NCBI RefSeq assembly: GCF_004217135.1
Contig: NZ_SHKK01000001.1
Span: 6,820,001-6,884,000, forward strand
Source of the DNA: Micromonospora violae
Lineage (GTDB): Bacteria; Actinomycetota; Actinomycetes; Mycobacteriales; Micromonosporaceae
Length of the DNA stretch: 64,000 nucleotides
Direction: 5' to 3'
The first letter of the stretch is position 1. Each line of letters begins with the position of its first letter. The position numbers and the translations under genes are program-made. The notes under the pieces are model-generated. The model searched no databases. It had not been told where the DNA came from and worked only from the letters and a program-made list of their open reading frames with translations. Shown in pieces: positions 1 through 64,000 of this stretch.

Positions 1-372
1 GACCAGGGCCTCGGCGACCAGCGGCCGGACCCCGGAGCGGCCCAGGGCGAGGGAGCGGACCCGCAGCAGCATCATGGCCCGGACCACCTCGCGCGGCATC
101 GGGGCGCCCACCCCGGCGGCGTGCGACCGGATCAGCGCGTGTTGCAGCTCGGCCCGCCGCTCCGGGGCGATGAAGGTGTTGGCCAACGCCCCGAATCCGG
201 TGGAGACCCCGTAGACGGGACGGCCCGACGACTCGATGCCGTCCACGATGGCCCGGCTGGTCGCCATCGCGTCGATGGTGGCCGGGGCGAGGACGACCGT
301 GGCGGTGCCGCGGGCCACCGCGAGCACGTCGTCGGCGGTGATCCCGGTGGGCTGGATGGTCACGTTCGTCAT
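1..372 (-). CDS. hutH: Histidine ammonia-lyase (HutH), C-terminus beyond left edge
   Basis: First enzyme of histidine degradation (histidine to urocanate plus ammonia), cytosolic. Only the N-terminal 124 residues lie in the window. They contain the family motif [12 protein letters not shown] at about residues 53-64 and the stretch [11 protein letters not shown], both typical of the HAL/PAL family. The ASG triad that forms the MIO cofactor is beyond the edge, so catalytic integrity cannot be checked. The ATG at 372 overlaps the hutI stop codon (ATGA), so translation is probably coupled to hutI. It is the last gene of the six-gene hut operon running leftward. Confidence 0.95.
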
Positions 373-1553
373 TGCGGAACTCCGTTGCGTATTACCTGGC
401 GGATCAGGGGGACGCCGGGCCGGTAGGCCAGGTGCAGGTGTGACGGCGCGTCGAGGACGACGAGGTCGGCCCGCGCGCCGGGGGTGAGGACACCGATGTC
501 GTCGCGGCGCAGCGCCCGCGCGCCGCCGGCGGTCGCGGCCCAGACCGCCTCCGCCGGGGTCATCCGCATCTCGCGGACCGCGAGGGCGATGCAGAACGGC
601 ATCGACGACGTGTACGACGAGCCGGGGTTGCAGTCCGTCGCCAACGCCACTGTGACACCGGCGTCGAGCAGCCGGCGGGCGTCCGGGTAGGGCGAGCGGG
701 TGGAGAACTCCGCACCGGGCAGCAGGGTCGCCACCGTGCGCGTGCCCGACCCGTCACTGTGGGCCGTGCCGGCCAGCGCGGCCACGTCAGCGTCGCTCAG
801 GTGGGTGCAGTGGTCGACGCTGGCCGCGTCCAGCTCCACGCCGAGCCGTACCCCCGGGCCGGGGCCGAGCTGGTTGGCGTGCAGCCGTACGCCCAGCCCG
901 GCGGCCTGACCGCAGGCCAGGATGGCGCGCGCGTGGTCCACGTCGAAGGCGCCCCGCTCGCAGAACACGTCGATCCACTTCGCGTACGGTGCGGCGGCGG
1001 CCAGCATCGGCCCGCAGACCAGTCCGACGTAGTCGTCGGGACGGTCGGCGTACTCGGCGGGCACCACGTGTGCGCCCAGGAAGGTGGTCTCGGTGCTGGT
1101 CTCGGCGGCGATCCGCAGCGAGCGGGCCTCGTCGGCGACGGTCAGGCCGTACCCACTCTTGATCTCGATGGTGGTGGTGCCCTGGCGCAGCGCCTCCCCG
1201 CGCAGCCGGCGCACGGTGGCCCGTAGCTCGTCGTCGGTGGCGGCCCGGGTCGCGCCGACCGTGGTCCGGATGCCGCCGCCGGTGTAGGGCTGACCGGCCA
1301 TCCGGGCGGCGAACTCGGCGGCCCGGTCCCCGGCGAAGACCAGGTGGGCGTGGCTGTCCACGAAGCCGGGCAGCACGGCCGCCCCACCGGCGTCGACGTG
1401 GTGATCGGCGGCCGGCGCGTACGCGGACGGCCCGACCCAGACCACCCGGCCCTCCTCGACCAGCACGGCGGCGTTGCGGCGGATGCCGAGTGGGCCCTCG
1501 CCGGCACCGTTGGTGACCAGCTCCCCGATGTTGTCGACCAGCAGGCTGCTCAT
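369..1553 (-). CDS. hutI: Imidazolonepropionase (HutI)
   Basis: Hydrolyses 4-imidazolone-5-propionate to N-formimino-L-glutamate, the third step of histidine catabolism. The 394 residues match the usual family length. The amidohydrolase metal motif is visible as GFVDSHAH (His68, His70), followed by GGGI and later [11 protein letters not shown], which carries the conserved Asp. The frame is open far upstream, but the start is placed at 1553 because that ATG overlaps the hutF stop (ATGA) and begins the homologous region ([15 protein letters not shown]). It is flanked by hutF and hutH with 4-nt overlaps on both sides. Confidence 0.95.
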
Positions 1554-2911
1554 GAGGGGAGCACCGCCTCGATCGCGGCCGACAGTTCCGCCGGCACGTC
1601 GACGGTCAGGTGTCGGCCCTCGGCCACCACCACCCGGCCATCCACGACGACCTGCGCGACGTCCGCCGCGCCGGCCGCGAAGAACGCGCCCACCGGCGGC
1701 ACCCCGGCGGTGCGGGCGCTGTCCAGGCGTACGGTCACCAGGTCGGCACGGGCACCCACCGCGATCCTGCCGGCGTCGGCCCAGCCCAGCGCGGCGTGTC
1801 CGGCGACGCTGGCCGCCGTCAGCAGGTCGAGCGGCGCGAAGTGGCCGCGCCGGCGGGTCCGTAGCCGCTCGTCCAGCTCCACCGCGCGGGCCTCCTCGAA
1901 CAGGTCGACCACGGCGTGGCTGTCGCTGCCGAGGCTCAACCGGATGCCCGCGTCGGCCATCCGTCGGGCCGGGCCGATGCCGTCGGCGAGGTCCCGCTCG
2001 GTGGTCGGGCAGAGGCACACCCCGGTCCGGCTGTCGGCGAGCAGGGTCAGGTCCGCGCTGGTGGGGTGGGTGGCGTGCACGGCGGTGGTGGCCGGCCCGA
2101 GCACGCCGTGCTCGGCGAGGAGCGCGGTGGGTGTGCGCCCGTGCACGGCCCGGCAGTCGTCGTTCTCGGCGGGCTGCTCGGAGAGGTGCACGTGCAGCGG
2201 CGCCTGCCGCTCCCGGGCCCAGTCGGCGATCGTGCGCAACTGGTCGGCGGGGACCGCCCGCACCGAGTGCACGGCCGCGCCGACCCGGGCGTGTGCGTCG
2301 GTCGGCTGGAACGCCGTGACCCGCTCGGCCCAGCGGCCGGCGTCCCCGTCGCCGAAGCGGCGCTGCGGCCCGGCGAGGGGTCGACCGTCCACCGTGGAGG
2401 TCAGGTAGCAGGCGTCCAGCAGGGCGAGCCGGATCCCGGCGTGCGCGGCGGCCTCCACCAGCGCCGCCCCCATCGCGTTCGGGTCGTCGTACGCCCCGCC
2501 GTCCGGCCGGTGGTGCAGGTAGTGGAACTCGCCCACGCAGGTGACCCCGGCGAGCGCCATCTCGGCGTAGACCGCGCGGGCCAGGGCCAGGTAGGTGTCC
2601 GGGTCCAGCCGGTCCGCGACGGCGTACATCTGGTCCCGCCAGCTCCAGAAGTCACCCCGACCGCCGTGGGTGCGCCCGCGCAGCGCCCGGTGGAACGCGT
2701 GCGAGTGGGCGTTGGCCAGACCCGGGAGGGTCAGGCCGGGCAGTGGCACCGCGTCGGCGTACACCTCGACCCCGGCCGGTGGCCGGCTGCCCGGCGTCAA
2801 CGGCGTGACCCCGGTGATCCGGCCGGCTTCGACCTCGATGAGCACGTCCGGCGTCGGTTCGGCGTGCTCGGGCAGCCAGGCGTACTGGGCGAGCCAGCGG
2901 GCGGTGGTCAT
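1550..2911 (-). CDS. hutF: Formimidoylglutamate deiminase (HutF)
   Basis: Converts N-formimino-L-glutamate to N-formyl-L-glutamate plus ammonia, so this organism uses the five-step (formylglutamate) branch of the hut pathway rather than direct formiminoglutamase. 453 residues of the amidohydrolase superfamily: metal motif [15 protein letters not shown] (His69, His71), then [13 protein letters not shown] and LGSDSHAV carrying further ligands. A strong Shine-Dalgarno AAAGGAG lies 9 nt before the ATG. That SD forms part of a 13-bp inverted repeat and follows a 13-codon mini-ORF that ends on the hutF ATG, which hints at translational control. Confidence 0.95.
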
Positions 2912-2949
2912 GCCGCTCGCCTCCTTTGGAGCTGAATCGTCTGCGACAT
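2908..2949 (-). CDS. Possible 13-codon leader ORF coupled to hutF
   Basis: A short frame encoding [13 protein letters not shown] ends with TGA overlapping the hutF ATG (ATGA). Its second half runs through the hutF Shine-Dalgarno. A near copy of its start (MSQTNQ) lies about 70 nt upstream in the 17/19 direct repeat. No good ribosome-binding site is visible before this copy. It may be a coupling leader peptide or merely part of a repeat element; seen in sequence, function inferred only. Confidence 0.3.
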   Translation of the reverse strand: MSQTIQLQRRRAA

Positions 2950-3032
2950 CGGCGGCAGCGCGGGCGTCGGTCCCAACGCGGGCGTGGGTGCTGGGTCTCG
3001 GTCTGATTCGTTTGCGACATCAGCTCCAAAGG
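2923..3032 (-). repeat. Inverted plus direct repeat element in the amidohydrolase-hutF gap
   Basis: Perfect 13-bp inverted arms CCTTTGGAGCTGA (2923-2935) and TCAGCTCCAAAGG (3020-3032) enclose 84 nt. Overlapping them are 19-bp direct copies, CTGAATCGTCTGCGACATC (2932-2950) and CTGATTCGTTTGCGACATC (3003-3021), 17/19 identical. The arm next to hutF contains the hutF Shine-Dalgarno, so folding of the transcript would mask it. It could be a regulatory hairpin or a small interspersed repeat; the sequence alone does not decide. Confidence 0.7.
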
Positions 3033-3083
3033 GCGACACCACCAGGGGTCGACCGCCGCCGTGTCGGGACCGCCGCACCTCGC

Positions 3084-4286
3084 CTACCGGCATGTCAGCT
3101 CCTCCAGCACCCGCGCCAGCGCCCGCACCCCGGCCGCGCAGTCGTCGTCGGTCGCGGCCTCGGCCGGGGAGTGCGAGACGCCGGTCGGGTTGCGTACGAA
3201 GAGCATCGCGGTGGGCAGGTACGCGGCGAGCACCCCGGCGTCGTGTCCCGCCCCGGTGGGCAGCACCGGCGCGTCGAGCAGCGTGGCGAGCCGCTTGGCC
3301 AGGTCGCCGTCGAAAGCGACAACCGGGGTGGCCGACTCCTCGGTGACGGTCACCGTCGTACCGTCGCGGCGGGCCCGCTCGGCGAGCTTGCCGCGTACCG
3401 CGTCGACCAGCCCGGTCAGCGTCTCCGGGTCGGCGGCCCGGGCGTCCAGCCAGCCGGTGACCTTCGACGGGATCGCGTTGGTGGCGTTGGGCTCGACGGC
3501 GACCCGGCCCACGGTGGCGTGCGCGCCGCGCAGCCGGGCCTCCTTGTTGGCCGCCAGCACCGTGAACGCGTACGTCAGCATCGGGTCGCGGCGGTCGGCC
3601 ATCCGGGTGGTACCCGCGTGGTTGCCCTCGCCGACGACGTCGAAGCGCCACCGGCCGTGCGGCCAGATCGCGCTGGCCACGGCGACCGGCGCGTCCGTGT
3701 CCACGAGCGCGCGGCCCTGCTCGACGTGCAACTCCACGAACGCGCCGAACCGGCCCAGCAACTCCGGGCGGGCGCCCGCCGGCCGGTCGCCGAGCGCCTC
3801 GGCGAAGCTCACCCCGGCCGCGTCGCGCAGGCCAGCCGCGCGTTCAGCTGACAGCGCCCCGGTGAGCAGCCGCGACCCCAGACACGGTACGCCGAAACGC
3901 GCCCCCTCCTCCTCGACGAAGGCACCGAGCACCAGCGGCCGACCCGGGGTGACGCCGGCGGCGCGCAGCTCGTCGACGGCGAGGAACGCGCTCACGATGC
4001 CGAGCGGCCCGTCGTACGCCCCGCCGTGCGGCACCGAGTCGAAGTGGCTGCCGGTGAGCACCGCGTCGGACGCCTCCGGGTCACCCCAGTGGGCGAAGAG
4101 GTTGCCGTTGCCGTCCGCGGTGACCGGCATGGCGCGCCGTTCGGCCTGCGCGTGGAACCAGGTGCGCAGCTCCCGCTCCGGCTCGGTCAACGCGTACCGC
4201 AGATAGCCGCCGCTGTCGGCGTCCCGCCCGACCGGCGCGATCTCGTCCCACAGTGCCCGGAACCGGGCCGCAAGGTCGTCGCTCAC
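3084..4286 (-). CDS. M20-family amidohydrolase (allantoate amidohydrolase-like) in the hut operon
   Basis: A 400-residue dinuclear-metal hydrolase of the M20 carbamoylase/allantoate amidohydrolase (AllC) family. Motifs: [15 protein letters not shown] (His81, Asp92), [10 protein letters not shown] (Glu126/127), [14 protein letters not shown] (dimer-domain substrate loop) and a late metal His in [11 protein letters not shown]. The GTG at 4286 overlaps the hutU stop as GTGA. No allantoin genes are nearby. Lying between hutU and hutF, it probably serves histidine degradation, most likely as the N-formylglutamate deformylase that the HutF branch needs and that is otherwise absent here. That role is inference; a general N-carbamoyl amino acid hydrolase is the alternative. 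Confidence 0.85.
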
Positions 4287-5941
4287 GCGGTACCGCCCTC
4301 GGTCATCGGCACCCGGACGCCGGTCCGGTCGGCGACCTCGCGGGCGCTCTCGTAGCCGGCGTCGACGTGTCGGATGACGCCCATCGCCGGGTCGTTGGTG
4401 AGCACCCGCTCGATCTTCTGACCGGCGAGGGCCGTCCCGTCGGCCACGCACACCTGCCCGGCGTGGATCGACCGGCCGATGCCCACGCCGCCGCCGTGGT
4501 GGATGGACACCCAGGAAGCGCCACTGGCCGTGTTGACCAGTGCGTTGAGCAGCGGCCAGTCGGCGATGGCGTCGGAACCGTCGGCCATCCCCTCGGTCTC
4601 CCGGTACGGGCTCGCGACACTGCCGGTGTCCAGGTGGTCGCGGCCGATCACCACCGGGGCGGAGAGTTCACCGGAGGCGACCATGTCGTTGAACCGGACC
4701 CCCGCCTTGTCCCGTTCGCCCTGGCCCAGCCAGCAGATCCGGGCCGGCAGGCCCTGGAAGGCGACCCGCTCACCGGCCAGCTTGATCCAACGGGCCAGCG
4801 ACTCGTTCTCCGGGAACAGGTCGAGGATGGCCCGGTCGGTGGCCGCGATGTCGGCCGGGTCGCCGGAGAGCGCCGCCCACCGGAACGGACCCCTGCCCTC
4901 ACAGAACAACGGCCGAATGTACGCGGGCACGAAGCCCGGGAAGTCGAAGGCGCGCTGATAGCCGGCGAGCTGCGCCTCACCCCGGATCGAGTTGCCGTAG
5001 TCGAACACCTCCGCGCCGGCGTCGAGGAAACCGACCATCGCGGCCACGTGCCGGGCCATCGACGCGCGGGCCCGGTCGGTGAACTCGGCCGGCTTCGCCG
5101 CCGCGTACTCCCGGGCGTCGGCCAACTCCACCCCCACCGGCAGGTACGACAGCGGGTCGTGCGCGCTGGTCTGGTCGGTCACGATGTCGATCTCCACGCC
5201 CCGGACCAGGAGTTCGGGGAAGACCACCGCCGCGTTGCCGACCACACCGACGGAGAGCGCGCGCCCGTCCCGCTTCGCGGCGAGCACCCGCCGCACCGCG
5301 TCGTCCAGGGAGTCGGCGACCTCATCCAGGTAACGGTCGTGCACCCGACGGTCGAGCCGGGTGCGGTCCACGTCGACGATCAGGCAGACGCCGCCGTTCA
5401 TGGTGACCGCGAGCGGTTGCGCGCCGCCCATCCCGCCGCAGCCGGCGGTGAGCGTCAGCGTCCCGGCGAGGGTGCCCGCGAACCTCTTCGCGGCCACCGC
5501 CGCGAACGTCTCGTAGGTGCCCTGGAGGATGCCCTGCGTGCCGATGTAGATCCACGAACCGGCGGTCATCTGCCCGTACATGGTCAGGCCGAGCTGTTCG
5601 AGGCGGCGGAACTCCGGCCAGGTCGCCCAGTCGCCGACCAGGTTCGAGTTGGCCAGCAGCACCCGAGGCGCCCACTCGTGGGTACGCATCACGCCGACCG
5701 GACGACCGGACTGCACCAGCATCGTCTCGTCCTCGCGCAGGTCGGTCAGCGTGCGGACCAACGCGTGGTACGACGGCCAGTCCCGCGCCGCCTTGCCGGT
5801 GCCGCCGTAGACCACGAGGTCGTCGGGGCGTTCGGCCACCTCGGGGTCGAGGTTGTTCATCAACATCCGCAGGGCGGCTTCCTGCTGCCACCCGCGGGTG
5901 GTGAGCTGGCTGCCCCGTGCGGCACGAATGGGCTGGGTCAT
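4283..5941 (-). CDS. hutU: Urocanate hydratase (HutU)
   Basis: Converts urocanate to 4-imidazolone-5-propionate using tightly bound NAD+. 552 residues, the normal family length. Typical blocks are [16 protein letters not shown] near the N-terminus, [20 protein letters not shown] in the NAD-binding core, and [11 protein letters not shown] and [14 protein letters not shown] towards the C-terminus. The start is taken at 5941 ([10 protein letters not shown]) because GGAGGAG sits 8 nt upstream; a TTG seven codons earlier has no such site. It begins 17 nt after the regulator stop and ends in a GTGA overlap with the amidohydrolase gene. Confidence 0.96.
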
Positions 5942-5958
5942 CTCTGGCTCTCCTCCGG

Positions 5959-6810
5959 TCAACCGAGGAACAACTGTCGGCGGGCCGCCGAGGCTTCGAA
6001 CGCCTCCAGTCGGCGCTGGGTGTCGGCCGGCGCGGCGTCGCAGATCGCCTGCAACAGCACCATGGCCAGGGTCATCGGTGCGGTGTGCAGGTCGAAGACG
6101 AGTTGCGCGCCGACCGCGGCGGCGAGCACCACGTCGGCGTGGTCGGTGGCCGGGCTGACCGGCGAGTCGGTGATCGCCACCACGGTCAACCCGGCGTGCC
6201 GGGCGTCGCGCAGCGCGTCCAGGGTCTCCCGGGGGTAGCGGGGCAGCACGAAGGCGAGAACGGCGGATGCCCCGGCCTCGGCGGCCTGCTCCAGGCGGTC
6301 GGTGAGCAGGCTGCCGCCGTCGTCGAGGACCCGTACGTCCGGGTGCACCTTGGCCGCGAAGTAGGCGAAGTACGCGGCCAGCGGCGCGGCGGCACGCAGG
6401 CCGAGCACCGGCAGTGGGCGACTGGCGGCGAGCAACCGCCCGGTCTCGGCGATCCGGGCGCGGTCGGCGAGCTGACCGGCCAGTCGGTCCAGGTTGTCCA
6501 TCTCGGCGCGTACCGCCTGTTGGAGCTCGTTGCCGGCGTCCGTCGGTCCGCCCGGGGTCGCGGTGGTCAGGTCCCGCAGCCGGCGGCGCAGCGCCGGGTA
6601 GCCGTCGTGGCCGAGCGCGACGGCGAACCGGGTGACCGACGGTTGGCTGACCCCGGCCAGTTCGGCGACCTCGGCGGCGGACAGGTAGGCGACGGTGGGG
6701 GCGTGCTGCACCAGGCAGTGCGCGATCCGACGCTGGGTGGGGGTGAGCCGCACCCCTTGGAACAGGTCGAGCACCCGGTCAGCGGGTGCCTCGACAGCTC
6801 CTTCATTCAT
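5959..6810 (-). CDS. RpiR/MurR-family transcriptional regulator, first gene of the hut operon
   Basis: 283 residues: an N-terminal HTH_6 (about residues 20-95, including [17 protein letters not shown]) and a C-terminal SIS sugar-isomerase fold (about 120-260, with [17 protein letters not shown] and [11 protein letters not shown]). RpiR proteins sense small phosphorylated or acidic ligands through the SIS domain. As leader gene of the hut operon it probably autoregulates and responds to a histidine-pathway intermediate, likely urocanate (inference). Its ATG lies 6 nt after a TANNNT box, so the transcript is probably leaderless. Confidence 0.88.
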
Positions 6811-6816
6811 GTTCTG

Positions 6817-6845
6817 ACTCTATGCATGAGAACTTTCACTGGCAA
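6817..6845 (-). promoter_or_regulatory. Promoter/operator of the hut operon
   Basis: On the minus strand, TTGCCA (6840-6845), 17-nt spacer, TAGAGT (6817-6822), then 6 nt to the regulator ATG, which fits a leaderless housekeeping-sigma promoter. The spacer contains the imperfect palindrome TGAAAGTTCTCA (8 of 12 positions symmetric), a good candidate for RpiR autoregulation by occlusion of the core promoter. Confidence 0.6.
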
Positions 6846-6939
6846 GCGGTCGCGGTCGCCGCCGGCGGTCCCGGGCGGGGCAGGCCGGGTTGGCCGACGG
6901 TCGGTACTATCCGCACGGCGGTTCAACGGAGGAGTGCGC

Positions 6940-8310
6940 ATGCAGCCGGAAGGCCCCTACAGGTACACCCACGCGCTCGGCGGGTCTCCGGTGGGGAAAG
7001 CATGGGCCGCAATCGACGAGCAGGGCCGATTCGTCACCGTTGCGGTGCTCGACGCCCCCGTGGCCGCCACACCCGGCTGGCGCGAGGCGTTCGCCGCGGC
7101 CGCCGACCTGCTGGCCCGGTCGGCCGATCCGATGCCCTACACGTACGCCGACTTCTCCGCCGCCGCGCCGTGGGTGGCCTACCCCGCCGAGGCGGGCCCC
7201 GGTGCCGAGAAGCTGCTCCGGGCCCTCGGCGTCGACTACACCCCCGCGCCGACGGCGGCCCCACCAACCTCCGCGCCGCCCTCGGTCTCCGCCCCGCCAG
7301 CGGTGTCCGCCCCGCCGGCGGTGTCCGCCCCGCCGGCCTCTGCCCCGCCGGCGGCGTCCGTGCCGCCGGTGTCGGGTCCGCCGCAGCCCGTATCCGGTGG
7401 CCCGCAGGCCCCGTGGGCGGTGCAGTCCGGCCCGGTCCCCGGTCAGTTGGTCTCGGCGGTCCCGCACCCCATCTCCGGCGTACCTATTTCGCCCGCGGCG
7501 GTGACGTCCTCACCGCCGGACGCGCACACCTCCCCGGCGAGCGGCAGTCCGAGCCCGGACAGCTTCGTCGCGCCGACGTACGACCCGTTCAGTTCGCCGA
7601 CTCAACGGATCCGCCCCTCGCCGCCACGGAAGAGCCGTACCGGGCTCTGGGTCGCGCTCGCCGCCGTGGTGCTGGTGCTCGTCGTCGGCGGGGGCGCTTT
7701 CGCGTGGAGTAGCCTCCGGGGTCCGTCCGTACCGACGGCGAGCCCCACGCCGACCGGCGTGGCCCAGACCGGCGCGACCGCCTCGTTGCCGACCAGCCCG
7801 CCCCAGCAGCCGGGCCTGGAACCGCCCCGACCGGGAGACTGGCCCAGGTGGCCGGTCTTCGCGAGCGGCGACGCGGTACGAGTACTCAGCCTTGATGGTC
7901 TGGACTTCGACTTCGCGGTGCCAGCTGACTGGGCGTGCGCGCCCGGGGGCAGCGCCGAAGGGCAGGTCGAGTACAACTGCGGCACCTCAATCGGGGACAA
8001 CTCCGAAATTGGCGGCGAGCTGATCGTCCGCGAATGTCGTGAATGCAACGACGAGCGGCGTGTCACCCTGCGTAAGGCGGAGGAGGCGTGGGGGCTTCAG
8101 TGGCGCAGCGCCGGGCAGTACGTCGTTCTGGTCGAAACCCTGAAGCTGAACGGCGCTGAGAGGTATGGCGTCGTTGTGGTCGCATTCTGGCGGTCGGATC
8201 CGGACGGTGCGATCGACCGCCAACTCGTACTGCGAATGACCGCGCCGACGGCGTACATGGACACCCTTCGGCGTGTGATCAACTCTATTCGTGACAACGC
8301 GCGCTTCTGA
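6940..8310 (+). CDS. Proline-rich single-pass membrane protein, unknown function
   Basis: 456 residues. Cytoplasmic N-terminal part of about 105 residues without a recognised fold, then a Pro/Ala/Ser/Val-rich linker with SAPPAV-type repeats (about 105-225), one membrane helix (GLWVALAAVVLVLVVGGGAF, about 236-256) and an extracytoplasmic domain of about 180 residues with four Cys (two in RECRECN). This is the topology of many actinobacterial sensor or secreted-domain proteins; no family is recognised. SD ACGGAGGAG precedes the ATG. It stands alone, divergent from the hut operon and convergent with the acyltransferase gene. Confidence 0.8.
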   Translation: MQPEGPYRYTHALGGSPVGKAWAAIDEQGRFVTVAVLDAPVAATPGWREAFAAAADLLARSADPMPYTYADFSAAAPWVAYPAEAGPGAEKLLRALGVDYTPAPTAAPPTSAPPSVSAPPAVSAPPAVSAPPASAPPAASVPPVSGPPQPVSGGPQAPWAVQSGPVPGQLVSAVPHPISGVPISPAAVTSSPPDAHTSPASGSPSPDSFVAPTYDPFSSPTQRIRPSPPRKSRTGLWVALAAVVLVLVVGGGAFAWSSLRGPSVPTASPTPTGVAQTGATASLPTSPPQQPGLEPPRPGDWPRWPVFASGDAVRVLSLDGLDFDFAVPADWACAPGGSAEGQVEYNCGTSIGDNSEIGGELIVRECRECNDERRVTLRKAEEAWGLQWRSAGQYVVLVETLKLNGAERYGVVVVAFWRSDPDGAIDRQLVLRMTAPTAYMDTLRRVINSIRDNARF

Positions 8311-8325
8311 GGAACGCGGGTCGCA

Positions 8326-8341
8326 GTGATCAGCTGATCAC
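8326..8341. repeat. 16-bp perfect palindrome between convergent genes
   Basis: GTGATCAGCTGATCAC is fully self-complementary and overlaps the acyltransferase stop codon. It has no loop or T-tract, so a terminator role is doubtful; it could extrude as a cruciform or bind a dimeric protein. Confidence 0.5.
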
Positions 8342-9576
8342 GAGACTGGGTGGGGCTGCCGGTGGGCGGGCTGATCGCCCGGGGGCGGGACCGTGCCGGC
8401 AGTGTCCTCCGTGGAATCCGAGGCGGCACGAACCTTCTGGAAGCTGCTCTTCAAGCCGTCTCGCAATGCTCGGCTCAGCGGCCTCTCCACGAACACGTGC
8501 ACGACGTAGGCCAGGAGCAACGTCGCGCCGACGACGCCGCACAGAAGCAGCCACGGAGGCGCATCGTCGCGCAGATGACGGATGACGGTGCGCCCGTTGG
8601 CCGAGTGGATCAGATAGAGCGGATAGGTGAGAGCGCCGATGGTCGCCAGCCCTCGCCACTGGATCCTTGCGAACCAACCCAGCGCGATACCGATCATGAG
8701 GATGTAGAAGAAGGCAACCAGGGCGAGTGACGCCTTCCACGACATCGGTACGCCAGCCTTCACGAGTGGGGCGATCCGGGCATCCAACATGACGGCATTG
8801 ATCGCGAAAGAGAAGCCGACGATGCACCAGAGCAGGAGGCTCTGCCCGAACCGGTGCATGAGGTAGAGCGCCATTCCGGCGACGAAGTACGACGCGAATC
8901 GTGGCTCGAGGATCAACGTCAGAGGCTTGAAATCGGAGCTGTACGCGATGAGTGCGAGGGTCGTCCAGACCATGCAGAACAGGAGGACCCGGCGGTACGT
9001 GACGCCGAACGCGACAACGGTCAGGAACAGCAGGTAGAACTTGAGCTCGATCAGCAGCGTCCAGTATGGCTCATCGAGGTTATTCAATTGCAGCAGGTTC
9101 TGCGTCATGGTGAGGTTGCCGATTACCTGCCGAAGGTCGGGTGCCTTCTCGCCGGACTGTGGCCACAGCATGAGCACCGATGCGGTCAGGAGGACCGCGA
9201 ACAGATACGCCGGCATCAGCCGGGTGACCCGCGAGGTGAAAAAGTCACTCAATGATCGGCCCCACGAACTCATGCAGATCACGAAGCCGCTGATCATGAA
9301 GAAGAGTTCGACTCCCAGCCATCCGTAACCGGCGGCCTGCCGCAGTGGGCCGCCGAACAGATCCGCAGTGTTGGCCGCCCAGGTCTCTCGGGCATCGGCG
9401 AACAACAGGTGGTACGCGACGACGGCCATGGCGGCGAGGAAACGCAGAAGGTCCAGGACGTAGAGCCGCGGCGCGCGCGAAGTCGCCGGTACGGTCGGTC
9501 GATCGAGCACTGCTTGGATCGGCAACTCGACGGTCTGGTCCTTGAGCGTCGAGCGGTCCACATGGGTGAGGTTCAT
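8338..9576 (-). CDS. Membrane acyltransferase, acyltransferase-3 (OafA-like) family
   Basis: 412 residues with about ten hydrophobic segments. The family's catalytic R-x10-H pair is present as Arg45/His56 in RFLAAMAVVAYH. The motifs GWLGVELFFMISGFVI and TYPLYLIHSANG are classical for the family. These enzymes transfer acyl groups, commonly O-acetyl, onto surface sugars. Position next to a polysaccharide locus suggests it decorates that glycopolymer. Transcribed away from the locus, so it has its own promoter upstream of 9576. Confidence 0.9.
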   Translation of the reverse strand: MNLTHVDRSTLKDQTVELPIQAVLDRPTVPATSRAPRLYVLDLLRFLAAMAVVAYHLLFADARETWAANTADLFGGPLRQAAGYGWLGVELFFMISGFVICMSSWGRSLSDFFTSRVTRLMPAYLFAVLLTASVLMLWPQSGEKAPDLRQVIGNLTMTQNLLQLNNLDEPYWTLLIELKFYLLFLTVVAFGVTYRRVLLFCMVWTTLALIAYSSDFKPLTLILEPRFASYFVAGMALYLMHRFGQSLLLWCIVGFSFAINAVMLDARIAPLVKAGVPMSWKASLALVAFFYILMIGIALGWFARIQWRGLATIGALTYPLYLIHSANGRTVIRHLRDDAPPWLLLCGVVGATLLLAYVVHVFVERPLSRALRDGLKSSFQKVRAASDSTEDTAGTVPPPGDQPAHRQPHPVS

Positions 9577-10098
9577 GTCAGCGCCCTGGCGAGAGAGGTG
9601 ATCGGGGGAACGTAGGATACGTATCGACCCTCAGCGACCCGGCACGGGACGCGGTTCAGGGCACTTCGGACACCACGTTTGCCGCCGGCGATAGAGGCGG
9701 TCCTGGCTCTGCGGTCACCAGAGGAAGAAGACCGCCGGCTCAGCTTACCGAGACCCTCGATGCCCGTGCGGACCTGCACCCGTGTGGGAGGGGTGGCGAT
9801 ATGTGCAGCAAATGACAAAAAGGCGAATCGGAGCGTCTTATCCGTCCCGTTCTATTGGGCCCGATGTAGAGGTTTTGGAAGGGCGAAGCGGTTGCGCCGC
9901 ACCCGGCCCGGGACCGCTGGTTCGCCGCTCACCGGCCCCTCTATGATTAGCCCGCGAAGCGCAGCTTCGGCCGAGCCGGTGGTCATCGGTTCTGAGGCCC
10001 GACCTCACGGACCTGGCTTCAAGGGCGTGAGCTAAACCCCCGCACGACCAGCGCAGCCCCGGCAGCGACTGGCCGACCAACGCTGACTCGGAGATGCC
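9577..10098. other. 522-bp divergent intergenic region
   Basis: Separates the acyltransferase (minus) from the polysaccharide operon (plus) and must hold both promoters. The palindrome GATACGTATC (9616-9625) lies 40 nt upstream of the acyltransferase start, overlapped on the minus strand by -10-like TATCCT and TACGTT. No coding potential, RNA gene or convincing second promoter was recognised. Confidence 0.5.
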
Positions 10099-11547
10099 AT
10101 GTTCCCCGGCACAGGCGGTGGTCATCCCCAGGATGATGTTCGCCATGCCCCGACGGTCCGGCTCAACCCCAGTGAGGTGCTGGCCCAGCGGAAAGTCGGC
10201 CCGGCTGTGGCCCCCGCCGAGGAGACGTCCAACCGACACCCGTCGGGCCGTCACCGGGGCCCGAGCCTGCTCACGCAGCTGACCTCGGCCGGCCGGGCGC
10301 TCGTCGAGGGCCTGCGATCCGATCCGGATCAACGCATCGTCGCCGTGTTGGCCGTGCTCGTGGCGACGCTCGGTCTGGCGCCGATGGCCCTCGCTCCGTC
10401 CGAGGTGGTCATCTACAGCGGCGTGGCCACCGGCGAGCCGATGCTGTACACGTACACGATCGCGATCGCGGCGGCTGTGGTCGTGATCGGGGTCCAGACG
10501 CGGCGTCAACTCACCCGTGCCTTCTTCCCGTGGGTGCCGTTCCTCGGCTGGATGCTCCTGTTCGCCGTGCTCGCCTGGGACTCGTCCCTGCGCACCGTGA
10601 GCGGCCTGGTGCACTTCACCCTGGTGGCGATCGTGTTCGCCGTCGGTGTCACCGCCGAACGTGCCGACCGGAGAAACTCCGTCCTGCTCTGGGCCTTCGC
10701 GGCGGTGGCCTGGTTGCAGCTCTTCGCGATCACGATGGCGGTCCTCGGCTTTCCGCTGCGCCGCATCGCCGGCACACAGGCGCTCGACGTGCTCGGCCGC
10801 GCCACGGGTCTGACCAGCCATCCCGGCGAGCTGGCGAAGCTGCTGTTCTTCTGCGGCATGTGCGCGCTCACCCTGCCGCAGAAGACGGTGCGGCAACGGT
10901 GGGTGGCCTGGAGCACGCTCGGTGCCGTCCTGCTCGGCGTCTCCCTCACGCAGAGTCGCTCGGTCCTCGCGGCCGTGGTCGCCATGATCCTCATCCTGGT
11001 GGTGCTCGAGTTCGTCACCGGCCGCTGGCAGAAGAAGTACTTCGTCGTCCTCGGGATCACCGGCGCGCTCGGCCTGCTGTCGGTGCCGTGGCTGATCAAG
11101 CGGTTCACCGCCGACCCCGAGGGGGGCGACCGGCAGCACCTGCTCCAGGTCGCCTTCGACGTGATCCGTGAGCACCCCTGGGCCGGGGTGGGCCCGAACA
11201 GCTACGTGGCCATCGCCGGTGCCTCCGACCCACTCACCGCCAGTGGCGTGCCCGTGCACAACGTGCTGTTGCTAAGCGCCGCGGAACTGGGCATCATCGG
11301 TGCGCTGCTGCTCTGGCTGCCGTTCGCGCTGACCGCGACGACAGCCGTCCACGCGGTGTTCCGGGTGCGGACCGCCGAACTGGCGCCCCGGGTCCTGGTC
11401 AGCGCGCTGCCGGGCCTTGTCCTGATCGGCATGACGGGATGGGGGCTCATGCAGGGACCGTACTTCCTGATGTTGGCGCTGATCGCCGGCTACTTCCACG
11501 CCCGGTCGCGGCACGTACGGGTTGCGAGTGGCTATGGTCGCGACTGA
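10099..11547 (+). CDS. O-antigen ligase/polymerase-type membrane protein (Wzy/WaaL family)
   Basis: 482 residues. A hydrophilic N-terminal tail (about 65 residues) precedes ten or more membrane helices. The Wzy_C signature region is visible: TQSRSVLAAVVAM with the conserved Arg, and the periplasmic loop HPWAGVGPNSY followed by VHNVLLLSAAELG with the conserved His. Likely polymerises lipid-linked repeat units on the outer face of the membrane, or ligates them. First gene of a tightly packed operon; GGAG sits 5 nt before the ATG, and the 3' end overlaps the flippase gene. Confidence 0.88.
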   Translation: MFPGTGGGHPQDDVRHAPTVRLNPSEVLAQRKVGPAVAPAEETSNRHPSGRHRGPSLLTQLTSAGRALVEGLRSDPDQRIVAVLAVLVATLGLAPMALAPSEVVIYSGVATGEPMLYTYTIAIAAAVVVIGVQTRRQLTRAFFPWVPFLGWMLLFAVLAWDSSLRTVSGLVHFTLVAIVFAVGVTAERADRRNSVLLWAFAAVAWLQLFAITMAVLGFPLRRIAGTQALDVLGRATGLTSHPGELAKLLFFCGMCALTLPQKTVRQRWVAWSTLGAVLLGVSLTQSRSVLAAVVAMILILVVLEFVTGRWQKKYFVVLGITGALGLLSVPWLIKRFTADPEGGDRQHLLQVAFDVIREHPWAGVGPNSYVAIAGASDPLTASGVPVHNVLLLSAAELGIIGALLLWLPFALTATTAVHAVFRVRTAELAPRVLVSALPGLVLIGMTGWGLMQGPYFLMLALIAGYFHARSRHVRVASGYGRD

Positions 11548-12973
11548 GGTCACCACGCCGGAGCGACGGCGACCGTCCCTGACGATCGTGTCGGGGCTGC
11601 TGGGCGTCTCCACCCTGGCCACCCGGTCGACCACCCTGGTGGTCATGGCGCTCCTGACCAGAGGCGCCGGCGCCGAAGCGGTCGGCTTCTACGGTCTCGC
11701 CACGCTCATCGCGTCCTTCACCGCCGCCGCGCTCTCCCTCGGTCTGCCGACCTACCTGACCAGGGAGGCCGCTGCGGGGACGGTGTCACCGCCGGTGGTC
11801 GCGCGGATCCACTGCGGGCGCTTCGTCGCGTTGCTGGTGGCCGCCGCCGTCGCGTACCCCGTGATCGGTGTGGTCCTGCCCCCGGAGGCGCAGTTCGCCT
11901 TCTTCCTGATCTTCGTGGCCAGCCTGCTTGAGCAGTGGAACGAGACGGCGTGGGTCCTCATCCGAGGCACGCCGTCGGCGTGGGCCGAGCCGCTCACGAA
12001 CGTGTCCGCCGGTCTCCTGCTGGTCGGCGCGTGCGCGGTCGACGTGTGGCTGCTGGACGGGCTCAGCCTCGGCGACGCCGCCGTCTACATGTCGATAGCG
12101 GCCGTCCTCCGGTCCGCTGCCGCGTTCCTCATCGTGCGCATCCTGCCGGCGCTGCGGAACTCCCGGGGCATCCGCGTGGTCCAGCACATCCGGCTGGCCC
12201 TGCCGTACTTCGCCGCCGACCTCTTCGGTCTCTTCTACTTCCGCGGCGACGTGTTCGTCCTCGCGTTCTTCGTGGCCGCCGCGGAGGTCGGTGAATACGT
12301 GTCGGCCGCGGCGATCGTCGGGCCGGTGGTCCAGGTCGCGGCGTCCATGGGCGTCGGCGCGCTCGCCTACGCCGCGCCGCGCCGGTCGTCCGGGGCCGCC
12401 CAGTCGAACGATCCGCTCACGATCTTCCGGTTCTTCGGGCTCGCGGGTCAGGCCGCCGCCGGCGTCATGTTCATCGGCATCCCGATCGGGACCGCCGTGT
12501 TGTTCGGTGAGCACGCGGGCAACATTCCGACGCTCGCGATGGTGCTCACCTTCTTCCTCATCCTGCGATTCGGCAACTTCGGCCTGTCCGCCATTCTGCT
12601 GTCGCAGGGCCGCGCCTCCAGCCGGTTGATCGTGCTGGTGTTGAGCATCTGCGGCAGCGTCGGTCTGAACCTCGCACTCGACGGCACGTACGGGGCCTTC
12701 GGCTCCGCCACGGCGATGGTGCTGAACGAGCTGGTCGTGGCGGGGTCGCTGCTCTGGTTCCTGCGAATCAAGGAACTGGTGCGGCCGGTCGTTGTCTCGT
12801 TCGTCATGGTGGCGGCGGCGGTCGGCGCGCTCGCCGTACTGCTGGCCGTCCTGGAACCCGCCCTGGCGTCCTTCATTCTGGGCGGCATCATTCTCGTTCT
12901 GGCTACCGCCAAATTGTTGGCTCAACGGAGGGCCGCAGGTCACCTGCCGGCCGCGACGACGGAGGACATGTGA
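11534..12973 (+). CDS. Polysaccharide flippase (Wzx/MOP superfamily)
   Basis: About 479 residues with 12-14 hydrophobic segments and the layout of the polysaccharide transport (PST/Wzx) branch of the MOP superfamily: an N-terminal block LATRSTTLVVMALLTRGAG and the repeated FFRGDVFVLAFF region. It would flip undecaprenyl-linked repeat units across the membrane. The start is uncertain (ATG 11534, GTG 11528 or TTG 11522); all overlap the polymerase gene end, implying coupling. The stop overlaps the GTG of the pyruvyltransferase gene. Confidence 0.9.
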   Translation: MVATEVTTPERRRPSLTIVSGLLGVSTLATRSTTLVVMALLTRGAGAEAVGFYGLATLIASFTAAALSLGLPTYLTREAAAGTVSPPVVARIHCGRFVALLVAAAVAYPVIGVVLPPEAQFAFFLIFVASLLEQWNETAWVLIRGTPSAWAEPLTNVSAGLLLVGACAVDVWLLDGLSLGDAAVYMSIAAVLRSAAAFLIVRILPALRNSRGIRVVQHIRLALPYFAADLFGLFYFRGDVFVLAFFVAAAEVGEYVSAAAIVGPVVQVAASMGVGALAYAAPRRSSGAAQSNDPLTIFRFFGLAGQAAAGVMFIGIPIGTAVLFGEHAGNIPTLAMVLTFFLILRFGNFGLSAILLSQGRASSRLIVLVLSICGSVGLNLALDGTYGAFGSATAMVLNELVVAGSLLWFLRIKELVRPVVVSFVMVAAAVGALAVLLAVLEPALASFILGGIILVLATAKLLAQRRAAGHLPAATTEDM

Positions 12974-14079
12974 GGGTCGGAATAGTCGGGTGGTTCGGGT
13001 CGGACAATCTCGGAGACGAGATCCTCCTTCACTCGCTCATTACCTGCGTTCGCGCGGTCAAGGAGAACGCCTCGTTCGTGGTCTTCTGCCCCAACCCGGA
13101 GCGGGTCGCGGAACTGCACGGCGTGCAGACGGAGAACATGCCCGTGCTGCGGGCACGAGGCGCCTCGGAGCGTCAGGTCGCGGTCCAACGGTCGATCAAG
13201 TCCTGTGACCTCCTGCTCCTCGGCCCCGGAACGGTCTTCCAGGAGCGTTCCCCCAACCTGTCCTGGCCCGGCACCCTGCCGATGTTCGCCCGGATCATCG
13301 CGATGGCCAAGATCGCCGGAACGCCCGTCGCCACCGTCGGCGTCGGCGTCCGGGAGGGCGGAACGCCGTTCGGCCGTCAGCTGCTCCGGGTGATCGGCGC
13401 CGCGTGTGTCGGCGTCGGTGTGCGCGACGAGCGGACCGCGTCGCACTTCGGCTCCAGCGCCGAGGTCATTGGCGACATGGCGTACACCCTGCCGCTGCCC
13501 GAGCTGGAGCGGGTCGACTCCGGTCGTCGCTTCGCCCTGTCGATGCGGCCACTCGCGCCGGAGCTGGAGGGCCCGCTGCTGACGGCCACCTCCGGTTGTG
13601 CCGCCCGGTTGGTCCAGGAGGGCTGGTCGGGCACCTTCCTGCCGATGGCCTTCGGCCGGGGAGCGCACGGCGAGGACGACCGCGTCATCTACGACCGTGC
13701 CTTCCGTGACCTGCTGGCCCTGGACCAGACCCCGTTGGACGGCAGTCAGCCGCTCGCCGGGGCGCTGCGGACCTGGTTGCAGGCGCTCGCGACGAATCAG
13801 CTCGTCCTCGGCACCCGCCTGCACGCCGCCCTGCTGGCCGTGGCGATCGGCGTTCCCACGGTGGCCATCGCCTACGAGCGGAAGGTCCTGGACGCCTTCG
13901 TCGATCTGGGGCTCAGCGAGTACGTGGTGCCGCCGGACGTCGATGCCGACACGCTCTACCGCAAGGCCACCCAGGCCGCGGCGGCGACCGAGGAGTTCCG
14001 GGAGGCCGCCGCCCGGGTCGCCGCCCAGGGACGCGTCGCGCAGGGGTTCGTCACCACGCTGCTGAAGCGGCTCGGCTGA
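12970..14079 (+). CDS. Polysaccharide pyruvyl transferase family protein (WcaK/CsaB-like)
   Basis: 369 residues. The family start motif is VGWFGSDNLGDEILL; LLLGPGTVFQE and the C-terminal LVLGTRLHAALLAVAIGVP are the other two hallmark blocks. Members transfer a ketal-pyruvate from phosphoenolpyruvate to a sugar, giving an anionic polymer; in Gram-positives the pyruvyl group can anchor S-layer proteins. GTG start overlaps the flippase stop (GTGA). Cytosolic. Substrate cannot be told from sequence. Confidence 0.9.
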   Translation: MRVGIVGWFGSDNLGDEILLHSLITCVRAVKENASFVVFCPNPERVAELHGVQTENMPVLRARGASERQVAVQRSIKSCDLLLLGPGTVFQERSPNLSWPGTLPMFARIIAMAKIAGTPVATVGVGVREGGTPFGRQLLRVIGAACVGVGVRDERTASHFGSSAEVIGDMAYTLPLPELERVDSGRRFALSMRPLAPELEGPLLTATSGCAARLVQEGWSGTFLPMAFGRGAHGEDDRVIYDRAFRDLLALDQTPLDGSQPLAGALRTWLQALATNQLVLGTRLHAALLAVAIGVPTVAIAYERKVLDAFVDLGLSEYVVPPDVDADTLYRKATQAAAATEEFREAAARVAAQGRVAQGFVTTLLKRLG

Positions 14080-15230
14080 TGCGCGTCCTGCTGCTCACCC
14101 CCTTCGCGCCGAACGGGCAGCACAACCACGCCGCGGCCGACACCATCGTGCAGCTCACGCCACGGCTGGCCGAACAGGTCGAGCTCTTCGTGTACTCGCC
14201 GGGGAACACCGCCGGGTCCGAGCAGGACGACCTGAAGTACACGCTTCTGCCGTCCGACGTCGTCGCGCGGCCGACCCACCTCGACCGTCTCCGGGTCGAA
14301 CCGGCGTGGCTGCGCCAGGCGTGGCCGCGCGAGGCGACCCAGGAGGCAGCCGGGCTGATCCGTCGGCTCCGGCCCGATGTGGTGCACGCGGAGTACCTGC
14401 AATCCGCCGAGGTCGTCGGGCTCAGCCGGGCCTCGGTGCTGGGCCTGCACGACATCACCGAGAAGGTGATGCGGGAGTCGTACCGGGCGTCATCCGGCCT
14501 GGAACGGCCGTACCGTCTCGCCGAGCTGGTGCGGACGCGCCGGTTCGAGCGTACGGCGATCCGGCAGGCGGGGGCCGTCATCACCCTGTCCGACGCCGAC
14601 TTCGCGGTCGCCAAGGAGTACAACGCCAACACGGTCCTCGCCCGGCCGGGCATCCACGTGGGGGAGCGGTCCTGGTCGCCGCCACCGGTGACCGGGCGAC
14701 CGCGTCTGGTCTTCGCCGGGGCGATGTGGCGACGGGCGAACGTCCTCGTCGCCGAGCTTCTCGCCCGCGAGGTCATGCCGATCGTGTGGCGGCACCTGCC
14801 GGACGCCGAACTCAGGATCGTCGGGGCGGATCCCACCCCCGACGTGGTCGGTCTCGGCGAGAGCGACAGCCGGGTGGTGGTGACCGGTGCGGTGCCCGAC
14901 TTCCAGTCGGAGATGCTCGCCGCCCATGCCGTCGTCGTGCCGTCGATCGTGGGCGGCGGTGTGCTGATGAAGGTGGCACACGCCATGGCCCTCGGCTGTC
15001 CCGTCATCACGTCGAGCGGCCCGGCCGAGTCGGTGCGGGGCGATGCCTCGATGTTGTTCGTCGCCTCCACGGCGGACGAGATCGCGGCGGCCGCCCGAAC
15101 TGCGGTCGAATCACCGGAGGACGCCGCGCAGCGTGGTCGGCGTGCCCGCGCACACATCGAGCGGACGTTCCGGTGGGACGACACGGTCCGCTCGTACCTC
15201 GACGCCTACGCGATTGCGGGTCGACAGTGA
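14079..15230 (+). CDS. Glycosyltransferase, GT4-like (GT-B fold)
   Basis: 383 residues with an N-terminal acceptor half (MRVLLLTPFAPNGQHNHAAA) and a C-terminal nucleotide-sugar half (RLVFAGAMWRRANV, then GGGVLMKVAHAMALGCPVIT). The donor-binding EX7E-type region is in the variant form seen in GT4 enzymes of exopolysaccharide loci. Probably adds one sugar of the repeat unit on the inner membrane face. TGATG one-base overlap with the preceding gene; ends in a GTGA overlap with the next. Confidence 0.88.
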   Translation: MRVLLLTPFAPNGQHNHAAADTIVQLTPRLAEQVELFVYSPGNTAGSEQDDLKYTLLPSDVVARPTHLDRLRVEPAWLRQAWPREATQEAAGLIRRLRPDVVHAEYLQSAEVVGLSRASVLGLHDITEKVMRESYRASSGLERPYRLAELVRTRRFERTAIRQAGAVITLSDADFAVAKEYNANTVLARPGIHVGERSWSPPPVTGRPRLVFAGAMWRRANVLVAELLAREVMPIVWRHLPDAELRIVGADPTPDVVGLGESDSRVVVTGAVPDFQSEMLAAHAVVVPSIVGGGVLMKVAHAMALGCPVITSSGPAESVRGDASMLFVASTADEIAAAARTAVESPEDAAQRGRRARAHIERTFRWDDTVRSYLDAYAIAGRQ

Positions 15231-16057
15231 AGATCGCAGCCATCATCGTCTCCTACAACTCGGCCAAGGAGCTCCCCCTCAGCCTCGGTTGCCTGGGCGC
15301 CCTGCCGATCGAGCACGTCGTGGTGGTGGACAACTCCTCCACCGACGACAGCGTTGAGGTGGCGAAGTCCTTCGGCTACCAGGTCATCTCGCTGCCGAAC
15401 GTCGGCTTCGGCAAGGCCATCAACGCCGCGGCGGAGACCGTCCCCGACGCGGACGCCTACTTCCTGCTCAACCCCGACTGTCACATCACGGCGGAGTCCT
15501 TCGCGCACCTCGCCGAGGCGCTGCGGGCCGACCCGAAGCTGGGCGTGGCCGCGCCGCTGATGCGCTACCCCGACGGGACCTTCGGGATCTCGGCGGGGCC
15601 CACGCCGAGTATGGCGAAGGAGTGGCTGGCCGCCCTCCGGGTCGACGAGATCGTGCCCAGCGGCCTGAAGCGGTCGCTGGCACAGGCGGCGCCGCTGCGC
15701 AAGAAGTTCCAGATGCTCGAGTACCTCGACGTCGAACCCACCGGTCAGGTACGCGAGGCCGCCTGGGTGTCGGGGTTCTGCATGCTCGTACGAGGCGACG
15801 CCTTCCGGGCCGTCGGCGGGTTCGACCGCGACTTCTTCCTCTACTTCGAGGACGTCGACCTCTGCACCCGGCTCTGGGCCGCGGGGTGGAGCGTCAAGTC
15901 GATCGGGACGAGCGTCGCCGAGCACAAGGAGAGCACCAGCACCGCTGCGGTCGGCAAGAACAACCTGTACCGGGCCGGCATGCAGGTCTATTTCGCGAAG
16001 CACGGCACGCGAGCTCAGCGACTCCTCGCGTCCGCCCTAAGGAGGCTGCCGATTTGA
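15227..16057 (+). CDS. Glycosyltransferase family 2 (rhamnosyltransferase-like)
   Basis: 276 residues, GT-A fold. N-terminal IIVSYNSAKELPLSL and VVVDNSSTDDS bind the nucleotide; FLLNPDCH resembles the DxD region; FFLYFEDVDLCTRLWAAG is the acceptor/catalytic motif typical of WbbL/RfbF-type rhamnosyltransferases. The sugar itself is not determinable. GTG start overlaps the previous stop (GTGA), and its own stop overlaps the TTG of the next gene, so the whole run is translationally coupled. Confidence 0.9.
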   Translation: MKIAAIIVSYNSAKELPLSLGCLGALPIEHVVVVDNSSTDDSVEVAKSFGYQVISLPNVGFGKAINAAAETVPDADAYFLLNPDCHITAESFAHLAEALRADPKLGVAAPLMRYPDGTFGISAGPTPSMAKEWLAALRVDEIVPSGLKRSLAQAAPLRKKFQMLEYLDVEPTGQVREAAWVSGFCMLVRGDAFRAVGGFDRDFFLYFEDVDLCTRLWAAGWSVKSIGTSVAEHKESTSTAAVGKNNLYRAGMQVYFAKHGTRAQRLLASALRRLPI

Positions 16058-17217
16058 AAATCTTGTTTGTGGCACCCTGGATCCCGGCATCGGTTCGTCC
16101 GCGAAGCCTGGTGATCCTGGAGATGCTCGCCGCCGAGCACGACGTCCGCTTCCTCGCACTCACCCACGATGACGATGAGGTGCGGCTGGCCGAGAAGCTG
16201 CCGGTCCAGGACCGTACCCTCGTCACCAACTCGTTCGCCGGCTCCATGCTGCGATCCGCCCGTGCGCTCGGCACCGGGGTGTCGTTGCAGACGGGGTACG
16301 CGAGCCCGAAGGCGCTCACCGACGCCCTGCGGCAGCAGTTGGACGAGTTCCAGCCGGATGTCGTCCACCTCAACGTCTTCCGTACCGTCCACCTGGTCGA
16401 GGCCTGTGGTGACACGCCGGTCATCGTCGACCTGGACGAGTTCCGCAGCGAGTACTACGACCAGTTGGCCTCCCACGGGCCCAACCTCGCCTGGCGCACG
16501 TTGGGTCGGGTGGAGGCGGGCCGGATGCGGGCGCGGGAGGACGAACTGGTCCGCAAGGGGGTGCCGCTGATGCTTTCCGCGCCGTCCCTGCCCGGTCAGG
16601 AGCGACCCAACACCTACCTGGTCCGCAGCCCCTGCGACTTCTCCGTGCAGCGGCAGCAGGGCCCCATCGCACCCACCGTCCTGTTCGTGGGTCGGCTCAG
16701 CTACGAGGCGAACGTCAACGGCCTCATGTGGTTCGTACGCGAGTGCTGGCAGGGGATCCGCGACGCGGTCCCGGACGCCCGGCTGCGGATCGTCGGCACG
16801 GACCCGCCGAAGTCGGTCCAGGCGCTGGTGGGCAACGGTATCGAGTTGCACGCCAACGCGCCCGCCGTCGAGCCCTACTACGCTGATGCGGCCGTCGCCA
16901 TCGCGCCGATCTTCCGGGGCACCGGTGTGCAGCTGAAGCTCATCCAGGCCATGTCCGCCGGTGTGCCGAGCGTGACGACCAGCATGGTGGCCGACCGCGC
17001 CGGCGTGCAGGACGGTGTCCACGTCAGCGTCGCCGACGACAGCGCCGGCTGGATCGCGAAGGTCGCGGCGCTGCTGTCCGCACCGGAGGCCGCCGAGCGG
17101 ATGGCCGCCAACGGGCGGGAGTGGGTGGTGCAGCACCACAGCTCGGCGGCGGTCCGTCGGCAGCTCCAGGCGGCCTACGCGTCGCTCTCGTCTCGGGCTG
17201 GGGTAGACGCCTCTTAA
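16054..17217 (+). CDS. Glycosyltransferase, GT4 family, TTG start
   Basis: 387 residues. N-terminal ILFVAPWIPASVRPRS and C-terminal VLFVGRLSYEANVNGLMWF plus FRGTGVQLKLIQAMSAGVP are typical of GT4 enzymes of exopolysaccharide and sugar-transferase loci. The start is TTG at 16054, chosen because a perfect AAGGAGG (16039-16045) lies 8 nt upstream and TTGA overlaps the preceding stop. Last gene of the operon; a strong terminator follows immediately. Confidence 0.9.
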   Translation: MKILFVAPWIPASVRPRSLVILEMLAAEHDVRFLALTHDDDEVRLAEKLPVQDRTLVTNSFAGSMLRSARALGTGVSLQTGYASPKALTDALRQQLDEFQPDVVHLNVFRTVHLVEACGDTPVIVDLDEFRSEYYDQLASHGPNLAWRTLGRVEAGRMRAREDELVRKGVPLMLSAPSLPGQERPNTYLVRSPCDFSVQRQQGPIAPTVLFVGRLSYEANVNGLMWFVRECWQGIRDAVPDARLRIVGTDPPKSVQALVGNGIELHANAPAVEPYYADAAVAIAPIFRGTGVQLKLIQAMSAGVPSVTTSMVADRAGVQDGVHVSVADDSAGWIAKVAALLSAPEAAERMAANGREWVVQHHSSAAVRRQLQAAYASLSSRAGVDAS

Positions 17218-17224
17218 CGCGGAT

Positions 17225-17263
17225 GGGCCGCCGAGACACGTGCGATACGTGTCTCGGCGGCCC
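17225..17263. terminator. Bidirectional intrinsic terminator
   Basis: Perfect 17-bp stem (GGGCCGCCGAGACACGT and its complement) with a 5-nt loop GCGAT, 7 nt after the last glycosyltransferase stop and before the convergent protease gene end. No T-tract, as is usual in high-GC actinomycetes. Confidence 0.9.
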
Positions 17264-17306
17264 ACTGAACCGGTCGACGAAGGTCCCGGTCTTTCAGCCG
17301 CTGGCG

Positions 17307-19349
17307 TTAGCCGACCGTCTGGACCTCGTAACTGAACATCGTCGAGAGCGTCGGGTAGGACGCCGGATTGAAGCTTGCGATCAGCGACGAGTTGCCGTTG
17401 TTCGGTGCCTGGACGAGGTTGTAGTTGTTCTGGGCCTGGAACAGCATGTTGCCTTCATCCCAGTGGTAGAACCAGAACAACTGCGCCCCGCCGATCGCGG
17501 TGGAGTTCGCGATCAAGGGCTGAGTGCCCCCCGCCGGAGCGCTGACGTAGAGCCGGTTGGAGTGGGCTCGGAACGCGATGGAGTCGGCGCCCAGGTCGAG
17601 CATGTCGAACTTCTGCCAGTCCGTGACCGTCGTCGAGTTGGCGATCAGCGGGCTCCTGCCGGCACTCGCCGTGGTCACGAACTTGTTGTTGACCGCCGCA
17701 CGCAGCACCACGACCGCCGCCGGCGAGGCCCACATGAACTTCTCCGGTCCACCGATCGTGGTGGCGCTGGCGATGAGCGGCTGGCTGCCGCCCGACGGTG
17801 CGGTGACGTACTTGCCGTTGATCTTGGCGATGAGGGTGGTCGTGCCGTCGCCGTTCATCACCACCTCGAACCGCTCCGCGTCGGTGATGGTGCTGGCGTT
17901 GGCGATCAGTGAGCCGTTGCCGCCATTGGTGGCGCTGACGTACTTCCCGTTTGCCCAGGACCCGAAGGCGACGTAGCCGGCTCCGGCGCTCACCAGGGTG
18001 AACTTCTCCAGGTCGCCGATCTGAGCCGGCGGCTGGCTGGCGGTCAACGGCTGGGTGCCGCCCGACCCCACCGAGACGGTCTTGCCGTTGGTCAGCGAAC
18101 GCAGGCCGGCGACCTGCGGCACCGCCGTGGTGCCGATGCGCAGCATCACGTCGCTCGTGTTGTACGCGGCCGTGTTCCGGACGACCCGTCGGGTGCCACC
18201 GTAGACGAGATAGTTGCGCACCTGAAGCGGCGTCCAGGTCGGGTTCGCGGACAGCGCGAGCGCCGCAGCACCCGCGACGTGCGGGCTCGCCATCGAGGTG
18301 CCGCTGTACTTGGCGATCGCCGTGTCGCTGCTGGCCACCGACGACGGGATGTGGTGCCCCGGCGCGTGGATGTCCACGCAGGTGCCGAAGTTGGAGAACG
18401 ACGCGCGGAAGTCGACCTCGTCGGTCGCCCCCACCGTGATCGCCGAGGCCGCGCGGCCCGGCGACTCGAGGCAGGCGTCACTGGCGCTGTTGCCAGAGGC
18501 AACGGAGTACGAGACACCGGAGGCGATGGAGGCCTCCACCGCGTCGTCGATCACCGCGCTGGCGTCGCCACCGAGGCTCATGTTGGCGACCGCCGGCTTC
18601 ACCGCGTTCGCGGTGACCCACTCGATGCCGGACAGCACACCGGCGTAGGAGCCGTTGCCCTCGCAGTCGAGCACCCGCACGGCGACCAGCTTGACGGCCT
18701 TGGCCACACCGTAGTTGGTGCCGCCGAGGGTGCCCGCGACGTGCGTGCCATGCCCGTCGCAGTCACTCGCGACCGGGTCGTTGTCGACGAAGTCGTACCC
18801 GTAGCTGGCCCGGCCACCGAACTCCTGGTGGCTGATGCGGATGCCGGTGTCGATGACGTAGGCGTGCACGTTGCTCGCCGTGTTCGGGTAGATGTAGCGC
18901 TTGTTCAACGGCGCGAAGATCTGGTCCAGACGGTCCAGGCCCCACGACGGCGTGTTCAGTTGGGTGTCGGTCTTCGTCACCTTGCGGTTCTGCTCCACGT
19001 ACGCGACCGCGGAGTTGCCGGCCAGCTTCTTGGCCTGCGCCTCGTTCATCCGGGCGGCGAAGCCCCGGATCGAGCGGGTGTACGTGTGGGTGACGGCACC
19101 GCCGTACTGCTTGGTGAGGGCGGTGGCGCTGGTACCGACCTCGGCGGGGTTCGCCTTGGCGTCCTTCAGGACCACGATGTAGCTGTCCTTGATGGCGCCC
19201 CTGTCCGCGGACTTCAGGGCCCGCGGGAGCTTCTGCCCGTCGGACGGCGCGGCGGACGCCGCACCGCCACTGGAAATCGTTGCGGCGGCGACTACGGCGA
19301 GGGCGAGCCCGGCCGTGACCGAGCGACCAGCTCGGCGAAGTTGGAACAC
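17307..19349 (-). CDS. Secreted S8 serine protease (proteinase K-like) with six fascin-like repeats
   Basis: 680 residues. Signal peptide (about 1-34, ending ASA), I9 propeptide (about 55-125), S8 catalytic domain with Asp167 (VIDTGI), His200 (DGHGTHVAG), oxyanion Asn287 and Ser352 (SGTSMASPH), then a C-terminal region from about 415 with six repeats of some 44 residues, each built on an NGKYV...PLIA core. Six such repeats could form two beta-trefoils of the fascin/actin-crosslinking type, suggesting glycan or surface binding. GTG start with GGGGAG 6 nt upstream. Monocistronic; a scavenging exoprotease, or one acting on the cell surface. Confidence 0.93.
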   Translation of the reverse strand: MFQLRRAGRSVTAGLALAVVAAATISSGGAASAAPSDGQKLPRALKSADRGAIKDSYIVVLKDAKANPAEVGTSATALTKQYGGAVTHTYTRSIRGFAARMNEAQAKKLAGNSAVAYVEQNRKVTKTDTQLNTPSWGLDRLDQIFAPLNKRYIYPNTASNVHAYVIDTGIRISHQEFGGRASYGYDFVDNDPVASDCDGHGTHVAGTLGGTNYGVAKAVKLVAVRVLDCEGNGSYAGVLSGIEWVTANAVKPAVANMSLGGDASAVIDDAVEASIASGVSYSVASGNSASDACLESPGRAASAITVGATDEVDFRASFSNFGTCVDIHAPGHHIPSSVASSDTAIAKYSGTSMASPHVAGAAALALSANPTWTPLQVRNYLVYGGTRRVVRNTAAYNTSDVMLRIGTTAVPQVAGLRSLTNGKTVSVGSGGTQPLTASQPPAQIGDLEKFTLVSAGAGYVAFGSWANGKYVSATNGGNGSLIANASTITDAERFEVVMNGDGTTTLIAKINGKYVTAPSGGSQPLIASATTIGGPEKFMWASPAAVVVLRAAVNNKFVTTASAGRSPLIANSTTVTDWQKFDMLDLGADSIAFRAHSNRLYVSAPAGGTQPLIANSTAIGGAQLFWFYHWDEGNMLFQAQNNYNLVQAPNNGNSSLIASFNPASYPTLSTMFSYEVQTVG

Positions 19350-19669
19350 GTGAGACTCCCCGTTTGGTCAGCGTCCAGAACGGACGCACCTGTCAGGCCC
19401 TGCCTTTCGGCAGAGACGCAGCTCATCTTCGTTCACCCGTGCCATCGATGGCTCAGCCGTTCGGATCGATTGACGGTGCACGCATCGGCGGGCTGCTGCC
19501 GTAAGTCGTTCTCTATTCACTTTTGCCGGGCAGGGCAGCGCGAAGGCCCCGCACGTGCGTAAGGTGCGACAGTACTTTCGGGCCGGTTGATCCGCCGGCC
19601 CGCGCGATGCCCGCGTTCGCTGGCGACCCGCGAGACGTCGGCTTCTGAGCAAGGAGATTCGGGACACTC
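19350..19669. other. 320-bp divergent intergenic region
   Basis: Holds the promoters of the protease (minus) and lysozyme (plus) genes. It is less GC-rich than its surroundings around 19505-19525. No palindrome or promoter pair stands out convincingly. Confidence 0.5.
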
Positions 19670-20554
19670 ATGTCACGGAAATGGATTCCGGTGCTGGTCG
19701 CCTGCGCGCTGGCTGTCAACCTGCTCGGCACGCCTGCGGCGGCGGGCGCGGCAGCCTCCCCCGACGGAGGCGGCCGAGCCATCGCCGGTGGCATGTCGGG
19801 GGTCCGGCAGAGCCCGGCGTCCGCGCTGGCCGACCCACCTGCCGGTTACACCGTCCAGGGCATCGACGTCTCCAGCCATGACCACAACCTCGGGCCGATC
19901 AACTGGAACGCGGTGGTGGCCGAGGGCAACTCGTTCGTCTACATCAAGGCCACCGAGGGGAACGACTACCTCAACCCCTACTTCAACGACGACTACACCG
20001 CGGCGAAGGCGGCGGGCCTCCTCGTCGGCGCGTACCACTTCGCCCGCCCGGACGGGCGCGACCCGGTGGGGGAGGCCAACTACTTCATCAACAACATGCG
20101 GTGGGCGAAGGACTCCCGCACGCTCGTGCCGATGCTCGACTTCGAGTGGCCGTACTGGGCCGGCGCACCGACCTGCTACGGGCTCACTCCGGCGGAGCTG
20201 ACCAACTGGGTGCGGGTGTTCACCGACCAGGTCAAGGCCCGCATCGGTCGACCGATGATGATCTACACGAACACCAACTTCTGGAACCCCTGCACCAACA
20301 GTGACCCCTCCTTCGGCGACCTCCTGCTGGACATCGCCGGCTACACCACAACCCGGCCGCCGCTGCCCGCCGGCTGGTCCACCGAGACCATCTGGCAGTA
20401 CGCGCCCGGTGATCCGTCCCAGCCCGGCAACTACAGCAAGAACGTCTTCAAGGGCGACCACGCGGGCCTGGCCCGGCTGACCAGCCCCGAGGTCAGCACC
20501 GCGCCGCCCGGCCCGCCGCCGATCCGTCGGCCACCCACGCCGACGCTTCGCTGA
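19670..20554 (+). CDS. Secreted GH25 lysozyme (N-acetylmuramidase)
   Basis: 294 residues with a signal peptide (about 1-27). GH25 core about 60-260: GIDVSSHDH carries the conserved Asp66, VYIKATEG and VGAYHFARP are family blocks, and LDFEW holds Asp157/Glu159, the catalytic pair region. A Pro-rich tail follows. Cleaves the MurNAc-GlcNAc bond of peptidoglycan. AAGGAG lies 13 nt before the ATG, slightly long. Standing beside an exported protease and a wall-polymer locus, it probably serves wall remodelling or lysis of competitors (inference). Confidence 0.93.
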   Translation: MSRKWIPVLVACALAVNLLGTPAAAGAAASPDGGGRAIAGGMSGVRQSPASALADPPAGYTVQGIDVSSHDHNLGPINWNAVVAEGNSFVYIKATEGNDYLNPYFNDDYTAAKAAGLLVGAYHFARPDGRDPVGEANYFINNMRWAKDSRTLVPMLDFEWPYWAGAPTCYGLTPAELTNWVRVFTDQVKARIGRPMMIYTNTNFWNPCTNSDPSFGDLLLDIAGYTTTRPPLPAGWSTETIWQYAPGDPSQPGNYSKNVFKGDHAGLARLTSPEVSTAPPGPPPIRRPPTPTLR

Positions 20555-20618
20555 TCGGCGCGGCGCCGGTCCGGATCGTCGTCACCAATTCAGCACATTG
20601 GAATTCCAGACCCGTGGC

Positions 20619-20647
20619 TCGACCGGGTCATCGACGTCGCATACATT
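20619..20647 (+). promoter_or_regulatory. Putative leaderless promoter of the DUF1800-DUF1501 pair
   Basis: TCGACC (20619-20624), 17-nt spacer, TACATT (20642-20647), then 7 nt to the ATG at 20655. There is no Shine-Dalgarno before that ATG, which supports a leaderless start. Confidence 0.5.
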
Positions 20648-20654
20648 TGCTGGC

Positions 20655-21923
20655 ATGGCCGACGATCTCGCGTTGCTACTGCGCCGCGCCGGTTTTGGCC
20701 CGACCGCCGCTGAGTTGGCCGCCGCGAAGAAGGCCGGGTACGACGCGACAGTCGCCGCTCTCACCGCGCCCACCGCGCCGGACGTGGGAGCGTCGCTGGC
20801 CCCCGTGCCGGTCCTGGGTCCGGATCCTCTCTCCGGGCTGTCGAGCCCGACCGTCGCCCAGCGCGCCAAGGCGAGCGAGGAGCGTTGGCGACAGACGGCG
20901 CGGATCACCCAGTGGTGGCTGGATCGCCTCACCGTGGCCGATCACCAGACGCGCGAGAAACTGTGGTTCTTCTGGCACGGGCACTGGGCCACCTCCGTGC
21001 GGAAGGTGTTGCGGCCCCAACTGATGCTGACCCAGCATCGCACGTTGCGCAGCTCACTGGACTTCGCGGTGATGGCGCACAAGATGATTACGGACCCGGC
21101 GCTGGTCTTCTGGCTCGACGGCGAGTCCAACACCCGGACGGCCCCCAACGAGAACCTCGGCCGCGAGTTGATGGAACTCTTCATGCTCGGCATCGGCCGA
21201 TACTCCGAACAGGATGTGAAGGCGGCGGGTCGCGCGCTGACCGGCTGGCGGATCGACTACGACGGCGCCCGCACCTTCTTCAGCCCGGGCTGGCACGACA
21301 ACGGGGCCAAGACGATCCTTGGCACGACCAAGAACTTCGACGCCCACTCGCTCGTCGACTTCCTGCTCAAGCAGGATCGGTGCGCCGCCTTCATCGCTGA
21401 GCGGCTGTGGTTCCGCTACGCATCCTCGACCGACCCGATTCCGAAGTCCACCCGGGACGCCATGGTGGCCGTTTTCCCGAACTCGATGTCGATGCTGCGG
21501 AAGCTCTTCGAGGACGACGCATTCCGCGCCAGCGCCGGCAGGTTGGTGAAGCAACCGACCGAGTGGTTCGTCGGCGCGATGCGACATCTGGGGCTGCGGC
21601 CCGGGGAGTTGTCTGATGAGATGTCGACGTACGTCCTCAATGGTCTGGAGCGGCTGGGCCAACTGCCGTTCGCGCCGCCGAGTGTCGAGGGGTGGCCGGC
21701 CGGGGCCGAGTGGTTGACCGTCGGGGCGGCGCAGGCCCGCCTGAACCTCGCCGGCCGGATCGCCCAGCTGGTTCCTGCGCAACGGCTCACCCCGGAGGAC
21801 GTGGCACACGTTCTCACCATCGAGACCTGGACCAACAGGACGTACGCGGCCCTGAAGGCCACCACCGACCCGCAGCACCTGTTGACCATCGGATTGGCGA
21901 GCCCGGAATACCTGGTGACGTGA
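20655..21923 (+). CDS. DUF1800 family protein
   Basis: 422 residues. Typical DUF1800 blocks: LLRRAGFGPT at the start, the REKLWFFWHGHWATS region, NENLGRELMELFMLG and GRALTGWR in the middle, and a C-terminal part with LPFAPPSVEGWPAG. Function of the family is unknown; it is nearly always encoded next to a DUF1501 gene, as here (1-nt spacing). No signal peptide is seen at the chosen start, so it may be cytosolic or co-exported with its TAT-bearing partner. Probably leaderless. Confidence 0.9.
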   Translation: MADDLALLLRRAGFGPTAAELAAAKKAGYDATVAALTAPTAPDVGASLAPVPVLGPDPLSGLSSPTVAQRAKASEERWRQTARITQWWLDRLTVADHQTREKLWFFWHGHWATSVRKVLRPQLMLTQHRTLRSSLDFAVMAHKMITDPALVFWLDGESNTRTAPNENLGRELMELFMLGIGRYSEQDVKAAGRALTGWRIDYDGARTFFSPGWHDNGAKTILGTTKNFDAHSLVDFLLKQDRCAAFIAERLWFRYASSTDPIPKSTRDAMVAVFPNSMSMLRKLFEDDAFRASAGRLVKQPTEWFVGAMRHLGLRPGELSDEMSTYVLNGLERLGQLPFAPPSVEGWPAGAEWLTVGAAQARLNLAGRIAQLVPAQRLTPEDVAHVLTIETWTNRTYAALKATTDPQHLLTIGLASPEYLVT

Positions 21924-21924
21924 C

Positions 21925-23187
21925 ATGGATGCAGTGACCCGGCGCAGATTCCTGCTGGCCTCCGGAGTTGTCGGCGGCAGCGCCCTCGTTGCCGGTGCGG
22001 CCAAGTTGAGCCTGGGCGGTCTCCTGCACACCGCAGGTGAGGCGTCCGCCCGGGAAGACCACCGTAAGACCCCCAAGCTGGTCATCGTCACCCTCTACGG
22101 CGGCAACGACGGCCTCAACACCGTCATCCCGTACGCGAGTCGGGCCTACTACGCGGCCCGGCCCGAGCTGGCCTACGAACCCGAGCGGGTGCTTCGCCTC
22201 GACGACGCGCTGGGGCTGAACCCGATGCTCAAGGGCTTGAGTTCGCTGTGGGGTGAGCAGCGGTTGGCGGTCGTCCTCGGCGCCGGCTATCCGAAACCGG
22301 ACCGGAGCCACTTCCGTTCCATGGACATCTGGCAGAGCGCTTCGCCCAGCGGTCCGACCAGCTCGGGGTGGGTGGGCCGTTGGTTGGACGGCACCAAGGC
22401 CGCGCCCGAGGCCGCGGTCAGCTTCGAGCCCATGCTCCCGCCCCTTCTCGCCGGGGAGACCCGCACCGGGGCCTGCGTGAGCATCGGTGGGCTCAAGCTG
22501 CCGACCGGCATCACCCCGGACATGATCGGCGTGCTGGGGCGCAGGGAGCCGAACGAGTCGGAGTTGCAGGCGCGGGCCGCCGACGCGTACGCCAACCTCA
22601 TCAACATCAACCAACTCATCCGGGACGCCGAAGCCGCCAGCGCCGCACCGGAGGTCACCGTCCAACCGGAGAGCCCCGCTACGAGTACGGGCGGGTCGAA
22701 CGTCCTCTCCGCACAACTGCTGCGGGTGGCGCAGTGCGTCGAGGCCGGGGTCCCCACCCGGGTGTATTCGGTGAGTCTGGGTGGGTTCGACACGCATGCC
22801 TCGGAGCGGATCGGCCACGAGTTCCTGCTGCGCCAGCTCGACCAGGCGTTGACCAGCTTCGCCGGCCGACTGTCGCGTACCGAGGCCGGTCGCCAGGTCA
22901 CCACTGTCGTCTACAGCGAGTTCGGCCGGCGGGTCCGGGCGAATGCCTCTGATGGCACCGACCACGGAACCGCCGGCCCTGTCCTCGTGCTGGGTTCCCA
23001 GGTCGCCGGTGGGCTCTACGGGGAGCAGCCGAGCCTGACCGACCTGGACGACGGTGACCTCAAGGCGACGACGGACTTCCGGGATGTCGTCGGCACCCTG
23101 CTGGCCGAGGTCCTGCAGGCCGATCCGGCGCGTTACATCGGCGGCGGGTACGAGCCGAAGATGCTGCCGTTCCTGGCGCGCGACTGA
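21925..23187 (+). CDS. DUF1501 family protein with TAT signal
   Basis: 420 residues. A twin-arginine signal is evident (TRRRFLLASGVVGG, residues 5-18, then a hydrophobic stretch), so it is exported folded. DUF1501 blocks: VIVTLYGGNDGLNTVIPY, PDRSHFRSMDIWQSA, LGGFDTHASE, YSEFGRRVRAN and TDHGTAGPV. The His/Asp-rich motifs recall the alkaline-phosphatase/sulfatase fold assigned to this family, suggesting a metal-dependent hydrolase acting outside the membrane (inference). Paired with the DUF1800 gene just upstream. Confidence 0.92.
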   Translation: MDAVTRRRFLLASGVVGGSALVAGAAKLSLGGLLHTAGEASAREDHRKTPKLVIVTLYGGNDGLNTVIPYASRAYYAARPELAYEPERVLRLDDALGLNPMLKGLSSLWGEQRLAVVLGAGYPKPDRSHFRSMDIWQSASPSGPTSSGWVGRWLDGTKAAPEAAVSFEPMLPPLLAGETRTGACVSIGGLKLPTGITPDMIGVLGRREPNESELQARAADAYANLININQLIRDAEAASAAPEVTVQPESPATSTGGSNVLSAQLLRVAQCVEAGVPTRVYSVSLGGFDTHASERIGHEFLLRQLDQALTSFAGRLSRTEAGRQVTTVVYSEFGRRVRANASDGTDHGTAGPVLVLGSQVAGGLYGEQPSLTDLDDGDLKATTDFRDVVGTLLAEVLQADPARYIGGGYEPKMLPFLARD

Positions 23188-23222
23188 CGGTCACGACCCG
23201 ACCGGCCGGTCGGGACCGTCAG
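23184..23222. terminator. Bidirectional terminator between convergent genes
   Basis: Outer arms CTGACGGTC (23184-23192) and GACCGTCAG (23214-23222) enclose the perfect palindrome CCCGACCGGCCGGTCGGG (23197-23214). The hairpin covers the stop codons of both convergent genes. Confidence 0.8.
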
Positions 23223-24793
23223 CGACCACCACCGCGGAAGACCTCCGCCACCGTCCGGAGCACCACCTTCACGTCGAGCCAGAGCGACCAGTTCTCGATG
23301 TAGTAGTTGTCGAACCTGGCCCGGTCGGAGATCGGGGTGTCGCCGCGCAGGCCACTGACCTGAGCGAGCCCGGTGAGGCCGACGGGCACCCGGTGGCGCA
23401 TCGCGTAGTTCGGGTATTCGGCCGAGAACTTCTCCACGAAGTGCGGCCGTTCCGGCCGGGGCCCGACCACGCTCATCTCACCGCGCACGATGTTCCACAA
23501 CTGCGGAAGCTCGTCGAGGGACGTGCGGCGCATGAACCGCCCGATCGGGCCGACGCGCCGGTCGTGTGCGATGGACCAGTTGGTCTGAGACTCCTGCTCG
23601 TCGACCGGGCGCATCGACCGGAACTTGATCACCTTGAACGGTTTGCCGTACCGGCCGATCCGCTCCTGGTAGAAGAAGATGCCACGGCCACCGTCGATGA
23701 ACGTGGCGATCGCGCAGAGCAGCAGGACCGGGCTCAGCACGATGAGCGCCAGGGTGGCGACGAGGACATCCGAGGCCCGCTTGATGGCCCACCGCGGCCC
23801 GGACAGGGTCGTATCGCCGATCTTGGCGATCGGGATGGCACCGATGTGGTCGGGGTATCCGGCCTGGGACCGGGACCCCCACAGCCGTGGCACCACCCAC
23901 AGGTCGCAGCGCGAGGTGTTGGGCTGGAGCAGGGTCGCGATCAGGGTGGACTCGGTGCAGTCCGGGTCGGCGATGACCAGGACGTCGCAGTTGAGCAGGC
24001 GGACCAGTTGCTCGACGTTGTCGAGGGTGCCGAGCAGCGGCACCGCGCCGGTGTCCTGTCGGGACGCGGCGTCGACGCAGCCGACGAAGCGCAGACCGTA
24101 CTGCGGGTAGCGCCGCAGCAGCCGGGCCAGCTCCACGCCGATCGGGCCGCTGCCGATGATGATGGCGTTGTGCTCCACCCACCGCCGCCGACGCGCGACG
24201 ATTGTGAACTTCCGGCTGAGCGCACGACCGGCGATCACCAACGCCGCGGAGAGCGCGACGCCGCGCATGAAGCTGGTCACGTACTCCACCGAGGCGTGCC
24301 GTTCGGCCGCGATGATGGCCACCACCGCGGCCGAAGCCAGCAGCCGTCCGCAGAGGATCGGCAGCTCGTCGAGAATGCTGACGTGTCGCCGGGCCCGGTA
24401 GAGCCCGCCCGCCGCGAAGATCGCCACCGTGAGGGCGGCGTTGGCCAGCGTCCCGCGCCAGTAGTTCTGCGTCAGCAGCAACGGCGCCAGCAGTGCCACC
24501 ACATCGACGGGAGCCGTCATCATCCAGGCGCGCAGGAAACGCGTGCCGGTGGAGGCCCGGGAGCTGGCGTAGGGCAGCACCGCGGTCGTGTCGAGACCGG
24601 GGACCATCGCTGCCTTGGCCGCCGGTTCGGGCCGCTCGACGCGGGGCATCGCGCCGACGGTTGGTGCGTCGTTCGCTGGCTCGTTCTCTGCGGTCCCCGA
24701 CTCGGTGGGCGCGGCCTGCTGCTGCGGCACCAGAGAGTGCTGCGCGGCTTCGTCAGGCGTGCTGGAATAACTCACCGCCGAATGGCGTGACAT
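23219..24793 (-). CDS. Polyprenyl-phosphate sugar-1-phosphate transferase (WbaP/CpsE-type), initiating enzyme
   Basis: 524 residues: a cytosolic Ala/Glu/Pro-rich head, four or five membrane helices (about 100-230), a nucleotide-binding-like CoA_binding_3 domain (NAIIIGSGPIGVELARLLRR), and the C-terminal bacterial sugar-transferase domain (about 330-524) with FFYQERIGRYGKPFKVIKFR, MRRTSLDELPQLWNIVRG and VGPRPERPHF. It loads the first sugar phosphate onto undecaprenyl phosphate and so starts repeat-unit assembly for the 10-17 kb cluster. Start at 24793 chosen for the GGGGAGGA just upstream; the frame is open for 54 more codons. Confidence 0.93.
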   Translation of the reverse strand: MSRHSAVSYSSTPDEAAQHSLVPQQQAAPTESGTAENEPANDAPTVGAMPRVERPEPAAKAAMVPGLDTTAVLPYASSRASTGTRFLRAWMMTAPVDVVALLAPLLLTQNYWRGTLANAALTVAIFAAGGLYRARRHVSILDELPILCGRLLASAAVVAIIAAERHASVEYVTSFMRGVALSAALVIAGRALSRKFTIVARRRRWVEHNAIIIGSGPIGVELARLLRRYPQYGLRFVGCVDAASRQDTGAVPLLGTLDNVEQLVRLLNCDVLVIADPDCTESTLIATLLQPNTSRCDLWVVPRLWGSRSQAGYPDHIGAIPIAKIGDTTLSGPRWAIKRASDVLVATLALIVLSPVLLLCAIATFIDGGRGIFFYQERIGRYGKPFKVIKFRSMRPVDEQESQTNWSIAHDRRVGPIGRFMRRTSLDELPQLWNIVRGEMSVVGPRPERPHFVEKFSAEYPNYAMRHRVPVGLTGLAQVSGLRGDTPISDRARFDNYYIENWSLWLDVKVVLRTVAEVFRGGGR

Positions 24794-24905
24794 GATCGGT
24801 TCCTCCCCCGTGGTTGCCCTCGGCCTTACATGTCGCGCCTTCGGGCGATCGCAGGATATGAGTCGCTCAGCTGCGCCGCCATAGCCGGATGGCCAATTGA
24901 ACGCC

Positions 24906-25970
24906 CTACTTACCGGCGGCCAGGATCTCCGGCACCGCGTCGCGGCGTACCGCACTGTAGAACGACTTGGCCTTCTCGGTGTTGGCGAAGACCACGCTCT
25001 CGCTGCCGACCCGGCCAGTGCCCTTCGTCGGGCTGGTCAGGAAGGTCATGTTGCCGCCACGCAGGTTGCGCAGGTCGGTCGCCATGTCCAGCAGGGACAT
25101 CTTCTCGTCGACCGAGACCGCGCTGGACGAGGCCTTGACGAACGAGTTGAGCCGGCTCGGGTTGGTGAGGATGCCGCCGGAGGCCGCCTTGTCCATGATT
25201 GCCCTGATGACCTGCTGCTGGTGCCGGATGCGGGCGAAGTCGCCGTCGGCGAACTGCTTACGCTGCCGCGAATAGTCCAGCGCGGCCTCGCCGTCCATCC
25301 GCTGCATGCCCTGCTTGAAGGTACGGAACGGCGGGTGGATCGAGGTGAACGACTTCTCCGAGTCGATATCGACGCCGCCCAGCGCGTCGATAATCTCCAC
25401 GAATCCGGCAAAGTCAATGATCATGACATGATCGATCCGGACGTCGGTGAACTTCTCCACGGTCTGCACCATCAGCGGCACGCCACCCCAGGCATAGGCT
25501 GCGTTGATCTTCGCGTCCCGGCCGCCGTTGTTGCCGTTCTTCGAGCGCGGCACCGGCACCCAGGTGTCACGGGGGATCGAGACGAGCTGAGCGCTGGATC
25601 GATCCTTCGGGATGTGAGCCAGGATGATGCTGTCGGTACGCGAGCCGGTCGTGCCCTCCGGATCACGGGAGTCACTACCCAGGATCAGCATGTTCAGCGC
25701 GCCCTTGGCCGCCGCCTGCGGACGGCCCTCTTCGGGGACGTCAGCGAACGCGTCGACCCGGTCGATCCCAGAATCGATCGAGCGGAAGTAAAGCCCACCC
25801 GCGATCAGACTGCCACCGCCGAGCAACGCCATCACCAGAAAGGTGATCAGAGCGACCCTCTGCCACCGCGGGCGGCGTCGCCGCGATCGGGGAGCCTGAG
25901 TCGGCTCAGGCGGCGACTGCTGGTCAAAGAACTGGGTCTGGGGTTCCACGTACTCCTGGCGATACTGCAT
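24906..25970 (-). CDS. LytR-CpsA-Psr (LCP) family glycopolymer transferase
   Basis: 354 residues: Arg-rich cytosolic head, one membrane helix (about 40-62), then the extracytoplasmic LCP domain with MLILGSDSRDP, SRTDSIILAHIP, LVSIPRDTWVPVP, KINAAYAWGG and the basic RQRKQFADGDFARIRHQQ. These Arg/Asp residues bind the polyprenyl pyrophosphate. LCP enzymes attach lipid-linked glycopolymers to peptidoglycan, so this is the likely last step for the locus. Separated from the initiating transferase by 112 bp; both run leftward. Confidence 0.94.
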   Translation of the reverse strand: MQYRQEYVEPQTQFFDQQSPPEPTQAPRSRRRRPRWQRVALITFLVMALLGGGSLIAGGLYFRSIDSGIDRVDAFADVPEEGRPQAAAKGALNMLILGSDSRDPEGTTGSRTDSIILAHIPKDRSSAQLVSIPRDTWVPVPRSKNGNNGGRDAKINAAYAWGGVPLMVQTVEKFTDVRIDHVMIIDFAGFVEIIDALGGVDIDSEKSFTSIHPPFRTFKQGMQRMDGEAALDYSRQRKQFADGDFARIRHQQQVIRAIMDKAASGGILTNPSRLNSFVKASSSAVSVDEKMSLLDMATDLRNLRGGNMTFLTSPTKGTGRVGSESVVFANTEKAKSFYSAVRRDAVPEILAAGK

Positions 25971-26089
25971 GCCGCGATGCTACTGATTCTGGGTTACAGG
26001 CATGTACCCCTGTCCGGTCCATCCGGCTGCACATCCTGACCAAAAGGCTTTTTCCCCGAACGATTGCCTGAACCTGATATGAAGCAGCG

Positions 26090-26923
26090 GTGGACGTCAC
26101 GCAGCTGCGCCGAGCCATCGCCCGTACGCCACTCGCACCTGTCGCCGCATTCCCTAAGCGACTCGCCCGGGTCGCCCGCCACGACGCCAAGGTTCTGCGC
26201 GACTCAGCCCGCTGGTTGGTCACCTCCCGTGAACATCACAACTACACATATGAGCTGACCAAGCTGAGCCGCCACCACCTGACCTGGTTCGTCAGCGTCG
26301 TCTGCGACATCCCGATCCAGCAGGCCCGCGGCCACGTCGCCGAAATCGAGTCCGACGACGTGCTGCGACACCACATCGAGCAGACCACCGCCACCGCGGC
26401 CCGCCGTGGTCTCGCCGACAGGAAAGTCTGCTATGCCCGACGCGTTGGCTGGTACGCGATCGTCCGAGCCACCCGCCCCTCGCACATCGTGGAGACCGGC
26501 GTGGACAAGGGACTGGGCACCTGCGTCCTGGCGTCCGCCCTGCTACGCAACGCACAGGAGGGGCACCCGGGCCGGGTCACCTCGCTGGACATCAACCCCG
26601 AGGCCGGGTACCTCGCCCGAGCCACCCCATGGTCGGACGTCGTCGACCTGGTGATCGGCGACTCGATCGCCTCGATCGCCGCACTGGACCGCCCGGTCGA
26701 CCTGTTCCTGCACGACAGCGACCACAGTCGTGCCCACGAGAAGCGTGAGTTCGACGCCGTCGAGCCCAAGCTCGCCCCCGACGCGATCCTGCTCACCGAC
26801 AACGTCACCAGCACCAACGTCCTCGCCGAGCACGCCGAACGCACCGGCCGGCGGTTCCTCGCCTACCGGGAGAGCCCGGCCAACCACTGGTACCCGGGCG
26901 ACGGCATCGGCGTGGCATGGTAG
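26090..26923 (+). CDS. Class I SAM-dependent methyltransferase (Methyltransf_24-like)
   Basis: 277 residues. SAM motif I is HIVETGVDKGLGTCVLASAL, motif II is VTSLDINPEAG, and DLFLHDSDHSRAHEKREFD holds the acidic metal or substrate residues, resembling enzymes that act on sugars or O-methylate small molecules. GTG start. Divergent from the LCP gene, so it may modify a sugar of the wall polymer (inference). The MOSC gene follows after 4 nt, but a functional link is doubtful. Confidence 0.85.
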   Translation: MDVTQLRRAIARTPLAPVAAFPKRLARVARHDAKVLRDSARWLVTSREHHNYTYELTKLSRHHLTWFVSVVCDIPIQQARGHVAEIESDDVLRHHIEQTTATAARRGLADRKVCYARRVGWYAIVRATRPSHIVETGVDKGLGTCVLASALLRNAQEGHPGRVTSLDINPEAGYLARATPWSDVVDLVIGDSIASIAALDRPVDLFLHDSDHSRAHEKREFDAVEPKLAPDAILLTDNVTSTNVLAEHAERTGRRFLAYRESPANHWYPGDGIGVAW

Positions 26924-26927
26924 CCAG

Positions 26928-27746
26928 GTGCGGCTGACCTCGATTCACACGTACCCCGTCAAGGGTTGCCACCGGCTCGACCACGACGACGCGTTCGTGC
27001 ACCCCTGGGGCCTGGCCGGCGACCGACGCTGGATGGTCGTGGACGCCGACGGCGTCGGCGTCACCCAACGGGAGACGACCCGACTCGTCGGCCTGCACGC
27101 CTCGGTGCACCCCGGCGGGTTGACGCTGCGCGCCGACGGCCAGCCCGACCTCGACGTGCCGGAACCGGCCGACGGCGAACCGGTCCCGGTGCGTACCTTC
27201 CGCAGCCGCACCTTCGGAGTCCCCGCGCTGCTGGCCGGCCCGGCGGCCGACGCCTGGCTCGGCACCCTGCTCGGCCGCCCGGTCCGGCTGGTCTGGCTGG
27301 CCCAGCCGACCCGCCACCTGGCCGCCGAGGGCCGCGAACACGACACCGGCGACCAGGTCAGTTTCGCCGACGCCTACCCGCTGCTGCTGGCCAACGCCGC
27401 CTCCCTCGACGTCCTCAACGACTGGTTGGCCGAGACGGGGGAGGAGCCGGTGCCGATGACCCGATTCCGGCCCAACCTGGTGGTCAGCGGTGCGCCGGCC
27501 TGGGCCGAAGATGACTGGGCCGGCCGGCCGCTGCGCATCGGCGACCGGCTGTTCCGGGCCGCCGGGCCGTGCGACCGCTGCGTGGTGACCACCACCGACC
27601 AGGAGACCGGGGTACGCAACAAGGAACCCCTGCGCACCCTCGGCCGACACCGCAACGTCAAGCAGAAGCTCCTCTTCGGACTGAACCTGGTGCCGCTCGA
27701 CAGTGGGCCCCTGGCCGTGGACGCCCCGATCGTCATCACGACCTGA
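26928..27746 (+). CDS. MOSC domain protein (YcbX/mARC-like)
   Basis: 272 residues: an N-terminal MOSC_N beta-barrel (LTSIHTYPVKGCHRLDHDDA, GLAGDRRWMVVD) and a C-terminal MOSC domain with FRPNLVVSG and the conserved cysteine segment GPCDRCVVTTTDQETG, followed by PLRTLGRHR. MOSC proteins bind molybdenum cofactor; YcbX/mARC relatives reduce N-hydroxylated compounds. Without an attached ferredoxin domain it would need an external electron donor. GTG start 4 nt after the methyltransferase stop. Confidence 0.9.
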   Translation: MRLTSIHTYPVKGCHRLDHDDAFVHPWGLAGDRRWMVVDADGVGVTQRETTRLVGLHASVHPGGLTLRADGQPDLDVPEPADGEPVPVRTFRSRTFGVPALLAGPAADAWLGTLLGRPVRLVWLAQPTRHLAAEGREHDTGDQVSFADAYPLLLANAASLDVLNDWLAETGEEPVPMTRFRPNLVVSGAPAWAEDDWAGRPLRIGDRLFRAAGPCDRCVVTTTDQETGVRNKEPLRTLGRHRNVKQKLLFGLNLVPLDSGPLAVDAPIVITT

Positions 27747-27799
27747 CCGGGCCCTCGACCAGCGACCGGCACCCTCCGATCACCGTCCGTCGATGCTGT

Positions 27800-27816
27800 C
27801 TTAGCTTTGGCTTAGC
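27800..27816 (+). promoter_or_regulatory. CTTAGC direct repeat, 11-bp period, upstream of the expansin-like gene
   Basis: CTTAGC at 27800 and again at 27811, exactly one helical turn apart and AT-richer than the surroundings, 42-58 nt before the GTG start. Such tandem repeats are typical of OmpR/PhoB-type response regulators or SARPs; the regulator is unknown. Confidence 0.45.
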
Positions 27817-27857
27817 CCGCTTGTCGGTACGCGCCCCGGTCCGGCAGCATCGCCGTC

Positions 27858-28847
27858 GTGACGGACGGAAGCGCTGTCGACATCGACATCGACCTGGACC
27901 ATCCTCCAGCGGACCGGCCCGCGCCGCCGTCCGGCGCGAAGCCCTGGCTGGTCGCCGCCGGCGTCACCGTCCTCGCGGCGGCGCTCGGGTTCACCCTCAC
28001 CCTGCGCTCCGGCGCCGCCCCGGCCTGCGCCGTCGGCCGGGCGCTGGTCGCCGCGCCACCCACCGGCAACGCCACGCACACCGGCAAGGCGACCTTCTAC
28101 GACTCCGAGGGCGCGGGCGGCAACTGCTCCAACCCGGCCGCACCGGCCAACCGGCTCTACGTCGCGCTCGGTCCGACGGAGTACGCCGCCGGCGCCGCCT
28201 GCGGCGGATTCGTCGACGTCGTCGGGCCGAAGGGCACCGTCCGGGTGCTCATCATGGACCAGTGCCCGGAGTGCGAGCCCGGCCACCTCGACCTGTCCCG
28301 TGAGGCGTTCGCCCGGATCGCCGACCCGGTCCAGGGCCTCGTACCGGTCACCTACCGCGCGGTGGTCAACCCGCCGCTACCCGGGCCACTCACCTTCCGG
28401 ATCAAGGAGGGCGCGTCCCAGTGGTGGTTCGCCGTCCGCGTCGGCAACCACGGCAACCCGCTGCGGTCCGTCGAGGTCCGGCAGGGTGACAGCGGCCCCT
28501 GGCAGTCGGCCGCCCGGCAGGACTACAACTACTGGCTGATTCCCTCCGGCGCCGGGCCGGGCCCGTTCAACCTTCGGGTCAGCGACGTGTACGGCAACCG
28601 GGTCACCGTCGGCGGCATTCGGATGGCGCCGGGCCAAGTGCAGAACAGCGCGGTCCGGATGTACACGTCCGGCGCCGGGGCGGCCACCCGGCGTCCGTCC
28701 GCGTCGACCCGGCCACCGACGAACCGGCCCGCCGCCACGCCCACGCCGGCCCGTCGCCCGGTCGAGGTGGCGAGGACGAGCGCGCCGACCACCAGCGCGC
28801 CGGCCACCGGTTCGGCCGGGGCGAACGCCCGCTGGTGTGCGGGCTGA
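27858..28847 (+). CDS. Expansin-like secreted/membrane-anchored protein (DPBB plus CBM63-like)
   Basis: 329 residues: N-terminal membrane anchor (about 30-50), a double-psi beta-barrel domain (about 70-165: THTGKATFYDSEG, then VLIMDQCPECEPGHLDLS with the conserved Asp residues) and a second domain (about 185-265) resembling the expansin carbohydrate-binding domain (GASQWWFAVRVGNH, QDYNYWLIP). A Thr/Pro-rich tail follows. Bacterial expansins loosen cellulose or wall contacts without hydrolysis and aid plant colonisation; that role here is inference. GTG start. A 6-nt direct repeat at 11-bp period lies upstream. Confidence 0.85.
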   Translation: MTDGSAVDIDIDLDHPPADRPAPPSGAKPWLVAAGVTVLAAALGFTLTLRSGAAPACAVGRALVAAPPTGNATHTGKATFYDSEGAGGNCSNPAAPANRLYVALGPTEYAAGAACGGFVDVVGPKGTVRVLIMDQCPECEPGHLDLSREAFARIADPVQGLVPVTYRAVVNPPLPGPLTFRIKEGASQWWFAVRVGNHGNPLRSVEVRQGDSGPWQSAARQDYNYWLIPSGAGPGPFNLRVSDVYGNRVTVGGIRMAPGQVQNSAVRMYTSGAGAATRRPSASTRPPTNRPAATPTPARRPVEVARTSAPTTSAPATGSAGANARWCAG

Positions 28848-28851
28848 CCGC

Positions 28852-29388
28852 TCAGTCGGCGACCGTCAGATCGAGCCACATCAGAATCTCGTCCCGGTCG
28901 TCATCGGGGGCCACCCGCAACGCGCGCGGCAGCCGGCCGATCTCCCGATAGCCGAGGCGGCCGTAGAACTTGTCCAACCCCAGCCCGTCGCGCACCGTGA
29001 CGTGCAGCGCCTCGTGGCCGAACACCCTGCCCAGCCGGGCGGCCTCCACCATCAGCGCCGAGCCGTAGCCGCTGCCCTGGGTGTCCGGGTGGACCATCAC
29101 CCGCTTCAACACACACCAGTGCGCCTTGAGCGGGAAACGGTTGTCACTGAAGATCAACATGGCGGCCAGTCGGCCCCCGGAGTAACCGACCAGCAGCCGG
29201 TCCGGTCCGTCGGCGATGCCGGCGAAGGTTGGATCCGCGATGACGTGCACGTCGGCAGCGGTGACCGGTGGCACGAAGCCGACCGCCCCGCCGGCGTTGC
29301 TGACGTCCACCCACAGGTCGACGATCTCGGCTCGCAGCTGTGGGGTCAGGTCGGGGTCGAGGACGAAGCGCAGACTCACGCCCGCCAT
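28852..29388 (-). CDS. GNAT-family N-acetyltransferase
   Basis: 178 residues with the GNAT fold: beta4 LLVGYSGGRLAAMLIFSD, then the acetyl-CoA loop VLKRVMVHPDTQGSGYGSALM (Q/RxxGxG/A present as QGSGYG), and a C-terminal FYGRLGYREIGR. Substrate not identifiable. Start taken at ATG 29388; GTG 29379 is an alternative three codons in. Monocistronic, convergent with the expansin-like gene (4 nt apart). Confidence 0.88.
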   Translation of the reverse strand: MAGVSLRFVLDPDLTPQLRAEIVDLWVDVSNAGGAVGFVPPVTAADVHVIADPTFAGIADGPDRLLVGYSGGRLAAMLIFSDNRFPLKAHWCVLKRVMVHPDTQGSGYGSALMVEAARLGRVFGHEALHVTVRDGLGLDKFYGRLGYREIGRLPRALRVAPDDDRDEILMWLDLTVAD

Positions 29389-29469
29389 CCTGACCCGGAG
29401 ACCAGGCCCGCGACCCGAAACAGTGACGCGCCCGACACCGCCGCCCAGCAGGTGATCTGTGTCGACCTG

Positions 29470-29552
29470 TGCGGGAGAGGGGATTCGAACCCCCACATCC
29501 TTCCGGATACAGGTTCCTAAGACCTGCGCGGCTGCCGTTACGCCACTCCCGC
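29470..29552 (-). tRNA. tRNA-Leu (anticodon TAG)
   Basis: Minus-strand 83-nt class II tRNA. Acceptor GCGGGAG/CTCCCGC with discriminator A, anticodon loop CTTAGGA (TAG) on stem CAGGT/ACCTG, an extra variable arm, and T-arm GGGGGTTCGAATCCCC. CCA is not encoded. Its 5' 15 nt also encode the end of the upstream HNH gene. Confidence 0.97.
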
Positions 29553-30461
29553 CAACTCCCTGAGTCTAGAGCGTCTGGCTTCGACGGTGTTGAGCCCGGC
29601 CTCCCTGAGAAGGGTCGAGATCGTGCCGTGACTGACTCTGCATCCTTCGCCAGGCAGATTGCGAAGGATGCCGGACAGTCGCTTCGGCCCGGCATCCGGA
29701 TGCGCCAGCGCCTGTTCGATGACCGCGTCGCGACGGGCCGCCGAACGCCAGCTGCGGTTCGGGCGTGCTTTCAATACGCCGTCCTGCTCGAGCCTTCGCC
29801 GAACCTTGTGTAGATACGCCGGGGTCCAACCCAACTGCCGTGCCGCCTCCAAGGCCGTCACCTGCTGGGCGTCGACCCGACCGACGAGGTCGACGATCTC
29901 TGAGCGAGTGGCCGGCCGGCGATCGGAGCTGGCCGCCCCGTCGTGGCGTTCCTCCCCATCGGTCGGCGTCGCGAGGCTGGGGATATCAAAGGCCCGTTTT
30001 CGCCGGCCGGCGTAGGTGGCGGTCTGGCTGTGGCAGTTCGGGCAGAGGAGCCGGAGATTCGGTGGCCGGTTGTCGAGGAAGTCACCGTTTATGTGGTCGA
30101 CGTGCAGGATGAGCGGCGCGCCACGCCACACCGGCCCTATCCCACAGCCCTCGCACTCCTGCGGCACACCGAGTGTGCCCAGCGCCCACTTCAACCGCGC
30201 TCCGGGCGTCCGACGGGACCCTTCGGGCAGCACAACCAGAAGCTGTGCGGAGGTGGTGCGCCGTACACCGCTGCGACCCTTGTTGGGTGCCTGCCTCATG
30301 AAGTGCGACGTGTCGATGCCGAACCGCTTGAGCTGTCGGCTGATGTGCGCGTGCGAGCCACCGCTGACGCGTACGCCGAGCAACCGCATCACCTCGGTGA
30401 TGTTGCGGGCGACGGCGGCAGCGGCGGCCAGCGCTTCGGGCGTGTACTTGTATCGGACCAC
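29538..30461 (-). CDS. HNH endonuclease with C-terminal helix-turn-helix region, overlapping tRNA-Leu
   Basis: 307 residues. N-terminal specificity region (ITEVMRLLGVRVSGGSHAHI, HTH-like), central HNH nuclease (about 100-155) with zinc pairs CEGC and CPNC and the core HVDHINGDFLDNRPPNLRLL, then two HTH-like segments (about 190-225 and 265-295). This is the domain plan of phage-type and homing HNH nucleases. GTG start. Its last codons and TAA stop lie inside the 5' acceptor/D-arm of the co-oriented tRNA-Leu gene, which suggests an ancient insertion next to the tRNA; whether it is still mobile is unknown. Confidence 0.88.
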   Translation of the reverse strand: MVRYKYTPEALAAAAAVARNITEVMRLLGVRVSGGSHAHISRQLKRFGIDTSHFMRQAPNKGRSGVRRTTSAQLLVVLPEGSRRTPGARLKWALGTLGVPQECEGCGIGPVWRGAPLILHVDHINGDFLDNRPPNLRLLCPNCHSQTATYAGRRKRAFDIPSLATPTDGEERHDGAASSDRRPATRSEIVDLVGRVDAQQVTALEAARQLGWTPAYLHKVRRRLEQDGVLKARPNRSWRSAARRDAVIEQALAHPDAGPKRLSGILRNLPGEGCRVSHGTISTLLREAGLNTVEARRSRLRELAGVA

Positions 30462-30491
30462 TGACGGACCGTAGCGAACGGGTTCGACAGA

Positions 30492-30968
30492 TCAGTCCAG
30501 GTCGAGGTCGCGGCGGAGTTTGGCGACGTGCCCGGTGGCCTTCACGTTGTAGAGCGCCCGCTCGATCTTGCCGTCGGCGTCGATCACGAACGTCGAGCGG
30601 ATCACGCCGGTGACGGTCTTGCCGTACAGCTGCTTCTCGCCGTACGCGCCGTACGCGGTCAGCACGGCCTTGTCCGGGTCGGACACCAGCGGGAAGGTGA
30701 TGGCGTCGCGCTCGCGGAACTTCGCCAGCTTCTCCGGCTTGTCCGGGGAGATGCCGACGACCTCGTAGCCGGCGGCCTGGAGTGAGGCGAGCGAGTCGCG
30801 GAAGTCGCAGGCCTGCTTGGTGCAGCCGGGGGTCATCGCGGCCGGGTAGGCGTACAGGACGACCTTGCGGCCTCGCAGGTCGGCGAGGGAGAGCTGGTCG
30901 CCGGTGTCGGTGCCGAGGGTGAATTCGGGCGCGGGGTCACCGGGGGAGAGTCGGTCGGGCGCGGTCAT
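30492..30968 (-). CDS. bcp: Thioredoxin-dependent peroxiredoxin (Bcp/PrxQ)
   Basis: 158 residues. The peroxidatic Cys49 and resolving Cys54 lie in PAAMTPGCTKQACDFRD, the atypical 2-Cys PrxQ pattern; ISPD and VIDADGKI are further family blocks. Reduces hydrogen peroxide and alkyl hydroperoxides with thioredoxin, in the cytosol. Note Ala-Met in PAAMTPG where Lys-Asp or Arg-Ala is common; the T-x-x-C motif itself is intact. Single gene. Confidence 0.95.
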   Translation of the reverse strand: MTAPDRLSPGDPAPEFTLGTDTGDQLSLADLRGRKVVLYAYPAAMTPGCTKQACDFRDSLASLQAAGYEVVGISPDKPEKLAKFRERDAITFPLVSDPDKAVLTAYGAYGEKQLYGKTVTGVIRSTFVIDADGKIERALYNVKATGHVAKLRRDLDLD

Positions 30969-31054
30969 GGCCCGACCCTACCGCCGTGCCCGCCGGTGCC
31001 GTCGCTGCTGGCCGCCCCGGCTTGTCATCTCCGGTAAAGGTGATCATTACCTCG

Positions 31055-31081
31055 CGTTGTTGCCAGACTATGGCAACAACG
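31055..31081. promoter_or_regulatory. 27-bp palindromic operator upstream of cbiM with Nur-box geometry
   Basis: Perfect 11-bp arms CGTTGTTGCCA and TGGCAACAACG around a 5-nt centre, 80 nt before cbiM. The core TTGC-N9-GCAA equals the geometry of the nickel-responsive Nur box (TTGCAA-N5-TTGCAA) of Streptomyces. A second, imperfect palindrome AGGTGATCATTACCT lies just upstream (12 of 15 positions). No cobalamin riboswitch features were seen. Confidence 0.6.
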
Positions 31082-31160
31082 AGGCATGGGAAATAGGCTG
31101 AGCCACGCCGGCCCGGTCGGGGCCCGCTGATGCGTGGGAGGTCGCGTGGAGACACTGGCG

Positions 31161-31862
31161 ATGCACATCTCGAACGGGATCATCGACGGTCCCGTGGCAG
31201 CGATCTTCGCTGCCCTCGCGCTTGCCGCGCTCACCGCCTGCGTTCTGCGCGGCCGGCGTGACCTGGACGACCGGCTGGCCCCGATGGCCGGCCTGGTGGC
31301 GGCGTTCATCTTCGCCGTCCAGATGCTCAACTTCCCGATCTTCACGGCCGGCGTCAGTGGCCACCTGCTCGGTGGCGCGCTCGCCGCCATGCTGGTCGGC
31401 CCGTGGGTCGGCGCGCTCTGCGTGGCCGTGGTGCTTGTCGTACAGGCACTGATCTTCGGTGACGGCGGGGTGGCGATGCTCGGCCTCAACATCACGAACA
31501 TGGCACTGCTCGGCACCGCCGCGGCGTACGCGCTGATCGCGCTGCTGCTGCGGGTGCTGCCCCGCACCCGAGCCGGTCTGGCCGTGACCGCGTTCGTCGC
31601 CGCGACGGTCAGCGTGGTGGTGGCGTCGCAGGGCTTCGTCCTGCAGTACTGGCTGGGTGGCACCACCGACCTGGGCAGCAACCTGGGTGGCCTGGCCGGC
31701 ACGATGGCCGGCGTCCACCTGCTGATCGGCATCGGTGAGGGCCTGATCACCGCGACCACGGTGCTCACCGTCGCGAAGGTACGCCCCGACCTGGTGTACG
31801 CGCTGCGCTCCCTGCGTACGCCCGCCGCTCCCGTCGTCCCGGTCGCCGGAGGTGTCCGATGA
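31161..31862 (+). CDS. cbiM: Cobalt/nickel ECF transporter S component CbiM
   Basis: 233 residues, seven predicted membrane helices. The start is set at ATG 31161 because CbiM/NikM proteins bind the metal with their free N-terminus and His2 (MHISNGIIDGP); upstream GTG starts would destroy this. GGAG lies 9 nt before it. Other family blocks: NFPIFTAGVSGHLLGG with the ligand His, GDGGVAMLGLNITNMALLG and GIGEGLIT. First gene of cbiMNQO; ends in an ATGA overlap with cbiN. Substrate is Co2+ or Ni2+; the upstream Nur-like box favours nickel or dual use (inference). Confidence 0.93.
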   Translation: MHISNGIIDGPVAAIFAALALAALTACVLRGRRDLDDRLAPMAGLVAAFIFAVQMLNFPIFTAGVSGHLLGGALAAMLVGPWVGALCVAVVLVVQALIFGDGGVAMLGLNITNMALLGTAAAYALIALLLRVLPRTRAGLAVTAFVAATVSVVVASQGFVLQYWLGGTTDLGSNLGGLAGTMAGVHLLIGIGEGLITATTVLTVAKVRPDLVYALRSLRTPAAPVVPVAGGVR

Positions 31863-32284
31863 AGAACCGTTCCTGGGCTTTCCTGGCCGGCGGCCTGCTG
31901 GTCGCCCTGCTGCTCGCCGGCGTGGTCAGCAACTACGCCTCGTCGCACCCGGACGGGCTGGACTCGTCGTTGCTCAAGGGCTGCACCGTCGACGCCGACG
32001 ACACCATCGTCGCTGGCAGTTGCCCGGCGCAGCAGGCGAAGGACCACGAGTTGGCCGACAGTCCGCTCGCCGACTACGGCGTGCGGGGGGTGCAGAACAG
32101 CTTCCTGTCCACCGGCCTGTCCGGGGTGCTCGGGGTGCTGGTGACCTTCGCGGTCGGCGCCGGTGGCTTCTGGCTGCTGCGTCGCCGGGGCACCATGCCG
32201 GCCGACGGTGACGCGACGACGTCCGCCGAGGGCGACATCGTGGCGTCCGGCGACGATCGCCGCCACGCCGGCGCCAACGGCTGA
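31859..32284 (+). CDS. cbiN: CbiN/PDGLE-type small membrane subunit
   Basis: 141 residues with two membrane helices flanking an external loop: first helix AFLAGGLLVALLLAGV, the motif HPDGLDSS (PDGLE family), ADSPLADYGVRGV, and the second helix GVLGVLVTFAVGAGGFWLL. In CbiMNQO systems this subunit is needed for metal loading of the S component. ATG overlaps the cbiM stop. The two Cys in the loop are not a family hallmark. Confidence 0.88.
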   Translation: MKNRSWAFLAGGLLVALLLAGVVSNYASSHPDGLDSSLLKGCTVDADDTIVAGSCPAQQAKDHELADSPLADYGVRGVQNSFLSTGLSGVLGVLVTFAVGAGGFWLLRRRGTMPADGDATTSAEGDIVASGDDRRHAGANG

Positions 32285-32298
32285 GCGGGGGTACGCGG

Positions 32299-33069
32299 AT
32301 GGGGGCCGGTCACGGGCACGTGCTGTACCGCGAGTCGGACTCGCCGGTGCACCGGCTCCCGCCCGAGGTCAAGATCGTGGCGATGGTGGTCTTCACCATC
32401 GCCGTGGTGGCCACCCCACGTGCGGCGTTCTGGGCCTTCGGCGCGTACGCCGTGCTGGTGGCGGTGGTGGCGGCGCTGGCCCGGGTGGGCCCACGGTGGC
32501 TGCTCAGCCGGGCGTTGATCGAGCTGCCGTTCGTGCTGTTCGCCGTCGCTCTGCCGTTCCTGGGCAGCGGCGACCGGGTCGAGGTGCTGGGCCTGCGCCT
32601 GTCCGAGGACGGGCTGCACGGGGCGTGGAACATCCTGGCCAAGGGGACGCTGGGGGTGCTCGCCTCGCTGCTGCTCGCGGCGACCACCACCACCCGGGAC
32701 CTGATCGTGGGGTTGGACCGGCTGCACTGCCCGCAGGTGCTCACCCAGATCGCCACGTTCATGCTGCGTTACCTCGACGTGCTCGTCGGCGAGGCGCGGC
32801 GGATGCGGGTGGCGCGGATCTCCCGGGGTGACGACCCGCGCTTCCTGTGGCAGTTGCGCGGCTTCGCCGCCGGGATCGGGGCGTTGTTCCTGCGTGCCTT
32901 CGAGCGCGGCGAGCGGGTCTATCTGGCGATGCTGTCGCGGGGTTACACCGGGCGGATGCCCGCCGTGTGGCAGGGCGAGGGTGCGGCGAGCGTCGGTCAG
33001 TGGCTGGTCGCGGCGACCGTCCCGGTGTTGGCGGTCTCCGTCGCCGCCACCGCCGTGGTGCTGTCATGA
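32299..33069 (+). CDS. cbiQ: ECF transporter transmembrane (T) component CbiQ
   Basis: 256 residues. N-terminal SPVHRLPPEVKIV, then membrane helices and the two coupling-helix motifs with the A-R-G/S signature (MRVARISRGDD and LAMLSRGYTGRMP) that dock on the ATPase. It links ATP hydrolysis by CbiO to toppling of CbiM. 14 nt downstream of cbiN; its stop overlaps the cbiO ATG. Confidence 0.93.
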   Translation: MGAGHGHVLYRESDSPVHRLPPEVKIVAMVVFTIAVVATPRAAFWAFGAYAVLVAVVAALARVGPRWLLSRALIELPFVLFAVALPFLGSGDRVEVLGLRLSEDGLHGAWNILAKGTLGVLASLLLAATTTTRDLIVGLDRLHCPQVLTQIATFMLRYLDVLVGEARRMRVARISRGDDPRFLWQLRGFAAGIGALFLRAFERGERVYLAMLSRGYTGRMPAVWQGEGAASVGQWLVAATVPVLAVSVAATAVVLS

Positions 33070-33824
33070 TCGGTGTCGTGCAGACCGCTGTCTCGCTGGA
33101 CGTTCGGGGCGTTCGCTACGCGTACCCGGACGGGCACGTCGCCCTGCGGGGGGTTGACCTGACCGTGCCGCGCGGCGACCGGGTGGCGTTGCTCGGGCCC
33201 AACGGCGCTGGCAAGACCACGCTGGTGTTGCACCTCAACGGCATCCTCACCCCGACCGAGGGCAGTGTGAACGTCGGCGGGCTGACGGTCAGCCCGGATC
33301 GGGCCACCCTGGCCGAGGTGCGTCGCCGGGTGGGCATCGTCTTTCAGGACCCGGACGACCAGCTGTTCCTGCCCACGGTGGCGGAGGACGTGGCGTTCGG
33401 GCCGGCGAACCTGGGCCTGCGCGGGGCCGAGCTGGCCGCCCGGGTGGACGAGGCGCTCGCCGCCGTGGGGATGAGTGAGCACCGGGACCGCGCCCCGCAG
33501 CACCTGTCGTTCGGGCAGCGCCGCCGGGTGGCGGTGGCCACCGTGCTCGCCATGCACCCGGAGATCCTGGTGCTCGACGAGCCGTCGTCGAACCTGGACC
33601 CGGCGGCCCGTCGTGAGCTCGCCGAGATCCTGCGCGGCCTGCCGGTGACCCTGTTGATGGTCACGCACGACCTGCCGTACGCGGCGGAGCTGTGCGAGCG
33701 TTCGGTGATCCTGGACGGTGGCCGGATCGTCGCCGACGCTCCCACCCTGGATCTGCTGACCGATTCGGCCCTGCTGGCCCGTCACCGTCTTGAGCTTCCC
33801 TACGGCTTCACCCCGCGGCGGTAG
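33066..33824 (+). CDS. cbiO: ECF transporter ATPase CbiO
   Basis: 252 residues. Walker A GPNGAGKTT (about 44-52), Q-loop FQDPDDQLF, ABC signature LSFGQRRRVAVA, Walker B ILVLDEPSSNLD, switch MVTHD. The single ATPase gene implies a homodimer as in group I ECF transporters. ATGA overlap with cbiQ. Its last 17 bp overlap the end of the convergent membrane-protein gene. Confidence 0.94.
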   Translation: MIGVVQTAVSLDVRGVRYAYPDGHVALRGVDLTVPRGDRVALLGPNGAGKTTLVLHLNGILTPTEGSVNVGGLTVSPDRATLAEVRRRVGIVFQDPDDQLFLPTVAEDVAFGPANLGLRGAELAARVDEALAAVGMSEHRDRAPQHLSFGQRRRVAVATVLAMHPEILVLDEPSSNLDPAARRELAEILRGLPVTLLMVTHDLPYAAELCERSVILDGGRIVADAPTLDLLTDSALLARHRLELPYGFTPRR

Positions 33825-34920
33825 CCCGCCGGTCGGTGTCTGCGGCGCGCGGCGATCGGGCGGCGGCCCGTGCGGTGGCGTGCAGGCGGAGGACGCCGGC
33901 GGCGGTCGCTCCGGCACCGGCGATCAGCACCGCCGCCACCATGACGCGGGCGACCTCGGGTGACCAGGGCACCGGGGCGATGGACCGGGCGAACACGGTG
34001 GCGTTCGCCGCGCCGGCGAAGAGTGCCAGGCAGGCCCCGGCCAGTGCCACCACGAAGTCGGCGGACGGGCGGCGGGCCAGCGCGTACCACCCGGCGGCGA
34101 TCGCGCCGAGCCCGGTGAGCAGTGACCAGACCTGCCCGGAGAGCAACCCGACCACCACCGGGCCGACACCCTGCGCGCCGGCGTCCAACTCGCGCCCCAC
34201 CGGGTACACCACGGCGACCGCGCCGCCGACGATCAGCAGCGCACCGAGCGCGGAGAGTGCTCGCCGACCGGCCGTCGCGGCGGCGGCGAGCAGGCCGAGC
34301 GCGCCCACCGCGAGCAGCGCCACGATGGTCACCGCCCACCAGGTGTACGCGTCCGGCGGCGGCACCCAGTCCAGCGTGCCGCCGATCATCACCGGGTCGG
34401 TGCCGTCGCGCAGCGGGATGGTCCAGTCCCGGACCCGGTGCTCGCGGTCCGGTGCGGCGCGTACCGCAGGTGGTGGCGTCGACTCCTGCCACAGTGCGCG
34501 CTGGTCGTGCCACCGCGCGGTGGTGCCGTCGGCGATGCGCCGCCAGGAGGGTGCGGCGGCCGGGTCGGCCTCGGCCGGGAGCGCGGTGTCCCCGTCGATG
34601 GTGCGGTTCAGGTAGGTGGCGGGGGAGCGGTCGTTCTCGAAGACCCCGTCCGGGCCGACGCGCAGGTAGGGCTCTCCGGAGTAGCCGATGACCTCGATGG
34701 TGCGCCCGGTGCGGTTGGTCAACTCCAGTCGGGCGCCCGCCTCGATGACGCGTACCTCAAGCCCTGGCCGCGCCGGCGCGACCCCGGTGGTCCGGGTGCG
34801 GTAGTCGGTGCCGTTCGGTGCGTCCGCGCCGTGCGCGGCGGCGGGGGCCGCGCTGATCAGGGTCGCCACGGCGGCTGCGGCGGCGACCAGGCCGGCGCGG
34901 CCCAGCAGGGTACGGATCAC
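33808..34920 (-). CDS. Secreted/membrane protein of the copper-type envelope module
   Basis: 370 residues: signal peptide ending PAAAHGADAP, an extracytoplasmic beta-rich region of about 185 residues (ITNR-like LELTNRTGRTIEVIGYSGEPYL), then four membrane helices. A His two residues after the predicted cleavage site would be at the mature N-terminus, as in CopC and YcnI, and could bind copper (inference). No characterised family. GTG start overlaps the DsbA-like gene stop (GTGA), so it belongs to that operon; convergent 17-bp overlap with cbiO. Confidence 0.8.
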   Translation of the reverse strand: MIRTLLGRAGLVAAAAAVATLISAAPAAAHGADAPNGTDYRTRTTGVAPARPGLEVRVIEAGARLELTNRTGRTIEVIGYSGEPYLRVGPDGVFENDRSPATYLNRTIDGDTALPAEADPAAAPSWRRIADGTTARWHDQRALWQESTPPPAVRAAPDREHRVRDWTIPLRDGTDPVMIGGTLDWVPPPDAYTWWAVTIVALLAVGALGLLAAAATAGRRALSALGALLIVGGAVAVVYPVGRELDAGAQGVGPVVVGLLSGQVWSLLTGLGAIAAGWYALARRPSADFVVALAGACLALFAGAANATVFARSIAPVPWSPEVARVMVAAVLIAGAGATAAGVLRLHATARAAARSPRAADTDRRATAAG

Positions 34921-35633
34921 TTGCCGGCCGCCGCCACGGCTGCGGTGAGAGCGTCCGGGGTGGGGTTCTCGACGCGCTGACCGTTGACCTTGACGGTCGG
35001 CGTGCCGGTGACGTTGCTCCGGCTGGCGTCGTCGGTGACGTGTTCGGTCCAACCCTTGTACGTCTCGTCCTTCACGCAGCTGCCGAAGGAGCCCCGGTCG
35101 AGGCCCACGCTGGTGCCGATGTCGATCAACTTGTCGTCGGTGAGCCCGGCGCTGCCCTCCGGCGGCTGCTGGGCGAAGAGCGCCTTGGCGTACTCGTGGT
35201 ACTTGCCGCCCGCCGCGGCGCAGCCGGAGGCGGCCGAGGCGCGGGTGGAGTACTCGGTGGTGGAGAAGCGGTTGAGGTACGCGACCGGGTGGTAGACGAC
35301 CTTTGCCTTGTTCTCGGCCACCAACTGTTCGAGCGTCGACCCGCTGGTCTCCTCGAACTGTTTGCAGATCGGGCAGAGGAAGTCCTCGTAGACGTCGATG
35401 GTGACCGGGCCGCTGCCGACGACGATGCCGGTGCCGGCGTCGTTGGCGCCGGGTGGGGTGGTGAAGTCGTCGGAGCGCTGGCTGGACCAGACGGCCCAGC
35501 CGATGACGCCGGCGATGAGCAGGACGACGACCGCGGCGGCGGAGACCCAGATCGTGCGGCGGCGTCGGCGCTCGCGGGCCAACTGCGCACGCACCACCCG
35601 GGCGGCGTCGCGCTGCCCCTTGCGACTACTCAT
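34917..35633 (-). CDS. Membrane-anchored DsbA/thioredoxin-like protein
   Basis: 238 residues: basic N-terminal cytosolic tail, one membrane helix (about 28-49), then a thioredoxin-fold domain with active site CPIC (87-90) in VYEDFLCPICKQF and the cis-Pro loop GTPTVKVNG. Resembles DsbA-type/DSBA-like oxidoreductases (Mycobacterium-type). Probably handles disulfides in exported cuproproteins. ATG 35633 lies inside the last codons of the upstream MauE/DoxX gene, so translation is coupled. Confidence 0.88.
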   Translation of the reverse strand: MSSRKGQRDAARVVRAQLARERRRRRTIWVSAAAVVVLLIAGVIGWAVWSSQRSDDFTTPPGANDAGTGIVVGSGPVTIDVYEDFLCPICKQFEETSGSTLEQLVAENKAKVVYHPVAYLNRFSTTEYSTRASAASGCAAAGGKYHEYAKALFAQQPPEGSAGLTDDKLIDIGTSVGLDRGSFGSCVKDETYKGWTEHVTDDASRSNVTGTPTVKVNGQRVENPTPDALTAAVAAAGK

Positions 35634-36150
35634 CCTCGTCCTCCACAACGGGTTCGCCGGACAACCACCCGTCCACGGATACCGGCGTACGCGGCCAGAT
35701 CAGCAGAAATCCGGCCAGAACCAAGAATCCCAGGTCCCGGAGGATCTCCGGGAGGTAACTGGGTGCCTGCCCCGCCGCCAGTTGCCCGCCGCTGCCGAAG
35801 CAGCCGCAGTCGATGGCCAGCCCGCGCGCCCAGGCCGAGGCGATCCCCGCGATGAAGACCACCAGCAGCGTGGCGGAGACCCCGGCGACGAGCCGGGTGG
35901 CCAGCCCGAGCAGCAGCAGCACGCCCAATGCCAGCTCGACGAAGGGCAGCGCCGCGCCGACCACGGTGGCCACGTCGTACGGCAACACCTGGTACGCGTT
36001 GACCGCCCGCCCGGAGGCGGCGAGGTCGCTGACCTTCGACGCGCCGGCGACCAGCCAGACGGCGGCGAGGCCGAACCGGGCCGCGAGGCCGAGCCAGGGG
36101 CGGACCAGGGGCCACCGGCCGCCTCGGGTGGAAGGTGCAGTCACGCTCAT
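35626..36150 (-). CDS. MauE/DoxX family membrane protein
   Basis: 174 residues, four membrane helices. VWLVAGASKVSD and FVELALGVLLLLG are DoxX/MauE hallmarks, and the loop IDCGCFGSGG supplies the Cys pair found in MauE-type proteins that exchange electrons with thioredoxin-like partners. Co-encoded with the DsbA-like protein, it may recycle it at the membrane (inference). Follows the ECF sigma gene by 32 nt. Confidence 0.88.
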   Translation of the reverse strand: MSVTAPSTRGGRWPLVRPWLGLAARFGLAAVWLVAGASKVSDLAASGRAVNAYQVLPYDVATVVGAALPFVELALGVLLLLGLATRLVAGVSATLLVVFIAGIASAWARGLAIDCGCFGSGGQLAAGQAPSYLPEILRDLGFLVLAGFLLIWPRTPVSVDGWLSGEPVVEDEDE

Positions 36151-36182
36151 TTGTCGTCCCGTCCGCGCCGGAAGTTCCGGGT

Positions 36183-36773
36183 TCAGCCGGCCAGGGCGTC
36201 GCCGACCGCCTCGACCAGGTCGTCACGGGCCCGGGCGACCCGGGAACGGATGGTGCCCACCGGCACTCCCTCGACGGCGGCCGCCTCGGCGTACGACAGG
36301 CCGAGCAGTTGGGTGAGCACGAACGCGGAGCGCCGCTCGGGGCCGAGCCGGCGGACCAGGTCGGCGGCACCGAGCTGGCCGGCCGGGTCGGGGTGCGGTC
36401 GGTCGGTGTACGCGTTCGCGGCGAGGCGCTCGTCGAGCCGGCGACGCCTGATGACCGTGCGCAGGTGGTCGGCGCAGACCCGCCGGGCGATGCCGAGCAG
36501 CCAGGTGCGGGCGCTGGAGCGACCCGCGAAGGCGGGCAGGGCCCGAAACGCCCGCAGGTACGTCTCCTGGGTGAGGTCGTCGGCGCTGTCCGGGTCGACC
36601 AGGGCGGCGGCGAACCGCCAGACGTCGGCCTGGGTCAGCCGGACGAACGCGCCCTGGGCGGTGGCGTCACCGGCCCGGGCGGTCAGCGCCCACTCGGTTG
36701 CCGGGTCCCGGGCGACCTCGTCGGCCGGCGCGGCCGGGCCGGCGGCACCGGAGTCACGCGGGACAGGGATCAC
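36183..36773 (-). CDS. ECF sigma factor (SigC-like)
   Basis: 196 residues: sigma region 2 (about 40-105: ADDLTQETYLRAFRALPAF, SSARTWLLGIARRVCAD) and region 4 (about 135-190: RRSAFVLTQLLGLSYAEAAA, VPVGTIRSRVARARDDL). No anti-sigma gene is next to it; the downstream membrane proteins might act instead. The context with CopC/CopD and YcnI genes matches SigC-type sigma factors, which in mycobacteria are tied to copper acquisition. GTG start. Divergent from copCD. Confidence 0.88.
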   Translation of the reverse strand: MIPVPRDSGAAGPAAPADEVARDPATEWALTARAGDATAQGAFVRLTQADVWRFAAALVDPDSADDLTQETYLRAFRALPAFAGRSSARTWLLGIARRVCADHLRTVIRRRRLDERLAANAYTDRPHPDPAGQLGAADLVRRLGPERRSAFVLTQLLGLSYAEAAAVEGVPVGTIRSRVARARDDLVEAVGDALAG

Positions 36774-36845
36774 GACAAACCAGGTTACGCGGCACCCGGC
36801 ACCGCGTTAGGGTCGTTCGGCCCTTGGATGGTCTGCGCCACGTCG

Positions 36846-36893
36846 GGAACTTTTCCCCACCCCGGGCCGACTACCAGTTCATGACGTGTGAAC
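36846..36893 (+). promoter_or_regulatory. Putative ECF-type promoter and palindrome upstream of the CopC-CopD gene
   Basis: GGAAC (36846-36850), 17-nt spacer, CGAC (36868-36871): the usual shape of an ECF promoter reading toward the CopC-CopD gene. Immediately downstream the palindrome GTTCA-N7-TGAAC (36877-36893) could bind a repressor. The divergent ECF sigma gene makes itself the obvious candidate activator. Confidence 0.45.
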
Positions 36894-36945
36894 ACGGCAG
36901 CGACCACCCCCCTCGGGTCGCCGAAAGGGACACCCATCGGCGACC

Positions 36946-38613
36946 ATGGCCGGCATGACTGTCGCCCCCCGCCGTTGGGCCGCCCGGTTGGCCGCAGCCG
37001 CCGGCCTCCTGGTCACCGTCGTGGCCTTGTTGATCGCGCCAGCCACGCCCGCCAGCGCCCACGCGGTGCTGCAGAGCAGCAGTCCGGCCGCCGCGTCCAT
37101 CGTGCCGAACGGGCCGTCCGAGGTGGTCCTCACGTTCAGCGAGTCGGTCCGCAAGGTGCCCGGCAAGATCCGGGTCATCGCCCCGGACGGGTCCCGGGCC
37201 GACCGGGGCGAACCGTCGTTCGGTGACGCTGTGGTGACCATCCCGGTGGACCCGGCCGGTGCCCGGGGCACCTACCTGGTCAGCTTCCGGGTGATCTCCG
37301 CCGACAGTCATCCGGTCTCCGGGGCGTTCACCTACTCGGTCGGCGCACCCTCGACCCCGCCGGTCGACTCGGGTACGGACAGCCGCGCCAACCCGGTGGT
37401 GGAGACGGCGGTGAAGGTGGCCCGTTTCCTCGGTTACCTCGGCCTGGTGCTGCTGGTCGGTCCGGCGTTGGTGCTCGCTGCGCTCTGGCCCCAGCGGCTC
37501 TCCCGGCGGGGGCCGACCCGGCTGGCCTGGACCGGCCTCGGTCTGGTGGCCGTCGCCACCCTCGCGGACCTGTGGTTGCAGGTGCCCTACACGGCTGGCG
37601 GTGGTCTCTTCGACGTCACCGGCGAGGGGTTCGGCAGTGTGTTCGGCAGTTCCTTCGGGGCCGCCCACCTGATCCGACTCGGCCTGCTGGCGGCGTCCGT
37701 CTTCCTGCTGCGTCCGCTGCTGGCCCGCCCCGCCGGCCGGGCGGACGCGATCATCCTGGCCGTGCTCGGCGGCGTCGCCCTGCTGACCTGGCCGTTGGCC
37801 GGGCACGCGGCGGCCTCCCCGGCGCCGGCGGTCTCGGTGGTGGTCGACGCCGTCCACCTGGGCAGCATGGCGGTCTGGCTGGGCGGTCTGCTCATGCTCG
37901 CCGTCTTCCTGCTGCGGCAGGCCGACGAGCGGGAGTTGGGCGCGATCCTGCCGATCTGGTCGCGCTGGGCGGCGCTCGCCGTCTCGGCGCTGCTGCTCGC
38001 CGGCACCGTCCAGGCGTTGATCGAGGTGGCCACCCTGCAGGCGCTCTTCGACACCACGTACGGGCGCTTGCTGCTCGCCAAGATCGGTCTGTTCGCGCTG
38101 GTCATCGCCGTGGCCGCGTACTCCCGGCACCTGGTGCGCAGCCGCGTCGCGGCGCAACGTCCGGTGCCGGTGCGCCGGGCGGCCCTGGTGGAGCTGGCCG
38201 TCACCGTGGTGGTGCTGGCCGTGTCCGCCACGCTCGTGCAGACCACGCCGGCCCGCACCGCCGCGGCCGGCCCCTCCGCTGGGGCCGAGGCCGGCCTCTT
38301 CAGCACCAGGCTGGACAGCCCGCTCGTCACCGTGGAGGTCGAGGTGAGCCCGGCCGAGCGGGGCAACAACTCGGTGCACCTGTACGCGTACGGCAAGGAC
38401 AACCAGCCGCTGCTGGTCGCGGAGTGGAAGGCGACCGTCGCGCTGCCCTCGGCCGGGATCGAGCCGATCGAGGTGCCGTTGCTGAGGTTGACGGACAGCC
38501 ACGCCTACGGCGACATCAGCCTGCCGGCCGCCGGTGAGTGGCAACTGAAGATCACCGCCCGTACGACCGACATCGACCAGGCCACGGTGACCGCCACCGT
38601 GCCCATCCGTTAG
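36946..38613 (+). CDS. CopC-CopD fusion, copper resistance/uptake membrane protein
   Basis: 555 residues. Signal peptide ending ATPASA, then His1 of the mature chain (HAVLQSSSPAAAS) starting a CopC domain (about 38-135) with the second copper-ligand region SADSHPVSGAF; a CopD domain follows with about eight membrane helices (about 150-440), and a YtkA-like extracytoplasmic tail (about 460-555). Such fusions bind Cu(II) outside and are implicated in copper import. Start at 36946 or 36955; neither has a strong SD. Confidence 0.92.
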   Translation: MAGMTVAPRRWAARLAAAAGLLVTVVALLIAPATPASAHAVLQSSSPAAASIVPNGPSEVVLTFSESVRKVPGKIRVIAPDGSRADRGEPSFGDAVVTIPVDPAGARGTYLVSFRVISADSHPVSGAFTYSVGAPSTPPVDSGTDSRANPVVETAVKVARFLGYLGLVLLVGPALVLAALWPQRLSRRGPTRLAWTGLGLVAVATLADLWLQVPYTAGGGLFDVTGEGFGSVFGSSFGAAHLIRLGLLAASVFLLRPLLARPAGRADAIILAVLGGVALLTWPLAGHAAASPAPAVSVVVDAVHLGSMAVWLGGLLMLAVFLLRQADERELGAILPIWSRWAALAVSALLLAGTVQALIEVATLQALFDTTYGRLLLAKIGLFALVIAVAAYSRHLVRSRVAAQRPVPVRRAALVELAVTVVVLAVSATLVQTTPARTAAAGPSAGAEAGLFSTRLDSPLVTVEVEVSPAERGNNSVHLYAYGKDNQPLLVAEWKATVALPSAGIEPIEVPLLRLTDSHAYGDISLPAAGEWQLKITARTTDIDQATVTATVPIR

Positions 38614-38630
38614 AGAGGTTCGCGAACCCC

Positions 38631-39365
38631 ATGACCGGATTCCGGCGTACCGCAACCGCCGCTGCCGCCCTGGCGTTCACCGCCGCCGCCACCGCTGTGT
38701 TCGGCTTCGCCGGACCGGCGTCGGCGCACGTCACGGTGAACCCGAAGGAGGCGACCCAGGGCGGTTACGCCCGCCTGGCGTTCCGGGTGCCCAACGAGAG
38801 CGACACCGCCTCGACCACCAAGCTGGAGGTGGTGCTCCCGGAGAACGCCCCGGTCGGCTCGGTGTCGACGATGCCGGTGCCGGGTTGGACGGTCACCACG
38901 GAGAAGCGCAAGGTGGACCCGCCAATCGAGGTGCACGGCAGTCAGCTCACCGAGGCGATCTCCAAGATCACGTGGACGGCCGCCGGCGACGCGGGTGTGA
39001 AGCCGGGGCAGTTCCAGGAGTTCCCGGTCTCGTTGGGCCCACTGCCGCAGGTCGACTCGATGGTCTTCAAGACCCTGCAGACCTACTCGGACGGCAACAT
39101 CTCGCGTTGGATCGACGAGCCGGCGCCGGGCGCCGAGGAGCCGGATCACCCGGCGCCGGTGCTCACCCTGGCCGCCGCCGCGACGCCGGCGGGTTCGACC
39201 GCGCCGACCGCTGCCGTCGCGTCGCCCGACGACGACGGCGACGACGACGGCAACGGGCTCGCGGTCGGCCTCGGTGTGGCCGGTCTCGTCGCCGGCCTGG
39301 CCGGCCTGGTGCTGGGCGGGCTGGCGTTCGCGCGTACCCGCCGGGAGCCGGTCGCCAAGGCCTGA
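38631..39365 (+). CDS. YcnI/DUF1775 copper-binding protein
   Basis: 244 residues: signal peptide ending PASA, mature N-terminal His (HVTVNPKEATQGG), the YcnI domain (about 35-165) with VPGWTV (conserved Trp) and QFQEFPVSLG, an Asp-rich linker, and a C-terminal membrane helix. The mature His plus an internal acidic residue and Trp form the single Cu(II) site of YcnI proteins. 17 nt after the CopC-CopD gene, so co-transcribed; a strong terminator follows. Confidence 0.92.
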   Translation: MTGFRRTATAAAALAFTAAATAVFGFAGPASAHVTVNPKEATQGGYARLAFRVPNESDTASTTKLEVVLPENAPVGSVSTMPVPGWTVTTEKRKVDPPIEVHGSQLTEAISKITWTAAGDAGVKPGQFQEFPVSLGPLPQVDSMVFKTLQTYSDGNISRWIDEPAPGAEEPDHPAPVLTLAAAATPAGSTAPTAAVASPDDDGDDDGNGLAVGLGVAGLVAGLAGLVLGGLAFARTRREPVAKA

Positions 39366-39380
39366 CCCCCCGTCTCACCC

Positions 39381-39418
39381 GCTGGCCCGCCGGATCATCC
39401 GGCGGGCCAGCGCGCTTT
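39381..39418 (+). terminator. Terminator after the copper operon
   Basis: 14-bp perfect stem GCTGGCCCGCCGGA / TCCGGCGGGCCAGC with a 3-nt loop TCA, followed by GCGCTTTT. Confidence 0.92.
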
Positions 39419-39510
39419 TCCGAGTCGGTGCCGGCCGTGCCGTGGATATCCCCTGATCAGACGGGCTACGTCGGTAAGGTCGGCCGGGTATTTGGCTACG
39501 GAGGGGGACG

Positions 39511-40521
39511 GTGCGGATGCGGTTCGTGCGGGTGATCGCCGGAGTGCTGCTGTTGGTCGTGGGAATTCCGGCGCTGTTCGCCGGTGGCGGGCTGTGGCTG
39601 GTGACCCGTCACGCCGACCCCGGCGGAGCCTTCACCGCCCGTTTCGAGACGGTCCGCACACCGGGTCACGCGGTCGTCGTCACCGACCTGGATCGACTCC
39701 TGCGGCAGGAGGCGTCCTTCGCGCGTACCGCACAGACCCGGCTGCGACTGGACGCCCGCGGCGCGGGCGGCCCGGCCTTCGTCGGGTTGGCGCCCACCGC
39801 CGAGGTGCGGAACTGGCTGGACGCGGTCCCGCACGCCACGGTCCGCCGGGTGGCGCTGGCCCGGGGGCCGCTGCCGGTCCGGCTTGACCCGGCCGGCCCG
39901 GTCGCGGACACCCCGGGCGCCGCGACGGCCGGCGGGCCGGTCACGCCGCTGGGCCAACCCTTCTGGGTACGCGAGGGGATCGGCTCCCTGGAGTGGAGCG
40001 CGGACGACCTCGCCGACCAACCCATGAGCCTGGTGGTGATGCGCCCCGACGGGGAGGCAGACCTGGCCCTGGACCTGCGCGCCGAACTGCGGGCCGAGTG
40101 GACCGGCCCGGCCACCTGGGGCCTGCTGGCCGTCGGCGTGCTGCTGGTGGTGTGCGCGGCGCTGCTCCTGCTGCGACCGCTGCGCCCACGTGAGGTGATC
40201 TTCGTGGTCGAGCCGGATCAGGTGCCGGTGCTCGCCGGCCGCCTCGGAGTCACCTCGCTGAGTGGCCTGGGCCTGCGGCAACCCGAGTCGACCCCGCCGT
40301 TGCCGCGCCGACAACTCGCGCCGGTCGGCGCGGCGGAACGGCCCCGGTCGGCGATCGGCGCCGAACCGGCGCGCGCCGCCACCCTCGCCGACCTGGACGA
40401 GCCGGTCCGGCTGCCCCGCCCACCGGAGGTGACGCTGAGTCTCGCGTGGCCGCCGGCCGCCGGGGACGACACCACGGCCCGGCCGGTGGCGGTCCTACCG
40501 GGCGACGGGCCTACCGGCTGA
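39511..40521 (+). CDS. Two-pass membrane protein, unknown function
   Basis: 336 residues: an N-terminal membrane helix (about 8-30), an extracytoplasmic domain of about 165 residues, a second helix (about 207-227) and a cytosolic Pro-rich tail of about 105 residues. No family recognised. GTG 39511 is 3 nt after GAGGGGGA; ATG 39517 is the alternative. Stands alone between two terminators. Confidence 0.75.
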   Translation: MRMRFVRVIAGVLLLVVGIPALFAGGGLWLVTRHADPGGAFTARFETVRTPGHAVVVTDLDRLLRQEASFARTAQTRLRLDARGAGGPAFVGLAPTAEVRNWLDAVPHATVRRVALARGPLPVRLDPAGPVADTPGAATAGGPVTPLGQPFWVREGIGSLEWSADDLADQPMSLVVMRPDGEADLALDLRAELRAEWTGPATWGLLAVGVLLVVCAALLLLRPLRPREVIFVVEPDQVPVLAGRLGVTSLSGLGLRQPESTPPLPRRQLAPVGAAERPRSAIGAEPARAATLADLDEPVRLPRPPEVTLSLAWPPAAGDDTTARPVAVLPGDGPTG

Positions 40522-40552
40522 CGGCCGGGGCCACGGCGGTGGGTGAAACGGC

Positions 40553-40589
40553 GAGTGGCCCGCCGCGCTGCCGACGCGGAGGGCCACTC
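40553..40589. terminator. Terminator between convergent genes
   Basis: Arms GAGTGGCCC (40553-40561) and GGGCCACTC (40581-40589), with an inner stem CCGCG/CGCGG. Confidence 0.8.
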
Positions 40590-40641
40590 TCACCGGGGGA
40601 TCGGTGCTACCCGAGCGACGCTTGAGGTAGGTGAGGACAGA

Positions 40642-41925
40642 TTAGCGCCGAACATGGCTACTCGGGAGGTCTGTCCATTTGATGCGATTTTCGGCACCTG
40701 GCCCCGAGCGGACCGGCAACGCCACCAGCAGCAGCAGACTGAGCAGCACGTAGGTGTTCTGTAGGACGAAGTCCACCGGGTCGTGGGTGCGGACCGGTCC
40801 CGCGCCCCAGGCCTGGAACGTCACCACGCCGTAGATGGTCAGGGCGGTGACGCCCAGCGCGAGCCCGCCCAGCCACCAACGGCGACGTGCCTCGTCCGGG
40901 CGGTCGGCGCTCAACGCCGCGTCAGCGAGCAGCACCACCGCCGGCACGAACCAGTAGATGTGGTGGGTCCAGGTGATCGGGCTCGCCAGGGAACCGACCA
41001 ACCCGGTCAACGTCAGGCCCGTCAACGGGTCACCGGCCCGCGCCGCGCGGGCGGCCCGCCACAGCCCGTACGCGGCGACCACGGCGACCACCAGCAGCCA
41101 GAGCAACCGGTCCGGCTTCGCCGGCTCGGTGAACCGGCTGAGCAGGCCGAACAGCGACTGGTTGCCGACGATGTCGGTGCGCCCCACCCGTTCGGTGGTC
41201 CACAACTCGTGCGTCCAGAACCGCCACGAGTCGCTGGGGGCGATCGCCGCCGCGAGCAGGGTCGCCGCCGCCGCGGTCACGCTCGCCACCACCGCGGCCC
41301 GCCAGCGCCGGGTGGCCAGCAGGTACACGATGAAGATGCCGGGAAAGAGCTTGAGGGCCGTCGCCAGCCCCACGCCCACCCCGGCCCAGCGTCGTGCCTG
41401 CGGTACGGCGAACAGCAGATCGGCCAGGATCAGCACGACCAGCAGCATGTTGATCTGGCCGAAGGTGATCGTCTCCCGGATGCTCTCCACCGCCAGCACC
41501 AGCAGTACGGCGGCGACCAGGGTGAACGTTCGCGGCAACCGGTGTCGGGCGATCACCGGCGCCACCAGCCACCGGGTGGTCAACACCACGGCCAGCACGG
41601 TGAGCACCGTGAAGATCGCCACGGTGACGCCGAGCCGCAGCAGCCCGAACGGCCACAGCAGCAGCGCGCTGAACGGCGGGTAGGTGAAGTACAGCTCACC
41701 CTGCACCCGGTCCGGTTGGACGTAGTCGTAGAGCGGGTGACCGACGCGCCACCAGTCCATCGCGGACATGTAGATCTTGAGGTCGAAGAAGTTGTGCACC
41801 AGGCCAGGCAGGTAGAGCGCCGGCAGCACCGCGCTGAGGGCCACCACCGCGACCAGACGACGCACCGTACGGCCGCCGGGATCGTCTTCGGTGACGGCGG
41901 GCGGTGCGACGGGTTCTGCTGGCAC
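40642..41925 (-). CDS. GT87-family mannosyltransferase-like membrane protein
   Basis: 427 residues with about ten membrane helices. GT-C fold signature: an acidic residue in the first outer loop (HNFFDLKIYMSAMDWW), YFTYPPFSALL and FGQINMLLVVLILADL, typical of DUF2029/GT87 polyprenol-phosphate-mannose-dependent alpha-mannosyltransferases (PimE relatives). Probably extends mannosylated lipids or glycans on the outer membrane face. Divergent from orn with 72 bp between starts. Confidence 0.87.
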   Translation of the reverse strand: MPAEPVAPPAVTEDDPGGRTVRRLVAVVALSAVLPALYLPGLVHNFFDLKIYMSAMDWWRVGHPLYDYVQPDRVQGELYFTYPPFSALLLWPFGLLRLGVTVAIFTVLTVLAVVLTTRWLVAPVIARHRLPRTFTLVAAVLLVLAVESIRETITFGQINMLLVVLILADLLFAVPQARRWAGVGVGLATALKLFPGIFIVYLLATRRWRAAVVASVTAAAATLLAAAIAPSDSWRFWTHELWTTERVGRTDIVGNQSLFGLLSRFTEPAKPDRLLWLLVVAVVAAYGLWRAARAARAGDPLTGLTLTGLVGSLASPITWTHHIYWFVPAVVLLADAALSADRPDEARRRWWLGGLALGVTALTIYGVVTFQAWGAGPVRTHDPVDFVLQNTYVLLSLLLLVALPVRSGPGAENRIKWTDLPSSHVRR

Positions 41926-41985
41926 CCCGAAACCCTAGCGGGCCGGCCCGCCGAGAGCGCGCAGCCGCGGGGCGTGGGCTGCGCG

Positions 41986-41991
41986 TAGGCT
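41986..41991 (+). promoter_or_regulatory. Leaderless -10 element of orn
   Basis: TAGGCT (TANNNT) ends 6 nt before the orn GTG, with no Shine-Dalgarno in between; no clear -35. Confidence 0.4.
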
Positions 41992-41997
41992 GTCCCG

Positions 41998-42588
41998 GTG
42001 GCTGATCTCCTCGTCTGGATCGACTGTGAGATGACTGGGTTGGACCTCGGCAGGGACAAACTGATCGAGGTTGCGGCACTGGTCACCGATCCCGACCTCA
42101 ACGTGCTGGGTGATGGGGTCGACGTGGTCATCCACGCCGACGAGGCGGCACTGGAGGGGATGCCGGAGATCGTGCAGACCATGCACGCCAAGTCCGGCCT
42201 CACCGAGGAGGTCCGCCGGTCGGCGGTCACCCTCGCCGAGGCCGAGGACCTGGTCCTGGAGTACGTGCGCACCTTCGTCAAGGATCCGCGTACGGCCCCG
42301 TTGTGCGGCAACTCGATCGCCACCGACCGGGGCTTCATCGCCCGGGACATGCCCCGCCTCGACGCGCACCTGCACTACCGGATGATCGACGTGTCGTCGA
42401 TCAAGGAACTCTGCCGTCGCTGGTACCCCCGGGTGTACTTCGGCCAGCCGCAGAAGGGCCTCGCGCACCGGGCACTGGCCGACATCCGGGAGAGCATCCG
42501 GGAGTTGGAGTACTACCGGCGTACGGTCTTCGTTCCGCTGCCCGGCCCGGATGTCGAGACCGCGAAGGCCATCGCCGCCGAACTCTGA
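41998..42588 (+). CDS. orn: Oligoribonuclease (Orn)
   Basis: 196 residues, DEDDh 3'-5' exonuclease that degrades 2-5-nt RNAs, including pGpG from c-di-GMP turnover. Motif [12 protein letters not shown] (Asp9, Glu11), motif [18 protein letters not shown], motif [17 protein letters not shown] start, probably leaderless. Essential in many actinomycetes. Confidence 0.96.
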
Positions 42589-42692
42589 CCCCGGCGGCGC
42601 TGACCGGCAACCCGCTGGACGTGCCTCGCTGTGGTGTGGCTATTATTGGTCCGCACCCCGCCCGGAGCGATCAACCGGGCGACGGCGGCATG

Positions 42693-42768
42693 GTGGCTGT
42701 AGCTCAGTTGGCAGAGCACCGGGTTGTGGTCCCGGTTGTCGTGGGTTCAATTCCCATCAGTCACCCCA
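42693..42768 (+). tRNA. tRNA-His (anticodon GTG)
   Basis: Acceptor GTGGCTG/CAGTCAC, anticodon loop TTGTGGT (GTG at 42726-42728) on stem CCGGG/CCCGG, discriminator C and encoded CCA. A G precedes position 1 (42692), as needed for the G-1:C73 identity pair of tRNA-His. A TATTAT box lies at 42641-42646. Confidence 0.96.
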
Positions 42769-42772
42769 CGGG

Positions 42773-42800
42773 AAAGCCCCCTCTTCGGAGGGGGCTTTCG
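42773..42800 (+). terminator. Terminator of tRNA-His
   Basis: Stem AAAGCCCCCTC / GAGGGGGCTTT around a TTCG tetraloop. Confidence 0.93.
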
Positions 42801-42869
42801 TCGTTTGTCGGGGCCCTCTGGCCTGTTGCTCGGCTGCTCGGCTGGGCAGTGATCGACTCGGGTTTCAGA

Positions 42870-42906
42870 AAACCGGGGCATCCCGCTCGATCGGATGCCC
42901 CGGTTT
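42870..42906 (-). terminator. Terminator of the first L,D-transpeptidase gene
   Basis: Arms AAACCGGGGCATCC (42870-42883) and GGATGCCCCGGTTT (42893-42906) with a 9-nt loop, 23 nt past the stop codon. Confidence 0.9.
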
Positions 42907-42929
42907 CCGGAAACGCGAGTGGATCTAGA

Positions 42930-44219
42930 TCAGGCGGTCGGTGTGGCGGACGGGGTGACCGTCGCGTCCGGGGTCGGCGTGGTGGTGTCCGGGTCGGCCG
43001 GAGGCTCGTACGGAAGGGCGCTGCCCTTGACGTACTCGTCCCAGCTCATGTTCCAGTCGGTCCAGCCGTTGCCGTTCTGCAGCTTGCGCTCGGTGCCCTT
43101 GACCGTGATCGGGTCGCCGATCTGGGTGTTCCTGAAGAGCCAGTCGCCGTTGGCCATCGACACGTTCACGCAACCGTGCGACACGTTCGTGGTGCCCTGC
43201 TGCCCCTCGGACCAGGGTGCCGCGTGGATGAACTCCCCGCCCCAGGTGAGGCGCTGCGCGAAGTCAATCTTGGTGCGGTAGCCCTCCTCCGGGCCCAGCT
43301 CCTCGAACGTGTCGAAGACCGTCTTACGCAGCTTCTCGATCACGACCATGGTGCCGCTCGACGACGGGGTGCTCTTCTTGCCCAGGCTGACCGGGATGGT
43401 CTTGATCACAGCGCCGTTGCGGGTCACCGTCATCCGCTTGGTCTTGTTGTCCACCGTCATGATCAGGGACGCGCCGATCTTGATGTCCACCGAGAGGTCG
43501 GCCCGGCCGTACCAACCCGCACCCATCGGCAGGCCACCGGCCTGCACCCGGTAGGAGACCGTGCTGTTGGGCTTCCAGAACTCCTTCGGCCGGTACCGGA
43601 TCTCGGTGGGGCTGACCCAGTGCCAGATCCCCTCCTGAGCCGGGGTCGAGGTGACCGTCATCCGCCGCTGCACGTCGTCGCGGTAGTCCTCCGGGATGCT
43701 CCGGCTGAACTTCACGATCAGCGGCATGCCCACCCCGACCACCTGGTTGTCGCCGAGGAAGCTGCTCACCCGTACCTGCTTGCCGGGCTTGGCCATGGTG
43801 GTGAAGGTGCTGGTCGCGGTGGCCGGACGCCCGTCGTCCCCGGTGGCGGTCACGGTCGCCGTGTAGCTCGTGCCGTACGCCAGTGCGCCAGCCGGCAGCC
43901 ACGACTTGCCGTCCTTGGCCATGTCGCCTTCGACCACCTTGCCGGCCGCGTCCTTCAGCTCGACAGCGGTCTCCACGGCGTCCTTCGTGGTGAAGGTGAT
44001 GCCGGTGGACGCCGGTACGTCCTTGGCGTCGGCGGCCGGCTCACTGATCGTGGCCGCGGCCTTCGGCGCCGGGGTTTCGCCGCCGCCGTGCCACGAGGAT
44101 GACTTGCCGTCACCGTCGGTGCAGGCGGAGGTGAAGGCCAACGCCACGGCGAGAAGCCCCGCCGCCAACACGCGGCGTCGCCCACCGGGCCTGATCAGCT
44201 GGTTCTGGCTAGCTCGCAT
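42930..44219 (-). CDS. L,D-transpeptidase lipoprotein (Ig-like plus YkuD)
   Basis: 429 residues. Lipobox FTSAC puts the acylated Cys at 33. Two Ig-like regions (about 50-145 and 150-245) precede the YkuD catalytic domain (about 250-380) with His332 (IHAAPWS), His348 and catalytic Cys350 in SHGCVNVS, then a Trp-containing C-terminal subdomain. Makes 3-3 (meso-DAP to meso-DAP) peptidoglycan cross-links, as Ldt(Mt2) does. Start at 44219 chosen for GAGGGA upstream; the frame extends further. Paralogue of the next gene. A TATGAT box at 44311-44316 may be its promoter. Confidence 0.94.
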   Translation of the reverse strand: MRASQNQLIRPGGRRRVLAAGLLAVALAFTSACTDGDGKSSSWHGGGETPAPKAAATISEPAADAKDVPASTGITFTTKDAVETAVELKDAAGKVVEGDMAKDGKSWLPAGALAYGTSYTATVTATGDDGRPATATSTFTTMAKPGKQVRVSSFLGDNQVVGVGMPLIVKFSRSIPEDYRDDVQRRMTVTSTPAQEGIWHWVSPTEIRYRPKEFWKPNSTVSYRVQAGGLPMGAGWYGRADLSVDIKIGASLIMTVDNKTKRMTVTRNGAVIKTIPVSLGKKSTPSSSGTMVVIEKLRKTVFDTFEELGPEEGYRTKIDFAQRLTWGGEFIHAAPWSEGQQGTTNVSHGCVNVSMANGDWLFRNTQIGDPITVKGTERKLQNGNGWTDWNMSWDEYVKGSALPYEPPADPDTTTPTPDATVTPSATPTA

Positions 44220-44531
44220 GAATTCCCTCACAGTCGTGGTCGCTGCCCCATCGTCTCCTACTGACGCGCCAGAGCCGGCCCCGGTTGCCGAGGGTGAACC
44301 GAAACACGCCATCATAGTGTCCGAATTCTGCTACTAGTCGGCGTTTCGTGAGTCTGGTTCGGACTGCGGAGGGTCGCCGCGCCGTCGTCGGGTGACGGGA
44401 CTGCAAGGGTACGCGCCGCGCTGCTGTGCGGCAGCGCGTCCAGCGCCGGCCCCGCCAACGGCAGGGCCGGCGCGTACGAGACCGCCGGCGTCGCGGACGA
44501 GCGTGCCCGGCAACGGACCGGGCGCGGGCGC
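44220..44531. other. 312-bp region between the two L,D-transpeptidase genes
   Basis: Contains a minus-strand TATGAT (44311-44316) that could serve the downstream transpeptidase gene, and a hairpin CGCGCTGC/GCAGCGCG (44417-44438) that may terminate the upstream one. No gene seen. Confidence 0.5.
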
Positions 44532-45794
44532 TCAGACCGCCGGGCCGGCTCCGCCACTGGGCACCGGCAACGCGCTGCCCTTGATGAACTCCGACCAGCT
44601 CAGGCTCCACGCCGTCCAGCCGTTACCAGCGGCGATCTTGCGCTCGGTGCCCTTGATCGTGATCGGGTCACCGACCCGGGTCTTGTCGAACAACCACTTG
44701 GCGTTCGCCATCGACACGTTCACGCAGCCGTGCGAGACGTTGCGCCGCCCCTGCACGTGCTCCGACCAGGGCGCCGCGTGGATGTACTCGCCACCCCACG
44801 TGAGCCGCTGGGCGAACTGGATGTCGGTCACGTAGCGGTTGGCCGGGTCCGGATCGTCCCGGGTGTCGAAGACCGTGGCTTCCTTCTTCTCCATCACGAC
44901 CATCGTGCCGCTCGACGACGGCGTGCTCTTCTTGCCCAAGCTCACCGGAATCGTGCGTACCACCGCGCCGTTCTCGTACACCGTCATCTTCTTGTTGGCG
45001 TTGTCGACCTTCATCTCGAACGACCGACCGATCTTGGCGCTGGCCTTGCGGTCGACGTCGCCATACCTGCCGTTGCTCAACGGCACCCCCGCCAGGGCGA
45101 TCCGCACGGTGATCGTGGTGCCCGGCTTCCAGTACTCCGGGGCCCGGTAGTAAGCCTGCGTGCCGTTGCTGACCCAGTGCCAGGCGCCCGGCTGCGGCGG
45201 GTCGGTCTTGACGAACATCCGCTTCTGGACCGCAGCCCGGTCCTTCTTCGGGATACCCGGGTGGAACTCGGTGACCACCGGCATGGCCACCCCGTAACTC
45301 TTGTCGTCGAAGAGGTACAGGCCCGACCCGATTGTCGACTTCGGCTTGGCCATCGTGGTGAAGCTGCTGGTGCCCTGGCTGCTCGTGCCGTCCGACGCGC
45401 TCGCCGTCACCGTGGCCGTGTAGCGGGTACCCCACTTCAGGGGAGCCGACGGCACCCAGGCCGAGCCATCGGTACGCAGCTTGCCCTCGACCGAACCCCC
45501 ACCGTCCGCCGTCAGGGTGACCGCGGACACCTTCCCGCCGTCTGGGAGCTTCGCGCTGATCTCCGTGCTCACCGGCCTGTTCTTCGCGCCATGAGCCGGG
45601 CTCAGCGTGAGCGCCGGCCCGCTCGGTGTGCCCGGCGTCGAAGGTGCGGCTGAGTCAGGGGCGGCACTAGCGTCCGACGACGCACCGCCAACAAATTCCG
45701 GCTTCTTCTCGTCGCCGCCGCACCCGGTCAGTGCCAGCGACGCCACCAGAGTCAGGACGCCCACCACCGCCCCGGCTCGCGTGAACCGTGCCAT
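44532..45794 (-). CDS. L,D-transpeptidase lipoprotein, paralogue
   Basis: 420 residues with the same architecture as its neighbour: lipobox ALTGC (Cys25), Ser/Pro-rich linker, two Ig-like regions, YkuD domain with IHAAPWSE and SHGCVNVSMAN carrying the His and Cys nucleophile. The two proteins share long identical motifs (SLGKKSTPSSSGTMVV, DPIT-KGTERK), so they arose by tandem duplication. Start at 45794 with AGAGGTGGGC before it. Wall 3-3 cross-linking. Confidence 0.94.
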   Translation of the reverse strand: MARFTRAGAVVGVLTLVASLALTGCGGDEKKPEFVGGASSDASAAPDSAAPSTPGTPSGPALTLSPAHGAKNRPVSTEISAKLPDGGKVSAVTLTADGGGSVEGKLRTDGSAWVPSAPLKWGTRYTATVTASASDGTSSQGTSSFTTMAKPKSTIGSGLYLFDDKSYGVAMPVVTEFHPGIPKKDRAAVQKRMFVKTDPPQPGAWHWVSNGTQAYYRAPEYWKPGTTITVRIALAGVPLSNGRYGDVDRKASAKIGRSFEMKVDNANKKMTVYENGAVVRTIPVSLGKKSTPSSSGTMVVMEKKEATVFDTRDDPDPANRYVTDIQFAQRLTWGGEYIHAAPWSEHVQGRRNVSHGCVNVSMANAKWLFDKTRVGDPITIKGTERKIAAGNGWTAWSLSWSEFIKGSALPVPSGGAGPAV

Positions 45795-45932
45795 GCCCAC
45801 CTCTGTTCTCGCGTACCTGGCGGACATCGTGCCGCATCGCCGCCGCAACCCACGCCCCGATCTTGAGGGCCCTGGTCGGTTTGGGGCTTTTGCCGGCAAA
45901 GCTCGACCGAAGGGGGGACCCGGGGAACCGAA

Positions 45933-45962
45933 TTGGAGCCCGCTCGGGAGGGGTGCTAATGT
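45933..45962 (+). promoter_or_regulatory. Promoter of tRNA-Lys
   Basis: TTGGAG (45933-45938), 18-nt spacer, TAATGT (45957-45962), 18 nt before the mature tRNA. Confidence 0.6.
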
Positions 45963-45980
45963 TCTCTCCGTTGCCGACGA

Positions 45981-46056
45981 GCGCCGCTAGCTCAACTGGC
46001 AGAGCAGCGGACTCTTAATCCGCGGGTTCGGGGTTCGAGTCCCTGGCGGCGCACCA
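45981..46056 (+). tRNA. tRNA-Lys (anticodon CTT)
   Basis: Acceptor GCGCCGC/GCGGCGC, anticodon loop CTCTTAA (CTT) on stem GCGGA/TCCGC, T-arm GGGGTTCGAGTCCC, discriminator A and encoded CCA. It marks the left side of the accessory region that follows. Confidence 0.97.
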
Positions 46057-46063
46057 ACGAAAT

Positions 46064-46105
46064 AGGCCCTGGCCTGGTGGTTCACACCGGATCGGGGCCT
46101 TTTTC
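46064..46105 (+). terminator. Terminator of tRNA-Lys
   Basis: AGGCCC (46064-46069) pairs with GGGCCT (46095-46100), with an inner GGTG/CACC stem, followed by TTTTT. Confidence 0.75.
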
Positions 46106-46326
46106 GTGTACGGCAGGGGGCGTCGCTCGGTGGGTGCTCGGGAGCTGTTGGACCTGGCCGGGGTCGGTGGGACGCGGTGCGATGCCAGCGGACAGACCCA
46201 TAGATCACGTGGGTGCGCTGCTGCCGGCTCGGTCGCCTTTACCGACTGCACTCTCACGAACGGAGCATGGTCTTCCTGCCGGCTACCTCGCCTGGTGCTG
46301 CGGTCATGTGATTCCGAGGAGGGATC

Positions 46327-46896
46327 GTGCTCGCTGAACCCACTGGCAGCCCGGACACGATTCTCGTCTGTATCCGGGGCAACTCCGGCTCGGGCAAGAG
46401 CAGCATCGCCCGCGAGCTACGACGCCGGCACGGCCGGGGCTGCGCCCTGGTCGAGCAGGACTACCTGCGTCGCATCGTGCTGCGCGAGCGGGACCTGCCT
46501 GGCGGCATCGCGCCTGCGCTGATCGCGCAGACCGTTCGGTTTGCGCTTGACCACGGCTATCACGTGGTGCTGGAGGGCATCATGCACAGCAGCCGTTACC
46601 GCAGCGTGCTGACCTCTCTGCGGGACGGCCACCGCGGGCGGTCCCTGTTCTGCTACCTCGACGTGTCCCTGGACGAGACCCTCCGCCGGCACCTCACACG
46701 CCCGCAGGCCAGCGAGTTCACCGCCGAGCACATGAGCGGCTGGTACGCCGCCCACGACGTCCTGGGCTGGCCCGACGAGCTCGTCCTACCCGAGACCACC
46801 GGACTGGACGAGGCCGTCCAGGCGATCGCCACCTTGGCCGGGCTACCCCAGACCGGACGCGACGACGACCTGCTACCGGACGTTCTGTCCCCGTAG
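46327..46896 (+). CDS. P-loop kinase-like protein (AAA_33/zeta-like)
   Basis: 189 residues. Walker A GNSGSGKSS (18-26), an acidic LVEQDYLRR segment, lid/Arg region SRYRSVLTSL, Walker B-like FCYLDVS, and LRRHLTRPQ. Resembles small cytosolic phosphotransferases found beside antibiotic-resistance or toxin genes (chloramphenicol phosphotransferase/zeta-type fold); substrate unknown. GTG start behind GAGGAGGG. Its last codons (encoding DVLSP) and stop are part of a 37-bp sequence repeated at the end of the PIN gene 5.9 kb away. Confidence 0.82.
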   Translation: MLAEPTGSPDTILVCIRGNSGSGKSSIARELRRRHGRGCALVEQDYLRRIVLRERDLPGGIAPALIAQTVRFALDHGYHVVLEGIMHSSRYRSVLTSLRDGHRGRSLFCYLDVSLDETLRRHLTRPQASEFTAEHMSGWYAAHDVLGWPDELVLPETTGLDEAVQAIATLAGLPQTGRDDDLLPDVLSP

Positions 46897-46916
46897 AGCA
46901 GCTCAGCCGGCTACCG
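46880..46916 (+). repeat. Left copy of the 37-bp direct repeat
   Basis: 33 of 37 positions match 52807-52843, including the uninterrupted 16-mer GTCCCCGTAGAGCAGC and 11-mer GCCGGCTACCG. Both copies run from the last codons of a gene across its TAG stop in the same frame. Confidence 0.85.
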
Positions 46917-47000
46917 GTGTCGCCGTTGCGGCGCACCGTTCGCCAACATCAGTTTCGAGTGGCCAGACAGCCCGTCGACTGCGACGGCATGGAGCTCGCC

Positions 47001-47512
47001 CTACCGCGCCCGGGTGAGCCAGCTTTCGATGACTGTGAAGTCGTGCTCGGTCAGACCGCGACGTGGGTCGACTCGATGTAGCAGTGCTGGGCTGTGGTGA
47101 TGAGTCGATACCCACTGTTGATCGGCGTGGGAGATCTCGTCGTCGACCCAGATGAAGGGGCGTCCTTGCGCCCACTCGACCAGCCCACGGGTCTTCCAGT
47201 GCAGGACGCCGACCTCGTCGGAGTCGGGCCAGTCCATCACGGGCAGAGGCGGCAGCCCGAGCAGGGGTGCGAGTACATCGTTTGCGTCGCTCATCCAGGT
47301 CGTCGCCCACACCAGATCACAGGGCAGGGCCTTCAGCCGCGGCCGTGTTCCGGATTGACCTTGTGCAGCAGGGGATGGGCGTCGGCCGGTAGGGCCGGCG
47401 CCTCGGTTTGGCCATGCGGCATGCCCGGCTGAGTCGCCGTGGGTGTTCCGAGCGGGATGAGGGTGCCATCCACGTCGAGGAACAGCAACGGACGCGGCGC
47501 AGGGTCGGACAT
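47001..47512 (-). pseudogene. HAD-superfamily protein gene broken by a one-base frameshift
   Basis: Starts at ATG 47512 (MSDPAPRPLLFLDVDGTL, the HAD motif I with both Asp) and runs through HPLLHKVNPEHG, where the frame ends in TGA near 47336. The homologous remainder, PRLKALPCDLVWATTWMSDAND to WVDDEIS and the end SWLTRAR, continues in another frame to 47001. One base is missing at the junction GGCCGCGG near 47340; inserting one C restores the family's PEHGPRL block. It is a real frameshift or a sequencing/assembly error. Family: small HAD proteins common in Streptomyces, role unknown. Confidence 0.85.
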
Positions 47513-47775
47513 GACCCAAGAGGCTAGCCCTCACCCCGTCAACGACTACCTCCGCATTTTCCCGGAGCCATCCGTCTCGCTGCTGCTCCGTGCCGGCAGG
47601 CGTGCGCCACCGACGGCGACCACGGCAGCGGCGGCGTCGGGATGCACCGGGTCCTTTCCGCTCCGGCGGCGCCGGCCGCAATTTGTCATCGATCACGACG
47701 CGCACGACCCGGTCACGGGTCGGGTCTACAACCACGATGCTGGATCGGAGGCAGGGCATTTTCGGTACGGGGATT

Positions 47776-48639
47776 TCAAGCCACCGGCGTGTTCGCCCAC
47801 TGGGCGAGCAACTTCAGTGCCTCGTGGGATGAGCTGTCTGGTTCGGCGGTGAACACCACGAGGTGCTGGTCGGACTTGCCGCTGACGTCGAATTGCTGCG
47901 AGTCGAGGGTGAGTGGGCCGACCAGTGGGTGCTGGTAAATCTTGCGGCGCAGTGCGGCGCCGGTCACCTGCTGGCTGCCCCACCATGTGCGGAAGTCCGC
48001 GTCTTTGACGGAGAGAGTCCCGACAAGTTCGGCCAGGCGCTGATCGCTCGGGTAGTTCCGGGCCTCCATACGTAGGTGGGCGACGCATTCCTGGGCGGCC
48101 CTGGCCCAGTCGGTGTTCATTACCCGGTAATCCGGATCGAGAAAGGTGAGCCAGATAAGGTTCCGGTGCCGCTCCGGTAGTGCTCCGTAGTCGGTGAACA
48201 AGGCGGCGGCCAGGGGATTCCAGGCGAGGATATCCAATCTCCGGCCGAATACGTAGGCGGGAACTTCGTACAGGCTGTCGAGCAATCGCTGGGTCAGCGG
48301 GTCAACCCGCGACGTGGTCTGAGTACGGGATCCTGGGCGCTGTTTCGGCCCGGCGATCGAGTGCAAGTACTCCCGGCCGTCGCGGTCGAGACCAAGCGCG
48401 TCCGCGAGGGCGTCGAGGACCTCGGGTGACGCGCTGGTGACGCGTCCCTGCTCGAGCCGGGCCAGATAGTCCGCGCTGACATTGGCCAGCTGGGCGACCT
48501 CTTCACGGCGCAGCCCGGGAACGCGGCGCCGCCTGCCGCCGCCAGGTAGGCCGACGTCGTCCGGCTGGATACGTGCACGACTGGCCCGCAGAAACTCGGC
48601 AAGCGGATTGCTCACGCTGGACGCCGGGGGCTTGGACAT
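47776..48639 (-). CDS. XRE-type regulator with MmyB-like ligand domain
   Basis: 287 residues: HTH (about 10-80, with GLRREEVAQLANVSADYLARLEQ region) and a C-terminal MmyB-like PAS-type domain (about 105-270: AYVFGRRLDILAWNPLAAAL, HLRMEAR, TWWGSQQV). This family often regulates an adjacent oxidoreductase; here an SDR gene is divergent with 191 bp between starts. Start at ATG 48639 (MSKPPASS); the frame is open further up, without homology. Confidence 0.92.
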   Translation of the reverse strand: MSKPPASSVSNPLAEFLRASRARIQPDDVGLPGGGRRRRVPGLRREEVAQLANVSADYLARLEQGRVTSASPEVLDALADALGLDRDGREYLHSIAGPKQRPGSRTQTTSRVDPLTQRLLDSLYEVPAYVFGRRLDILAWNPLAAALFTDYGALPERHRNLIWLTFLDPDYRVMNTDWARAAQECVAHLRMEARNYPSDQRLAELVGTLSVKDADFRTWWGSQQVTGAALRRKIYQHPLVGPLTLDSQQFDVSGKSDQHLVVFTAEPDSSSHEALKLLAQWANTPVA

Positions 48640-48830
48640 GAAACCCAATCTACCCTCGGGCCTCGGCGGATACCTGGGACTGTCTTTCCCACGAAAAACC
48701 GAACCTGGTCGGCCCGACATGCTGCGATGAAACTAGGACGCATCAGCAAGCCACCACTCGCCCGGACAGCCGCAAAGCCCATAGCGGGCACGGATGTCCG
48801 GGCCGGGACTAACAGGAGAGGAAGCCCCCC

Positions 48831-49703
48831 ATGTCGAAAACGATCGTGGTGACCGGTACCGCGACTGGAATGGGCCGGGCCATCGTCGAGAAGTTCGCCG
48901 CCGAAGGCTGGAACGTGGTCGCGACGGTCCGCAAGGAGGCCGACCTGACGGTGCACGATGAGTTGGAGCGGGTCAGGACACTGCTGCTGGACGTCGATGA
49001 CGAGCAGGCGGCAGGGCCCTTCGCGCAGACCGCCGTGGAGCAGTTCGGACAGGTCGACGTCCTGGTCAACAATGCGGGTTTCTACCAGATGGGGCCGGTG
49101 GAGGTGAGCAGCATGGACCAGATCCACCGGCAGTTCCAGACCAACGTGTTCGGACTGATCGCGCTTAGCCGGGCCTTCCTGCCGAGTTTCCGCGCCCAGC
49201 GCTCCGGAACGATCATCAACATTTCCTCGTTGACCGCCGAGCAGGGTTATCCATACAGTGCCGTCTACGCTGCCTCCAAGGCAGCCGTGGTGGCCCTGAG
49301 TGAGGGGATGAGCCTGGAGGTGGCCGGTTTCGGGATCGCGGTCAAGGCCGTCCTGCCCGGACAGCACTCCACCCGCATTTTCACGAAGATCGACATTGCG
49401 CAGGACGTCCCTGCGGACTATCAGGCGGGGATCGAAGCGTTCTTCTCCAAGAACGCGCCAACCGGCTCCGACCCGTCGGTTACGGCCGACGTCGTGTACC
49501 GAGCCGCCGTCGACGGGGACAACGCGAAGGTGCATTACTACTCCGCGCCGGACTCGGCAGCCATTCCCAGGGCCAAGCAGATCCTGGGCACCGACGGCTA
49601 CTGGGCGGAGTTCCGTACCGCCGTCCTCGCAGAGCCCAGTCCGCTGTTCACCGCGTTGATCCCGCGCCCGGGCGAGCATCCGATCGATTGGCAGATCTCC
49701 TGA
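48831..49703 (+). CDS. Short-chain dehydrogenase/reductase
   Basis: 290 residues, Rossmann fold: TGTATGMG (Gly9, Gly13, Gly15), LLLDVDDE, VLVNNAGFY, catalytic Ser in INISSLTAEQG and YAASK (Tyr/Lys). NAD(P)-dependent reduction or oxidation of an unknown small molecule. AGGAGAGGAAG precedes the ATG. Probably controlled by the divergent XRE/MmyB regulator. Confidence 0.93.
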   Translation: MSKTIVVTGTATGMGRAIVEKFAAEGWNVVATVRKEADLTVHDELERVRTLLLDVDDEQAAGPFAQTAVEQFGQVDVLVNNAGFYQMGPVEVSSMDQIHRQFQTNVFGLIALSRAFLPSFRAQRSGTIINISSLTAEQGYPYSAVYAASKAAVVALSEGMSLEVAGFGIAVKAVLPGQHSTRIFTKIDIAQDVPADYQAGIEAFFSKNAPTGSDPSVTADVVYRAAVDGDNAKVHYYSAPDSAAIPRAKQILGTDGYWAEFRTAVLAEPSPLFTALIPRPGEHPIDWQIS

Positions 49704-50074
49704 CCATGCGCGGACTCCGTCTCGGGTAACAGGCGGCTCGGTCGGCTGGCCGATCCCGGCAACCGCCACCGGGGCCGGCCAGCGGCTGTCAGCCATGGCT
49801 CCCACAGCGAGACGCTGCCCGGTCCGTGCCCAACGACTGCGACGGGCGGCGTTGCGCGAAGTCGTCCAACCCAGCACGACTGGGGCGGCAGGTGGTGGTT
49901 CAGGCATGCGGAGGTGTCGCGGATCGGCCGTCATCCGCGACACCGCCGCCGTGACGCGGCGTGCTACAGCCTTCTAAATAAGGGTTTTCAGATGTGTTGG
50001 TGGTGTGCGAGACGGCCAGTCTAAAATTTCCGGATATCATCTGTTTCGACCTTGTACATGAAAGAGTGAGCATC
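49704..50074. other. 371-bp gap with an AT-rich patch
   Basis: GC-rich first two thirds with no gene seen; from about 49970 the sequence turns AT-rich (CTTCTAAATAAGGGTTTTCAG, TCTAAAATTTCCGGATATC), which probably carries the promoter of the next gene and points to foreign origin. Confidence 0.5.
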
Positions 50075-50494
50075 GTGACGACGAACCATCCGACAGACCC
50101 GGGGTACGCCGCCGCGCTGGACACGGCTGAGCGTCTGCTGGGCTTCCGCTTGGAGCGCTTTCTTGGTGCCACGCCTGGTGAGCCAGCTAACGGCGCAGAC
50201 TTCAAACGGATCGCGACGATGCACGCCTTTGGCGACGTCTGGCCGCGCACCGAGCACCTGGATACACGGACGCGGGCACTGGTGTCCGTCACCATCGCGG
50301 CGACACTCGGCGTCCTGGAGCCCCTCCGTGGTCAGCTCCGCATCGCGCTCAACGCCGGTGCCACCAAGGAAGAGATCGCCGAAGTCTTTCTTCAGGTCGC
50401 GGCCTACGCTGGCGTAGCACGCGCGTTCGACGGCTACCAGGTCGCGGCCCAGGTCTTCGCAGAGAACCTGGAACGCTCAGACCCTGGTAAGTAA
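50075..50494 (+). CDS. Carboxymuconolactone decarboxylase-family protein
   Basis: About 139 residues in the AhpD/CMD fold: HLDTRTRALVSVTIAATLG, LRGQLRIALNAGATKEEIAEVF and QVAAYAGVARAFDGY. It resembles PcaC-type decarboxylases rather than AhpD, since the CxxC pair is missing. Substrate unknown; no aromatic-degradation genes are near. Start uncertain: GTG 50075 preferred, GTG 50066 possible. Confidence 0.85.
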   Translation: MTTNHPTDPGYAAALDTAERLLGFRLERFLGATPGEPANGADFKRIATMHAFGDVWPRTEHLDTRTRALVSVTIAATLGVLEPLRGQLRIALNAGATKEEIAEVFLQVAAYAGVARAFDGYQVAAQVFAENLERSDPGK

Positions 50495-50528
50495 GGGGCT
50501 CAGGGGAGCGTGCTGGTGCCGCGCAGTC

Positions 50529-50783
50529 GTGTTCGACGCCGCTGACCTGCACGCTGAAAGTGCATTCTGGGCCGGGATGCTAGGTGGGCACGTCTTTCCG
50601 GACGAGACGTTCCACAGCGTCATCGACGCGGCCGGCGAGTGGCGGATCGGCGTCCAGCTCGATCTGGATAGCGATGAGGGGCATCAGGTGTACGCCGATC
50701 CAGCCGGCCACCCGTTCTGCATCGGCTGAGGGCATCCGTCCCGAGAGGCGCTGGCGACGTTCGTCCGCGAGAGGTTGGGATAG
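50529..50783 (+). pseudogene. VOC (glyoxalase-like) gene remnant
   Basis: An N-terminal part (VFDAADLHAESAFWAGMLGG ... EWRIGVQ) is joined directly to the C-terminal end (LDLDSDEGHQVYADPAGHPFCIG), skipping the roughly 35-40 middle residues found in intact members. TGA at 50727 replaces the Trp codon usual after FCIG; beyond it the frame continues with the family tail (GHPSREALATFVRERLG) to a natural TAG at 50781. So: internal deletion plus nonsense mutation. Confidence 0.8.
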
Positions 50784-50930
50784 GACGAGCCCTCTGCCGA
50801 CCTCTGCGCTCGCTGACGCACGCTCATGCCGCAGATCGCGCGGCTCGGTACGGCCGTGCCTGCCCTACGCTGACGCCATGAGGGAAAGGGGCCGGACCAA
50901 ACCCGCGCTGGCCCTACCCGGCGGATACTG

Positions 50931-51314
50931 ATGGACCGGCAGGCGGCGGTGCCGACTCGCGCGCTCCCGGACGAGATCCGGGCTGACGTCGAGACATTGT
51001 GGCGCTACCACGACATGCGCCACGAACTGCGCCCGTGCGACGTGGGCATCGGGCTGGGGAGCCATGACCTCGGCGTTGCGGTGATGATGTGGCCGGAGGT
51101 TGATGTGGTGTGCGCGTCGAACCCGCTCGATCTGGACGACTATGTGAGCAGCATCGGTGACCCGCGGCGGGTGGTCGACATGCTGGTGGGTGACACGCAG
51201 CGGATCGAGGTGTACGCCGAGCGCGGGTTCGCGGTCCCGCAGGAGATGCCGGACGAGGTGCGGACGGCGTTCGAGCGTCTGGTGGCGGCTGGCTACGCGA
51301 GCAGGCTGATCTGA
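50931..51314 (+). pseudogene. YdcF/DUF218-family gene with the core deleted in frame
   Basis: 127 residues. The start (LWRYHDMRHELRPCDVGIGL, GSHDLGVAV) matches the N-terminus and the rest (MWPEVDVVCASNPLDLDDYV ... GYASRLI) the C-terminus of actinobacterial YdcF-family proteins, which are normally over 200 residues long. About 90-100 residues, including the DUF218 core (GxN...TGEN region), are missing at about 51083. The frame is open, so a short protein could be made, but it should lack activity. Confidence 0.78.
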
Positions 51315-51526
51315 GCCTGGTTACCAGCCCGGCCGTCCCGACCGAACACTTATCCGGTCGCTGAGCGGCGCTCCTTGAGCTTGCGGTTGTCCGCCCACCC
51401 TCCTCACCGACGGCGGAGTACCTCCCGCCCTCACCGTGCGTCACGGTCGCATGATTTCAGCCTTCACGAGCATTTGATAGACGCAAGAAACGAAATTGGA
51501 TACGATGCTTTCGATGAGGGGGGACC

Positions 51527-52057
51527 ATGGCTGCGCCTGCTCTGAATGAAGAGACGTACCTGCCAGAAGCTGACGGGCAGGTCGCCCAGGTACACGACTT
51601 CATGCAAGCTCATGAACGGTCGGGCCGAGGGCCGGTGGCGCCACGATATTTTCTGGCGGGAGCTACCCCGGGCGACCGCGTCGAGCTTCCAGCCGAGATC
51701 TACGGTGTGCTCCGCCAGGTCGTTGAAGCGCTTCAGCAGGGGTTTGCGGTGACTGTGGCTCCGCGGACGCTGAAATTGACAACTCAGCAAGCCGCCGACC
51801 TGCTCGGAGTCAGCCGGCCCACAGTCGTGAAGCTGCTCGACGAGGGCAAGATCCCGTTCGAGCGGGTGGGTACCCACCGCCGAGTTCTTCTGCCCGACCT
51901 GCTTGCGTACCGGGCCCAGCGCAGGGCCGAGCAATATGCCGCCCTTGAGGAAACGTCGTTGGACATCGGCGATGAAGAGGACCTCGATGGGGTAATGCAG
52001 CGGCTGCGCGAAGCGCGTCGTGCGGTCGCCCGTCGGCGCAGAGGGCTGACAGAATAG
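51527..52057 (+). CDS. Antitoxin with excisionase/MerR-type helix-turn-helix
   Basis: 176 residues. A helix-turn-helix of the excisionase family lies at about 85-130 (LTTQQAADLLGVSRPTVVKL, GKIPFERVGTHRRVLLPDL), followed by an acidic then basic helical tail that probably wraps the toxin. It immediately precedes the PIN gene (4 nt), the classical antitoxin-toxin order. Expected to bind its own promoter. The leader region just upstream (about 51460-51510) is AT-rich. Confidence 0.88.
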   Translation: MAAPALNEETYLPEADGQVAQVHDFMQAHERSGRGPVAPRYFLAGATPGDRVELPAEIYGVLRQVVEALQQGFAVTVAPRTLKLTTQQAADLLGVSRPTVVKLLDEGKIPFERVGTHRRVLLPDLLAYRAQRRAEQYAALEETSLDIGDEEDLDGVMQRLREARRAVARRRRGLTE

Positions 52058-52061
52058 ACGG

Positions 52062-52823
52062 GTGTTCACAGCCCTCCTCGACACCTGTGTTCTCTGGCCC
52101 GATCTGCAGCGCGACTTTCTGTTGTCTCTCGCGATCGAGGGTATGTACCGGCCCGTGTGGAGTTCGGTCGTGCTGGAAGAGCTGGAGTACGAGCAGAGGG
52201 CGAAGTTGATCGAGCTGGGTGGCGATGCTGGTGAAGCCGCCAAGCGGGCGCGACACCTCATCGAGCAGATGCAACAGCATTTCGGCGACGCCGAAGTCAG
52301 TGGGTGGGAAGGCCTGGAAGGCACCTATGGCCTCCCCGACCCCGACGACGAGCATCTGGTCGCAGCTGCGGTTGTAGCCAGTGCTGGAGCCATCATCACG
52401 CTGAACGTGCGAGACCTGTCCTGGGACAAGTTGCCTCGCGGCTTGCAAGTGCTCACGCCCAAAGAGTTTGCGGCCAATACCGTTTCCCTCGATCCGGTGA
52501 GGGCTTGTGCTGCCGTAGCAGCCATCGCCAGGCGCTCGGGTCGGTTCGGTCCTAATAGAACTGAAGAGGACATCCTGGAGATCCTCGTTCGTCGCTACGG
52601 GATGACGTCGGCGGTAGAGATGATGCAGCAGGCGGCGGCTGACACCGTGAATCTGCGGCCTCCGCAGCCTCGGGTCAACGAGTCGGAGTCGCACCGTAAC
52701 GCCCATGCATCGCGCACGGAGCGACAAGGCGGTCCCACGTCAAACGCGCTCAATCGGCCGACGCGAGTGTCGGCTGAGGGACGCCCCGCCCCGCGACTAC
52801 CCCCGAACGTCCCGTCCCCGTAG
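52062..52823 (+). CDS. PIN-domain toxin (VapC-like RNase)
   Basis: 253 residues; the PIN domain covers about 1-140: LLDTCVLWP (first Asp), VLEELEYEQ (Glu), PDPDDEHLVAAAVVA (Asp cluster), ITLNVRDL. These acidic residues bind Mg2+/Mn2+ for RNA cleavage. The C-terminal 45-50 residues (SHRNAHASRTERQGG onward) look non-homologous and end within the 37-bp direct repeat (NVPSP then TAG), so the natural C-terminus was probably replaced at a recombination junction. GTG start. Confidence 0.88.
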   Translation: MFTALLDTCVLWPDLQRDFLLSLAIEGMYRPVWSSVVLEELEYEQRAKLIELGGDAGEAAKRARHLIEQMQQHFGDAEVSGWEGLEGTYGLPDPDDEHLVAAAVVASAGAIITLNVRDLSWDKLPRGLQVLTPKEFAANTVSLDPVRACAAVAAIARRSGRFGPNRTEEDILEILVRRYGMTSAVEMMQQAAADTVNLRPPQPRVNESESHRNAHASRTERQGGPTSNALNRPTRVSAEGRPAPRLPPNVPSP

Positions 52824-52843
52824 AGCAGCCCTGCCGGCTACCG
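52807..52843 (+). repeat. Right copy of the 37-bp direct repeat
   Basis: 33/37 identical to 46880-46916, again spanning the end and TAG stop of a gene, here the PIN toxin gene. Confidence 0.85.
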
Positions 52844-52919
52844 TTCAGCCCTCCAGCACAGCGTTGATTGCATGGTGGTGGTGTAGGGCTGCGCGAGGGT
52901 GTTGCTGAGGATCAGTGCG

Positions 52920-53384
52920 TTAGCCCTGCGACGCCGCGCAGGCTGTCAGGGGCGCGTGAGGGTCTCTGCGGGTGTGGGTGGCGAAGGGGATGGGGCAGCA
53001 CGGCTGGTCGGCGCACTCCACGAGGTCGTTGCAGCCGGCGTGGACCGCCGCGCGCAGTGTGTCGGCGATGACCTGCAAGTCGGCGATCTTCGCCTCGACC
53101 TCGACGAGCTTCGCTTGGGCGCGGACCCGCAGGCTGGCGTCGGCGTGGCGAGGGTGACGGTGCGGGCCGGTGTCGAGCAGTTCGGCGACCTCGTCGAGGG
53201 TGAACCCGAGCCGCTGCGCCGCTTTGATCACCCGCAACACGGTGACCGTCTCGGCTGGGTAGAGCCGGTGCCCGCCCAGGCTTCGATCTGGTGCGGCGAG
53301 CAGTCCCCGGCGTTCGTAGTAGCGCAGCGTCTGCGGGTTCACCCCGGCTGCGGCAGCGACCTGGCTGCTGCGCAATGCGCTCAC
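52920..53384 (-). CDS. MerR-family regulator with mercury-type cysteine tail
   Basis: 154 residues: winged HTH (VAAAAGVNPQTLRYYERRGL, GHRLYPAETVTVLRVIKAAQ), a long coiled-coil dimer helix (about 85-115) and a metal-loop-like tail with Cys118, 124, 129 and 130 (AGCNDLVECADQPCCPIPF). This resembles actinobacterial mercury-type MerR, but no merA or merB is in view. GTG start overlaps the preceding gene's stop (GTGA). Autoregulation through the promoter at 53721-53752 is expected. Confidence 0.9.
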   Translation of the reverse strand: MSALRSSQVAAAAGVNPQTLRYYERRGLLAAPDRSLGGHRLYPAETVTVLRVIKAAQRLGFTLDEVAELLDTGPHRHPRHADASLRVRAQAKLVEVEAKIADLQVIADTLRAAVHAGCNDLVECADQPCCPIPFATHTRRDPHAPLTACAASQG

Positions 53385-53713
53385 GCCGTCATCCCGGCGG
53401 CGGCGCGCAGCGCGAGCGCGTCGAGGACATCGACATGCGCGTCCGGCACCTGCACGTCGAGGCGCAGCGTGTCGGTGTCGACGGCCAGGGTGAACGAGAA
53501 GAACGAGCAGCAGCGGCTTTCCCGGCTGACCAGGTCCCGGGCGGTCGCCTCGGCGGTCGGGTCGAGACGCCACCGCAGTTCGGTGCGGGACATCCGCTGC
53601 TGCGTCAGCAGGGCGGTGGCGAACAGATCGTCGAATTCGGTCAGCCGCAGTGGCTGTTGGCCGCTCGGCAGGGTGCACGACTCGTGCACCCACGTCGGGG
53701 AATCGGTTGTCAT
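53381..53713 (-). CDS. Small cysteine-containing protein in the MerR operon
   Basis: 110 residues, no signal peptide. Contains RWRLDPTAEATARDLVSRES followed by the vicinal pair Cys68-Cys69 (RCCSFFSFTL), plus Cys13. I do not recognise an established function. As first gene of a MerR-controlled operon it may bind or detoxify the same thiophilic metal (inference). Its ATG lies 7 nt after the -10 box, so translation is probably leaderless. Confidence 0.75.
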   Translation of the reverse strand: MTTDSPTWVHESCTLPSGQQPLRLTEFDDLFATALLTQQRMSRTELRWRLDPTAEATARDLVSRESRCCSFFSFTLAVDTDTLRLDVQVPDAHVDVLDALALRAAAGMTA

Positions 53714-53720
53714 ACCGACG

Positions 53721-53752
53721 ACGGTAAGCCGGTACCCGGGTACCGGATGCAA
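53721..53752 (-). promoter_or_regulatory. MerR-type promoter with palindromic 20-bp spacer
   Basis: Minus strand: -35 TTGCAT (53747-53752), 20-bp spacer, -10 TACCGT (53721-53726). The spacer holds the perfect 18-bp palindrome CCGGTACCCGGGTACCGG (53729-53746). Over-long spacers with a dyad inside are the hallmark of promoters that MerR proteins activate by DNA distortion. Confidence 0.85.
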
Positions 53753-53832
53753 GCCCGATGCCCGGCGCGCCTCACCGGGCTACCGCCGGACGGTCAACCG
53801 ACCTGAGCAGGCGGGCGATACATTGCCCCGGT

Positions 53833-54348
53833 ATGACCCTCGCCGCGATTCGGGAAGCCGTCGCCGTCATCGACATTCTCATCCGGGACATCGCTGATCG
53901 TCCGGTGGATCTGGCCGATCCGCACTGGCAGGCGAAGCTGGCGGCCGCCGCGCCGCCCGCGGAGGAGGCCGGGGTCGCCACCGAGGCCGCTGCGGCTCTG
54001 ACCGCTCTGCTGGACTGCTACGAGTCTGGTGATGAGGCTGCCAGGGGCGAGGTCCGCCGGATCTTCCGCGCGCATCGAGCCTTCAGCTGGGGGGTCGGTC
54101 TGACCGGTGAGTGGCCGTCCGCCGCTGCCGAGTTTCGTCGACGACTGGTCCACGTGTCCGCCCGGGACCAGTCTGACGACCCGCGCGACGACCTCATGGA
54201 GGTCTGGCAGTTGTGCGAGTGGGCACGTGAACGCGGGGTCGACGTCGAGCCCATCGTCCGCGCGGTCGCCGACATCTCGGGTGAGGTCGACCATCTCGGG
54301 ATGGGCTGCACCCGCGCACTGATCCTGCGTGGCCTCGAACGCCACTGA
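53833..54348 (+). CDS. Hypothetical helical protein
   Basis: 171 residues, no signal or membrane segment, mostly helical and acidic. Notable blocks: HWQAKLAAAAPPAEEAG, ESGDEAARGEVRRIFRAH, ISGEVDHLGMG. It looks like a conserved actinobacterial protein with no assigned function. A TACATT box (53819-53824) 8 nt before the ATG suggests a leaderless transcript. Followed by a terminator shared with the convergent secreted-protein gene. Confidence 0.75.
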   Translation: MTLAAIREAVAVIDILIRDIADRPVDLADPHWQAKLAAAAPPAEEAGVATEAAAALTALLDCYESGDEAARGEVRRIFRAHRAFSWGVGLTGEWPSAAAEFRRRLVHVSARDQSDDPRDDLMEVWQLCEWARERGVDVEPIVRAVADISGEVDHLGMGCTRALILRGLERH

Positions 54349-54366
54349 ACCTGACGAAAGCGCATG

Positions 54367-54400
54367 CGGGTTGCCGACGCCCGGAGGCGCCGGCAACCCG
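54367..54400. terminator. Terminator between convergent genes
   Basis: 10-bp arms CGGGTTGCCG (54367-54376) and CGGCAACCCG (54391-54400), with an inner CGCC/GGCG pairing. Confidence 0.85.
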
Positions 54401-54406
54401 GTGTCG

Positions 54407-57400
54407 TCAGTTGGGGTGGGTCAGGCGGGTGGTGATCCGCAAGCCCAGCAGGGTGTCGTTCAGCCACGGCACCCGTTCGTGGTGCAGACCGGCGGTCATC
54501 TGGTCCGCCCAGACGTCGTACCGCTGCATCAGCGCGACCGCCCGCGACCGCGCGCTGGCGATCAGACAGTCGCCGAGTGGGTCACCGGGCAGGTTGGACG
54601 CGTCCACCGCGGCCTCGCAGGGCAGCTTGAGGCTGACCTGGTCGCGGAGCGGGCGGCTGGGGTCGAGGGGGCACGGCGAGGGCCCGCAGAGGGCGTAGTT
54701 TCCGCTGGCCCGGGCATAGGCATTACCGATCTTGGCGTCGGTCGGCATGTTCACCGGTATCTGGTACTGCCCGAACAGGTTCGCGGACAACACGTCGTCC
54801 GAGTCGAGGGCGTTGGGCAAACCCAACCGGGTGTACGCCTGGAGCAGCCGCGCCGCCGTGTTCAGCTTCTTCAGGGCGGCGGGCACCGACCCGCTGACCT
54901 GGGTGCTCTGGTCGCGTACCCGGTCGTACATGGACTTCTGCCGGGCCTGGAGGAAACCGCGCAGGGTCGGCGTCAGCTCGGTGTCCAGTGCCGTGTTGTT
55001 CGTGGCCGTCGCGGCGCTGGCGAAGGCGTACCGGCCGGACGGCCACTTCGAGGTCAGGCCCTGCTCGGGTGTGGTTTCGCTGTCGCAGTTGAACAGCTCG
55101 CAGTCGATTCGGTAGACCTGCTCGTCGGGCCAGGTGTAGTCGGCGGTCCGCGAGTTCTGCCAGGCCGCGGTGGGGCTCAGCCGGAACCGGCTGTGGATCT
55201 GCAACCGCAGCTTGCCGTAGTAGCGGACCACCCCGGTGCCGTAGCCGGTCGTGCGGGTGTGCACCCAGCTCGGTGTGTAGCAGTAGCCGACCTCGGGCAA
55301 CTCCCGTACGCCGGCCGGCGGCTCGTCGGGGCGCGGCGTGTACGCGTACTGAAGTGTCCGCACCATGGGCGACATCAGGTCGTAGCGAACGTTGCTGGGT
55401 CGGTCGATCTGCCTGCTGCCGCCACACGAGGGCACCGTCGCCTCGTCGGCCGTCGCCGGTGCCGGGGCGAGGGTCTTGTCGGTGTCCCAGAACAGGTCGT
55501 AGTTCTTGAGCGTCTTCACCTGCACACCGTTGGCGTCCGGCTCCCAGCGGACCTGGATCTCGTTGCGGCGGAAGGCGGCCAGCGCGGTCGACAGCTCGTT
55601 GGTGGCGGCGACGTACTCGTCGACCAGCCCGCTGATCAGGCTGTTGGCGTTGCCGTCGACCGGGCGACCGAAGCTGGCCGCGAGGTCGGCGATGCGCGTG
55701 CCCTCCGCCTCGATCTGCGCCGCGCGGCCGGTGCTGACCTGGGCGGCGTACGTCGGGTTCTGCAGCATCACCATGGCGTACGCCTGCGCGCCGAGGTTCC
55801 AGACCGTCGGGTTGCCGACCGGCGTCGACGGTTCGACCATCGACGGGTCCCGCCCGCTGGCGATCCGGGCCAGGTAGTTGATCGATCGGGCCTCGCCGAA
55901 GCTGTTCAGCACGGTGGTCGGGTCGACCGCCGGGTTGTCGGCGTCGGTCCTGGGCACCACGAAGGCGGCACCGCTGGCCAACTGCGTCGCGGTCAGGTGG
56001 AATTCGTTCTCCGGGCCGACGAACTCGCCGTACGTCGGGATGGGCTGGCCGTAGTTCTCCAGGTAGCCGATGTACTGGTTGATGTCGGCGCGGGCGTCGT
56101 GCAGGGTGGCGTCGCCGATCGCGGCCAGGACGGTGGCGGCGATGTCCTCCAGGCGCAGGCCGAGCTGGGCGACCTGCTGCTGGACGAGGGTGATCTGTGC
56201 GGTGTTCCCGGCGATCGCCGCGTTCAGCTTGTCGAACTGGGCCATCATGTTCGCGTACACCGTGTTGATCTGGGCCTCGACCCGCGCGAAGCTGGCGCGC
56301 ATCTCGTCGCCCAGGGCCCGGACCTCATCGCGCAATGCTTTGACCTGGGCCAGAATCTGCGCGTCCAGCGACGGCGTGTTGCTGCCGAAGAGCCCGACGA
56401 CCGACATCACGGCACCGAAGATGTTGCCGGTCATCGCCAGCGTCGCGGTGCTGAAGATCGAACCGGCCAGTCCCCGGCCGGTGATGGCCGCCGCGTACGT
56501 GGAGATCGCGCTGATCGTGGTGAGGACCGCCTCGCCGATGACCTTCGACTTCTTCCCGGCGTCCGGGTCGGCGAACCCGATGATGGTGGACACCATGCCC
56601 ACCCCGGCCTTGATGTCGGAGATCGTCTGCTGCCGGTCCTTGTCGCGTTCCTCCGCGGCCTTCTTCGCCGCGGCGGTGCACGCAGCGCTCGGCGGTCCTT
56701 CGGGCGGACACTTCTGGTTGTTCCCGCCGATCTCGAGACGGATCTCCAGGCTCAGGCCGAGCAGTCGCGCGTGCAGGGAGGCCAACTGCTGTTTGGCCGC
56801 CGCGACGTACGCCACCGAGTCGCCCTGCAACGCCAGGATCGCGTCGAGGTCCACCTGCGAGAACCCAGGGTCCTGCGTGAGCTCGTCGTACGTGTTGGTG
56901 ACATCCACCCCGAACGGCTCACCGAGTACGGCGTTCCACGCGTCGGCGAACGGCGCGTTGGCCGCCCCCGCCTGCCGGACCGCGGACCACACCGCGGCGA
57001 GCGCGTCATCGCGCCCGCGCAGCCACTGGGCGGTGCGCAGCGCGCCGGAGGCGAGCTCCTCGCGGGTGTCCCAGGGTTCGACAGTCCTGCCGATCACGGC
57101 CCCGACCAGGCCGGTGATCTCCGGCGAGGTCCGGGTGTCGCCGCCGGGTGCACCGAGCAGGATGTCGACGGACTTGAGTAGCAGGTCCTGCTCGGGCAGC
57201 AGGACGTCGAACGCGGTCAGCGAGTTGTCGAGCAGCTGCTGGCGCGTCGTGAGCTGGGTCTGTACCTGTTTGGCCGTGGCGTTCGGGTGCAGTCGGTGCC
57301 ACTGGACGAATTCGGCTGACAGCACGGCGGTCTTGATCCGCGCTGCGCCCTGGATGTGGATCTCGGCAACCTGGCCGAAGGCCCGGTCGGTGAGCGCCGC

Positions 57401-57529
57401 CTGAGGGATGGGGACGGGGACGGGATCGGCCGAGGCGGGTTCGCCGAACAGCACGCTTGCGGCGGTGACCGCGATCATCGCCACCACGGCAGTCCCGCGC
57501 CTCGTACGCGTGGAACGTCTGATTGTCAT
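54407..57529 (-). CDS. Large secreted helical protein resembling alpha-pore-forming toxins
   Basis: 1040 residues. Signal peptide 1-34 (ending PASA, Asp35 mature N-terminus). Residues about 45-290 are helical with KxxEERDKDR-like charged stretches. From about 298 to 385 comes a long amphipathic/hydrophobic stretch (AGVGMVSTIIGFAD ... GNIFGAVMSVVGLFG), then a coiled coil (about 387-467: AQVKALRDEVRALGDEMRA). The rest (470-1040) is a large domain with paired Cys (YRIDCELFNCDS, CGPSPCP). Helix-hydrophobic hairpin-coiled coil is the plan of ClyA/Hbl/Nhe-type toxins. No family is recognised; a structural wall-associated role is the alternative. Probably leaderless (TACGTT, 6 nt, ATG). Confidence 0.8.
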   Translation of the reverse strand: MTIRRSTRTRRGTAVVAMIAVTAASVLFGEPASADPVPVPIPQAALTDRAFGQVAEIHIQGAARIKTAVLSAEFVQWHRLHPNATAKQVQTQLTTRQQLLDNSLTAFDVLLPEQDLLLKSVDILLGAPGGDTRTSPEITGLVGAVIGRTVEPWDTREELASGALRTAQWLRGRDDALAAVWSAVRQAGAANAPFADAWNAVLGEPFGVDVTNTYDELTQDPGFSQVDLDAILALQGDSVAYVAAAKQQLASLHARLLGLSLEIRLEIGGNNQKCPPEGPPSAACTAAAKKAAEERDKDRQQTISDIKAGVGMVSTIIGFADPDAGKKSKVIGEAVLTTISAISTYAAAITGRGLAGSIFSTATLAMTGNIFGAVMSVVGLFGSNTPSLDAQILAQVKALRDEVRALGDEMRASFARVEAQINTVYANMMAQFDKLNAAIAGNTAQITLVQQQVAQLGLRLEDIAATVLAAIGDATLHDARADINQYIGYLENYGQPIPTYGEFVGPENEFHLTATQLASGAAFVVPRTDADNPAVDPTTVLNSFGEARSINYLARIASGRDPSMVEPSTPVGNPTVWNLGAQAYAMVMLQNPTYAAQVSTGRAAQIEAEGTRIADLAASFGRPVDGNANSLISGLVDEYVAATNELSTALAAFRRNEIQVRWEPDANGVQVKTLKNYDLFWDTDKTLAPAPATADEATVPSCGGSRQIDRPSNVRYDLMSPMVRTLQYAYTPRPDEPPAGVRELPEVGYCYTPSWVHTRTTGYGTGVVRYYGKLRLQIHSRFRLSPTAAWQNSRTADYTWPDEQVYRIDCELFNCDSETTPEQGLTSKWPSGRYAFASAATATNNTALDTELTPTLRGFLQARQKSMYDRVRDQSTQVSGSVPAALKKLNTAARLLQAYTRLGLPNALDSDDVLSANLFGQYQIPVNMPTDAKIGNAYARASGNYALCGPSPCPLDPSRPLRDQVSLKLPCEAAVDASNLPGDPLGDCLIASARSRAVALMQRYDVWADQMTAGLHHERVPWLNDTLLGLRITTRLTHPN

Positions 57530-57550
57530 ACCGGGAACGTATTGAGCGGC

Positions 57551-57578
57551 CTGAAAGGGCGCTGAAACCGCGCTGACC
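57551..57578 (-). promoter_or_regulatory. Triple direct repeat at 11-bp period upstream of the secreted helical protein gene
   Basis: On the plus strand CTGAAA (57551), CTGAAA (57562) and CTGACC (57573), exactly 11 bp apart, just upstream of the -10-like TACGTT and about 22 nt from the start codon. Such phasing is typical of OmpR-type response regulators and SARPs. Confidence 0.55.
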
Positions 57579-57675
57579 CGCGTCCGGCGGGCCGGCGGAT
57601 CTGACCGCAGACGAGCGGCCGTCACACTCCGTTGCGCTAGATCGTCCAGGTGGCGACAACCACAATGGAGGACTC

Positions 57676-58026
57676 ATGTTCGCTGCTTACGTCACGGTCA
57701 CCATTCTCGCGTCGGTCTTCACCGGCATCGCCGCGGTCACCTACCTGATCGGCCACGACTACCCGAAGGCCCAGGCGGACATGAAGCGCGTGCCCCGGTC
57801 GTGGGTGCCGCGCCTGGGCCTGGCGCTGGCGGCCGGCTCGGTGGGGCTGCTGGCCGGCTTCGCCGTACCGCTGCTGGGCACGCTCGCCGCCGCCGGGCTG
57901 GTGCTGTATTTCATCGGCGCGCTCATCGCACACCTGCGCGTCGGCTCGCGGCAGTTGGTGGGTTGGGCCGTGTTCTTCGTGACCGTGGTGGCCGCCCTGA
58001 CCGTGAACGTGCTCTACCGCTGGTGA
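57676..58026 (+). CDS. DoxX-like small membrane protein
   Basis: 116 residues, four membrane helices (about 5-25, 47-65, 68-88, 95-113), with IGHDYPKAQADMKRVP in the first loop as in DoxX_2-type proteins. No active cysteines. Function unknown. TGGAGGA lies 6 nt before the ATG. Single gene between divergent and convergent neighbours. Confidence 0.85.
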   Translation: MFAAYVTVTILASVFTGIAAVTYLIGHDYPKAQADMKRVPRSWVPRLGLALAAGSVGLLAGFAVPLLGTLAAAGLVLYFIGALIAHLRVGSRQLVGWAVFFVTVVAALTVNVLYRW

Positions 58027-58045
58027 ATGAGGGGTGGCCCGCGCC

Positions 58046-58762
58046 TCACCGGTCCAGGCTAGTGAGGCACCCGTCCCGCATCTGGACAGCCCGGTCGCAA
58101 CGTGCGGCGATACCGGTGTCGTGGGTGGCCATGATGAGGGTCGTACCCTGCTCGTCGCGCAGCCGCAGCAACAGGTCGACGATCGCGGTGCCGTTCTGAC
58201 TGTCGAGATTGCCGGTGGGCTCGTCTGCCAGCAACAGGGCAGGTTGACTGATCAACGCCCGGGCGATGGCGACCCGTTGCTGCTGCCCGCCGGAGAGCCG
58301 CGACGGCAGGGCAGCGGCCCGGTCGGCGAGCCCCACCATCGCCAGCAGCTCACGCGCGCGAGCGACCTTGTCGAAATCGGTGCGGAACGGAATCAGCGGC
58401 GCCATGACGTTGTCCAGGGCGGTGAGCGTGGGCAGCAGGTGGAACCGTTGGAACACGAAGCCGACCCGTCGCCGGTAGGCCGCCAGTGCCCGGCCGGACA
58501 AGCCGGTCACCTCCTGGCCGTCGACGTCGATCGTGCCACTGTCGCTCTGTTCGATGGCGCCGATCAGGTGCAGGAGCGTCGACTTGCCCGAGCCGCTCGG
58601 CCCGGTCAACGCGATCGCGGTGCCGGCGGCGATCGCGAGGCTGACGTCGTTGACCGCGACCAGCGGTGCTCCGTCGGGCAGCGGGAACGACTTCCGTACC
58701 CGCGTGAGACACACAAGCGGCATGGTGAGCGTGCTCGACGCCGCAGCTGACGTCCGTTTCAT
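58046..58762 (-). CDS. ABC transporter ATPase (MacB/LolD type)
   Basis: 238 residues. Walker A GPSGSGKST, Q-loop FQRFHLLPTLTALDN, signature LSGGQQQRVAIARAL, Walker B LLLADEPTGNLD, switch ATHD. The LPTLTALDNV and EPTGNLDS motifs place it in the MacB/FtsE/LolD subfamily that partners FtsX-type permeases. AAAGGAG lies 8 nt before the ATG. It follows the permease gene by 20 nt, and both follow the peptide gene. Confidence 0.94.
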   Translation of the reverse strand: MKRTSAAASSTLTMPLVCLTRVRKSFPLPDGAPLVAVNDVSLAIAAGTAIALTGPSGSGKSTLLHLIGAIEQSDSGTIDVDGQEVTGLSGRALAAYRRRVGFVFQRFHLLPTLTALDNVMAPLIPFRTDFDKVARARELLAMVGLADRAAALPSRLSGGQQQRVAIARALISQPALLLADEPTGNLDSQNGTAIVDLLLRLRDEQGTTLIMATHDTGIAARCDRAVQMRDGCLTSLDR

Positions 58763-58782
58763 CGGACCTACTCCTTTGCCGC

Positions 58783-61635
58783 TCACCCCTCGGCGAGCAG
58801 GTGGGCGGTGGGCAGTCGGCGGAGCACGGCGATCGGCACCACCACCGACAGGGCGGAGACGGCGACGCCGAACACCAGGGCGGCTCCAGAACACCAGAGG
58901 ATCGGAACGGTGACGCCCCCGGCGAAGACCGCTGCCGCGCCAAGGCCGGCAGCGGCACCGAGCGTGCCGCCGATGGCGCCCATGCCGACGGCCTCGATGA
59001 CGACCAGCCGGTTCAGCATCGCGTCGGTCCAGCCGACGGCACCGAACAGGGCGAACTCGGCGGCGCGCTCGGAGATGTTGAGATAGAGCACGTCGGCGAC
59101 CGACACGATGCCGAGCACGATCGTGACCGCGACGGCGATGTGATCGACGGTGCGGGCCTGGAGGGTGACGGCATCACCGAGCAGGGTGCCGGTGATCGCC
59201 CCACGGAACGCGAACGTGATCGCCAACAACATGGTCAGGGCGGCCACCCCGATCATCAGACTCAGCGCGCCGAGGCTGGTCCGACCGGGAGTGCGGGCAA
59301 GGTTGGCCAGGGCGAGGGTAGCCAGCCCGCGCGGCGCCTGCCGGCGGAGGGCGAGACCCGAGACGGCGGGTCGGATGATCTCGCCGGGGTCCGGGCGGGC
59401 CGCCCGCCAGGCCGGCCAGCCGCCAGCGAGCAGGGCAAGGGCCACCGCTGAGGGTACGGCGAGCAGCGTGTGGCTCCACGCGATGTTCAGCCCGAGACCG
59501 AGCGCGATCCCGAGCGCCAGCCCGCTGCCCGCGAGGCCGGCGGCGAGACCGATGCCGACGATCTCGATGAACATCAGCTGGAGTAGATGTCGCCGGTCCC
59601 ATCCGAGGCAGGTGAGGATGCCGAACTCGGTGCGTCTGGCGCGGATGGCGGCGGTGTTGGCATTGAGCACCGCCAGCGCGCACACCGCGAGCACCAGCAC
59701 GGACAGCAGCACGCTCTTGCGATCGGCCGCGCGGACAAGCACGGACGCGACGCCCTTCTGCACCCAGGGCTCGGCCACGGCGAGGTCGGGCCGGCCGTAG
59801 TTGCCCGCCGGGTAGTGCACAGTCATCGCGGTGGGGGAGGACCCCAGGGTGATGTCGACCTGTAAGCCGGTGCGTTGCGCAATCTCCTCGGCGATCACAC
59901 GGACCCGCTCCCGGGAGACCGGGTCGATGCCGACGTCTCCGGCCAGCCGGACGCGTACCACGCTGATCGGTGCGGTGGTGTTGAGTTGGTATTCCGGGTA
60001 GCTGGGCTCGGTGCTGTACGCGCCGGAGTCGAAGATGGCCGGCAGGGCCGCCATCGTGGTCAGCATCAGCGGTGGTTGGCTGAGCAGGCCGGTGACGTTC
60101 GAATTCGGGGCGAGGCGTCGGCCGCCCAGCGCCTGCCGTGACGCTTCGTCGGCGCCCTCGGCGCCCGGGTTGAAGTACGTGTCCATGGGCACCGCCGACA
60201 GCGCACTGCCCAGCGAAACCTTGGCGGGGTCGAAGGTGCCCACCGCGCCCAACGCCGCGTCCGGCATGCTCACGTCCCCGGGCTGCGGCTCGTACCCGTG
60301 CGCCAGGTTGCGATGGATGGCGACGCCACTTCGCACGCTGGTGTCGGCGAACTCCATCGGCACATGTCGGGACGATCCGCCGTCGTCCGCGCCCTGACCC
60401 CAGATCTTCAGGTCGTACGGATCTGGCTGGGCGCGCAGGCCGTCCCCGGCGGCGACCCGCTTTGGCGGCCCGACGGTCCAGAACTGGTCGAGCCACATGG
60501 TGTTCGTCGTTGCCAAGTCGTATTCGACGCCCAGGTCTCCCGGGTGGAGCATCCGGTTGACCATGTCCTGGTACGGCCCCGTCACCGACGTCGACTTCTG
60601 GGCGATCGGGGTGCCGGACTCGTCGCCGAGAGCCGCGCGTAGCCGCTGGTCGTCGGCGGACGTCCGGACCAGTTCGGTCGCGTCCGGGTTCAGGCGCTGC
60701 ACGGTGACGTCGAGCGTCCTGTCGACCTGAGGTCGGTCCGCGATGAGGATCGGGAGCACCGAGTAGGGGTACGGCATTCCGTCCAGTCGCCGCGACGTCG
60801 GCGCTTCGGCTGAGGTGAAGTATCGGCCCGAGGTGACGGCCTGGTCCAGTCCGGCCAGCGCGGCCTCCGACTCCGGGTCGACCGCGGCCATCAGGAGCGG
60901 CACCGTCCACGCCAACCTGACGGTCGGCCGCGTCGCCTTTCCCTCGCGATCCGTCGAACCCATGCCACCGACGCACGTCAACGACGATCGGGCGCGCAGG
61001 TCCGTCGGTGCGAGCCAGTCGTCCGTGGCGATGGCCGCCGCCGCTGGGCAGATCTTGACCCGCTGGCCGTCGGCGTCGACCTCCTCCGGTGGTGGCAGGC
61101 CCCCGCCGCTCTTCAGCTCGCTGTTGGGCACCACGTCCAGCCGGTTGCGCGTCGCATAGAGAAACGCCGGTCCGTCCGGGATCTGGCTCAGCCCGGCGTC
61201 CGTCACCCAGGTCGGCTGGACCCGCAACACCTGACGCTCGGCGGTCGGGTCAAGGTGGTCCGACAGGTCGACGGTCACGGGCACCGTGCGCATCACGTAC
61301 CCGACCATCGCGACCGGTGCCGCCACCGACACCCCACGCACCGCCTGGATCTCGCGCCACTGATCGTGGGTGATGCCGCCACGCATACCCGCCAACTGGC
61401 CCGACTGGACCAGATTGCGTTCCTGCTCCAGCGGCAGCACCGCGTCCTTCGGGCGGACCAGAAGGTCGTAGACCGGGCGGTAGTTGGCGCTGACCGCGCC
61501 AACCGCATCCAGCCGGGACGTCACCGCGGCCCCGGTGAGCAGGGTGAACCCGGCTACCGCGACGGCGATCATCGAGAGCAGGGCCAGCGACCGGCGCAGC
61601 CGTACGCGCCATTGCGACGCGGCTATCCCCAGCAT
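58783..61635 (-). CDS. FtsX/MacB-type ABC permease, large extracytoplasmic domain
   Basis: 950 residues: first helix about 15-38, a very large extracytoplasmic region (about 40-640), then helices at about 650-680, 700-730 and 740-760, and a second FtsX block with helices near 810-840, 855-880 and 905-945. ARRTEFGILTCLGWDRRHL and SERAAEFALFGAVGWTDAM are the coupling motifs of two FtsX modules. MacB-like pumps expel peptides or lipoproteins by mechanotransmission; the link with the adjacent peptide is inference. ATG preceded by GGGGGA at about 12 nt. Confidence 0.92.
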   Translation of the reverse strand: MLGIAASQWRVRLRRSLALLSMIAVAVAGFTLLTGAAVTSRLDAVGAVSANYRPVYDLLVRPKDAVLPLEQERNLVQSGQLAGMRGGITHDQWREIQAVRGVSVAAPVAMVGYVMRTVPVTVDLSDHLDPTAERQVLRVQPTWVTDAGLSQIPDGPAFLYATRNRLDVVPNSELKSGGGLPPPEEVDADGQRVKICPAAAAIATDDWLAPTDLRARSSLTCVGGMGSTDREGKATRPTVRLAWTVPLLMAAVDPESEAALAGLDQAVTSGRYFTSAEAPTSRRLDGMPYPYSVLPILIADRPQVDRTLDVTVQRLNPDATELVRTSADDQRLRAALGDESGTPIAQKSTSVTGPYQDMVNRMLHPGDLGVEYDLATTNTMWLDQFWTVGPPKRVAAGDGLRAQPDPYDLKIWGQGADDGGSSRHVPMEFADTSVRSGVAIHRNLAHGYEPQPGDVSMPDAALGAVGTFDPAKVSLGSALSAVPMDTYFNPGAEGADEASRQALGGRRLAPNSNVTGLLSQPPLMLTTMAALPAIFDSGAYSTEPSYPEYQLNTTAPISVVRVRLAGDVGIDPVSRERVRVIAEEIAQRTGLQVDITLGSSPTAMTVHYPAGNYGRPDLAVAEPWVQKGVASVLVRAADRKSVLLSVLVLAVCALAVLNANTAAIRARRTEFGILTCLGWDRRHLLQLMFIEIVGIGLAAGLAGSGLALGIALGLGLNIAWSHTLLAVPSAVALALLAGGWPAWRAARPDPGEIIRPAVSGLALRRQAPRGLATLALANLARTPGRTSLGALSLMIGVAALTMLLAITFAFRGAITGTLLGDAVTLQARTVDHIAVAVTIVLGIVSVADVLYLNISERAAEFALFGAVGWTDAMLNRLVVIEAVGMGAIGGTLGAAAGLGAAAVFAGGVTVPILWCSGAALVFGVAVSALSVVVPIAVLRRLPTAHLLAEG

Positions 61636-61676
61636 CGACGCACCCTGTCCCCCATCGTGTGGCCTTCCAGCATGCC

Positions 61677-61710
61677 GCCGCCGACCGGACGGTGAGGTCC
61701 GGTCGGCGGC
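61677..61710 (-). terminator. 14-bp hairpin between the peptide gene and the exporter operon
   Basis: GCCGCCGACCGGAC (61677-61690) and GTCCGGTCGGCGGC (61697-61710) with a 6-nt loop, 16 nt after the peptide stop codon. Probably an attenuator or RNA 3'-stabiliser that lets the peptide be expressed far above the transporter. Confidence 0.8.
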
Positions 61711-61726
61711 AGTGAATCGACGATGA

Positions 61727-61942
61727 TCAGCAGCAGCCTACGGTGTAGCTTACGGAAGGCGCGCTACAGCTCTTCGCCGTGTTGGCGTAGCAGCGAACCT
61801 GACCCGCTACCTCCTTGGTGTAGTAGTAGTAGCAGAAGGGCCCTCCACACCCGGTGTAGGCGAGGCTGCAGATGTTGCACGCGGACGCGGTGGCCTTCGG
61901 CAGCAGCGCGGCCAGTAGCTTGTCGCTCAACCTGTTGATCAT
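61727..61942 (-). CDS. Cysteine-rich peptide precursor (candidate RiPP or disulfide-rich peptide)
   Basis: 71 residues. An amphipathic leader-like segment (MINRLSDKLLAALLPKATAS, 1-20) precedes a 50-residue Cys-, Tyr-, Ser- and Thr-rich core beginning at Cys22, with Cys at 22, 25, 32, 37, 51, 59, 70 and 71 (spacing C2C6C4C13C7C10CC) and a run of four Tyr at 38-41. There is no double-glycine site; ATASA before Cys22 could be a cleavage site. Strong SD (GAGGAGAGG) supports the 61942 start; a longer frame from 61999 exists without one. Flanked by exporter genes and a SARP regulator. I know no named family for it. Confidence 0.8.
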   Translation of the reverse strand: MINRLSDKLLAALLPKATASACNICSLAYTGCGGPFCYYYYTKEVAGQVRCYANTAKSCSAPSVSYTVGCC

Positions 61943-62003
61943 TCGACCTCTCCTCTTCTCCGCCGGTACGGCGGCTTGTCTACAGGGGCACGATGTCATC
62001 GAC

Positions 62004-62031
62004 CGCTTACGATCCGCTAACGCTGCGCTAC
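62004..62031 (-). promoter_or_regulatory. Candidate SARP-binding direct repeats upstream of the peptide gene
   Basis: Minus strand: GTAGCG (62031-62026), GTTAGCG (62021-62015), GTAAGCG (62010-62004), starts exactly 11 bp apart. Eight bases further downstream CATCGT could be the -10, the spacing known for SARP-activated promoters. The leader to the ATG would be about 40 nt and includes the SD. Confidence 0.7.
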
Positions 62032-62050
62032 GCCCACGTGGGTTCCGGTG

Positions 62051-62821
62051 TCACTGCGGGTTTCCGGCGCGAATGATGCTGACCAGGCGGCCGATTCGTC
62101 GGCCAGGTGTGACCCCGAGGTCGCCGGCCAGGATTCCGCATAGCTGGTCGTGGGCGGCCAGGGCGGCGGCGACGTCGCCGCGTCTCATGTGTGCCTCGAT
62201 GAGATGCTCCCAGGCCCGCTCCCGGTACGGCCATTGGCGGACGAGGGGCTCCATCGCGTCGATGACGGAGTTGTGGTCACCGAGGACGAGTTGCGCCTCG
62301 GCGAGATCCTCCATTGCCCGCCACCGTCGCTCGTCCAACGACGCCGCCAGCACCGCCACCCCGGGCGAGCGGGCGTCGACGCAGGCATCCCCGCGCCACA
62401 GCCGTAGTGCCGCGGAGAGGGCCGCGACCCGGCCATCGGCCCCTTCGGGGAGGCGTGCGGCGGCTCCACGTCGCATCAGCTCGTCGAAGCGGGCGAGGTC
62501 GGTCGACGCGAGACGCGCGCTCAACACGTAACCCGGCGGGCGGGTCTGCAGGATGTGCACGGCATCCGGGCCGCCGAGTCGTACGAGGCTCTGCCGCAGG
62601 GCGGAGATGTGCCCCTGCAGCTTCGTCGTCGCCGTCATCGGCGGATGGTCGTCCCAGATGACTTCGATGAGACGGTTGACGCCGACCACGGTGTCCAGGT
62701 TGAAGGCGAGTGCCGCCAGGAGCGCCCGCCGTCCCAGGCCGCCGACGGGCATCGGTTGCCCGCCGACGGATGCCTCGATCGGACCCAGCAACGACACTCG
62801 GAGCAGCGTGTTAGCGTTCAC
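62051..62821 (-). CDS. SARP-family transcriptional activator (winged HTH plus BTAD)
   Basis: 256 residues: an OmpR-like winged helix (about 5-95: LRVSLLGPIEASVGGQP, GRRALLAALAF, LQGHISALRQSL, GYVLSA) and a bacterial transcriptional activator domain (about 100-250: DLARFDELMRRGAAA, ERAWEHLIEAHMRRGDVAAA). SARPs switch on secondary-metabolite clusters by binding 11-bp direct repeats next to the -10; such repeats lie just beyond its 3' end, before the peptide gene. GTG start overlaps the ABC exporter stop (GTGA), so both are co-translated. Confidence 0.93.
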   Translation of the reverse strand: MNANTLLRVSLLGPIEASVGGQPMPVGGLGRRALLAALAFNLDTVVGVNRLIEVIWDDHPPMTATTKLQGHISALRQSLVRLGGPDAVHILQTRPPGYVLSARLASTDLARFDELMRRGAAARLPEGADGRVAALSAALRLWRGDACVDARSPGVAVLAASLDERRWRAMEDLAEAQLVLGDHNSVIDAMEPLVRQWPYRERAWEHLIEAHMRRGDVAAALAAHDQLCGILAGDLGVTPGRRIGRLVSIIRAGNPQ

Positions 62822-64000
62822 ATCGAGGTCCGAGTGGAGATCGCGTCGTCGTAACCGGACGCTTGGAGAAGGAACAGCTCTGCATAACGTCCTCCCGCTG
62901 CCATCAGCTCGTCGTGACTGCCCTGTTCGAGGATGCGGCCCTGGGACAGGACGGCGATGCTGTCCGCCTCCCGGACCGTGTTGAGCCGGTGAGAGATGAG
63001 CAGGCTGGTGTGTGTGCGACGCAGCGACATCAGCCGTCGGTTGATCTCGTGCTCGGTCTCCACGTCGAGACCGGACGACGGCTCGTCGAGGATCAGCATG
63101 TCGGCCTCCTCGCGGAGGGCGGCTCGGGCGAGGGCCAGCCGCTGCCACTGCCCGCCGGACAGCACTACGCCCGCCCCGCTGGCGTCGCCGTCGCTGAAGG
63201 CTCGCGTCAGCATGGTGTCGTACCCGCGCGGAAGCGCGTTCAGGGCGGAGTCCAGGTCGGCAGTGCTGGCCGCCGCCCGTACTCGCGCGCGATCGTCGAG
63301 GGCGCTGATGTCGCCGACCGCGATGTTGTCGTGCGCGGAGAACTCGTACGTCATGAAGTCCTGGAACGTCGCCCCGAGGCGAGCGCGCAGCGACGCCGGG
63401 TCGATGGTGGCGATGTCGACGCCGTCCCACCGGATGACGCCCTTGTCCGGTATGTGGAAGCCGCAGAGGAGTTTGACCACTGTCGACTTGCCGGCGCCGT
63501 TGTCGCCCACCAGCGCGAGAGACGAGCCGCTGGGGATCCGCAACGTGAGGCCCTGTAGCACCCAGTCGTGCTCGGGGGCGTAACGGAACCAGACGTCGTC
63601 GAACTCCAGGCCCTGCCGCAGCGGCGGCAGGGCAGGCAGCGGAGCGGCACGCCGGGATTCGCGGATCACGGCGGTGATGTCGACGTAGTGGCCGAACACG
63701 ATCATCGTCTCGCCGAGCATCGCTATCTGCCGGACCAGGCTAGACGCGGACGTCTGCAACGCGGTCAGCGCCGCGATCACGACCACCAGGTCGCCGGCGG
63801 TGCCCTGCCCGGATGCCACCCGGGCGACGAAGACGGCCAGCGCGCCCAGCGACACGACGCCGGTCAGCGTCGCGAGAGCGCTGTCGACCCACAGGGCCAG
63901 TCGGTCCTGATGGCGCTCCTGCGCCTGGGCCGCCCGCAGCTCCCGCAGAAGACGGCCCTGAAAGAACCCGCCGAGCCCGAACAGTCGGATCTCCTTCGCG
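62818..64000 (-). CDS. ABC exporter (TM-NBD half transporter), N-terminus beyond right edge
   Basis: About 393 C-terminal residues are visible. The frame is open to the window end and already contains membrane-domain sequence (KEIRLFGLGGFFQGRLLREL, then two helices). NBD: Walker A GDNGAGKST, Q-loop FQDFMTYEFSAHDNI, signature LSGGQWQRLALARAAL, Walker B MLILDEPSSGLD, switch ISHRL. It resembles exporters of lanthipeptide and other RiPP clusters; whether an N-terminal C39 peptidase is present cannot be seen. Followed by the SARP gene with a 4-nt overlap. Confidence 0.92.
   Translation of the reverse strand, partial: AKEIRLFGLGGFFQGRLLRELRAAQAQERHQDRLALWVDSALATLTGVVSLGALAVFVARVASGQGTAGDLVVVIAALTALQTSASSLVRQIAMLGETMIVFGHYVDITAVIRESRRAAPLPALPPLRQGLEFDDVWFRYAPEHDWVLQGLTLRIPSGSSLALVGDNGAGKSTVVKLLCGFHIPDKGVIRWDGVDIATIDPASLRARLGATFQDFMTYEFSAHDNIAVGDISALDDRARVRAAASTADLDSALNALPRGYDTMLTRAFSDGDASGAGVVLSGGQWQRLALARAALREEADMLILDEPSSGLDVETEHEINRRLMSLRRTHTSLLISHRLNTVREADSIAVLSQGRILEQGSHDELMAAGGRYAELFLLQASGYDDAISTRTSM

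Follow-up and report, generated by a model that had tools for sequence, protein, structure and literature searches.

The window analyzed here is a stretch of 64,000 nucleotides, bases 6820001-6884000 of a Micromonospora genome that consists of one contig of 7.14 Mb. Together with the bases just past its end, it probably holds a gene cluster under SARP control, whose product is a secreted peptide rich in disulfides. The precursor is a real conserved gene of this genome, the gene set around it is recurrent, and the active-site motifs of the encoded proteins, an operator-like box and a hairpin are conserved. Judged by sequence, an antimicrobial or another peptide used in competition is the most likely product.

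A conserved precursor gene with eight cysteines

The precursor gene is preceded by a ribosome-binding site, which was read from the sequence:

61727..61942, minus strand: precursor peptide gene, 71 amino acids and stop (codons 61942-61730); leader of residues 1-21 with ASA at its end, core of residues 22-71 with eight Cys
61947..61954, minus strand: ribosome-binding site AGGAGAGG, preceding the 71-residue start

A mechanical list of open reading frames gave 90 amino acids for this frame, beginning at an ATG further upstream. We favour the 71-residue start because of the AGGAGAGG site (61954-61947) and the N-termini of the homologues. The 71-residue precursor with eight Cys in a 50-residue core, as proposed in the preliminary description, is thereby confirmed on the minus strand. 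Homologues with conserved Cys had been set beforehand as a refutation test, and they exist: a search of about 5.8 billion proteins yielded 10, which are 68-96% identical with E values down to 2.7e-37, and 8/8 Cys are invariant across the 11 aligned precursor rows. The homologue P0008 has one Cys more and one Tyr fewer. Among eight orthologues, pN of the core was lower than pS in 26 of 28 pairs, the exceptions being the two diverged pairs L043-L046 (0.40/0.36) and L043-L047 (0.40/0.40); leader pN was lower than core pN, also in 26/28 pairs. The homologues, the invariant Cys and the low core pN place the gene beyond chance. This near family is present in 8 of 151 Micromonospora genomes, with the genome studied here and one decayed copy included. 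Searches of the precursor against Pfam, NCBIfam and PDB sequences gave no match, and the earlier statement that its Cys spacing belongs to no described family holds for these collections.

Genes surrounding the precursor

The machinery genes lie on both sides of the precursor and continue beyond the window, where window-equivalent numbers equal the position in L005 plus 55999:

58046..58762, minus strand: MacB-type ABC ATPase, 238 amino acids from the chosen start, PF00005 E 1.1e-36
58783..61635, minus strand: FtsX-type permease, 950 amino acids, PF02687 E 1e-18, conserved in L007-L011
62051..62821, minus strand: SARP-type regulator, 256 amino acids, BTAD PF03704 E 9.9e-29 and Trans_reg_C
62818..64000, on to window-equivalent 64632, minus strand: ABC exporter, TM-NBD, 604 amino acids in full
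window-equivalent 64629-65180, minus strand: TlpA-like thioredoxin, membrane-anchored, CRHC, beyond the window edge
window-equivalent 65220-65765 (L005:9221-9766), minus strand: MauE, PF07291 E 3.7e-23, beyond the window edge
window-equivalent 65795-66394, plus strand: S26 signal peptidase, diverging from MauE, beyond the window edge

The window edge falls inside the exporter, and the cluster extends to window-equivalent 66394; the next gene found past it encodes a family 3 glycosidase. Transcription along the minus strand follows the order MauE, TlpA-like thioredoxin, ABC exporter, SARP, peptide, FtsX permease and MacB-type ATPase. The MacB-type ATPase and FtsX permease described earlier on one side of the precursor, and the SARP and ABC exporter on the other, are all present on a single strand, the minus strand. 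The genes past position 64000, which had likewise been set beforehand as a refutation test, are the rest of the exporter, the TlpA-like thioredoxin, MauE and S26, and are not unrelated. MauE has a CxC motif and four predicted membrane segments, and the only Pfam domains of the exporter are ABC_membrane and ABC_tran. The order S26-MauE-TlpA-ABC-SARP-peptide-FtsX, followed by the ATPase ORF, was found in 5/5 Micromonospora loci (L007-L011).

A second MauE (35626-36150, minus strand; PF07291 match) is located elsewhere in the window, beside a DsbA-like CPIC protein (34917-35648, minus strand). These two genes, at window 34917-36150, look like a general oxidative-folding pair. A 1072-residue open frame with a signal-like N-terminus (window 54407-57625, minus strand) adjoins the cluster.

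The same gene set recurs around related peptides

Counted within 8 kb at 79 loci, TlpA was found at 68, S26 at 65, the ABC exporter at 64, MauE at 55 and SARP at 48, and MauE, TlpA, ABC and S26 occurred together at 52/79. Since the HMMs were built partly on the first 59 loci (MauE 36, TlpA 49, ABC 45, S26 46, SARP 36, FtsX 10, MacB 11), 20 further loci were counted separately. These gave 19 each for MauE, TlpA, ABC and S26, 12 for SARP, 2 for FtsX and 4 for MacB. In 20 control stretches, taken from 20 of the same genomes, MauE, TlpA, ABC, S26, SARP and FtsX scored 0 and MacB 3. Eight of the 79 loci are without any of the five core neighbours, namely the decayed locus L049 and seven peptides of G026, G004 and G007, which are genomes with many peptides.

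The active-site motifs are retained almost throughout: CxxC in 68/69 TlpA, CxC in 55/55 MauE (CxCF in 54) and the serine motif [GS]xSMxP in 65/65 S26 peptidases. The S26 lysine (KR) motif was matched in 64/65 by a looser pattern and is visible in the last, whereas a narrow pattern matched 16/65. A pattern search found the C39-like motif absent from 65 related exporters.

Neighbours were also clustered without labels, using ORFs of at least 100 amino acids within 6 kb at the 79 loci, a size limit by which smaller genes would be missed. The resulting groups covered ABC/MacB at 66 loci, TlpA at 63, S26 at 55, MauE at 47, SARP at 43 and FtsX at 11. All other groups present at more than six loci consisted of frames overlapping those genes, wholly or, for one group (11/14 ORFs), mostly; a further widespread neighbour family was not seen in the 79 loci by this clustering. 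Pfam scans of the cluster genes detected no LanM/LanB, radical SAM or YcaO domain. Of the maturation by disulfides or by enzymes that had been envisaged from the window alone, the disulfide option agrees with these two results and is favoured, and a RiPP with heavy modification is not in keeping with them. A true RiPP, the Cys of which are additionally converted into thioethers or other cross-links by enzymes with genes outside the cluster, would agree with the leader-core design and with the proposal from decRiPPter, in the accessible part of that paper, that MauE/MauD help to modify RiPP precursors (PMC7794033). We nevertheless regard it as improbable, since no such enzyme is among the cluster genes, the 79 loci share no additional widespread neighbour and the Cys numbers described below are even.

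One leader precedes hypervariable cores

A first profile, A1, matched 29/250 genomes of the bacterial family (E 0.01), and many of its weak matches are peptides that share the leader but have very dissimilar cores. Its matches numbered 40, of which 38 places besides the window's own were taken with flanks, the last one lying inside a stretch already taken. Profile A2 was built from 32 peptides of this leader family. It matched 93/250 genomes of the bacterial family (E 1e-4), 27/394 genomes of the class (E 0.003; two of the 27 judged false) and 2/296 genomes of the phylum sample (E 1e-4; own genome included), and the leader family is therefore concentrated in some actinomycete families. Of the 58 class-level A2 matches listed, 40 were taken with flanks. 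Against the protein collection, A2 found at least 29 proteins at E 0.1 among the best 7983 candidates scored. Comparison of the 32 members with NCBIfam and Pfam returned stray single-member matches only (best E 0.096 and 0.038, respectively). One class-level peptide is 93% identical to a peptide on a plasmid of Streptomyces sp. NBC_01727, and its genus (g70) is therefore probably Streptomyces. The annotation of the plasmid at this place reads redoxin, hypothetical protein, MauE/DoxX, TlpA, ABC transporter and S26 peptidase; an AfsR/SARP gene lies on the opposite strand.

The common leader pattern is centered around L-G/A-DR-L/M-L...P...AxA. In 70 representatives, D is present in 96%, R in 87%, L at D+3 in 89% and P at D+8 in 96%. 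At the leader end, A occupies -3 in 99% and -1 in 100%, both values being too high as a result of leaving out rows that lacked a recognised AxA (5/114: L063, L124, P0026, P0028 and P0029; L124 has VxA). The decayed L049 was left out of the Cys count, and L102 was left out of the 71 clusters, giving the 70 representatives. The leaders are not strongly hydrophobic, with a best 12-residue hydrophobicity mean of 0.87 on average and 1.75 at maximum.

The cores are hypervariable and contain 4 to 10 Cys. The Cys number is even in 69/70 core clusters and in 44/44 later peptides, which were selected for having four or more Cys; odd counts are found in L076/P0012 (7) and P0008 (9). The 70 clusters show 16 Cys orders and 65 distinct Cys spacings with no common motif. 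Cys makes up 16.5% of core residues, as might also be expected of a metal-binding or redox Cys-rich protein. Such a protein is, however, very improbable as the product, given the exporter and S26 peptidase at most loci, the leader ending in AxA and the absence of a common spacing. The order C-C-CC-C-C, which is known from cystine-knot peptides, occurs in 6/70 clusters and is seen in the distant cores L113-L116, L122, L158 and similar ones.

Predicted structure and relation to known systems

AlphaFold models of the precursor reached a mean pLDDT of 77.9 (49.7-77.9 over five models; 82-90 for the core blocks) and showed four strands besides a leader helix; the core alone gave 67.8 and three strands. 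The leader helix is a prediction only, covering residues 3-21 at a pLDDT of about 55. The core is predicted with moderate confidence to be all-beta and was compared with the alpha-beta defensin fold. Searches of solved folds with the predicted peptide structure gave no significant match.

The peptide probably belongs to a known kind, the leader-bearing disulfide-rich bacterial peptides, since decRiPPter had already joined mauE with Cys-rich precursors. In the accessible part of that study (Kloosterman et al. 2020, PMC7794033), three candidate families of Streptomyces that carry mauE, one of them together with mauD, are described by prediction only; their precursors have at least eight Cys, and a disulfide role of MauE is mentioned. 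The window cluster resembles them in having MauE beside a precursor with at least eight Cys (PMC7794033, in part). The common leader, S26 peptidase, exporter and SARP box found here are not described in that part of the paper, and our set spans 16 Cys orders and several actinomycete families, the precursors being compared by description only (PMC7794033). Our literature search returned decRiPPter as the only work joining mauE with Cys-rich precursors, and no experimental description of such families; papers beyond the searched library may exist.

Actifensin and the Actinomyces defensins are likewise small Cys-rich peptides with leader, core and disulfides, and they form a hypervariable family with ABC transporter genes nearby (PMC6989792, PMC8819291; both in part). 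According to the same parts of these sources, they differ in having six Cys in a defensin pattern and a GA-type cleavage motif, and their clusters encode a subtilisin-like protease and a LuxR regulator, with MauE, TlpA and S26 unmentioned there (PMC6989792, PMC8819291). By regular expression, the window peptide does not match the defensin pattern C...CxxxC...C...CxC; 2/70 clusters (L064 and L102) match it, by pattern only. Double-glycine class II bacteriocins have a short leader, a dedicated ABC exporter and, in some members, disulfides. Here, ASA instead of GG/GA/GS precedes C22, the S26 peptidase is separate, and the window exporter has no C39 domain in Pfam, in contrast to C39 exporters.

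The MauE family (PF07291) with a thioredoxin-like partner is also found in the maturation of methylamine dehydrogenase, the light chain of which is rich in disulfides. The presence of MauE and a MauD-like thioredoxin could thus point to a relic of this system, in which a light-chain-like subunit is served by the two proteins. We consider such a relic extremely improbable: the peptide matches neither PF02975 nor any other Pfam family, none of the PF02975 scores in the genome passes the cut-off (the highest is 16.5 bits versus 25), the fold searches were without significant match, and an exporter and S26 peptidase replace the mau enzymes. For MauE/MauD themselves, oxidative maturation of a Cys-rich product is cited in the accessible part of PMC7794033.

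An operator-like box and a hairpin flank the precursor

Two regulatory elements were located next to the precursor gene:

62004..62032, minus strand: probable SARP operator, CGTTAGCG-N3-CGTAAGCG at 62022-62004, 11-bp step
61675..61712, minus strand: stem-loop, 16-bp stem and 6-nt loop, directly after the peptide stop codon

A third, weaker half of the putative operator lies at about 62032-62026. SARPs read such tandem repeats. A tandem CGTTAGCG-like box is present 74-105 bp upstream of the peptide in 14/14 near-clade loci (of the 79 in total). Since these loci also supplied the motif, the test lies in the remaining sequence of each locus and in the controls: at the same threshold, no further box turned up in the 14 loci and none in 398,019 control bases. 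When tested for a triple repeat, 10/14 loci gave a significant result (p 0.03 or less), and the remaining four have two copies.

The hairpin after the stop codon is strong and folded in 14/14 loci, with a compensatory change in 7/21 predicted pairs (6 aligned sequences). It is a probable terminator or RNA stabiliser and may set peptide output above FtsX output.

The FtsX/MacB pair and the function of the peptide

FtsX is found in 12/79 and MacB in 15/79 loci, mostly of the near clade. Given these counts, and MacB also in 3/20 controls, immunity by this pair cannot be a general feature. In L049 (G191), the peptide has decayed, with an in-frame stop and the leader lost, and the 19.9 kb read contained no match to SARP, exporter, TlpA, MauE or S26 apart from ATPase-domain matches. 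This locus retains intact copies of both FtsX (85% over 948/950 aligned residues) and MacB (86.6% over 238 residues), with dN/dS of 0.17-0.24, comparable to intact loci (0.20-0.24). L049 is a single locus and could reflect recent loss. Protection of the producer is the probable role of the pair.

Secreted and cross-linked by disulfides in the same way, the peptide might instead be a signal or an enzyme inhibitor, or have a surface or morphogenetic role. The activity of the peptide is deduced from sequence, the FtsX/MacB pair is confined to the minority of loci given above, and SARPs control many processes. We judge a function outside competition to be unlikely, as the patchy occurrence of the near family in Micromonospora, the hypervariable core spacings and the retention of FtsX/MacB in the decayed L049 fit competition better.

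Proposed maturation and export of the peptide

For a competition peptide, we infer the cleavage site, the disulfides, the redox direction, immunity and activity as follows. Binding of the SARP to the tandem CGTTAGCG box would activate the precursor gene, and the leader would bring the precursor to the dedicated ABC exporter. Being not strongly hydrophobic, the leader is unlikely to be a plain Sec signal. The cluster-encoded S26 signal peptidase would cleave after AxA, outside the membrane, and the anchored thioredoxin (CxxC) together with MauE (CxC) would convert the eight Cys into four disulfides by oxidation. What speaks against an oxidising role is that reductases are common among TlpA-type proteins. 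The FtsX/MacB pair would provide self-protection of the producer.

If this scheme holds, a large class of secreted peptides rich in disulfides exists in actinomycetes and is unnamed in NCBIfam and Pfam, with the leader as a simple search handle and the cores as candidate stable scaffolds. It also makes testable whether a single exporter, together with one peptidase and one redox pair, can mature many different Cys frameworks.

Many peptides in single genomes

The genome studied here carries a second member of the leader family (3187668-3187865, plus strand; loci L108 and L110) with eight Cys, accompanied by its own SARP, TlpA, ABC, S26 and MauE. In other genomes, leader-profile matches were far more numerous, with at least 25 in G007, 24 in G026, 21 in G083, 20 in G075 and 15 in G004. 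Exporters at E < 1e-100 numbered, among the best candidates (up to 150 scored), 1 in G007, 2 in G026, 1 in G083, 1 in G004 and 19 in G075. By a strict pattern, 44 peptides were recognised in 40 stretches (G007 12, G026 14, G083 7, G004 6, G075 4, G066 1), with none in stretches L193 and L195.

The venom-peptide superfamilies of conotoxin type offer an analogy only, with a constant leader, a hypervariable Cys-framework core and many paralogues per genome; a sequence relation is not shown, and bacterial ABC export and AxA cleavage set the present peptides apart. We consider it quite possible, though we do not quite lean towards it, that they form a bacterial counterpart, in which one leader and one disulfide/export station would serve arsenals of unrelated-looking cores. 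New cores could then evolve without new machinery. Because many peptides face one or two strong exporters in some of these genomes, a shared station probably serves many peptides there in trans, whereas in G075 most peptides probably have their own. G004 has one S26-ABC-TlpA-MauE station, with no recognised peptide within the 20 kb read, and in G007 the exporter is accompanied by S26 only, with MauE located elsewhere.
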